A DNA stretch of 32,005 bases from Desulfurococcales archaeon (GTDB lineage: Archaea > Thermoproteota > Thermoprotei_A > Sulfolobales > WANQ01). The notes under the pieces are model-generated. The model ran no database searches. It was not told the DNA's origin and saw nothing but the letters and a program-made list of their open reading frames with translations. The translations under genes and the position numbers were made by a program. Location of the stretch: NCBI GenBank assembly GCA_027030065.1, contig JALVFK010000126.1, positions 1-32,005 of the forward strand, read 5' to 3'. Positions within the stretch are counted from its first letter, which is position 1. Each line of letters begins with the position of its first letter. Positions 1 to 32,005 of this stretch are shown here, piece by piece.

Positions 1-107
1 ATTTCAAACTTAGTTATCTTTGGCGGCGGAACACCTGGGATATACTCCTTCCTAGTATAGGGTGGACCCGAGAAATGCGTGTAGCATCTAGCTGGCTTCA
101 TGGGCAT
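1..107 (-). CDS. rpl10e: Ribosomal protein L10e (L16/L10ae), N-terminal part, cut by window edge
   Basis: Reverse-strand reading gives an N-terminus starting [20 protein letters not shown], which I recognise as the archaeal/eukaryotic uL16 (L10e) protein of the large ribosomal subunit, where it helps organise the tRNA-binding region near the peptidyl transferase centre. Only about 35 residues are inside the window; the rest lies beyond position 1. The ATG is preceded at 5-6 bases by a purine-rich GAGGAG ribosome-binding site, which supports this start. It follows the Trm14-like gene on the same strand after a 94-bp gap carrying its own likely TATA element. Identification rests on a short but highly characteristic sequence. 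Confidence 0.9.
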
Positions 108-169
108 TCTTTATCTCCTCTCCCTGGTACTACTAGGGTCTTGGCTCTCTGATATGATTTTACGAGGCG

Positions 170-177
170 CTTATAAA
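170..177 (-). promoter_or_regulatory. Probable TATA box for L10e
   Basis: The reverse strand reads TTTATAAG in an AT-rich context, about 63 bases upstream of the L10e ATG. Initiation about 25 bases downstream would give a leader near 40 nt containing the GAGGAG site. Inferred from sequence and spacing only. Confidence 0.45.
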
Positions 178-201
178 CTTATAGGGTTACTTTACTAAGC
201 C

Positions 202-1272
202 CTATTTCTTCTCATATACTATTATTCTAGGATATAGTCCTCCATGTGCCACTTTTCTCTCATGTATCTTCCGTAATGTCATACCAGCTGCTTCTATTAC
301 TGCGTCTACGTAATTGTATTCTGGTGTTATTATTGTTAGTTTTCCACCATATCTTAGTGTCTTGTATGCACTTAATATGAAGTCCTTATAGAGTTTTCTA
401 ATAGCTCTCGGATTACCTAGCCTTATACCATAGGGTGGATTCGTTATTATATGATCTACTATCTCGCTAACAGACCCCCCTATATTACGTGTATCGCCAA
501 GAACGAATTTTATTTTACTTATTACTCCAGCTGCTATTGCATTCATTCTAGCCCCGTTTAAGTGTCTACTATTTATGTCCATGCAGATATTTGTAGTGTT
601 TTCAAAGGTTAAAGCGGCTTCTATTGGTATTGTACCGCCACCACACATGGGATCAAGTAATATTTCATTATCGTGTATCCCGGATAATAAGATCATCGCT
701 TTAGCTATTGTTGGTTTTAATGCTGCTGGATGATCATATATACGGTAGCCTCGTCTATGGAGTGACAAGTCTCCTGTGAGAGAAATATACATGTACATTT
801 CTTTTTCTATAACATCTACGTGTACAACTATTTGTGGATAATCTAATTCTACTTTTGGGGGAAGACCATATTTTGCCTTAACTGCCTCTATAACGGCTTC
901 TCCTGCTTTCCTAGCTATATCGATTGAAGTATACTCGTGGCCTATTCCAGCCCTTTCAGCTCTTATTGCAAAGGTTGTATTTGGTGTAACATACTCTGCT
1001 ATAGGACTTAATATTATATTGTTTTTAATATCATTTAAACCATTCATATTCGTCCTAATTATCGCCTTACTAATTAATAATCCGACTCTATGTGCTAGTG
1101 TTAATAATCTGGTTTTCTCCCATAGTCTGGATACTTCTCTTAGGCGAGCTATTACCCTGCCTTTACCTACTCTTATATCGCTACTTAGATATTCTTTTCC
1201 AAAAATATCTCTCAATTCTTGTTCAAGAAGATCCTCTATGCCGGGACTAGTTGTCACAATTATTTCTAGCAA
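202..1272 (-). CDS. trm14: THUMP-domain tRNA guanine-N2-methyltransferase (Trm14-like)
   Basis: A 356-residue protein with an N-terminal THUMP-type RNA-binding region (about residues 40-165) and a C-terminal Rossmann methyltransferase domain. The SAM-binding motif DPMCGGGTIPIEAA lies at residues 207-220 and the catalytic NPPYG at 278-282. In archaea the NPPY version of this architecture is typical of Trm14/TrmN enzymes that make m2G at position 6 of tRNA, whereas Trm-G10 enzymes usually carry DPPY; on that basis I favour Trm14. The start is TTG and lies 26 bases inside the end of the upstream trmJ gene, so the two are probably cotranscribed. The exact target nucleotide is inference; the methyltransferase class is secure. 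Confidence 0.82.
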   Translation of the reverse strand: MLEIIVTTSPGIEDLLEQELRDIFGKEYLSSDIRVGKGRVIARLREVSRLWEKTRLLTLAHRVGLLISKAIIRTNMNGLNDIKNNIILSPIAEYVTPNTTFAIRAERAGIGHEYTSIDIARKAGEAVIEAVKAKYGLPPKVELDYPQIVVHVDVIEKEMYMYISLTGDLSLHRRGYRIYDHPAALKPTIAKAMILLSGIHDNEILLDPMCGGGTIPIEAALTFENTTNICMDINSRHLNGARMNAIAAGVISKIKFVLGDTRNIGGSVSEIVDHIITNPPYGIRLGNPRAIRKLYKDFILSAYKTLRYGGKLTIITPEYNYVDAVIEAAGMTLRKIHERKVAHGGLYPRIIVYEKK

Positions 1273-1981
1273 CTTTCTCAGCCATTAGCGATATTTTCCT
1301 CATAATGTATAAGATATTGTGTGCTTCTGCATCACTTGGATTAGATTTATTAATTATCCTCTTAAAGCTCACATAAACCTTCTCCTTCCGGCGTTCATCT
1401 CGTTCAAGCTTATCTACTATGCTTTCAAAATATTTTAGAATCAAGTCTATTGTTTCACGGGATGCTGGTTTGTACAAGCCTTCTCTTTTTACACTATGTT
1501 TTAAACCTTTATAGAGTTCGTAAAGGATTATAGCTACTGCGTGTGAAAGATTTAGTGTTGGATAGACAGGATTTGCAGGAATAGATACTAGGACGTCGCA
1601 TTGAGATATTTCCTCACGCGTTAATCCCACACTTTCTCTTCCAAATACTACTGCTATTCTTTCCTTATTTCTAACCAGTTCTACTAGTTGCCAAGGAGTA
1701 ATGGGATGTCGTAAAACGTCTTTCTCTCCACCAACTATTGCAGAAGTGCATGCTGAAAACTCAACACCTTGTAATGCGTCATATAATGTCTTAACAACTA
1801 TTATTTTATCTAGGACGTCTATAGCCTTAGCTGCAAATTCACGTGTTTTGTCTGTTATCCTTGCTACGGGATCAACTAGGTATAATTCATCGGCATCAAA
1901 GTTCTTTACTAGTCTAGCAACTGATCCTATGTTTATTTCTCCTTCAGGCTGTACTAGTATCACTCTGATCTTAGTCTCCAT
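1247..1981 (-). CDS. trmJ: SpoU/TrmJ-family tRNA 2'-O-methyltransferase
   Basis: A 244-residue SPOUT protein. The N-terminus contains the typical VQPEGEINIGSVARLVKNF segment (around residues 11-29), where the conserved N-x-G-x-x-A-R motif binds the RNA ribose. The C-terminal knot motifs are visible as VFGRESVGLTREE and IPANPVYPTLNLSHAVAI. This pattern matches TrmJ (2'-O-methylation of nucleotide 32 in the anticodon loop); archaeal TrmJ is known to prefer cytidine. The ATG is preceded by GGTG at a spacing of about 7. It begins 16 bp after the Mtq2-like gene and overlaps the downstream Trm14-like gene, forming an RNA/protein methylase operon. Confidence 0.88.
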   Translation of the reverse strand: METKIRVILVQPEGEINIGSVARLVKNFDADELYLVDPVARITDKTREFAAKAIDVLDKIIVVKTLYDALQGVEFSACTSAIVGGEKDVLRHPITPWQLVELVRNKERIAVVFGRESVGLTREEISQCDVLVSIPANPVYPTLNLSHAVAIILYELYKGLKHSVKREGLYKPASRETIDLILKYFESIVDKLERDERRKEKVYVSFKRIINKSNPSDAEAHNILYIMRKISLMAEKVARNNCDN

Positions 1982-1997
1982 TAATATACACCTTCTT

Positions 1998-2624
1998 TTA
2001 TGCTGCTTTCCCTAGTTTTACTCCATGTATTTTTTCATAGAAGAAATGTTTTGTTTTTAGTATTTTAGTATTGAATCCTATTTCTTTTAGTGCTCTCAGT
2101 GTTTCATTTAATGGTGGTGGTTCTGGTATGATAATGTATATTTGTGTCTTGGAATTTATGTTTCTGTTCTGTAAGAGGGATTCTAATACATTTAGTAGAT
2201 TGTCTATTCCCTTTCTTCCTCCAAGCTCAGCTATATCATTATAGTCGTTAATGTCCGGTTCTCCTATCAGATACGGTGGATTATAAAGTATAATATCGAA
2301 TATTATTCCCTCTCTAATACATGTAATAGAATCGCAATTTAATATTTCTGCTTTATTACTTAAATTATTTAATTCTAGCGTCATGTAGGTGTTTTCTACA
2401 GCAATAGGGTTTATGTCTACTCCTATACCATATAATTTATAATTTCTTAATACATATGCGAGTACTATTCCAGTACCTGTGCCTATTTCTAAAACTTTAC
2501 CTCCTTCAATGTTTAGATTACTGGCAACTTCAATTAGTAATAGGGTATCATCCGAGGGCTTGTAGACACCAGGACACCAGTAGTATTTTACCCAATCTAG
2601 GTCATAGAGTTCACACTTTAGCAA
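1998..2624 (-). CDS. HemK/Mtq2-like release-factor glutamine N5-methyltransferase
   Basis: A 208-residue class I methyltransferase. The PSDDTLLL segment (residues 23-30), motif I EIGTGTGIV (46-54) and NPPYL (115-119) are the hallmarks of the PrmC/HemK/Mtq2 family, in which NPPY contacts the glutamine amide. The short length, without the bacterial N-terminal helical domain, matches the archaeal/eukaryotic Mtq2 type that methylates the GGQ glutamine of aRF1/eRF1. The TTG start overlaps the end of ksgA by 7 bp. Its position after rpl21e, rpoF, DUF655 and ksgA is a conserved archaeal arrangement. The substrate is inferred from the family. Confidence 0.8.
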   Translation of the reverse strand: MLKCELYDLDWVKYYWCPGVYKPSDDTLLLIEVASNLNIEGGKVLEIGTGTGIVLAYVLRNYKLYGIGVDINPIAVENTYMTLELNNLSNKAEILNCDSITCIREGIIFDIILYNPPYLIGEPDINDYNDIAELGGRKGIDNLLNVLESLLQNRNINSKTQIYIIIPEPPPLNETLRALKEIGFNTKILKTKHFFYEKIHGVKLGKAA

Positions 2625-3460
2625 TACCTTTGCACCATATACAAGATTTCTTCTAATTCTAGTTCTCTTACTCGTTTCTTCTTCAAACGTTCTCTTAATT
2701 GCCTATCAGCTTCTTTTCCTAGGCATTTTTCTATTACTCGGATTGCTAACTTATTTTTCTCGGAGAATAAACACCTCGTTAGATCTTCTATTTTATTGGC
2801 TGTTTCATCCCACTTCCTCTTTCTACGTAGTACTATGAGAGCATTATAGACTTCCGGGCTAGGGTAAAATGATGATGGAGGATAGGTTTTGAGAAGTTTT
2901 GGTTCTGCTATGTAGTTTACTATGATGGTTAGTCTTCCATAATTTCTTTTCCCCGGCTTGGCTATGAGCCTTAATGCTAGTTCCTTTTGGAGAACCAGTA
3001 TTATGTCTTTTGCTAGTGATTGAAGTGTTTTTATGATTACATATGATGCTATATGATAGGGTACATTAGAAACTATTGTACCAGTAAAGTGTTCTAATTG
3101 CATTGTGTCTAAGAAGTCTCCATTAACTATATCTAATGAAGCTGTGAGATCTGTTTTAGATGAAATTATATCTTCTAATACTTCTATTAATCTTTTATCA
3201 TATTCTATTGCTATAACATAGTTGTATAGAGATAAGTGAAAGGTTATGGTTCCTATACCGGCTCCAACTTCAATTATTTGTTTAGTAGCATCTTTAGTGA
3301 GGTTCAATATATCCTTTACGAGTCTTGGATCTATTATAAAGTTCTGACTGAGCTTCTTCAATGGTTTGATGGAATAGCTTTGAAGTATGCGTAGTGTCCA
3401 GTCCCTTAAAGATTTCTTAGAATAGAGGGGAGGAGGAATATTCATTTCGAGGTTAACCAA
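2618..3460 (-). CDS. ksgA: 16S rRNA dimethyladenosine transferase KsgA/Dim1
   Basis: A 280-residue protein with the KsgA/Dim1 pattern: LSQNFIIDPRLV near residues 37-48, SAM motif EVGAGIGT at 64-71, and catalytic NVPYHI at 132-137 (NLPY in most homologues). The family dimethylates two adjacent adenines in the 3'-terminal helix of small-subunit rRNA during ribosome maturation. The open frame begins at TTG (3460), overlapping the DUF655 stop by 8 bp; an in-frame ATG five codons later (3445) is an alternative start, and the sequence does not clearly choose between them. It lies in a translation-related operon between DUF655 and the Mtq2-like gene. Confidence 0.93.
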   Translation of the reverse strand: MVNLEMNIPPPLYSKKSLRDWTLRILQSYSIKPLKKLSQNFIIDPRLVKDILNLTKDATKQIIEVGAGIGTITFHLSLYNYVIAIEYDKRLIEVLEDIISSKTDLTASLDIVNGDFLDTMQLEHFTGTIVSNVPYHIASYVIIKTLQSLAKDIILVLQKELALRLIAKPGKRNYGRLTIIVNYIAEPKLLKTYPPSSFYPSPEVYNALIVLRRKRKWDETANKIEDLTRCLFSEKNKLAIRVIEKCLGKEADRQLRERLKKKRVRELELEEILYMVQRYC

Positions 3461-4136
3461 TTAAGCCTAGTTCTCTGTATATTCTTATCAAGTAGCCTAG
3501 AAATATTATATGGCCTTTATCATCTGATACATATGGTTTAACGAATAAATAGTATTTCTCATTGCCTTGTAACTCTAGTATTATTCTATCAGCTATTATT
3601 TTTGCTGGATCACTTATTCTTGTCCGCTCCTCAATATCTTTAAATGACTCAAAGGGCTTCTTTCTCCGCTCCTCTAATATAACTCTCATCGACTTTTTAC
3701 CAATACCTGGTAAGAGTTCTAGTGAGTGTAGTTTTAGTGTAACTGGTTCTGCTATATTGAAGAATCTTACAAAGACTGGTTCTTTTTCTAGTACTAAACG
3801 ATAGACTATTTGGCTTAAATTGTCTCTAGCAACTGTTGTTAAATCCTCATAACTTATTCTACCAAATATTTGTGCAACTTTGTCTCTTAAGCCGTGGCCT
3901 ATGTATACTTTCTCGCCTATAACAAGATATTGATCGGGTTTGGGATAAACTTCGAGAAGCGTAAAATACATATCACCAATTACTTGAGCTAATGCACGGG
4001 TTCTGTGTTGTGGATGTCTATCTAATGGGTTGCCTTGTGGTAAGAAGTCAAGGACGTAAGCCCATTCCTCGTGGAATAAGTGGTCGCGACGGCGGCTTGG
4101 TCGACCTGGATGTCTCTGTCTTCTCGGATTATACAC
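3453..4136 (-). CDS. DUF655 family RNA/DNA-binding protein
   Basis: A 227-residue basic protein of the archaeal DUF655 family. The arginine-rich N-terminus (YNPRRQRHPGRPSRRRDH) is followed by the conserved EEWAYVLDFLPQG and a small beta-rich region. A helix-hairpin-helix motif, LELLPGIGKKSMRVILEERR (about residues 138-157), suggests nucleic-acid binding. The GTG start is preceded by GGTGA at about 6 bases. Members are almost always found between rpoF and ksgA, as here, so a role in ribosome biogenesis or transcription-translation coupling is plausible but unproven. Confidence 0.85.
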   Translation of the reverse strand: MYNPRRQRHPGRPSRRRDHLFHEEWAYVLDFLPQGNPLDRHPQHRTRALAQVIGDMYFTLLEVYPKPDQYLVIGEKVYIGHGLRDKVAQIFGRISYEDLTTVARDNLSQIVYRLVLEKEPVFVRFFNIAEPVTLKLHSLELLPGIGKKSMRVILEERRKKPFESFKDIEERTRISDPAKIIADRIILELQGNEKYYLFVKPYVSDDKGHIIFLGYLIRIYRELGLIG

Positions 4137-4231
4137 ATGGCTTCACCATATTCGGTGGATCTAGTACACTTATTGTTAGAACTAGTATTTCTAAATATCT
4201 TGAATCTTAGGAGTGGCTTATTCAAATGTAT

Positions 4232-4576
4232 TTATTCTTCTGATATCATGTAATCCTTTAGTAGTTCTATTGTTTTCTCTAGTTCTTCTTTCTCCCATGT
4301 TTTTGACTCGAAAACTAGTAGTACTCTTAACTCCTCTATGGTTGTTGGACATATGCTTGCTATCATTGAAGCTGTTATTTCATTATATCCCATTTCTTTT
4401 AGTTTGACTAATAGCTCCTCTATTCTATTTTCATCACATTTGGTAAATTTTTCCGCATAGTTTAGAGTTCTAGTAATCACTTCTGGTGCTTCATTATCTT
4501 CCTCTAAACGTTTTGTTAATATTTTCTTAACTAGAGGTATTGGTGCCTCCCTGGTGTTTTTTATTTCAAAAGACAA
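4232..4576 (-). CDS. rpoF: DNA-directed RNA polymerase subunit Rpo4 (RpoF)
   Basis: A 114-residue acidic helical protein matching archaeal Rpo4/RpoF, the Rpb4 counterpart that pairs with Rpo7 to form the polymerase stalk. It has the N-terminal tip region (residues 1-30) followed by an HRDC-like helical bundle; the segment MGYNEITASMIASICPTTIEEL is characteristic of the family. The size fits. The start is TTG, 64 bp downstream of rpl21e on the same strand, in the conserved rpl21e-rpoF-DUF655-ksgA order. Confidence 0.9.
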   Translation of the reverse strand: MSFEIKNTREAPIPLVKKILTKRLEEDNEAPEVITRTLNYAEKFTKCDENRIEELLVKLKEMGYNEITASMIASICPTTIEELRVLLVFESKTWEKEELEKTIELLKDYMISEE

Positions 4577-4640
4577 TTCTATTCCACCCTTATAGTTATG
4601 CTTGTATTTTGGATAAATAAGTAGCGCTCAATAAATTATT

Positions 4641-4976
4641 CTAAGATGCTTTTTGTTCCTCCTCTATTCTATGTTTGGTTTCTGGTGTTGGACGTAAATG
4701 TTCTGGTCTTATGAACAATTTCTTTATCTTACTTCCAACAACAACCTCTACTATGTATGATTTTCCTCTCTTGCCTCTAATTACTCCTACTTTTCCATGG
4801 TATCTTCTATGGGGCATTCCCTTCATTACTGATGGATTTATTATTATATATACCTTGTCTCCAGGCTTGTACTCGTACATTAATAGGCTAAGTGGTGGTA
4901 TGGCTCCTCGTTCTCTAACATGTTTCTTCAATAGCTTCCTTGTCCTATGCCTATATCCCCTTGGTGCTCTGACCAT
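4641..4976 (-). CDS. rpl21e: 50S ribosomal protein L21e
   Basis: A 111-residue basic protein starting MVRAPRGYRHRTRKLLKKH, with KPGDKVYIIINPSVMKGMPHRRYHGKVGVI; both segments are diagnostic of archaeal/eukaryotic eL21. It is the first gene of the L21e-Rpo4-DUF655-KsgA-Mtq2 group. The ATG is preceded by a GGGTAGGT site. A TATA-like element lies about 50 bases upstream, making this the likely operon head. Confidence 0.95.
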   Translation of the reverse strand: MVRAPRGYRHRTRKLLKKHVRERGAIPPLSLLMYEYKPGDKVYIIINPSVMKGMPHRRYHGKVGVIRGKRGKSYIVEVVVGSKIKKLFIRPEHLRPTPETKHRIEEEQKAS

Positions 4977-5020
4977 GAATACCTACCCTTGAATGCCTCT
5001 GTACTAAGGGGGCTAGAAGA

Positions 5021-5030
5021 GTACTATAAG
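5021..5030 (-). promoter_or_regulatory. Probable TATA box for the rpl21e operon
   Basis: The reverse strand reads CTTATAGTAC about 45-54 bases upstream of the L21e ATG, in the 78-bp gap after pus10. Initiation about 25 bases downstream would give a leader of roughly 24 nt containing the ribosome-binding site. Assigned by sequence and spacing only. Confidence 0.4.
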
Positions 5031-5054
5031 GATTTCTTTTCCATAAACTTAAGA

Positions 5055-6350
5055 CTATAATTGTACTGAAACAACATCTAATTCTATACACCTGGCACTT
5101 GCTTCTAATATATCCGAGAAACTAGGCTTTGTTCTTCCTTGATCACCGCTTACTAGTTCCTTAACATATAGGCCTCCTTCACATCTTATCAATGCTTCGA
5201 ATACACTCCTGGTTATTTTTCGTGTTTTAACTGAGTAAACCTTCTTTTGCCTAGTTACATTAGGTCTTCTATGTAGAACTCTTCTTGGTGTTTGTTGAAG
5301 TATGGTTTTGTCTTTAAAGAACTCCTCAATTTTTCTGAGATCGTTTTCTTCTAATTCTTTATCAACGATTATTAAGGCCTTGTATACTTTAGTTGTTTTT
5401 GCTTTCTCCATTTTTATTAATCGAACATCTTTTCTCTCAGCTTCACCTTCGAGCTTTACCTCAACATAGGGGGATACCTTATTTACGGCGTCCTCTAATT
5501 CTCTTAGGCTTACCCTCCTACGTTTAGGCTTAACTACTTCAACTATCATGGGCCTACCAGTACCCAGCATACGTGCATCTACATCTTCACGTCCGGAAGC
5601 ATGTAATATTGCTCTCTCTCCCTGGAGTATTTTGGCTATTTCCTGTAGTGTTTCTTCTATTGAGAGTGGGTATTTCTTCTTTCCATTCCATAGAATCCAT
5701 ATTGATTGTGAAATCATTCTCCCTTTTTTCCAGTATCTTCCCTTAATGTATAGAGGCATAATGATTGGATCTACTTTATTGTTTTCTAGGTCTATTAGTA
5801 ATACTATGTCGGGTTTTGTAAAGTCTACTGGTATATTTGCTAATTGCTGTACTTTCTTACCTACTTCTCTTTTTATCTCATTACGTATGCTTTCATAATA
5901 TTTTAGATCATATTTTCTAATTATCTCTTCTTCTCTTGCCTCAATGCTGCTACCCTTTTTAACGCCTACAATGAATGATCTTGCATCTAATGTTCTTAAG
6001 ACCTCTACTGATTCCCTAGCGTATTTTTCTATTAGATTGTTTAGACTTCTCTCCCCACATATGCTACAAGTCTTAGGAGCTAGCTCCTTTAGGAAGTATT
6101 GTTGGTAAAGAGGCTTTGCTAAATCCCCTATGTTTTCTAGTATTTTTAAGGCCGTTTCCCTTGTATTCTCCCAATCTTCTATTAGTCTACGATGAATCTC
6201 CATTAGTGCTAATATTTTTAGTGCTTTACCTCTCTCCTCGTTCGTTAAACCTCTCCCCAGTCCTCCAAAGAGTCTTCCCAGACAATTGTCGCATAGGGGA
6301 TAATGTTTGAGAATCTCTAGTACCTTCTCTATTATCGTTCTCTGAGTCAT
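5055..6350 (-). CDS. pus10: tRNA pseudouridine synthase Pus10 (Psi54/Psi55)
   Basis: A 431-residue protein. The N-terminal domain carries two cysteine pairs (C20/C23 in CDNCLGRLFGG and C95/C98 in CSICG), the zinc site of the THUMP-containing Pus10 accessory domain. The catalytic region contains GREDVDARMLGTGRP (253-267); by homology the active-site aspartate is D256. Archaeal Pus10 makes pseudouridine 54 and 55 in the T-loop of tRNA, replacing bacterial TruB for tRNA. The ATG overlaps the stop of the upstream TrmY-like gene in an ATGA junction, so the two are probably translationally coupled. Confidence 0.93.
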   Translation of the reverse strand: MTQRTIIEKVLEILKHYPLCDNCLGRLFGGLGRGLTNEERGKALKILALMEIHRRLIEDWENTRETALKILENIGDLAKPLYQQYFLKELAPKTCSICGERSLNNLIEKYARESVEVLRTLDARSFIVGVKKGSSIEAREEEIIRKYDLKYYESIRNEIKREVGKKVQQLANIPVDFTKPDIVLLIDLENNKVDPIIMPLYIKGRYWKKGRMISQSIWILWNGKKKYPLSIEETLQEIAKILQGERAILHASGREDVDARMLGTGRPMIVEVVKPKRRRVSLRELEDAVNKVSPYVEVKLEGEAERKDVRLIKMEKAKTTKVYKALIIVDKELEENDLRKIEEFFKDKTILQQTPRRVLHRRPNVTRQKKVYSVKTRKITRSVFEALIRCEGGLYVKELVSGDQGRTKPSFSDILEASARCIELDVVSVQL

Positions 6351-6850
6351 GGTTTTATACCTTGTTCTATTCTATCAATTAAGTAATTGAATATTATTAT
6401 TTTCTGACTAGTACAGTAGTTATAGCTAAACCCTACTTGAACTGTATTATTTGCCTCAACTACTGGTGTACTTGTCCCGATATATAGTGCTTGTGAATCC
6501 TTGTCCCCATAATGTTTTATTGCATCTACTATGTTTAGGCCCTTACCAGTAACATTGTATAGAATATATGCTGTATAGTTTACCCCGTTTTCTTTTAATA
6601 CTATACCATACCGTGTCCTCTTCCTTATCGCAGATTTTATTAGGCCGCACATTGACTCATAATCTGGTCTCAGATTCTTAACAGTTCTACCATCAACTAC
6701 TAAGACTTTATTCTTACTTCTATGTGGACGTAGTATTAGTATTGTATCTTTTCGGATATTATGTGAGAGTAGAAGAGATGCAGATATTATTGGCGCTATT
6801 ATCTTACAATCATTTAATGATTCTACTTCTACTTCTATTATCCTAACCAA
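6347..6850 (-). CDS. Diverged TrmY-like (DUF358) SPOUT methyltransferase, tentative
   Basis: A protein of about 167 residues from a TTG at 6850; the frame is open to an ATG at 6892, but that extension lies entirely within the SRP54 coding end. The pattern LLLSHNIRKDTILIL followed by VKNLRPDYESMCGLIKSAI resembles TrmY, which has FLSHxIRRD, then a K-K-V-S-P-D-E-R stretch. Further along, ALYIGTSTP and a late IIIFNYLID helix fall where TrmY has its I-I-G-D loop and C-terminal knot. TrmY N1-methylates pseudouridine 54 of archaeal tRNA. The canonical GDHxG-type loop is not preserved, so activity is uncertain. It sits between srp54 (8-bp overlap) and pus10 (ATGA overlap); Pus10 makes the substrate of TrmY, which supports the call. 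Confidence 0.6.
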   Translation of the reverse strand: MVRIIEVEVESLNDCKIIAPIISASLLLSHNIRKDTILILRPHRSKNKVLVVDGRTVKNLRPDYESMCGLIKSAIRKRTRYGIVLKENGVNYTAYILYNVTGKGLNIVDAIKHYGDKDSQALYIGTSTPVVEANNTVQVGFSYNYCTSQKIIIFNYLIDRIEQGIKP

Positions 6851-8186
6851 GACCCGGAAAACCCTTAAATAAGTTCTTGAGTTTTCTTCCACGCTTTAGT
6901 TGACGGAGCATTTTCTTTAGTGTAAAGTACTGGTTAAGTAGCTCCTTTACATCTTCTACTCTCACCCCTGCTCCAATGGCTATTCTGCGGAGGCGCGAGC
7001 GATCTATTATTTCGGGATGATCTAATTCCTCATATGTCATCGAGTTTATTATTGCCAACCACTTATTCATTTTCTCCTCACTCATTTTGAGCTGCTCATC
7101 TCCAAGGTTCATGAATGAAAATCCAGGGATCATTTCTAATACTTTTCTTAGTGGGCCCAGCTTCTTCATTCCGATTATCTGGTGATAAATGTCCCTTAGT
7201 GTTAGTTTACCCGAAAGCATTGCTTCAAGTCTTTTCTGTGCTTCAACTAGTTCCTCAACTTTCTTAACTCTCTCCAGGAGTCCCTCTATATCCCCTAGAC
7301 CTAGTAGTCTTGCCACAAATCTTCTCGGATTAAAGACTTCTAACTCATCTATTTTCTCACCAGTACCAACAAACTTTATCCGGGCTCCAGTAGCAGCTAT
7401 AGCTGATAATGCACCTCCACCCTTTGCTGTACCATCTATTTTTGTTACAATAATACTCCCTATAGGTGTTGCTTCATGGAATCTTTTAGCTAAGTCAAAG
7501 GCTTTTTGACCTATTGCAGCATCTATTACTAGTACCACTTCGTCTGGTTTTATCGCTTCAGCTGTTTCTTTCATTTCTTTTAAAAGGTATTCTTCCTCGC
7601 CATAGCCATGACGACCAGCTGTATCAACTATTATTATATCGAATTTCTTGTTTAGGAAGTATTCTACGCCTCTCTTAGCTAATCCTACTGCATCCTTACT
7701 TCCAGGTTCACCATATACTGGCACCCTTATTTTCTCACCGAGTTGCCTCAACTGATCATAAGCCGCTGGACGATAAACGTCTGCTGCAACTAATCCAACA
7801 CGATATCCCCGTTCTTTATAGTAGAGGGCAAGTTTTGCAGCTGTTGTTGTTTTACCACTGCCTTGGACTCCTACAAGTAATATTATGTATGGTATCTTAG
7901 GAGGTGTTACACGGGGTTCTACGTCTCCGCCAAAGAATTCTGAGAGAACATCATATACTATCTTTACGAACCAGTCTCTACGACTAATACCTGGTGGAGG
8001 TTCTTCCTCTAATGCTTTCTTTTTAATCTTTTGAGATAACTCGAAAACTAATTTTACATTAACATCTGCTTTTATAAGAGTTCTCTGAAGATCACGTATG
8101 AATTCATTTACCGCCTTCTCATAGCTACTAGTACTTCTAAGAAACTTCTTTAGCCCTTCACGTAGTCCCTCTAGACCTAGCACCAA
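6843..8186 (-). CDS. srp54: Signal recognition particle 54 kDa GTPase SRP54
   Basis: A 447-residue SRP54/Ffh protein. The N domain (about 1-95) is followed by the G domain with P-loop GVQGSGKTT (106-114), AADVYRPAAYDQL, DTAGR near 188 and TKIDGTAKGGG. The methionine-containing M domain begins near residue 300, and RLRRIAIGAGVRVEDV marks its 7S RNA-binding helices. It binds signal peptides at the ribosome and delivers them to the membrane with FtsY. Two start codons are adjacent, TTG at 8186 and GTG at 8183; GGGTG lies upstream, and I kept the first. The end overlaps the TrmY-like gene by 8 bp. Confidence 0.97.
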   Translation of the reverse strand: MVLGLEGLREGLKKFLRSTSSYEKAVNEFIRDLQRTLIKADVNVKLVFELSQKIKKKALEEEPPPGISRRDWFVKIVYDVLSEFFGGDVEPRVTPPKIPYIILLVGVQGSGKTTTAAKLALYYKERGYRVGLVAADVYRPAAYDQLRQLGEKIRVPVYGEPGSKDAVGLAKRGVEYFLNKKFDIIIVDTAGRHGYGEEEYLLKEMKETAEAIKPDEVVLVIDAAIGQKAFDLAKRFHEATPIGSIIVTKIDGTAKGGGALSAIAATGARIKFVGTGEKIDELEVFNPRRFVARLLGLGDIEGLLERVKKVEELVEAQKRLEAMLSGKLTLRDIYHQIIGMKKLGPLRKVLEMIPGFSFMNLGDEQLKMSEEKMNKWLAIINSMTYEELDHPEIIDRSRLRRIAIGAGVRVEDVKELLNQYFTLKKMLRQLKRGRKLKNLFKGFPGLG

Positions 8187-8477
8187 TACTACTACACCCT
8201 TTTCCTGGATTCCTTATTCTCTCGCAAGTATTGTAGATTACTCTGAGCATAAAGATATCGTATACAAAGATTATAAGAGTACTTCAAACTCCCCTAATAC
8301 GCTTAACAACTTAGAGATTTGCTAACGGACTGCGGATTTTAATCTCACATTAGAACTAATAGGTCCAAAAGAGTGTTTGAATTAAAGGTATTATTATTAT
8401 AATCTTGAGGACTCCATGCAAGGGATTCACATAGTATTCCTATCCGTAATGTTGGGTTTAAGGGAAGCCTTGATGTC

Positions 8478-8599
8478 TGGCGGGCCCGGGGGGATTTGAA
8501 CCCCCGACCACTGGCTTCCCCGGAGAAGAACCCGTTGCCTTCAGCGGTTTACGGCCCCTTTAGGAGGCCAGCGCTCTGTCCTGGCTGAGCTACGGGCCC
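8478..8599 (-). tRNA. tRNA-Arg (CCT) with a 44-nt intron, CCA encoded
   Basis: The reverse strand folds into a full cloverleaf: acceptor GGGCCCG/CGGGCCC, D stem GCTC/GAGC, anticodon stem CTGGC/GCCAG and T arm GGGGG-TTCAAAT-CCCCC. Anticodon CCT lies at 8562-8564 (loop C-T-C-C-T-A-A), so it reads AGG (Arg). An intron occupies 8517-8560, at the canonical archaeal 37/38 position. It can pair GGGG (8555-8558) with CTCC (8522-8525), and loop bases CTCC with GGGG across the junction, giving a relaxed bulge-helix-bulge. Discriminator G is followed by an encoded CCA. Confidence 0.95.
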
Positions 8600-8627
8600 G
8601 TTCCTTGTGTTTAGTTAAAGTGGAGTA

Positions 8628-8634
8628 GTATAAG
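8628..8634 (-). promoter_or_regulatory. Probable TATA box for tRNA-Arg
   Basis: The reverse strand reads CTTATAC, centred about 32 bases upstream of the mature tRNA 5' end. This spacing fits archaeal promoters with a short 5' leader that RNase P would remove. Confidence 0.45.
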
Positions 8635-8669
8635 TCTTTCTAACCAACTCTTCCATTAACAAGTATAGG

Positions 8670-8720
8670 GAGCGCATGGAATTAAATGGGAAGGGAGCTG
8701 GGAGATTCTTCCATGCACTC
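8670..8720. repeat. Inverted repeat / stem-loop
   Basis: GAGCGCATGGAA at 8670-8681 pairs with TTCCATGCACTC at 8709-8720: eight consecutive pairs (GCATGGAA/TTCCATGC), one C-A mismatch, then three more pairs, around a 27-nt loop. It lies in the intergenic stretch, 20 bases past the micro-ORF stop on the minus strand. It could be a terminator, a structured RNA element or a protein-binding palindrome; nothing in the sequence decides this. Confidence 0.6.
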
Positions 8721-8739
8721 ATAGTTATGGAATATTTGC

Positions 8740-8823
8740 TTAGGGATAGAATAGTATCGGTTTCTCAAAAGTTCTTGCTGCTTCTAGTCTTTTCTTGTTC
8801 TCGCGTTTCTCTTTTTCTTTCAT
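8740..8823 (-). CDS. Candidate 27-residue microprotein (speculative)
   Basis: Minus-strand ATG at 8823 opens 27 codons: a highly charged N-terminal part MKEKEKRENKKRLEAAR, then TFEKPILFYP and TAA. The Lys/Glu/Arg-rich composition and helix-like spacing are not typical of random AT-rich DNA. A GGTG lies about six bases upstream of the ATG. An AT-rich TATA-like palindrome TAATATATTA sits at 8841-8850, which would place the transcript start very close to the ATG. I do not recognise a family. It could be a chance ORF; conservation in related genomes would decide. Confidence 0.3.
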   Translation of the reverse strand: MKEKEKRENKKRLEAARTFEKPILFYP

Positions 8824-9020
8824 ACTCTACACCCTAGTACTAATATATTAACGAGAGTCTGGTTAGTTGCTCTGGGTTTTTATAAGTTGCGGGTAACCGT
8901 TTACGATAATTGTCGAACTATATTATTTGCGTACGAGTACTAGAACACTTTGTTCTAATGATAGCTCTAAAACACTCGGCAACATACTACTATGCTAGTA
9001 CAAATATTCGTGGTGTTGAT

Positions 9021-9845
9021 ATGGGTGCGGTATCCGGACGTGATATACTTGGATTGTCCATAGGACTTGCTTTAGGGATTTTACTACTAGTCGTAACCAG
9101 TATAGTATTAAATCAGCCATTGTTTGGCGTAACCTGGACTCCTCGTCAAGAATACTATCTGAAGATAGACCCAGCTTATATATACTTAAGAGTTGAGACT
9201 ATCTCAAATAATACACCATTACTAAGGGGCAAAACCCTCATATGGTATATTATAATAATTAGAATAGAAAATCCTTACAACAATACTGTTGAGCTCAGAA
9301 GCGTTGAAGTACACCTGCCTGAGAACGTGTTTATAAGTAATTGTGGAAAACAAGGAAAAAACATTACTGCAACTATTGCAATAGGAGCTAATAGGACTAG
9401 AGAGGCCCAAAAAGAGGTTTTCGGTGTTTCAGGAAATGTATTATTCGATGCATGGATCAATAAGACTATTTGCGCCTACGGATTCTCAAACGATCTCCTA
9501 AGAGATAGTGCTAAAAGAGTATTTGACCGCAATACACAGTATTGGATAAATGGCGGTGATCAGAGGTTCAATCATTTATATGTAGTAATCACTGGTGTAG
9601 CAGAGCTACCAGGTCCCTGGAAATATAGGTTGCAAGAACTACAGATCCCACAGTACCTGGTTCTAGCCGCTAATGGAAGAACAATTAAGACTAATGATAT
9701 TGTAGAGGCCTTAAAGATAATGACTATAAACTTAACGCGGATTGATACAAATACCTATGTATACAACACGATTCCCCGGGGATTAGGCTTTGACTTGGAG
9801 GGAACACCAACAATAAATACATACTATAATGGGACCTGGCCATGA
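9021..9845 (+). CDS. Unknown membrane-anchored extracellular protein
   Basis: A 274-residue protein from ATG 9021, chosen because GGTG lies 9-10 bases upstream; the frame is open further back to a TTG at 8910, but that extension does not look like protein of this type. Residues about 9-30 form one hydrophobic helix (ILGLSIGLALGILLLVVTSI). The rest is hydrophilic and beta-rich with several N-glycosylation sequons (NNT, NIT, NRT, NKT, NLT, NGT), as expected for a protein exposed outside the cell. No catalytic motif was recognised. Its stop overlaps the next gene's ATG (ATGA), so it is coupled to the winged-helix membrane regulator and the two probably act together, for example as a sensor and regulator pair. 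Confidence 0.7.
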   Translation: MGAVSGRDILGLSIGLALGILLLVVTSIVLNQPLFGVTWTPRQEYYLKIDPAYIYLRVETISNNTPLLRGKTLIWYIIIIRIENPYNNTVELRSVEVHLPENVFISNCGKQGKNITATIAIGANRTREAQKEVFGVSGNVLFDAWINKTICAYGFSNDLLRDSAKRVFDRNTQYWINGGDQRFNHLYVVITGVAELPGPWKYRLQELQIPQYLVLAANGRTIKTNDIVEALKIMTINLTRIDTNTYVYNTIPRGLGFDLEGTPTINTYYNGTWP

Positions 9846-10264
9846 AAAACAATGATGGTGTGCACCAGCTTCAAGCAACAACGCTAAGAATATACCTTTA
9901 CCTACTTGACCAAAATAGGCCCCAAGGACCCAGAGAAATTACTAGAGCGTTAAACCTAAGCAGTCCAAGTATAGCATATTATCACCTAAGAAAACTAGAA
10001 GAACTAGGACTAGTTAAGAAAACATCGGAAGGATACATAGCCCTACCGGGAGCCAAAATAGAAGGATACATAACGCTGGGTAAGAGAATATTACCAAAAC
10101 TAAAGTTCTACGCATTATTATACACGGGTATACTTATAGTAGAACTCACAGGCTTACTGATCACTATATTAAATAGGCAAGTACCTAAACCAGAACTACT
10201 AATCCTAATAGCATTAACACTAATAACCATAATCATACTAACAAAAGAATCAAAAATAGCATAA
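9842..10264 (+). CDS. Membrane-anchored winged-helix transcription regulator
   Basis: A 140-residue protein. Residues 10-68 form a winged-helix domain, with GPREITRALNLSSPSIAYYHL as the helix-turn-helix and KLEELGLVKKTSEGYIAL as the following helix and wing; this resembles ArsR/MarR-type archaeal regulators. Two hydrophobic segments (about 89-110 and 117-133) make it a predicted membrane protein with the DNA-binding domain in the cytoplasm. It starts inside the stop codon of the upstream anchored protein (4-bp overlap). A role in transmitting a surface or membrane signal to transcription is inference; the target promoter is unknown and could be its own. Confidence 0.75.
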   Translation: MKNNDGVHQLQATTLRIYLYLLDQNRPQGPREITRALNLSSPSIAYYHLRKLEELGLVKKTSEGYIALPGAKIEGYITLGKRILPKLKFYALLYTGILIVELTGLLITILNRQVPKPELLILIALTLITIIILTKESKIA

Positions 10265-10278
10265 AATCCAGGTAAACG

Positions 10279-10286
10279 CTTATAAA
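10279..10286 (+). promoter_or_regulatory. Probable TATA box for tRNA-Asp
   Basis: CTTATAAA lies 33-40 bases upstream of the mature tRNA-Asp 5' end, which leaves room for a short leader after initiation about 25 bases downstream of the box. Confidence 0.5.
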
Positions 10287-10318
10287 CCGATCCACAAGTA
10301 ATCTAACCCGCTAGTCGC

Positions 10319-10396
10319 GCCGCGGTAGTATAGCCCGGCCTAGTATGCGGGCCTGTCGAGCCCGTGACCCGGGTTCAAATCCCGGCCGCGGCGCCA
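10319..10396 (+). tRNA. tRNA-Asp (GTC), CCA encoded
   Basis: Cloverleaf with acceptor GCCGCGG/CCGCGGC, anticodon stem CGGGC/GCCCG with loop CTGTCGA (anticodon GTC), T loop TTCAAAT and discriminator G followed by CCA. No intron. The gene is transcribed towards aIF5A. Confidence 0.97.
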
Positions 10397-10516
10397 CTAA
10401 AACCAGTTAACCGTTCTTTATAATGCAATGAGCCATTACTTAATACTCAATTGGCTTAGATTTAGTGATAGGATTTTTATGTGGTTGTGTACACTCTTGT
10501 GCGTGGGGTATTAATT

Positions 10517-10918
10517 ATGAGTAAATCATATGCAACTCTAGGCGAGCTAAAGCCCGGTAGCTTTATAATAATTGACGGGGAGCCTTGCAAGATCGTTGAG
10601 ATGAGTAGAGCTAAGACGGGTAAACATGGAAGCGCTAAGGCACACGTGGTAGCTATAGGCTTGTTCACTGGTAACAAGAGAACTATGGTCGCACCAGTAG
10701 ACACACGAGTAGAAGTACCCATTATTGATAAGAGGACTGGCCAGGTAATAGCTGATATGGGTGACATGGTACAAATAATGGATCTTGAAACCTATGAGAC
10801 ATTCGAAATAGAGAAACCTAAGGACGAGGAACTAGCATCTAAGCTAAAACCAGGCGTTGAAGTAGAATACTGGGTTGTACTAGGACGCAGAATAATTATG
10901 AGAACACGTGGAGCTTAA
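10517..10918 (+). CDS. eif5A: Translation initiation factor 5A (aIF5A)
   Basis: A 133-residue protein starting [20 protein letters not shown]. The hypusination loop [13 protein letters not shown] is present, and K36 is the lysine expected to be modified (hypusine or deoxyhypusine). The C-terminal half forms the OB-fold domain. aIF5A helps stalled ribosomes form peptide bonds. I chose the ATG at 10517 over an upstream GTG/ATG frame (10481) because it gives the family N-terminus and has GTGGGG about 9 bases upstream. Confidence 0.96.
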
Positions 10919-11133
10919 TTACCAATATGTCTAATACTAGAGTTTTTAGAAAACAAACAGATTTTCTCTTCCACTATCCATACACAAGATAAATAATATC
11001 TTCTCCGCATACTCGTTTTTATCTAGCTTTAACGACATCATTAACGTCTACATCTCCACTTTAAATTATACCTTACTTTAAGATGAGTTTTCTATAATCG
11101 TTTGTTGAAAAGTAGTTAGAGTCTTGCTATTTT

Positions 11134-11221
11134 TGGTGCGGGGGGTGGGATTTGAACCCACGCAGGCCTACGCCAGCGGATCTTAAGTCCGCCCCCTTTG
11201 TCCAGGCTCGGGCACCCCCGC
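11134..11221 (-). tRNA. tRNA-Leu (TAA), CCA encoded
   Basis: The reverse strand gives acceptor GCGGGGG/CCCCCGC, anticodon stem GCGGA/TCCGC with loop CTTAAGA (anticodon TAA), a long variable arm (class II) and T arm GTGGG-TTCAAAT-CCCAC. Discriminator A is followed by CCA. This is a leucine tRNA without an intron. The 215 bp to its left (10919-11133) contain no gene I could support. Confidence 0.96.
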
Positions 11222-11259
11222 ACCTGGGACGCTTATGTGTTATGTGCTTGTGTCTGCTG

Positions 11260-11267
11260 TTTTATAG
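11260..11267 (-). promoter_or_regulatory. Probable TATA box for tRNA-Leu
   Basis: The reverse strand reads CTATAAAA, centred about 42 bases upstream of the mature tRNA-Leu 5' end. A leader of roughly 17 nt would be needed. Confidence 0.4.
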
Positions 11268-11350
11268 TGTTGTTGAGTGTGTTAATAAAGCTTGTTTGGT
11301 TTGGGTTTATATTGTGTTGTGGTAGCCTATGTGTTGTGGGCTGTTTAGTT

Positions 11351-12505
11351 ATGGAGAGGTTTTTCCGATATGATAGGGGGGTTTTAGAGAGTATTAGTAG
11401 AGTTACACGTGTGGAAGACTTCTTAAGGAGTATTAGGGTTCCTGGTAGACGGTATTATGTTAGAGTTAACTTGCTGCGTATTTCTAGGGGAGAGTTTATT
11501 GATTTGTTGAAGAACCATGGCGTAGAGGCTTATGGTGACGAATTCTTAAGTGAAGCTATATGGTTTCCAGTTAAGGGACCCTTTAGGGTTCCAGTTGTGG
11601 ATAAGGTTGTTGTTGCGAACAAGTATGCTGCCGAGAGCGTATATCTTGGCGCTGATCTTTTTGCTCCCGGTGTTGTTAGTGCTGTAGGTGTAAGGAAAGG
11701 AGATGAGGTCAACGTTATTTCAGTCAATGGAGATCTCGTTGCCTATGGTATTGCGGAGATGAGCGGCGACGAAATGGTTTCAAGGAAGAAGGGGTTAGCT
11801 GTACGTAATCTTGTATCAGTTTACCGAGTACCTAGTCTTAGACGTATAACTGGAATACGAGAAGACTGGTTTTATGAGCAGAGCTTCCCCGCTATGCTTA
11901 CCTCGAGAATACTTGATCCCCAGCCTAGTGAAGTTATAGTTGATATGTGTGCTGCTCCTGGAGGAAAAACAAGTCATATAGTAGAACTTAGTAGAGGGGA
12001 GGCAATAGTCTATGCTTTTGATCACTCTAATACACGTGTCAAGAAGTTAAAGGAAACTTTAGGCAGACTAGGACACTTAGATAGAGCTAAAGTACTGAAA
12101 GCCGATTCACGTTATCTAGATGTAGATTTCCCGCACCTTAGAGCTGATAAGGTATTACTTGATCCCCCATGCTCTGCGTTGGGAGTTAGGCCCAAACTTT
12201 ATGATGAGAAGAAATACAGTGATATCTTAAATAGTAGTCGTTATCAACGTCAATTCATTAAAGTTGCTTACCGCTTATTAAAACCAGGGGGCATATTAGT
12301 GTATTCGACTTGTACTATAACCATTGAGGAGAACGAAGAAAACATAGAATATGCTTTAAGCCTAGGATTCCAAGTAGACGAGATATGGAGACCCTTCGGC
12401 ATGACTGGTGTAAAAGACTATTGGTTCTCAACTAGTCTATTAAGATTCCTACCAAACATCCATGATATGCCCGGCTACTTTATAGCACGACTAGTAAAAC
12501 CTTAA
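11351..12505 (+). CDS. PUA-domain RNA cytosine-C5 methyltransferase (NSUN6-like)
   Basis: A 384-residue NOL1/NOP2/Sun family enzyme. A PUA RNA-binding domain is inserted at about residues 84-160 (VVVANKYAAESVYLGADLFAPGVV). The catalytic domain has SAM motif DMCAAPGGKT (198-207), DPPCS with C274, and the catalytic S-T-C at 319-321. The PUA plus Sun arrangement matches archaeal relatives of NSUN6, which methylate C72 of certain tRNAs; the target here is inferred. The upstream frame (from 11198) runs through the tRNA-Leu gene, so I start at ATG 11351, which gives the conserved N-terminus MERFFRYDR. The stop overlaps nob1 tail to tail by 4 bp. Confidence 0.88.
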   Translation: MERFFRYDRGVLESISRVTRVEDFLRSIRVPGRRYYVRVNLLRISRGEFIDLLKNHGVEAYGDEFLSEAIWFPVKGPFRVPVVDKVVVANKYAAESVYLGADLFAPGVVSAVGVRKGDEVNVISVNGDLVAYGIAEMSGDEMVSRKKGLAVRNLVSVYRVPSLRRITGIREDWFYEQSFPAMLTSRILDPQPSEVIVDMCAAPGGKTSHIVELSRGEAIVYAFDHSNTRVKKLKETLGRLGHLDRAKVLKADSRYLDVDFPHLRADKVLLDPPCSALGVRPKLYDEKKYSDILNSSRYQRQFIKVAYRLLKPGGILVYSTCTITIEENEENIEYALSLGFQVDEIWRPFGMTGVKDYWFSTSLLRFLPNIHDMPGYFIARLVKP

Positions 12506-13029
12506 TGCCTTATTCTTCTGGCTAAAGGAAACCCACATCTCGGACAAGTAGTAGAATTCGTTACACCCCTCCAACCACAGTTCGGGCAATAGACTTCATA
12601 CTTTCTCATCTCCTTTATACCAATAGTTTTTACAGCCATAAATACTAGGTTCAAGTACAAGGCAGTATTCTGAACAGAATAATCATCTGACACCAATATT
12701 ACTTCGTAGCCTTTGCGCTTAAACCAATAAGCTAGTGCTAAAATACTAATATCAGCACTTGATAAACGATTAAGTTCTCCGATTTCACCAGCCTTCTTGA
12801 CTACCTCTTTAACTGCTCTCTTAGGAGGACTTACTACTTCCAGCTTGTTTGACACTAATGCTAGTTCAAGTATCCTCTTACTATATTCGTCTCTAATTTC
12901 CTCAATTATTTTAGGTGTTGTATAATGTTTACCTGGAAGCGATAAAGGCATTCCGGCAAAGATACCGCTTGCATCATGTATGAATATTCTTCTCTTCTCC
13001 CTACTATCTTCTCTCAAAGACTCGCTCAT
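12502..13029 (-). CDS. nob1: rRNA maturation endonuclease Nob1
   Basis: A 175-residue protein with an N-terminal PIN nuclease domain and a C-terminal zinc ribbon. Acidic residues fit the PIN active site: D19 in FIHDASGIFAG, D93 in SSADISILALA and the DD in LVSDDYSVQN. The ribbon is CPNCGWRG, 9 residues, then CPRCG. Nob1 cleaves the 3' end of pre-16S rRNA at site D. It overlaps the end of the upstream NAD kinase gene by 26 bp. Confidence 0.92.
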   Translation of the reverse strand: MSESLREDSREKRRIFIHDASGIFAGMPLSLPGKHYTTPKIIEEIRDEYSKRILELALVSNKLEVVSPPKRAVKEVVKKAGEIGELNRLSSADISILALAYWFKRKGYEVILVSDDYSVQNTALYLNLVFMAVKTIGIKEMRKYEVYCPNCGWRGVTNSTTCPRCGFPLARRIRH

Positions 13030-13825
13030 ATATTGGTAGCCTCTGGAACCTTATCACTCTAACAGGTGTTGGAGCCTTAGTAATGGTAACTATCTCTCCG
13101 GGATCAATATCTATCAAGTATTGTCCATCTATTAATAGTCTTGCCCGAGGCGAATCACTCCTTATAGCCACTTGTACAATTGCTGTTGGCGGAAGAATTA
13201 TTGTTCTTAGGTAAAGTTGTAGTGGATTAAGAGGTGTAACTATTATTGACTGTACTTCAGGGTCGACTATAGGTCCTCCAGCCGATAATGAGTACGCTGT
13301 AGAACCTATAGGAGTAGCAACAATTATGCCGTCACCGTCTAGAGAAAATAGTGGTTCTCCATCCTTGAATACTCTAAGTCTAACAACTTTAAAATCTGGT
13401 TGTAGAAAAGCTACTTCATTTAAAGCATAGGGTAGTTTTATATTCTTACCCTCTATTTTCGCTTGGAGCCTCATATAGCGTACTATAATATACTTACCAT
13501 CCAATAGGTCCCTTATACGAGCCGTTACTTCGTAAGGATTTACATCTAATAGGAACCCCCTCCTCCCTAACCTAATAGTCATAATTGCTGGCTGACGATC
13601 TCCTAATAGTTGGACGGTTCTTAAGAATGTACCATCACCACCAACTACAACTATAACATCTGGTGTTTCACGAGTTAAATCAAATATCTTATCAGAACCA
13701 ATATAACTGGCTGCAATCGAGTCAAAGAATACTTCTATACCGTTCTCACTAGCCGCTTTTAATATCTCAAATAATATCTTCGATATAGACTTATCTCCTG
13801 GTTTGGCTACAACACCTATCTTCAA
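13004..13825 (-). CDS. nadK: NAD kinase
   Basis: A 273-residue protein with the NAD kinase signature GGDGT (62-66) in VVVVGGDGTFLRTV, and the second conserved block DGDGIIVATPIGSTAYSLSAGGP that binds NAD and the phosphate donor. It makes NADP from NAD; archaeal enzymes can use ATP or polyphosphate. The TTG start lies at the edge of an 89-bp divergent gap shared with trm5. It is the first gene of a two-gene unit with nob1. Confidence 0.95.
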   Translation of the reverse strand: MKIGVVAKPGDKSISKILFEILKAASENGIEVFFDSIAASYIGSDKIFDLTRETPDVIVVVGGDGTFLRTVQLLGDRQPAIMTIRLGRRGFLLDVNPYEVTARIRDLLDGKYIIVRYMRLQAKIEGKNIKLPYALNEVAFLQPDFKVVRLRVFKDGEPLFSLDGDGIIVATPIGSTAYSLSAGGPIVDPEVQSIIVTPLNPLQLYLRTIILPPTAIVQVAIRSDSPRARLLIDGQYLIDIDPGEIVTITKAPTPVRVIRFQRLPIYERVFERR

Positions 13826-13914
13826 TGCATAAACCCTTATACCTATCTGTAAATGGTTTCAGACTATCCCTTTATCTAATACTGTCTTGTAAACCTATTT
13901 TAGGTGTTGCATAA

Positions 13915-14967
13915 ATGATTTACTGTGTAAAAACCGGTATTAGCACGCATAAGCATATTATAGAACAATTAGCAAGAAAATGCCTTATAAATCCTCGTTA
14001 TAAGATAGAATGTACTGAAGACTATTGTCTAATACCATTGAAGAACACACTTAACGATTTAAAAAACAACAATATAATTATAATTGATTGCTCTCCTCCT
14101 CTAAATAATTTTAGAGGAAAAAATCTAAGAAATATAGTAAAAGAGTACCTAGGAGAAGAGGTAGCAAGCAAGGTTCCTAGATCATATGATATTATTGGTG
14201 AGGCCATTATAATACAGCTTCCAGAAGAACTTAAAGATTACTATTGTTTCATATCTGACTTACTATTAACGCTACATCCTAACGCAAAATCAGTATATCG
14301 AAGAACAAGCAAGACAAGAAGTGAATATAGAATTAGAGATCTAGAACACATAGGTGGCATGAAGATAACAGAAACCATTTACCGTGAACACGGGTTATCT
14401 TTTTATGTATTATTGGGACTAGTATATGTCAATCCTAGTTTTAGTTATGAACATAGACTGATAGCAGAGATGACGGAAAATAGAGAGAAAGTACTTGATA
14501 TGTTTGCTGGCATAGGAGGATTTACACTAAACATTGCTGCAAGAAAAAATACTAGAATACTAGCTGTGGACATAAATCCATGGGCTGTTTATTGCGGCCT
14601 ACGAAGTATAAGTTTGAATAGAAAGAAAATAAAGAGTGAAATAGTATATATTAACAGCGACATTAGATCTCTATCAGAGTATATTAGAAGAGACTATTTT
14701 GATAGAGTAATTATGAATTTACCATTGTATTCTATAGATTTCTTACCCCTAGCAATACATCATGTGAAAAACAACGGTATTATACACTTTTATGGTGTGG
14801 AGAAGTCCCTGGATAGACTCGTGGAAAAGATATCTGAAAACATAGAGAGTCTCTTACCTGGCGTTCTATTAGAAGTGATTGATGCTAGAAAAGTGCTAGA
14901 ATACGCTCCATACAAGTATATTTATCGTATTGATTTGGCTATTCGTAAGGCTATAAATACTACATAG
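13915..14967 (+). CDS. trm5: tRNA (guanine37-N1)-methyltransferase Trm5 family
   Basis: A 350-residue protein with the Trm5 layout: an N-terminal D1 region, then VPRSYDIIGEAIIIQLPEEL (D2, about 87-106), a variable part, and the Rossmann domain with DMFAGIGGFT (195-204), VDINPWAV and NLP (268-270). Trm5 places a methyl on G37 next to the anticodon, which prevents frameshifting and can lead to wyosine bases; related Taw22-type enzymes are alternatives I cannot exclude. The ATG follows a TTTAGGTG ribosome-binding site. Its last 46 bases overlap the 3' end of the DUF371 gene on the other strand. Confidence 0.86.
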   Translation: MIYCVKTGISTHKHIIEQLARKCLINPRYKIECTEDYCLIPLKNTLNDLKNNNIIIIDCSPPLNNFRGKNLRNIVKEYLGEEVASKVPRSYDIIGEAIIIQLPEELKDYYCFISDLLLTLHPNAKSVYRRTSKTRSEYRIRDLEHIGGMKITETIYREHGLSFYVLLGLVYVNPSFSYEHRLIAEMTENREKVLDMFAGIGGFTLNIAARKNTRILAVDINPWAVYCGLRSISLNRKKIKSEIVYINSDIRSLSEYIRRDYFDRVIMNLPLYSIDFLPLAIHHVKNNGIIHFYGVEKSLDRLVEKISENIESLLPGVLLEVIDARKVLEYAPYKYIYRIDLAIRKAINTT

Positions 14968-15377
14968 AGAAAAGATCCTTTCACTAAATCGTCTATTAAT
15001 GAACGCGATAAATCTATTGCCGCTTTATTAGCATTAATCATGATTGTTGCATCATCTATATAAGAAGACTTTCTAATTATTATTCTGCGATCATCATTTA
15101 ATACTAAGTCCTTAGACCCCCTGCCAATTACTACATCAACATTATTTCTAGTAATAAGCACAGCAATTATAACCGAATTATCTGCCCTCGCAATACGCTT
15201 AAACTCTTCCGAAAAATCTATCAATGCTTTATCTGCTTTAACACCTACAATACAGTCTCCGAGAGGCGTTAGATAATCATCTCGAGTTATCTCTATAGTT
15301 GATCTATGTGTAGCGCTTACATTAACGTGCCCACGACTTTTTACTAGTTCCACTGCTATATTCACTTGACCACTCAT
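14922..15377 (-). CDS. DUF371 family conserved archaeal protein
   Basis: A 151-residue protein whose core GHVNVSATHRSTIEIT followed by YLTPLGDCIVGVKADKAL is the DUF371 signature. The family is archaeal and uncharacterised; conserved His, Asp and Cys residues hint at a metal or nucleotide site, but no function is established. The start is ATG at 15377, divergent from pcm. The 3' end overlaps trm5 antiparallel by 46 bp. Confidence 0.85.
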   Translation of the reverse strand: MSGQVNIAVELVKSRGHVNVSATHRSTIEITRDDYLTPLGDCIVGVKADKALIDFSEEFKRIARADNSVIIAVLITRNNVDVVIGRGSKDLVLNDDRRIIIRKSSYIDDATIMINANKAAIDLSRSLIDDLVKGSFLYVVFIALRIAKSIR

Positions 15378-15445
15378 AAATACCTATACCAGATTTTATC
15401 ATTGAAATACCAAGATTTAATCTTATATCGGATACTACATAATAG

Positions 15446-16165
<720 letters not shown>

Positions 16166-16204
16166 TCTTAAGTTCGAAGGATTTGAAGTTTAAGTTAACA
16201 CACA

Positions 16205-17257
16205 TTATTTCTTAAACCATAAGTCTAGTCCTAACTGTTTGCTTTTTATATGTTCACGATAAGCTGTTTTAAGTCTGTTTAAAGCGTTTCTCACCCTCTC
16301 TGGTGAGAAGTCGTGTTCTTTTACGAGCAGTTCTATAACTGCGTTCTCATCTGGTTCTTTCCATTCTAGTTTGTAATCGTCAGTTACTTGTGGATTTAGG
16401 AAGTATTCTCTTATTTTTAATGGGTCAATGGGGAACTCGTGCCTCGGTAGTGCTTTCAATGCTTTTTCGAGACTGCCGTATGTTTTTATTATCTTCAATG
16501 CTGTTTTTGGACCTATTCCCTTTACTCCCTCAGGATTATAATCCGTTCCTAGAAGAATTGCTATATCTACTAATTGTTCTCTAGTAATACCTAATTCTCG
16601 TAATAGAGTATCTAGTTCTATTAGTTCGGGTTTTATTTCAACGTAAACGTTTTTTCGGGGAAGTTTTCTTCTTCCTGTTATAGTTAGATTTCTCACGAGT
16701 CTAGGTGTACCAAAGAGTAATGAGTCGTAATCTTGGCTTGCTGAAGCATAAGCATCACCCTTCTGCGCCATGTATGCCGCTTGGGCTTCTCCTTCAGCTG
16801 GTGCTTGAACCCATGGTATACCCATAGCTGTTAGCAGTTTTTTAGCATCTTCAACCATCGGTTCAGTTAATCTCGACGACATTTGTGCGTAGCGTTTAGC
16901 TGCTTCTAGATCACCTTTTGATAAAGCTTCTTCGTATTTTCTTACTGCTTCCTCCTTTACCTTCTTTCTGCGCTCTATTTCCATTTTCTTCAGCTCAGGA
17001 GGTTTACCGTCAAATACGTAAACTGGTTTTATACCTTGCTCCATTATATTTATCGTCCTGTAAAATAAGCCGCTAAGATGACTGGTTATTCTACCCCGCC
17101 TATCTTTTAGTGGCGTTCCATCGGGTTGACGTATTGCCGTCAAGAACTGATATAAGGCATTATAAGCGTCAATTGCTATTATTTTTCCCCTAAGTTCTTT
17201 TAATTCTATTACTCTTATTGCTTTCTCTGGTATGAGATCGCGTAAATTTACGCCCAT
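16205..17257 (-). CDS. fen: Flap endonuclease 1 (FEN1)
   Basis: A 350-residue structure-specific nuclease. N-terminal [15 protein letters not shown], then [23 protein letters not shown] and [15 protein letters not shown] supply the acidic metal-binding residues; a helix-hairpin-helix region contains [20 protein letters not shown]. The C-terminus [10 protein letters not shown] is a PCNA-interacting PIP box. FEN1 removes flaps during Okazaki-fragment maturation and repair. I use ATG at 17257 because AGGTG lies 7 bases upstream and MGV is the conserved start; the TTG two codons earlier is too close. Confidence 0.97.
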
Positions 17258-17299
17258 GAACAAACACCTAGTCTATTAATAATTTATTTTGCTTTTAAC

Positions 17300-17545
17300 T
17301 TATATTTGCATTCTTCTTCCTAGGGGAGTCAACTCTATTATTCTTACGTTTTCCTTTAATTGGCGTACGAGAACTAGTCCTTGAATCTCTAAGGTTAGCA
17401 ACGTTTTTAGGAATTGCGAGAACGATAAATCATAAGTTCTACGGAGTGCATCATATAATTCTTTGTCTTTAACTAATCCTCCTCTCGACTCAAGTATTCG
17501 TAGTATTTCTAGATGCAGTGGCCTAAACCGCCATACATTACTCAT
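17300..17545 (-). CDS. Small winged-helix protein
   Basis: An 81-residue protein predicted to be a single winged helix: HLEILRILESRGG (helix 1), DKELYDALRRTYDLSFSQFLKTLLTLEIQGLVLV (helices 2-3) and RQLKENVRIIELTPLGRRMQI (wing). No ligand or metal site is evident. It lies between cdc48 and fen on the same strand with gaps of 49 and 42 bp, so it may be cotranscribed with fen. It could be a DNA-binding factor for replication or repair, but that is inference from location. Confidence 0.7.
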   Translation of the reverse strand: MSNVWRFRPLHLEILRILESRGGLVKDKELYDALRRTYDLSFSQFLKTLLTLEIQGLVLVRQLKENVRIIELTPLGRRMQI

Positions 17546-17594
17546 TTTTATCCACGCCCCACTTTTAATTCGTTAATAAAGAACTAGTGTCTTG

Positions 17595-19802
17595 TTATGT
17601 GTATACGTTAGGCCTTATATTTGTTCTTGGAAGTTGTTGTTTAGCTCTACTCTCCCACATTCTATACAATTGTATCATCTCAGGCGTTATAGAAGGTTTA
17701 ACCCGCCTTAATGCCTTCTCAAAGTGTCTCATATACACTCTTCTAGTATTTATATCATCTCTTAGGGCAAACAGAGCAGCTTCTCTTACTAGATACTCCA
17801 GATCAGCACCACTATAGCCCTTAGTTTTTTCCGCTATAAGTTCTAGGTCTACGTCTTCAGCTAATGGAACCGATCGCGTGTGTATTCTAAGAATCTCCAA
17901 TCTACTACGTTTATCTGGTGGTGGTACGTAGATTATCTTGTCAAATCTTCCTGGTCTTAGCAATGCTGGGTCAAGGATATCGGGTCTATTAGTAGCAGCA
18001 ATGACAACAACGTTGTCGAGTCTAATTAAACCGTCCATCTCTGTTAAGAGTTGACTAACAACTCTCTCTGTCACATGAGTGTCGCTTCCGAGACCTCTCA
18101 TAGGGGCAATTGCATCTATTTCGTCAAAGAATACAATTGCGGGAGAATACTGTCTTGCTCTTCTGAATATTTGTCTTATTGCTTTTTCTGATTCTCCTAC
18201 CCATTTGCTTAGTATTTCTGGGCCCCGAACCGCGATAAAATTAGCACCACTCTCAGTAGCAGCAGCCTTAGCCAACAAAGTCTTACCAGTACCAGGAGGA
18301 CCAAACAAGAGAACTCCTTTTGGAGGCCTAATGCCTACGCGCTTGAATGCTTCTGGGTGTTTTAGTGGCCACTCTACAGCTTCCCTCAACTGCTGCTTAA
18401 CATCCTCCAAACCACCAATATCACTCCAACGAACCTCAGGAACCTCAACATAAATCTCACGCATTCCACTCGGCACTATTTCCTTATATGCTGCTAGGAA
18501 GTCCTCCATTCTAACCTCCATGTTTTCGAGAACATGAGAGGGTATCTTATCCGACGCCAAATCTATTTCAGGTAAATATCTTCTTAACGCATGCATTGCC
18601 GCTTCTTTTACTAGTGCCGCTAAGTCAGCCCCAGTATAACCATGTGTTATTTCCGCTAGTTTCTGTAGATCAACGTCATCTGCTAGCGGCATGTTACGTG
18701 TGTGTATTTGAAGTATTTCTAATCGTCCCTGCTTGTCAGGTAATGTTATCTCTATTTCTCTATCGAATCTACCTGGTCTACGAAGAGCAGGATCTACAGC
18801 TTCAGGCCTATTAGTTGCTGCGATAATTATCACGTTACCTCTGGCTTCAAGTCCATCCATTAATGCAAGTAATTGGGCTACAACTCTTCTTTCAACCTCT
18901 CCTATTACTTCGTCTCTCTTTGGAGCCAAAGCGTCTATTTCGTCTATGAATATTATTGCTGGAGCGTTTTTCTTGGCCTCCTCGAATATTTCTCTTAGAC
19001 GAGCCTCGCTCTCACCATAAAACTTACTCATAATCTCGGGACCATTAATAGCGATGAAATGCGCTTCTGTTTCATTAGCAACCGCTCGAGCAAGTAAGGT
19101 CTTACCTGTGCCTGGTGGACCGTATAATAGTACTCCTTTTGGAGGCTCTATTCCAAGGTGCTTAAAGAGTTCTGGATGTCTAAGCGGGAGTTCTACTAGT
19201 TCCCTAATTCTCTTTATAACGTGTCTCATACCTCCGATATCCTCGTAGGTTACCTTTGGTGTTATTGACCTCTCTACTGGTTTCTGTAGGATCTGTATCT
19301 GTGTTGAATTAGTTACCATAACTACTCCAGACGGCTTTGTCTGTACAACTATGAACGGTAATGGCTTTTCTAGAACGGGTACAAGTATTATATTGCCTTC
19401 AACAACTGGTTTGTCTATTAGTTTTCTACGCACATAGCCTATGAAGCCTTGATCAGCTGAAGCTACGAAATCTGCTGGTGCAAGCCTGACAAGACTAGCT
19501 GGTTTAGCATCTACTACCCTTACTATTACTCTATCTCCAATACTCACGCCTGCATTCTTTCTCATTAGACCATCCATACGTATTATCTCGAGACCCTCAT
19601 CCTCAGGATAACCTGGCCACGCCTTAGCTGCTGTTATCCTACGTCCTTCTATCTCTATTATTTCTCCGGGACTTATATTCGCCCTTCTCATAACCATAGG
19701 ATCAATGCGCGCCCATCCCGTTCCGACATCCCTCTGCTTTGCTTCAACAACCTTCAATATCAACTCCTTCTTTACTCGTTTATTTCTATGTGTAGCCGTC
19801 AA
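17595..19802 (-). CDS. cdc48: Cdc48/VCP-type AAA+ ATPase
   Basis: A 735-residue protein with an N domain (1-185, double-psi barrel plus second subdomain) and two AAA modules. Walker A GPPGTGKT is at 228-235 and again at 501-508; Walker B FIDEID has D287/E288, and FFDEID has D560/E561; GRFD arginine-finger motifs occur in both. It unfolds proteins for the proteasome and for remodelling. The last three residues are V-Y-T, which fits the HbYX proteasome-docking tail. The TTG start follows AAGGGGAT. A clear TATA box lies upstream. Confidence 0.97.
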
Positions 19803-19851
19803 TAACTATCCCCTTCTAAGCCCATATAGTATCCTACGTACTGCAGCTAGC

Positions 19852-19859
19852 TATTTATA
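19852..19859 (-). promoter_or_regulatory. TATA box for cdc48
   Basis: The reverse strand reads GGTATAAATAGC, with core TATAAATA at these coordinates. It is 50-57 bases upstream of the cdc48 TTG, giving a leader near 26 nt that contains AAGGGGAT. This is the best TATA match I saw in the window. Confidence 0.6.
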
Positions 19860-19957
19860 CCTATATTATACTTGAATGAAAAGACTGCTATCCTGTTAAA
19901 ATAAGATAGTGTTTTCCTAATATATGTAAGATAAGAGAATATTCCTTTAGACATAGT

Positions 19958-20236
19958 TTAAAAACTCATTCTATGTAACATTTCCACTTCTACTTCACTC
20001 ACTTTTTCAATACTCTTTATTATCTCCTCTAGCTTCTCGGTACCACCCTCTTCGTCCTCAGGCATTAATATGTATAGTCTTAGAGCATTTAACCCAAACG
20101 CTATTGGAACAATATCATACCTCATAAGCTCGTATCCTTCGGGAAGTTTCTTTGAAACTTCGTCTACGATCTCCTTTTTTAAGTCTACATTTATATCTGT
20201 TGGGAGAACTTTCAATATAGCGAGTAATTTTGCCAT
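19958..20236 (-). CDS. ef1b: Elongation factor 1-beta (aEF1B)
   Basis: A 92-residue protein matching archaeal EF-1beta: MAKLLAILKVLPTDINVDL at the start, PIAFGLNALRLYILMPEDEEGG in the middle and IEKVSEVEVEMLHRMSF at the end. It is the nucleotide exchange factor for aEF1A. The size fits the archaeal form, which is only the catalytic domain of the eukaryotic protein. It follows the zinc-ribbon gene by 17 bp, a widespread archaeal pairing. Confidence 0.95.
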   Translation of the reverse strand: MAKLLAILKVLPTDINVDLKKEIVDEVSKKLPEGYELMRYDIVPIAFGLNALRLYILMPEDEEGGTEKLEEIIKSIEKVSEVEVEMLHRMSF

Positions 20237-20253
20237 CCCTACTACCCTCTACT

Positions 20254-20466
20254 TTATGGTCCTTCAAACCCGCAATTAGGACACTTATATTTAATTGTAA
20301 GCTTCCTACATTTATTACAACGCCATATTAGCACTCTTCCACAATTAGGACAGTAGAATGCTACACCACGCTCTGTAGGTGATATTAGCCTACCACAGCT
20401 TGAACATGTCGGTGGTGTTGTTGTTTCTACTATTGCTGCTAATCTTACTCTAGTAGCTAACGCCAT
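20254..20466 (-). CDS. Small zinc-ribbon protein (aEF1B partner)
   Basis: A 70-residue protein with four CxxC pairs: CSSCG, CPNCG, CNKC and CPNCG, forming two zinc ribbons. It is the archaeal HVO_2753-like/DUF1610 type that commonly precedes the aEF1-beta gene. I start at ATG 20466 because TGAGGT sits 9-14 bases upstream and a TATA element lies at 20502-20509; the longer frame from TTG 20502 would begin inside that TATA element. Function is not established; nucleic-acid binding is likely. Confidence 0.82.
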   Translation of the reverse strand: MALATRVRLAAIVETTTPPTCSSCGRLISPTERGVAFYCPNCGRVLIWRCNKCRKLTIKYKCPNCGFEGP

Positions 20467-20501
20467 GACTCGTACCTCATCTTGTACTCTTCTGCGGGCC
20501 A

Positions 20502-20509
20502 AGTATAAG
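20502..20509 (-). promoter_or_regulatory. Probable TATA box for zinc-ribbon/aEF1B operon
   Basis: The reverse strand reads CTTATACT, 36-43 bases upstream of the chosen ATG, in a divergent intergenic region shared with pth2. It argues against the longer TTG start. Confidence 0.45.
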
Positions 20510-20523
20510 ATTAATTTAGGATT

Positions 20524-20531
20524 AATAAATA
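20524..20531 (+). promoter_or_regulatory. Probable TATA box for pth2-truD
   Basis: AATAAATA lies about 33-40 bases upstream of the pth2 ATG. An AGGGGT ribosome-binding site follows at 20551-20556. Confidence 0.4.
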
Positions 20532-20563
20532 GTTATGCTATCAAGAACTAAGGGGTAGACTAT

Positions 20564-20920
20564 ATGGAAGAATACAAGCAGGTAATCGTTGTTAGAACTG
20601 ATTTAAAAATGAGCAAAGGTAAACTAGCCGCACAAGTAGCACATGCAGCTGTTTCAGCTTTACTAGAAGCACTAAAATATAAGCGAGAATGGGTTGAGAG
20701 ATGGATTGAACAGGGACAAAAGAAGGTAGTCTTAAGGGTTGAATCAGAAAAAGAACTAATAGATATTTATGAAAAAGCACAGAGAAAAAATCTCCCCGTC
20801 TCCCTGATCATTGATGCTGGAAGAACAGAACTCGAACCCGGAACAAAAACGTGTGTCGGTATAGGACCAGCACCTTCTAGGAGAATAGATGAGATCACAG
20901 GTGAACTAAAATTACTTTAA
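20564..20920 (+). CDS. pth2: Peptidyl-tRNA hydrolase Pth2
   Basis: A 118-residue protein with the Pth2 fingerprint: KQVIVVRTDLKMSKGKLAAQVAHAAV at the N-terminus, VLRVESEKEL, and DAGRTELEPGTKTCVGIGP near the C-terminus, which carries the catalytic region. It releases tRNA from prematurely terminated peptides. The ATG has AGGGGT at about 7 bases upstream. It is the first gene of a unit with truD, whose conserved N-terminal coding begins within its last codons. Confidence 0.96.
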   Translation: MEEYKQVIVVRTDLKMSKGKLAAQVAHAAVSALLEALKYKREWVERWIEQGQKKVVLRVESEKELIDIYEKAQRKNLPVSLIIDAGRTELEPGTKTCVGIGPAPSRRIDEITGELKLL

Positions 20921-22155
20921 ACAAAAATATTTCTCCTTACGAGATAGACCATATCCTTGGCATTCAATATTATGTACTCGATGCCTTTAAGATAGAGAGT
21001 TTAAGACATAGATTAAGACCTAGCGAGTTTATTGTAGAAGAAATAGATAGAAGCGGCAAAATAGTATCTACATACTTATTAAGTGAGTCTAAATCCGAGA
21101 TGATTTATTCAGGGAAGTCTAGGTCTTACGCTCTATATATTCTATATAAAAAAGAGAAGTCTACACTTGAAGCATTAAAAATTATCCAACGTGTACTAGG
21201 TATTTCTTCCCGTGATATAGATGTTGCTGGATTAAAAGATGCCTTCGCTAAAACCTATCAACTAGTAACAGTGAATACACGAAGAATTGACACATTGCCA
21301 GGGATAATTAAGAAAGATAAAATAAAGTTAATCTTAGTAGGATTCGTTGATAAGCCGTTGAGAAGGGGAGATCTTTGGGGAAATAAGTTCACTATAACAC
21401 TGATAATTAACGAAGAAGAGTATACGAAGTTTCTACATAACTATAATGCTTTATTACAAGAGAAGGTTCTACCAGCCTACTACGGCTACCAAAGATTTGG
21501 TACACGTAGACCAATAACACATCTTATCGGAAAATATCTTTTGAAAAGAGATTGGTGTTTGGTGCTTAGAACGATAATAGATCTCCCATTTATAACGGAA
21601 AATGACTACGTCGTAGCGTGGAGGTTAAATGCCCTAAACATAGAAAATACTGTAAAATACACTATAGGTTTGAACCCTGAGGATAGCGTATACAACGCCC
21701 TAATGGAGAGGAAAGAATCAGCTTGTTATAATATAATAGCTAAGAGGATCCCGAAAAAATTATTGGAGATATTCTTATCCGCATATCAATCATATTTATT
21801 TAATGTTATTTTAAGTCTGCTAATAGAAGATAGCTCGTACTATACTATAGATATTTCAGAGAAGATTAGAGTTCCGGGCTACAGACTAAATAAATGCGAT
21901 GAATATTGTAGATACGTTATGGAATACGAGAACATAACCTCAAAAGAATTCAACGTTAGAGAACTAGGTATTAAAGCTCTATCATATAATAGACCAGTAA
22001 AAATGATTGTCTATGAGCCTCAGATAAGGATTGACAAATATGAGAGTAGAAATGACTTACTAAAAATAATAATTTCTTTTAAGCTTGCTAGAGGTATGTA
22101 TGCTACTATCGTGCTGAGGGAACTAACGAGAGCAAACCCTCTCAAATTCACATGA
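20911..22155 (+). CDS. truD: tRNA pseudouridine synthase TruD, apparent non-AUG (ATT) start
   Basis: TruD (Pus7) makes pseudouridine 13 in tRNA. The catalytic motif AGLKDAFAKTYQ is present, as are YYGYQRFGTRR and FLSAYQSYLFN. From the first ATG (21100) the protein is 351 residues, but the frame is open upstream and encodes the family N-terminus: DHILGIQYYVLDAFKIE, then RLRPSEFIVEEID. Between the in-frame TGA at 20902 and 21100 I find no ATG, GTG or TTG. An ATT at 20911 lies six bases after AGGTGA, giving a 414-residue protein overlapping pth2 by 10 bp. A start at ATT, a frameshift or a sequence error are the options. Confidence 0.85.
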   Translation: MTLNKNISPYEIDHILGIQYYVLDAFKIESLRHRLRPSEFIVEEIDRSGKIVSTYLLSESKSEMIYSGKSRSYALYILYKKEKSTLEALKIIQRVLGISSRDIDVAGLKDAFAKTYQLVTVNTRRIDTLPGIIKKDKIKLILVGFVDKPLRRGDLWGNKFTITLIINEEEYTKFLHNYNALLQEKVLPAYYGYQRFGTRRPITHLIGKYLLKRDWCLVLRTIIDLPFITENDYVVAWRLNALNIENTVKYTIGLNPEDSVYNALMERKESACYNIIAKRIPKKLLEIFLSAYQSYLFNVILSLLIEDSSYYTIDISEKIRVPGYRLNKCDEYCRYVMEYENITSKEFNVRELGIKALSYNRPVKMIVYEPQIRIDKYESRNDLLKIIISFKLARGMYATIVLRELTRANPLKFT

Positions 22156-22191
22156 AAACAGAATATCCAGTGTCTTTTTGAAAAAACGAGA

Positions 22192-22707
22192 TTATATCTC
22201 CGCTACTCTTATCTCAACTTCTTGGCCTATGATCTCTGATAATATCTTCTCGTATACTTCACGAGCATGCGATATTATTCTGAAATCCGATCTCGGTACC
22301 CTAATAACATAATGTGTTGATCCATCCGGCAACCATACAGTGTTTATTCCAAGAATTCTCACTGGATGCAATACTAGTGTTGCTAATTGTCGAACATCAT
22401 TTGATTTAGGCACAACCTTTACACGTATGTTAAGTTTATTAGATAATGCTCTAGAGAGCTTTCCTAGCTCGTGTGGTGAAATCTTCCTCTTAAACGATAA
22501 TACGACTACGAGAATATTGTCCTCTCTATACGATTTATGATATTCCGCATCTTTAAGGAACTTAACACCAGATTCCTCTAGCTCTATAAGAGCTCTCATA
22601 ACCTCAACTTCGAACTCCTTAACCTGGCCCGAGTCCACTAGGAACTGGCAACGGGGACATAGTATACCGCTTTTCACACATATATAGTCTAACGGTATTT
22701 TCACCAA
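22192..22707 (-). CDS. Conserved archaeal protein, NusA/KH-like, with Cys cluster (tentative)
   Basis: A 171-residue protein. The N-terminus has three cysteines (C10, C17, C20 in ICVKSGILCPRC) that could bind zinc. The following part looks like two small alpha/beta RNA-binding modules: NILVVVLSFKRKISPHEL then SNKLNIRVKVVPKSNDV, and VRILGINTVWLPDGS, which resembles KH/NusA-like proteins of archaea. TTG 22707 and GTG 22704 are adjacent starts after GAGGTTAAG. It is a single gene, convergent with truD and divergent from rpl40e. A transcription or RNA-binding role is inferred; I do not assign a symbol. Confidence 0.55.
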   Translation of the reverse strand: MVKIPLDYICVKSGILCPRCQFLVDSGQVKEFEVEVMRALIELEESGVKFLKDAEYHKSYREDNILVVVLSFKRKISPHELGKLSRALSNKLNIRVKVVPKSNDVRQLATLVLHPVRILGINTVWLPDGSTHYVIRVPRSDFRIISHAREVYEKILSEIIGQEVEIRVAEI

Positions 22708-22799
22708 AGCCTTAACCTCATTATCACACTATTATTGTTAGTACTTGTACTTCTTAGACGTGGAGAGCTAAAATTCTTAACTCTAACTATGAGAGGAAA

Positions 22800-22811
22800 G
22801 AAATATATTTC
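22800..22811. promoter_or_regulatory. Perfect 12-bp palindrome, likely the rpl40e TATA region
   Basis: GAAATATATTTC is its own reverse complement and is centred about 61 bases upstream of the L40e GTG. It may simply be a TATA element (AAATATAT) with initiation near 22830, or an operator. Confidence 0.35.
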
Positions 22812-22866
22812 CTAATATGTATTTCTGGGCTTAGACTCTGAAGAAGGTACTTGAGGGGATACAGCA

Positions 22867-23037
22867 GTGCCAGTCAAAGACCCAGTAAAAGTCGAGATAG
22901 TTATTAACCGTGCATTGAGGAAACTAGTCTGTAGAAACTGTGGTGCACTTAATCCATGGGGAGCAACTAAGTGTAGGCGCTGTAGAAGTAGAAACCTAAG
23001 ACCTAAACGGATCGAAAAAGGATTAAAGCGCGGCTAA
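22867..23037 (+). CDS. rpl40e: 50S ribosomal protein L40e
   Basis: A 56-residue protein starting [20 protein letters not shown], with a zinc ribbon CRNCG, 9 residues, then CRRC and a basic tail. This is eL40 of the archaeal large ribosomal subunit, here without the ubiquitin fusion found in eukaryotes. The GTG start is preceded by GAGGGGAT at about 8 bases. The stop overlaps the end of the nucleotidyltransferase gene by 4 bp on the opposite strand. Confidence 0.93.
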
Positions 23038-23603
23038 AGTTTTAGCCCTAACTCTTTAAGCCGTGTAATAATCATATTTCTCTCATCTTGAGGAAAGAAT
23101 CCTAAATGGCGCCACAGTATTCTCTGATTTATCTTGTATCCCTTCTTATCTAAAAGACTTATGATGTCAACTAGTTTTTCATAGTCTTCTGGAGCCCCGG
23201 CTCTCGCCTTAAGGAGCAAATAGTCTTCGACATGAATTAATTTCACATCAATATCCTTTATTTTCTTTTTACGTGCTTCAGATAGTATTTCTGGCGGTAT
23301 ATAGAAGTCATATATATTCTCATAGAGCTCAACCACTATATCTCCTTCATCAGTATTTATTACCAAACGTGGTGTTCCTATATCAGTAAATCCGAACCCC
23401 CATTTTCTTTCTTCAGCAACACTTCGAATGGATTCTTCCTCCATGAAAGGACTTGTATTAGTTATAAACAAGTCAAGATCTCCACTAAACTTCTTGCTCT
23501 TCAATTCCAGGTATACTACGGTATCACCTATGATTACATAATCGTATCCTAAATCCGCTATTTCCTTTAATACCTTCACGAGCGAAGACAGTGTATACGG
23601 CAA
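23034..23603 (-). CDS. Nucleotidyltransferase-fold protein
   Basis: A 189-residue protein with a probable nucleotidyltransferase core: [27 protein letters not shown] (about 21-47) fits the pattern of a G-x-hydrophobic strand followed by GDLDLF, where the aspartates would bind metal. The C-terminal helical part includes [12 protein letters not shown], which resembles AbiEii/MNT-type enzymes in which this helix carries a conserved lysine. The TTG start is preceded by GGAGGT at 7 bases. The substrate is unknown. It is convergent with rpl40e; a direct role in translation or as an antitoxin-like factor is not shown. Confidence 0.65.
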
Positions 23604-23698
23604 TTACTTCTACCTCCACGTCAAGTATCTTATAACACTGATATTATAAAGTATGTAGATAAACAAAAATAGACCCCGGAGAAAAATAGAGTTTCAGA

Positions 23699-23801
23699 GC
23701 CGGGGTGGCCGAGCGGTCAAAGGCGGCGGGCTGCAGTGGCTACCAAAGCCGCCCATCAGAAACCCGTTTAAGCCCGGGTTCGAATCCCGGCCCCGGCTCC
23801 A
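23699..23801 (+). tRNA. tRNA-Cys (GCA) with a 25-nt intron, CCA encoded
   Basis: Acceptor GCCGGGG/CCCCGGC, D stem GCC/GGC, anticodon stem GCGGG/CCCGT, T arm CCGGG-TTCGAAT-CCCGG and discriminator U followed by CCA. The loop reads C-T-G-C-A-G-A once the intron (23737-23761, 25 nt, position 37/38) is removed, giving anticodon GCA at 23733-23735. The U73 discriminator and GCCGGGG acceptor fit archaeal tRNA-Cys. The splice-site helix is imperfect (CTG with CAG, then a C-T mismatch). Confidence 0.95.
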
Positions 23802-23809
23802 CATACTCT

Positions 23810-25474
23810 TTAGCCTCCACCTATTAGCTTCATCGAGGTCTGAACCATAGCGTTAATGTAATCTATAATTCCATTAGCTGATGTTGTTCCGCTAGCAATA
23901 TGTTCTAATACATCAATGCCTCCGATCATTGATAGAATTCCTACTAAAATTATTAGCCCAGCTAAAACGCTTAATACCGAAACTGGTAGTGTCTCTTCTC
24001 TTATTTTTCCTAGAAACTCAACGGGCCTAGGAGGTACTAATAATGTCACTATTAGTTTCATGTAACCCAATATACTTATTGCCGTTGATAATATCAATAT
24101 TAGTGCAAATATTGCTAAACCACTATTAATCAATGCATTATATATTAGCAGCTTGCTAAAGAATCCTCCAAGCGGCGGAACTCCAAGAAGATGTAGGAGC
24201 CCTAATATTACTAGAGCCGTTGTTACTGGCATTATTTTTCCAAGACCTTTCATGAAATTTATACTTCTTGTACCCGTTGCTTTTATGTACAGACCAGACG
24301 CCATGAATAAAAGTGTTTTACCAAATGAATGGTTAATTGTATGCAATACCACTCCAGCTATAGCCATAGAGGTAAGAGCTGTACTAACGCCTCTTAAACC
24401 CACACCTAAACCCATGAATATTATCCCTAAGTGCGCGATTGTTGAATAAGCTAACAAACGCTTTATATCATCTTGAATAATCATTACGAGCGCTCCTAGT
24501 ATAGCAGAAACTGCTCCAAGAATTAGGATAATTAATAATATTGCGTCTCTCAGACTCATGCCTCCGCCTATATCAAGTGTAGAGTTAGAGCCGAAAATCG
24601 TGTACATGAAACGTAGTGTGGCATAAGCCCCCATTTTAACAACCAGGCCGGATAAGGCAGCTGATACGGGTGTTGGTGCTTCAGGATGTGCATCGGGAAG
24701 CCAGAAGTGATTGGGAAATACAGCTGACTTAAAGGTAAATGCCCAGAGGGCTAGAGCTAGAGCTATTGCCGAGGCTATAAAGACGTTACCATAACCTACT
24801 CCGCTCATATTGGATAGGAAGCTATATGCTGTAGTAAGAGTTGAGGTAAGCCATGGTCTTGCTTTTAACGCCAAATCAGCCATATTCACCGTACCATATG
24901 TTCCATAAATGAATACCACTGATAAGAAGTACATTGTTGTAGCAGTAGCGCCAACGATAGAGTACTTTATCGCTGCTTCTATGGCTTCTCGTTTAGACCT
25001 ATAAAATGCTACGAGACCGTATGCAGATATAGCTAGCACTTCTATCATAACAAATAAGTTGAATATATCACCTGTGTATACTATACCAAGCATACCGGTT
25101 TCAATTAGTAGAATAAGAGTATAGTACCATTCAACTCCATCTTCATTTTTCATATACCACCAACTATATATTACCACTAATAGCATGTCAAGAGCCACTA
25201 GGAAACCTAAAACACTACTAACACCATCAATCTCGTACACTATGCCAAGAGGACCAGGCCATCCTCCAAACAAGTAAACCAGTGGATGACCATAAACATA
25301 GTTAACTAAGTAGAAGTTAACGAATGCAAACAATAATGCTACAATAGTGAAGACCAGCGCATATATATGGTAGAATAATCTTCTCTTAATTACTAAAGAG
25401 ATTAGTGGAAGTGAAAAGGCTGCTATAGTTAGTAATAATGGTGCTATGCCTATGCTGACTTGAGGCCATATCAT
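23810..25474 (-). CDS. MrpD/MbhH-like antiporter subunit (complex I ND family)
   Basis: A 554-residue polytopic membrane protein of the NuoL/M/N-Mrp family. Key proton-path residues appear in place: Glu in FNLFVMIEVLAISAYG and Lys in AFTFKSAVFPNHFWLPDAHPEAPTPV (the conserved family block). It moves protons or sodium across the membrane when driven by the redox module. The ATG follows AAGGTGAT. It is the last gene of the hydrogenase/Mrp operon, and no MrpA-sized subunit is present. A C-terminal hydrophobic extension of about 60 residues may stand in for the small MbhI subunit; that is inference. Confidence 0.9.
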   Translation of the reverse strand: MIWPQVSIGIAPLLLTIAAFSLPLISLVIKRRLFYHIYALVFTIVALLFAFVNFYLVNYVYGHPLVYLFGGWPGPLGIVYEIDGVSSVLGFLVALDMLLVVIYSWWYMKNEDGVEWYYTLILLIETGMLGIVYTGDIFNLFVMIEVLAISAYGLVAFYRSKREAIEAAIKYSIVGATATTMYFLSVVFIYGTYGTVNMADLALKARPWLTSTLTTAYSFLSNMSGVGYGNVFIASAIALALALWAFTFKSAVFPNHFWLPDAHPEAPTPVSAALSGLVVKMGAYATLRFMYTIFGSNSTLDIGGGMSLRDAILLIILILGAVSAILGALVMIIQDDIKRLLAYSTIAHLGIIFMGLGVGLRGVSTALTSMAIAGVVLHTINHSFGKTLLFMASGLYIKATGTRSINFMKGLGKIMPVTTALVILGLLHLLGVPPLGGFFSKLLIYNALINSGLAIFALILILSTAISILGYMKLIVTLLVPPRPVEFLGKIREETLPVSVLSVLAGLIILVGILSMIGGIDVLEHIASGTTSANGIIDYINAMVQTSMKLIGGG

Positions 25475-25488
25475 AGTGTATCACCTTG

Positions 25489-25995
25489 CTAGTCGAATAT
25501 TCTTTTAGCGTATTCATCGAACATTTTGCTTATTTTTTCGCGTGCAAGAGAAGGCTCGGTAGTTTTAACATCTATCCAATGCACATAAAAGATCTTGTTC
25601 TCCTTATCTAAATCTACTACAACTGTTCCAGGTGTATTTGTTATCGAACATGCCACCAATGCCTCCCCATAATCACTATTGGTTTCATATGGTACGCGTA
25701 CAATTCCCGGATTTAGTGACATCTTAGGACTTAAGGCGCGTTTTATAACATCAATATGTGATAATACTTCGCTTATGAAGAAGTACTTCAACGAGTATGC
25801 TATAAGCCATAAAAACCTCTTTGGATCTGAAGCCTTTTTAGGATTTTCTAATACTATGTTGGTAGTTATTAAACCTACAGCAATTGAAACTATTATACCC
25901 GTCACTATGTCATAGAGTTTTATTGATCCCGTGAATACTATGTAAACAGTAAACGATAATATTGAGATAGGTATTGATTTTATTAGTCTATTCAT
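25489..25995 (-). CDS. mnhE: MnhE/MrpE-like subunit (MbhA)
   Basis: A 168-residue protein with two hydrophobic segments near the N-terminus, then ALSPKMSLNPGIVRVPYET and EALVACSITNTPGTVVVDLD, the MnhE signature (ITLTPGT in most homologues), and FYVHWIDV. It is part of the antiporter module, corresponding to MbhA of Pyrococcus. The ATG overlaps the stop of mnhC (ATGA). Confidence 0.9.
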   Translation of the reverse strand: MNRLIKSIPISILSFTVYIVFTGSIKLYDIVTGIIVSIAVGLITTNIVLENPKKASDPKRFLWLIAYSLKYFFISEVLSHIDVIKRALSPKMSLNPGIVRVPYETNSDYGEALVACSITNTPGTVVVDLDKENKIFYVHWIDVKTTEPSLAREKISKMFDEYAKRIFD

Positions 25996-26390
25996 CTTCT
26001 TCTCACCTTATGAATATTAACTGTACCGTAGAGACGATAATATTGTATGATTATGAACGCTATGAACAAAGTTACAGCAAGTCCTATTACAACTGCTGTG
26101 AGAACAAGCGCTTGAGGGAGAGGGTCAACTGCTGTAGAAGTATATGTTTCTAATACTTTTCTAGTGACTGGCAACTCTGTTATGACGGGAGGCTTGGGTA
26201 GCTTTCCTATAGGCCATCTATACCCCACTAGGATAGCAAAGGCATTAGCTGTATCGCTTAGAATTGTGATTGCTATTAATTTTTTCACTAGGCTTGGCCG
26301 AGCAAATATTCCATAGAGAGCAATACCAAGGTTTACATATAATGATAATACTACTACATATGCAGCGAATAATGCATATTCATTAACCAT
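25992..26390 (-). CDS. mnhC: MnhC/MrpC-like subunit (NuoK-like, MbhG)
   Basis: A 132-residue protein with three predicted membrane helices, including LYVNLGIALYGIFARPSLVKKLIAITILSDTANAF and DPLPQALVLTAVVIGLAVTLFIAFIII. The DPLPQALVLTAIVIG block is diagnostic of MrpC/NuoK relatives. It contributes helices to the ion pathway. The ATG follows GGTGACTATGG, four bases past the end of the mbhEF gene region. Confidence 0.92.
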   Translation of the reverse strand: MVNEYALFAAYVVVLSLYVNLGIALYGIFARPSLVKKLIAITILSDTANAFAILVGYRWPIGKLPKPPVITELPVTRKVLETYTSTAVDPLPQALVLTAVVIGLAVTLFIAFIIIQYYRLYGTVNIHKVRRR

Positions 26391-27189
26391 CCATAGTCAC
26401 CTTCTTGACCTTTTCTTCACTAATAGACAATAGGAGGAATACTATCGTGAACCCAAAGGCTACAGCTATGAATTCAAATAAGTTAAAGAAGAGCAGGGAT
26501 CCTCCAAGAATATAGTTATCTACAAGAGAGGGAAAACTCAGTGGCGCGTCTATCTTCGCCTGGTTTTGAAATATATAGGCATTTACTCCAAGCACTATGG
26601 CAATAAGTAGTAATGCAATACTTGTAATAGCTATTCCGAGTAAACCAATGCTCCTGAATAGTAATGCCTTATTTTTAGATAACCCGTGGATTGGGAGAAA
26701 ATATCTGGAAAATATTATTATCGATAACACTATTACTACTGTAGCAATACTTCCAGCTTGAAATCCTCCTCCAGGTGTTAAATGACCGTGCAGAGCTACG
26801 GAGGCAGACACCGTGGGTATAAGAATGAGAGAAATTCTTGTTACGGTCTTAGCTATTGGACTTAAACCCGTTTTTTCTGTATTCTTTTTAAAATCCATAT
26901 ATACTCCACGATAGAGAGCTATTGATGCAATTATAGCAGCATAGAATACAGCAGTCTCATATAGGGTATCTAAGCCACGGAAATCCCAGACTATAGAGGT
27001 AACTGATTCCAGTGCAAATACCGTAAGATATGGTGTAAACGTGTTATATGTTAGATTCAAGTAGTTAATAGCAATCCTACGTACATTAATTGGTGGTAAA
27101 GGCCCTAGTCCTCCTAATGCTGTTATATATGCTAGACTTAAGATGAATACTATTATTGATGCTATAACGAATACATCAGCTTTTTTCAT
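26383..27189 (-). CDS. Fused MbhE-MnhB (MbhEF) subunit
   Basis: A 268-residue membrane protein. The N-terminal half contains VTSIVWDFRGLDTLYETAVFYAA, the MbhE block (VVTAIVVDYRGYDTxxE type). The C-terminal half is MnhB, with PTVSASVALHGHLTPGGGFQAG and later helices. Pyrococcus has these as separate MbhE and MbhF genes, so this is a fusion. I start at ATG 27189 because GAGGGTGAT ends four bases before it; the frame extends to a GTG at 27198 inside that site. It follows the mbhD stop directly. Confidence 0.85.
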   Translation of the reverse strand: MKKADVFVIASIIVFILSLAYITALGGLGPLPPINVRRIAINYLNLTYNTFTPYLTVFALESVTSIVWDFRGLDTLYETAVFYAAIIASIALYRGVYMDFKKNTEKTGLSPIAKTVTRISLILIPTVSASVALHGHLTPGGGFQAGSIATVVIVLSIIIFSRYFLPIHGLSKNKALLFRSIGLLGIAITSIALLLIAIVLGVNAYIFQNQAKIDAPLSFPSLVDNYILGGSLLFFNLFEFIAVAFGFTIVFLLLSISEEKVKKVTMDG

Positions 27190-27190
27190 A

Positions 27191-27448
27191 TTAATCACCC
27201 TCGTATCGTTCAGTCTTTTTTATTACGAATAGAAGAACAGCTGGTATAAGACCGACAGAGACTGGTATGTATACTAGTACTATATCGGGAGCCATTAGCA
27301 CGTAGTATATTAGTGCATACATGGCACTCTGTATAGCTGAATACACGACCGCTTTCACAAGATCACGTTCACGTATTGCTAGATATGCTGCTACTACACT
27401 AGTTATTGCGAAGAGTGTGAGTAAAGTTAATGTGAAAATTTCAAGCAT
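27191..27448 (-). CDS. MbhD-like subunit (DUF4040)
   Basis: An 85-residue, three-helix membrane protein: LRDLTLFAITSVVAAYLAIRERD-like N-part, DLVKAVVYSAIQSAMYALIYYV and MAPDIVLVYIPVSVGLIPAVLLFVI. The A-P-D-I segment is typical of the DUF4040 family (C-terminal MrpA fragment, MbhD). It belongs to the ion-translocating module. The ATG follows GGGAGATAAG and overlaps the mnhG end by 8 bp. Confidence 0.85.
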   Translation of the reverse strand: MLEIFTLTLLTLFAITSVVAAYLAIRERDLVKAVVYSAIQSAMYALIYYVLMAPDIVLVYIPVSVGLIPAVLLFVIKKTERYEGD

Positions 27449-27830
27449 TCTTATCTCCCTCTTTCTTTTTTATGTCTTCTTCAAGATGATCAACGACTTT
27501 TGGTTCAACTTTAACAAGTCTTGCTTTGTGGGTCGCTCTAGCTAATACGTGCGAGCCTACGGGAGCCAATATTATGATGATGATTGCTGTTATAATTGAA
27601 GCACCAGCTAGAAAGAACCTATACGTACCAAGCCATTCAGCACCAAGAGCTATTAAAGCGATACCGATCAATGGTACGAAGGCTCCACCTATAGTTCCCA
27701 CAGTTGCAGCATGCAATCTCACATAGAAGTTAGGAAACCTTAACATCCCGATACTAGCAGCTAAATCACAGAATACACCTATAGCAACCAGTATTTCACC
27801 AATATATACTACCGTTTCATTTACGTACAT
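27441..27830 (-). CDS. mnhG: MnhG/MrpG-like subunit (MbhC)
   Basis: A 129-residue membrane protein with LAASIGMLRFPNFYVRLHAATVGTIGGAFVPLIGIAL, the MnhG signature (F-P-D-x-Y-x-R-x-H-A-A). The start is the second ATG of the pair there, six bases after GGTGAT. The last helix is followed by a charged tail ending EEDIKKKEGDKNA. It is one of the small antiporter subunits. Confidence 0.92.
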   Translation of the reverse strand: MYVNETVVYIGEILVAIGVFCDLAASIGMLRFPNFYVRLHAATVGTIGGAFVPLIGIALIALGAEWLGTYRFFLAGASIITAIIIIILAPVGSHVLARATHKARLVKVEPKVVDHLEEDIKKKEGDKNA

Positions 27831-27833
27831 ACA

Positions 27834-28124
27834 TTAATCACCCATATCTCGTGCTTCAAAATATTTTGATACATATATGTCGAGAGCATAAACCCATAGA
27901 GCCAGAACAACAGCACATGATATCAATATTGGAGAACGATATAGTATTGAGAGGAGAGCGAGGAAAGCGGCTATGTCAAAGGATAAAGCATCTATAGCTA
28001 AAACTGTATCGGGTATTGTTGGACCCCTTATGGCTCTTATGATGTATAATGTGAATGAAAGCAAGTATAATGGGAAAACTATCATGATAAACAATGTTAC
28101 TTGCTCCTCCAAGCTCATTCTCAT
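27834..28124 (-). CDS. mnhF: MnhF/MrpF-like subunit (MbhB)
   Basis: A 96-residue protein with three helices; RAIRGPTIPDTVLAIDALSFDIAAFLALLS is the MnhF signature. The C-terminal SKYFEARDMGD is hydrophilic. The ATG follows GAGGG. It is the first antiporter gene after the 90-bp gap (28125-28214) that separates it from the hydrogenase genes; that gap is AT-rich and may contain an internal promoter. Confidence 0.9.
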   Translation of the reverse strand: MRMSLEEQVTLFIMIVFPLYLLSFTLYIIRAIRGPTIPDTVLAIDALSFDIAAFLALLSILYRSPILISCAVVLALWVYALDIYVSKYFEARDMGD

Positions 28125-28214
28125 TGGCCCTCATTTAATATTAGGTAAATAGGATAAAAATTTATGTAATAATGCATTAAAACGAAATATTATAAAACTC
28201 ATCATAATATTCAC

Positions 28215-28478
28215 CTAATCTAGTGATAGTTTAAGATACTCGTTCTCACTTAAACGACGCCCAATTATTCTAAGAGCTAGTTCGTCATCCACTATATCTA
28301 CCTCTAAATCTCTTTTCAGGAATGATATTATTTCGTTATATGCTAATGGTATTGTATCCAATCTTATCTTGCTCATCTTATTACAAGTACTATATGATGC
28401 TATTACATGTCTTGACACAGGATTTACTACTTTACGATATTTACACAAGTATACGTTAACATATATGATTTCATTCAT
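28215..28478 (-). CDS. Unknown 87-residue protein inside the hydrogenase operon
   Basis: An 87-residue protein I do not recognise. It has no membrane helix, two cysteines (C12 and C32) and several basic residues in its first half; the second half ALRIIGRRLSENEYLKLSLD looks helical. Its ATG overlaps the stop of the upstream NuoB-like gene (ATGA), so it is translated with that gene and is very probably real. The next gene (mnhF) begins 90 bp later. A role in assembly, maturation or as a peripheral subunit is plausible, but nothing in the sequence proves it. Confidence 0.65.
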   Translation of the reverse strand: MNEIIYVNVYLCKYRKVVNPVSRHVIASYSTCNKMSKIRLDTIPLAYNEIISFLKRDLEVDIVDDELALRIIGRRLSENEYLKLSLD

Positions 28479-28960
28479 CTAACAATCACCTCCACCTCTG
28501 TTTCTTTTACTTTAGGCTTAGCTATACCTAACAGAACAGCCACTCCATAAATTATGGCTTCGGGACGAGCAGGACACCCGGGTACATATACGAGTTTGTC
28601 TATTACAACACCTTGTTCTTCAAGTACTCTCTTCAAAGCCTCAATACCACCAATAACACCATATGAATCATGCCATATCCCCCCACCAACTGCACAAGCA
28701 CCGATTGCAAGAACTAATCGTGGTCGTGGAACAGCTCTTAGAGTTCTTACGACTTTTGGTAGAGTTTTTCTTGTGATAGGGCCTGTTAGGAGCACTAAAT
28801 CAGCGTGTCTCGGCGATGCTACCAATCTTATACCAAAGCGTTCCGCATCAAAATATGGTGTTAGCACATCAAGTATCTCTATATCGCAGGCATTACATCC
28901 ACCAGTATTCAAGTGGAATACCCATATACTTTTCTTTAATATGTTACTTGGCTTCAACAT
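28475..28960 (-). CDS. NuoB-like small subunit of group 4 hydrogenase (MbhJ/HycG)
   Basis: A 161-residue protein with the [4Fe-4S] ligands of the NuoB/HycG family: CNACDIEI near the N-terminus, GACAVGGG in the middle and PGCPARPEAI near the end. It passes electrons from the ferredoxin-like subunit to the NiFe centre. I start at ATG 28960 because GAGGGATG precedes it; the frame continues to another ATG at 28978 within the end of the ferredoxin gene. The end overlaps the unknown 87-residue gene (ATGA). Confidence 0.92.
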   Translation of the reverse strand: MLKPSNILKKSIWVFHLNTGGCNACDIEILDVLTPYFDAERFGIRLVASPRHADLVLLTGPITRKTLPKVVRTLRAVPRPRLVLAIGACAVGGGIWHDSYGVIGGIEALKRVLEEQGVVIDKLVYVPGCPARPEAIIYGVAVLLGIAKPKVKETEVEVIVR

Positions 28961-29471
28961 AAAGCATCCCTCTACCATGGAGCATTCCTTCTACGAATTT
29001 CCGTTTCTTACAATTAGTTGCCATATGAGCATATGTCTCGGCAACGGGTACTCTTCTTATAACAAATTTTATCATATTCTCTGGCGCATGTCTTTCAGAA
29101 CCACATCTACAACACACGACTTTGTAGTGAACTACTTTATTATTTAGATCCTTAATGTTTTCTGTCGCCAACTCGAAGTCCTTGGTTATTGTTATAGCTT
29201 TTACAGGACAAACATCAGCACAACTTCCACAGTAAATACATCTACCTATAAAGTAATTTATTATTCTCTTATCATAGGTTTCTTTTATGGTTAGCGCATT
29301 ACTAGGGCAGATGTTTACACATGCTCCGCATCCTATACACTTGGAAGCATCTATTACTATTCTGCCTCTGAATTCACTCGTTATTAATGGTGGTTTATCG
29401 GGGTACCGTATGGTTACTACCCCAGTCTTGCGGGCTATATCTAGTAGTTTTAATGGTTTCATCTTATTCAT
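28944..29471 (-). CDS. HycF/NuoI-like 2x[4Fe-4S] ferredoxin subunit
   Basis: A 175-residue protein with two canonical ferredoxin motifs: C45, C48, C51, C55 (CIGCGACVNICP) and C78, C81, C84, C88 (CIYCGSCADVCP). A further cysteine group CCRCG (120-124), together with a cysteine near 154, resembles the extra C-terminal site of HycF. It links soluble ferredoxin to the hydrogenase. The start is ATG 29471, overlapping the large-subunit stop in an ATGA junction, with GAGGTG at about 6 bases; the longer frame begins at TTG 29489 inside the upstream gene. Confidence 0.92.
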   Translation of the reverse strand: MNKMKPLKLLDIARKTGVVTIRYPDKPPLITSEFRGRIVIDASKCIGCGACVNICPSNALTIKETYDKRIINYFIGRCIYCGSCADVCPVKAITITKDFELATENIKDLNNKVVHYKVVCCRCGSERHAPENMIKFVIRRVPVAETYAHMATNCKKRKFVEGMLHGRGMLYVEAK

Positions 29472-31141
29472 AATCCACACCTCGGACAAATATTGTATCT
29501 TTGCAATTCTTTGAATGAAATAGTCCTCCGTTTACCAGTTGAGAGATCAACAACTTGTATTCTATCTGTACACGAAAAGCATGGATCTATACTAGCTATG
29601 GTTAATGGAGCGTCAGCCAATGGAGCGTCTTTAAGCATTACTTTAAGAGCTGGTATATTCTGATACGTTGGTGCCCTCACACGCCATCTATATAATTTAT
29701 TATCTTTACCCGTTATAACAAAGTGTATATCCTCTCCTCTCGGCGCCTCAACCGATGATACACCTATAGCATTTTCAGGTATCTCTATTTCTTCACTCAT
29801 TATCGGTCCTTGGGGCAACTGATCCAATAATTGTCTTATTATATTGATGCTCTCAAATACTTCATCGACTCTTACAAGTAGTCTTGCCAAATTATCTCCT
29901 TCACTATAAACTGGTACTTTAAAGGAGACATACTTGTAGGCTGCATAAGGGTAATCCTTTCTAACATCTCTCTTTAGCCCGGAGGCTCTGGCTACTGGTC
30001 CTACTACACTTAACTTACGTGCATCGCTTCTCGGTAATATACCAGTACCCTTTGCACGCTTAACTATTTGCGGTATACTTGTTATTACTTCAACGAGCTT
30101 CTTGAATTCGTTTTCAACCCATTCTATTGTTTTCATGGTAGCATTTATCTTATCATTATTTATGTCTTTCTTCACACCTCCTACAAGGTTTATTCCATAA
30201 GTTTTACGGCTACCAGTCAGTAGCTCGGCGAGAATCATTGTTTTTTCTCTAATTCTCCAAGCGTGCATGAATCCAGCATCATATCCTAGTAGATGACATG
30301 CAACGCCTATCCATAATAGGTGGCTATGAAGTCTTTCGACTTCCAGTAGGATTGATCTTATGAATAGAGCTCGTTCTGGAACCTCTATCTTTGCGGCGGA
30401 TTCTACTGCTTGAGTATAGCAAACAGAGTGAACGAATCCGCATATGCCACAGATTCTTTCTGCGAGAAATGGGACTTGTTGATATGTAAATCTTGATTCA
30501 CCTAATTTCTCTATACCCCTATGAACATGGAATCCGTTGTATTCTACATCTACAACTCTTTCGCCTTCAACATATAATTCGAAATACTCGGGTTCATGGA
30601 GAGCCGGGTGGTAGGGGCCCACTGGGATTCTTGGACCACTTAATACTTGTTTTTGAGACTTGACAGGCTTAGGTCTTATATTGTATGGTGTATCCTTTCT
30701 TAGAGGATACACACCTTCAGGCCAGTCTTCGGGGAGAACAAACCTATAGAGTTTTCTATTACTGAAGCGTATACCCAATAGATCATACATTTCAAGTTCA
30801 TACCAATCAGCTGAAGGAACAATATCAGTTATCGAAGGTAATTTTGGGTCCTCGGGAGGCATATGTGTTACAACAATTATATTTAATCCGTATCCATCTA
30901 AACCAAACACATAGTAGGCGGAGAATACTCCTTTAATAGGTCTTTCATCTACGCCAGCTACTGTTCTAAGATAAGTGTCTAGTATTTCATGTACATAGTA
31001 TGCTATTTCACGGAGATTTCCACGGGAAACTTCTATTAATAAGCCTGCTCCTTCCTCATAGTATATTCTGTTTATTAAGTCTCCTTTCTCGGACACTATT
31101 TTTCTCCTTATTTTTTCTATCAATTCTTTATTTACTGTCAT
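29468..31141 (-). CDS. Fused NuoC-NuoD large subunit of group 4 [NiFe] hydrogenase (HycE-like)
   Basis: A 557-residue protein. The N-terminal third is NuoC-like, with DWYELEMYDLLGIRF at 112-126. The rest is the NuoD-like catalytic subunit. Both cysteine pairs that hold the NiFe site are present: C231/C234 in RICGIC and C521/C524 in DPCFSC. The tail TDRIQVVDLSTGKRRTISFKELQRY resembles E. coli HycE, followed by CPRCGL. About 33 residues follow the last Ni ligand; whether they are cleaved is unclear. In Pyrococcus Mbh these two parts are separate genes, so this is a fusion. The ATG follows GGTG in the NuoH end. Confidence 0.94.
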   Translation of the reverse strand: MTVNKELIEKIRRKIVSEKGDLINRIYYEEGAGLLIEVSRGNLREIAYYVHEILDTYLRTVAGVDERPIKGVFSAYYVFGLDGYGLNIIVVTHMPPEDPKLPSITDIVPSADWYELEMYDLLGIRFSNRKLYRFVLPEDWPEGVYPLRKDTPYNIRPKPVKSQKQVLSGPRIPVGPYHPALHEPEYFELYVEGERVVDVEYNGFHVHRGIEKLGESRFTYQQVPFLAERICGICGFVHSVCYTQAVESAAKIEVPERALFIRSILLEVERLHSHLLWIGVACHLLGYDAGFMHAWRIREKTMILAELLTGSRKTYGINLVGGVKKDINNDKINATMKTIEWVENEFKKLVEVITSIPQIVKRAKGTGILPRSDARKLSVVGPVARASGLKRDVRKDYPYAAYKYVSFKVPVYSEGDNLARLLVRVDEVFESINIIRQLLDQLPQGPIMSEEIEIPENAIGVSSVEAPRGEDIHFVITGKDNKLYRWRVRAPTYQNIPALKVMLKDAPLADAPLTIASIDPCFSCTDRIQVVDLSTGKRRTISFKELQRYNICPRCGL

Positions 31142-31143
31142 TT

Positions 31144-32005
31144 TTATACACCCATAAATCCTAGTATTGTGTAAAGAATTGATAAAGGTAAATATACCTT
31201 AAGTAGCTCCTTAGGTGCTATATCCACACGGGTTCTCGCAAGAATTATAGAAGCTACAGCAAACAATAGCCATACACCTATTAGTAATACAATGAAGGAA
31301 ATCGTCGAATATATGGGCCCTAACATGTTATGAAATGGAAGGACTATTAGGTCAGTAACAACCCCATATAGGATTATTCTTTTCACAAAATGTGTATAAA
31401 GGGCTAATCCGAGTAGAGGACCACTAAACTCTATTAATATACCTGAAGCAAGCTCTGGCTCTGCTTCACCTATGTCATAGGGTATCCTACCTGACGCAAC
31501 ATAACATGCTATTATCAGAGAGACAACCAATACTATATAGGCTATGACAGGTATATTCCCTAGAGATATGTTGGCAAAACTAGACGTACCACACATTAAC
31601 ATAAGTGCTATAAAACCTAACGCTAAGAAGAACTCATTAATAATACCTAGTGAGGCCTCCCTAAATACTCCTATTGTAGCAAAAGGATTACCAGTTACTA
31701 ATGAACTGATAGCCCATAAGAGCTGTATCGAAATTAATAATACGAGTAAGAGGACTATATCCGGTAACATGAATTGAGATACAATAGGATATCCGTACGG
31801 CAAGATGAATAATGCAGAAATAACTAATGAAACAATTAATCCTATAACAATGAAAATACTTTCGGCCCCTTCCGGTACTATTAATTCTTTAGAAAACAGC
31901 TTCAATATATCATACCATGATTGAAGAATGGTTGGAGGACCTATCCTACTATGTATTTTAGCCTTAATCTTACGTTCAATACCATCGAGTATTGGAGCTA
32001 GTACT
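31144..32005 (-). CDS. NuoH/HycD/MbhM-like membrane subunit, cut by window edge
   Basis: A membrane protein whose visible part is at least 287 residues. The frame stays open to the right edge and encodes the NuoH N-terminal block LDGIERKIKAKIHSRIGPPT, then QSWYDILKLFSKE; the start therefore lies outside the window, and an apparent TTG at 31905 is internal. Later, GRIPYDIGEAEPELASGI matches the charged loop that connects NuoH to the peripheral arm. It anchors the catalytic subunits to the membrane and is the first visible gene of the operon. The stop is followed within 2 bp by the large-subunit ATG. Confidence 0.92.
   Translation of the reverse strand, partial: VLAPILDGIERKIKAKIHSRIGPPTILQSWYDILKLFSKELIVPEGAESIFIVIGLIVSLVISALFILPYGYPIVSQFMLPDIVLLLVLLISIQLLWAISSLVTGNPFATIGVFREASLGIINEFFLALGFIALMLMCGTSSFANISLGNIPVIAYIVLVVSLIIACYVASGRIPYDIGEAEPELASGILIEFSGPLLGLALYTHFVKRIILYGVVTDLIVLPFHNMLGPIYSTISFIVLLIGVWLLFAVASIILARTRVDIAPKELLKVYLPLSILYTILGFMGV

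Follow-up and report, generated by a model that had tools for sequence, protein, structure and literature searches.

An undescribed protein family behind NuoB in archaeal HycE-type [NiFe] hydrogenase clusters

Analysis of an archaeal hydrogenase operon indicated that the 87-residue product of the gene behind NuoB, here called X, is probably soluble and serves a HycE-type energy-converting [NiFe] hydrogenase as a dedicated small accessory protein, with a HycH-like assembly factor as its likeliest role (probability roughly 0.52). X represents a small family, so far undescribed, that goes with hydrogenases of the HycE type.

The hydrogenase operon and the position of X

The window, that is the whole stretch of 32,005 nucleotides analysed, is one entire contig. 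Its minus strand carries, in this order, NuoH, NuoCD, NuoI, NuoB, X, MnhF, MnhG, MbhD, MnhB, MnhC, MnhE and MnhD, and X is flanked by NuoB (28475-28978) and MnhF (27834-28124). MnhF to MnhE were assigned by domain matches and MnhD by position and relatives. The features are as follows.

31144..32004, minus strand: NuoH/HycD-like membrane subunit, an open ORF truncated by the contig end
29468..31141, minus strand: NuoCD/HycE-type catalytic subunit with RICGICGFVH, DPCFSCTDR and a HycE-like C-terminal tail
28944..29489, minus strand: NuoI/HycF-like 2x[4Fe-4S] subunit (Fer4)
28475..28978, minus strand: NuoB/HycG-like [4Fe-4S] small subunit (Oxidored_q6 PF01058, 1e-24)
28475..28478, minus strand: ATGA overlap of 4 nt between the NuoB stop and the X start
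28215..28478, minus strand: X, 87-aa gene with an ATG start; C12, R23, H24, C32 and Y81 invariant in 21 core homologues
28125-28214: X-MnhF spacer of 90 nt, 88/90 bases (97.8%) identical in the sister species
28153..28166, minus strand: A/T-rich TATA-like element CATAAATTTTTATC within the spacer
23810..28124, minus strand: Mrp-type ion module MnhF, MnhG, MbhD, MnhB, MnhC, MnhE, MnhD

The catalytic subunit is a NuoC-NuoD fusion with both NiFe cysteine motifs and a tail that aligns with that of HycE, as in the HycE-type group 4 [NiFe] hydrogenases. Its alignment with E. coli HycE gave 44% identity over 531 columns and spans the cleaved tail, and its best match among solved structures was 7z0s_E (HycE) with 470.5 bits vs 246.5 bits for MbhL (6cfw_L). 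The best NCBIfam match of NuoI was the formate hydrogenlyase iron-sulfur subunit, under the cut-off of that model. The operon resembles the Mbh of Pyrococcus furiosus in that an Mrp-type ion module is joined to a [NiFe] hydrogenase module, but its catalytic subunit is clearly nearer to HycE than to MbhL, and the assignment of the operon to Pyrococcus Mbh was rejected on the NuoC-NuoD fusion and the HycE score. This agreement with HycE, which extends into the cleavable tail, makes formate hydrogenlyase (Hyc/Hyf) the right comparison. The earlier note had used Pyrococcus Mbh as its yardstick and could name no counterpart of X there; that yardstick had to be given up, and Hyc/Hyf operons do fill this slot. 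In HycE a tail of 32 residues is cut once the cofactor has been inserted (PMC7050243), and a PF01750 protease was found above the cut-off in the genome of the window.

The TATA-like element in the X-MnhF spacer is shared with locus L028, where it reads CATAAGTTTTTATC. Since the spacer is conserved and carries this element, the ion module may have a promoter of its own, with X closing the redox module.

Comparable clusters have been published. In the Smar3 cluster of Staphylothermus marinus nuoH is 1060, nuoCD 1061, nuoI 1062, nuoB 1063 and MnhF 1065, the same gene order as in the window operon; Table 4 skips the number 1064 and gives no function for X (PMC2678158, Table 4). The 'dehydrogenase-linked MBX' cluster of Thermosphaera aggregans corresponds to Tagg_0050-0059 (PMC3035292). 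Among the genomes searched here, X lies exactly between NuoB and MnhF in G192 and behind NuoB in G226. Farther upstream, the sister clusters encode two proteins resembling MnhD, one resembling ferredoxin and an apparent SudA/GltD-type flavoprotein, the layout published for the Thermosphaera dehydrogenase-linked cluster (PMC3035292) and for Smar_1055-1071 (PMC2678158). In the same clusters another unnamed gene of about 110 codons separates NuoH from the second MnhD-like gene (L028:13023-13355 and L086:5003-5338), and the number 1059 is likewise missing from the S. marinus table (PMC2678158). Within the literature collection searched, no paper on Smar_1064, PAB1397 or Tagg_0053 was found.

Conservation and distribution of X

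X is a genuine gene. An open frame of 87 codons arises by chance at the base composition of the window with a probability of about 0.0026 per trial, so that the length of the ORF is weak evidence taken alone and conservation decides. The closest relative was found in the Thermoprotei MAG JALWGO010000148.1, a sister species, with 89% identity and identical neighbours. X differs between the two species by 11 nonsynonymous and 9 synonymous substitutions (Fisher p = 0.018; dN/dS 0.30), and NuoB is far more tightly constrained (dN/dS 0.05). X is short, and at 10 of 48 homologous loci (G419 being left out of the ten) the expected start is not ATG, GTG or TTG, two points that would suit a spurious frame, open only because it adjoins the operon; this explanation is nevertheless refuted, to the point of being negligible, by conservation across the order, by an open frame and a protein kept over many genera and by purifying selection against the sister species. 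Where relatives have ATG, seven loci have CTG (L137, L141, L149, L204, L207, L176 and L212) and two have ACG (L132 and L145), and at these 9/48 loci the putative near-cognate starts could possibly be used through translational coupling. In G030 the NuoB gene is split into two frames (L035:9226-9241) and the X of that cluster has no ATG; this may reflect decay of the cluster or an error in sequencing.

A profile built from 21 homologues was searched at E <= 1e-4 against 147 genomes of the order, the searches covering Thermoproteota, and recovered 48 X loci in 47/147 genomes. X lies directly behind NuoB at 47/48 loci, usually abutting the stop codon of NuoB or sharing a few nucleotides with it; in the single exception (G010) it lies about 1.5 kb past NuoB. 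At 45/48 loci X is downstream of a NuoCD that has the same orientation and lies on the same contig, the distance being about 1 kb at 43 of the 45, which leaves room for NuoI and NuoB, and larger in G429 (1.5 kb) and G010 (2.8 kb). At the other three loci X also comes after NuoB, and the contig carries a truncated NuoCD or none. A HycE-like large subunit, defined by a NuoCD search at E <= 1e-130, was found in 57/147 genomes; X is present in 47 of these 57 and in none of the other 90, so that every X genome (47/47) encodes such a subunit.

MnhF is the next gene after X at only 7/48 loci. At the other 41 it is not, and in several families the Mrp genes are upstream of NuoH or were not seen near X. 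X therefore belongs to the hydrogenase module. The position between the redox and ion modules, reported in the earlier note, holds in the window as a local arrangement, and a tie to the ion module was not borne out, since X is also present at loci where another gene than MnhF comes next or where no Mrp cassette was found nearby. Its other observations fared better: the ATG of the 87-residue gene does sit in the NuoB stop, and the conservation in related operons that it had proposed to check was found.

Ten of the 57 HycE-bearing genomes gave no X. In G462, G418 and G024 the contig ends within or before the X slot; in G427, G431, G432, G437, G449, G457 and G460 no X was detected at E <= 0.1. 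Since these last seven have no contig end to account for the absence, X is common but not universally required. Some genomes carry second or third HycE-type clusters without X, in which for example NuoB leads straight into MnhF or into a sugar-isomerase-like gene (the latter named by reading of the sequence). Twenty further large subunits, including those of X-less clusters, were fetched and all keep DPCxxC and the tail; a loss of maturation, with lost NiFe ligands or a lost tail, was accordingly rejected as the reason for the absence of X. Four paralogous HycE-type subunits from clusters where NuoB leads straight to MnhF (L183, L185, L187 and L188) read DPCFSCTDH, not DPCFSCTDR, and this R to H change falls on the tail-cleavage residue.

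Analysis of the X sequences revealed no Pfam, NCBIfam or PDB family above the cut-off, with matches at chance level only, and no transmembrane helix, since hydropathy in 19-residue windows peaks at 1.19 across 21 homologues; on both points the earlier note was right. It had also seen no known metal motif, and this stands for named motifs, including Fe-S motifs, but passes over C12, H24 and C32, which together with R23 and Y81 are invariant in the 21 core sequences. A wider set of 31 sequences, three of which are slot ORFs failing the HMM test, retains H24 in all 31 members, R23 in 29, Y81 in 27, C12 in 25 and C32 in 24. These three ORFs (L173, L177 and L178) resemble X by eye and were excluded from the X counts. 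The relatives outside the core that the HMM accepts are L077, L167, L080 and L081 (E 7.5e-8 to 1.3e-5 vs 3,288 sequences); L167, L080 and L077, all with E < 1e-5, lack both cysteines and L081 lacks one. Since relatives outside the core lose cysteines, a metal site is possible in the core alone, and there a disulfide would be as likely as a metal site in hyperthermophiles. An AF2 model built from two sequences (X of the window and of L002) was weak (pLDDT 65). Foldseek with this model returned nothing from the PDB at E <= 0.001, and the best VIA-align score (Z 2.9, to a colicin immunity protein and DapD) was at noise level.

Comparison with HycH and alternative roles

The genes hycD-hycE-hycF-hycG-hycH of E. 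coli MG1655 match NuoH-NuoCD-NuoI-NuoB-X gene by gene, and hycH overlaps hycG by 4 nt as X overlaps NuoB. The gene hyfJ occupies the matching slot in E. coli hyf, and six plasmid hyc-type operons have HycH annotated in the slot behind NuoB. HycH and HyfJ are the assembly chaperones of E. coli formate hydrogenlyase and hydrogenase 4. During assembly, en route to the complex, HycH binds to hydrogenase 3 (PMC6004506). X and HycH/HyfJ (PF07450) are thus alike in slot, overlap and operon order, and both are small soluble proteins that accompany a HycE-type subunit with a cleavable tail. They differ in that HycH/HyfJ has about 136 residues and X, with 87, is some 50 residues shorter, and in that HycH has a GHH stretch where X has RH; the GHH stretch looks helical by eye, while RH stands at the start of a strand in the weak model (pLDDT 65). 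In bacterial hyc-type operons hycH is followed by hycI, whereas X in the window is followed by MnhF.

The likeness in slot and overlap could also mean that X is a true HycH homologue, extremely diverged and shortened, which would be a special case of an assembly factor. The full-length hhalign path does run through matching features in order: it aligns the first strands, then RH to HH, then GE-V-I to GEIVI, and lastly the Y region near the C-terminus. An order of features picked out by eye is no evidence, however, and the score of X against HycH (0.2 to 0.4% probability) was insignificant against shuffled or reversed profiles. The comparison was run in local, global and maximum-coverage modes with 150 column shuffles each, using an X alignment read from the DNA (A4) and one that contained the slot ORFs L173, L177 and L178 (A5). 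Shuffles reached the observed score in 36/150 (A4) and 15/150 (A5) cases in local mode, 33/150 and 20/150 with -mact 0, and 108/150 and 100/150 with -glob; for A5 the reversed profile outscored the true one (12.77 vs 12.32). HMMs of X and HycH gave no match in either direction among 3,288 sequences. PF07450 gave no match to X in 20 members and none above the cut-off in 59 and 398 genomes, only chance matches being seen while the E. coli positive control was matched; no hydrogenase was seen in the surroundings of six of these chance matches. A PDB search found no HycH structure. X holds the place of HycH and may work likewise; homology to HycH was tested and found no support, and we regard descent from HycH as improbable.

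The earlier note had offered a peripheral subunit or an assembly factor. Both are plausible and the sequence favours neither decisively, although we place the assembly factor ahead. As a subunit X would be a small stoichiometric component that stays in the mature complex and packs on NuoB/NuoI; C12, H24 and C32 might then hold a structural Zn. The five residues invariant in the core, the strict place behind NuoB and purifying selection agree with this, and X is comparable in size to the small accessory subunits of complex I. The cysteines missing from L167, L080, L077 and L081 argue against a general metal site, X is absent from seven HycE-bearing genomes and the formate hydrogenlyase of E. 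coli is not known to need a small subunit of this kind; a structural role is the main rival, though less likely. The undescribed family of X would also permit a regulator, or some other factor simply housed in the operon. Quite unlikely as it is, this reading has against it that no genome of the order lacking a HycE-type subunit contained X (0/90 genomes) and that no regulatory family scored above the cut-off.

A HycH-like assembly factor is favoured because X co-occurs with the HycE-like subunit (47/57 vs 0/90) and stands behind NuoB (47/48), because the large subunit has a HycE-type cleavable tail, because HycH/HyfJ takes the same slot in bacteria and HycH binds hydrogenase 3, and because the genome encodes a PF01750 protease and X has neither Fe-S motifs nor membrane helices. 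That X persists at the 41/48 loci with no MnhF directly after it points to the hydrogenase module as its partner. Counted against this role are the undetectable HycH homology, the shorter length, the apparently different structural contexts of RH and GHH, the seven HycE-bearing genomes without X and the fact that a structural subunit would keep identical synteny.

Possible mode of action and significance

As an assembly factor X would be made beside nascent NuoB through translational coupling. It might bind the unprocessed large subunit with the cleavable C-terminal tail still on, and/or NuoB, and would keep the bound subunits ready for cofactor insertion and docking, leaving after a HycI-type protease has cut the tail. 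R23 and H24 could serve as a contact or ligand site, and C12 and C32 might form a disulfide or, together with H24, bind a metal.

More tentatively, X may found a new Thermoproteota family of hydrogenase assembly factors, unrelated to HycH and with an RH/Cys core, which has taken the operon place and the job of HycH. An outlying member of that family would be L081, on a contig with a CO-dehydrogenase cluster from another lineage. This distant relative of X lies at L081:5818-6081, and by reading of the sequence its contig carries CO dehydrogenase, CooC-like and antiporter-like genes.

The published table of subunits of these archaeal complexes omits the gene behind NuoB (PMC2678158, Table 4). 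X provides a simple marker of HycE-type clusters in hyperthermophiles. If X is an assembly factor, rebuilding archaeal enzymes of the formate-hydrogenlyase type in other hosts would probably require it, and X may represent a second way of doing the work that falls to HycH in bacteria.
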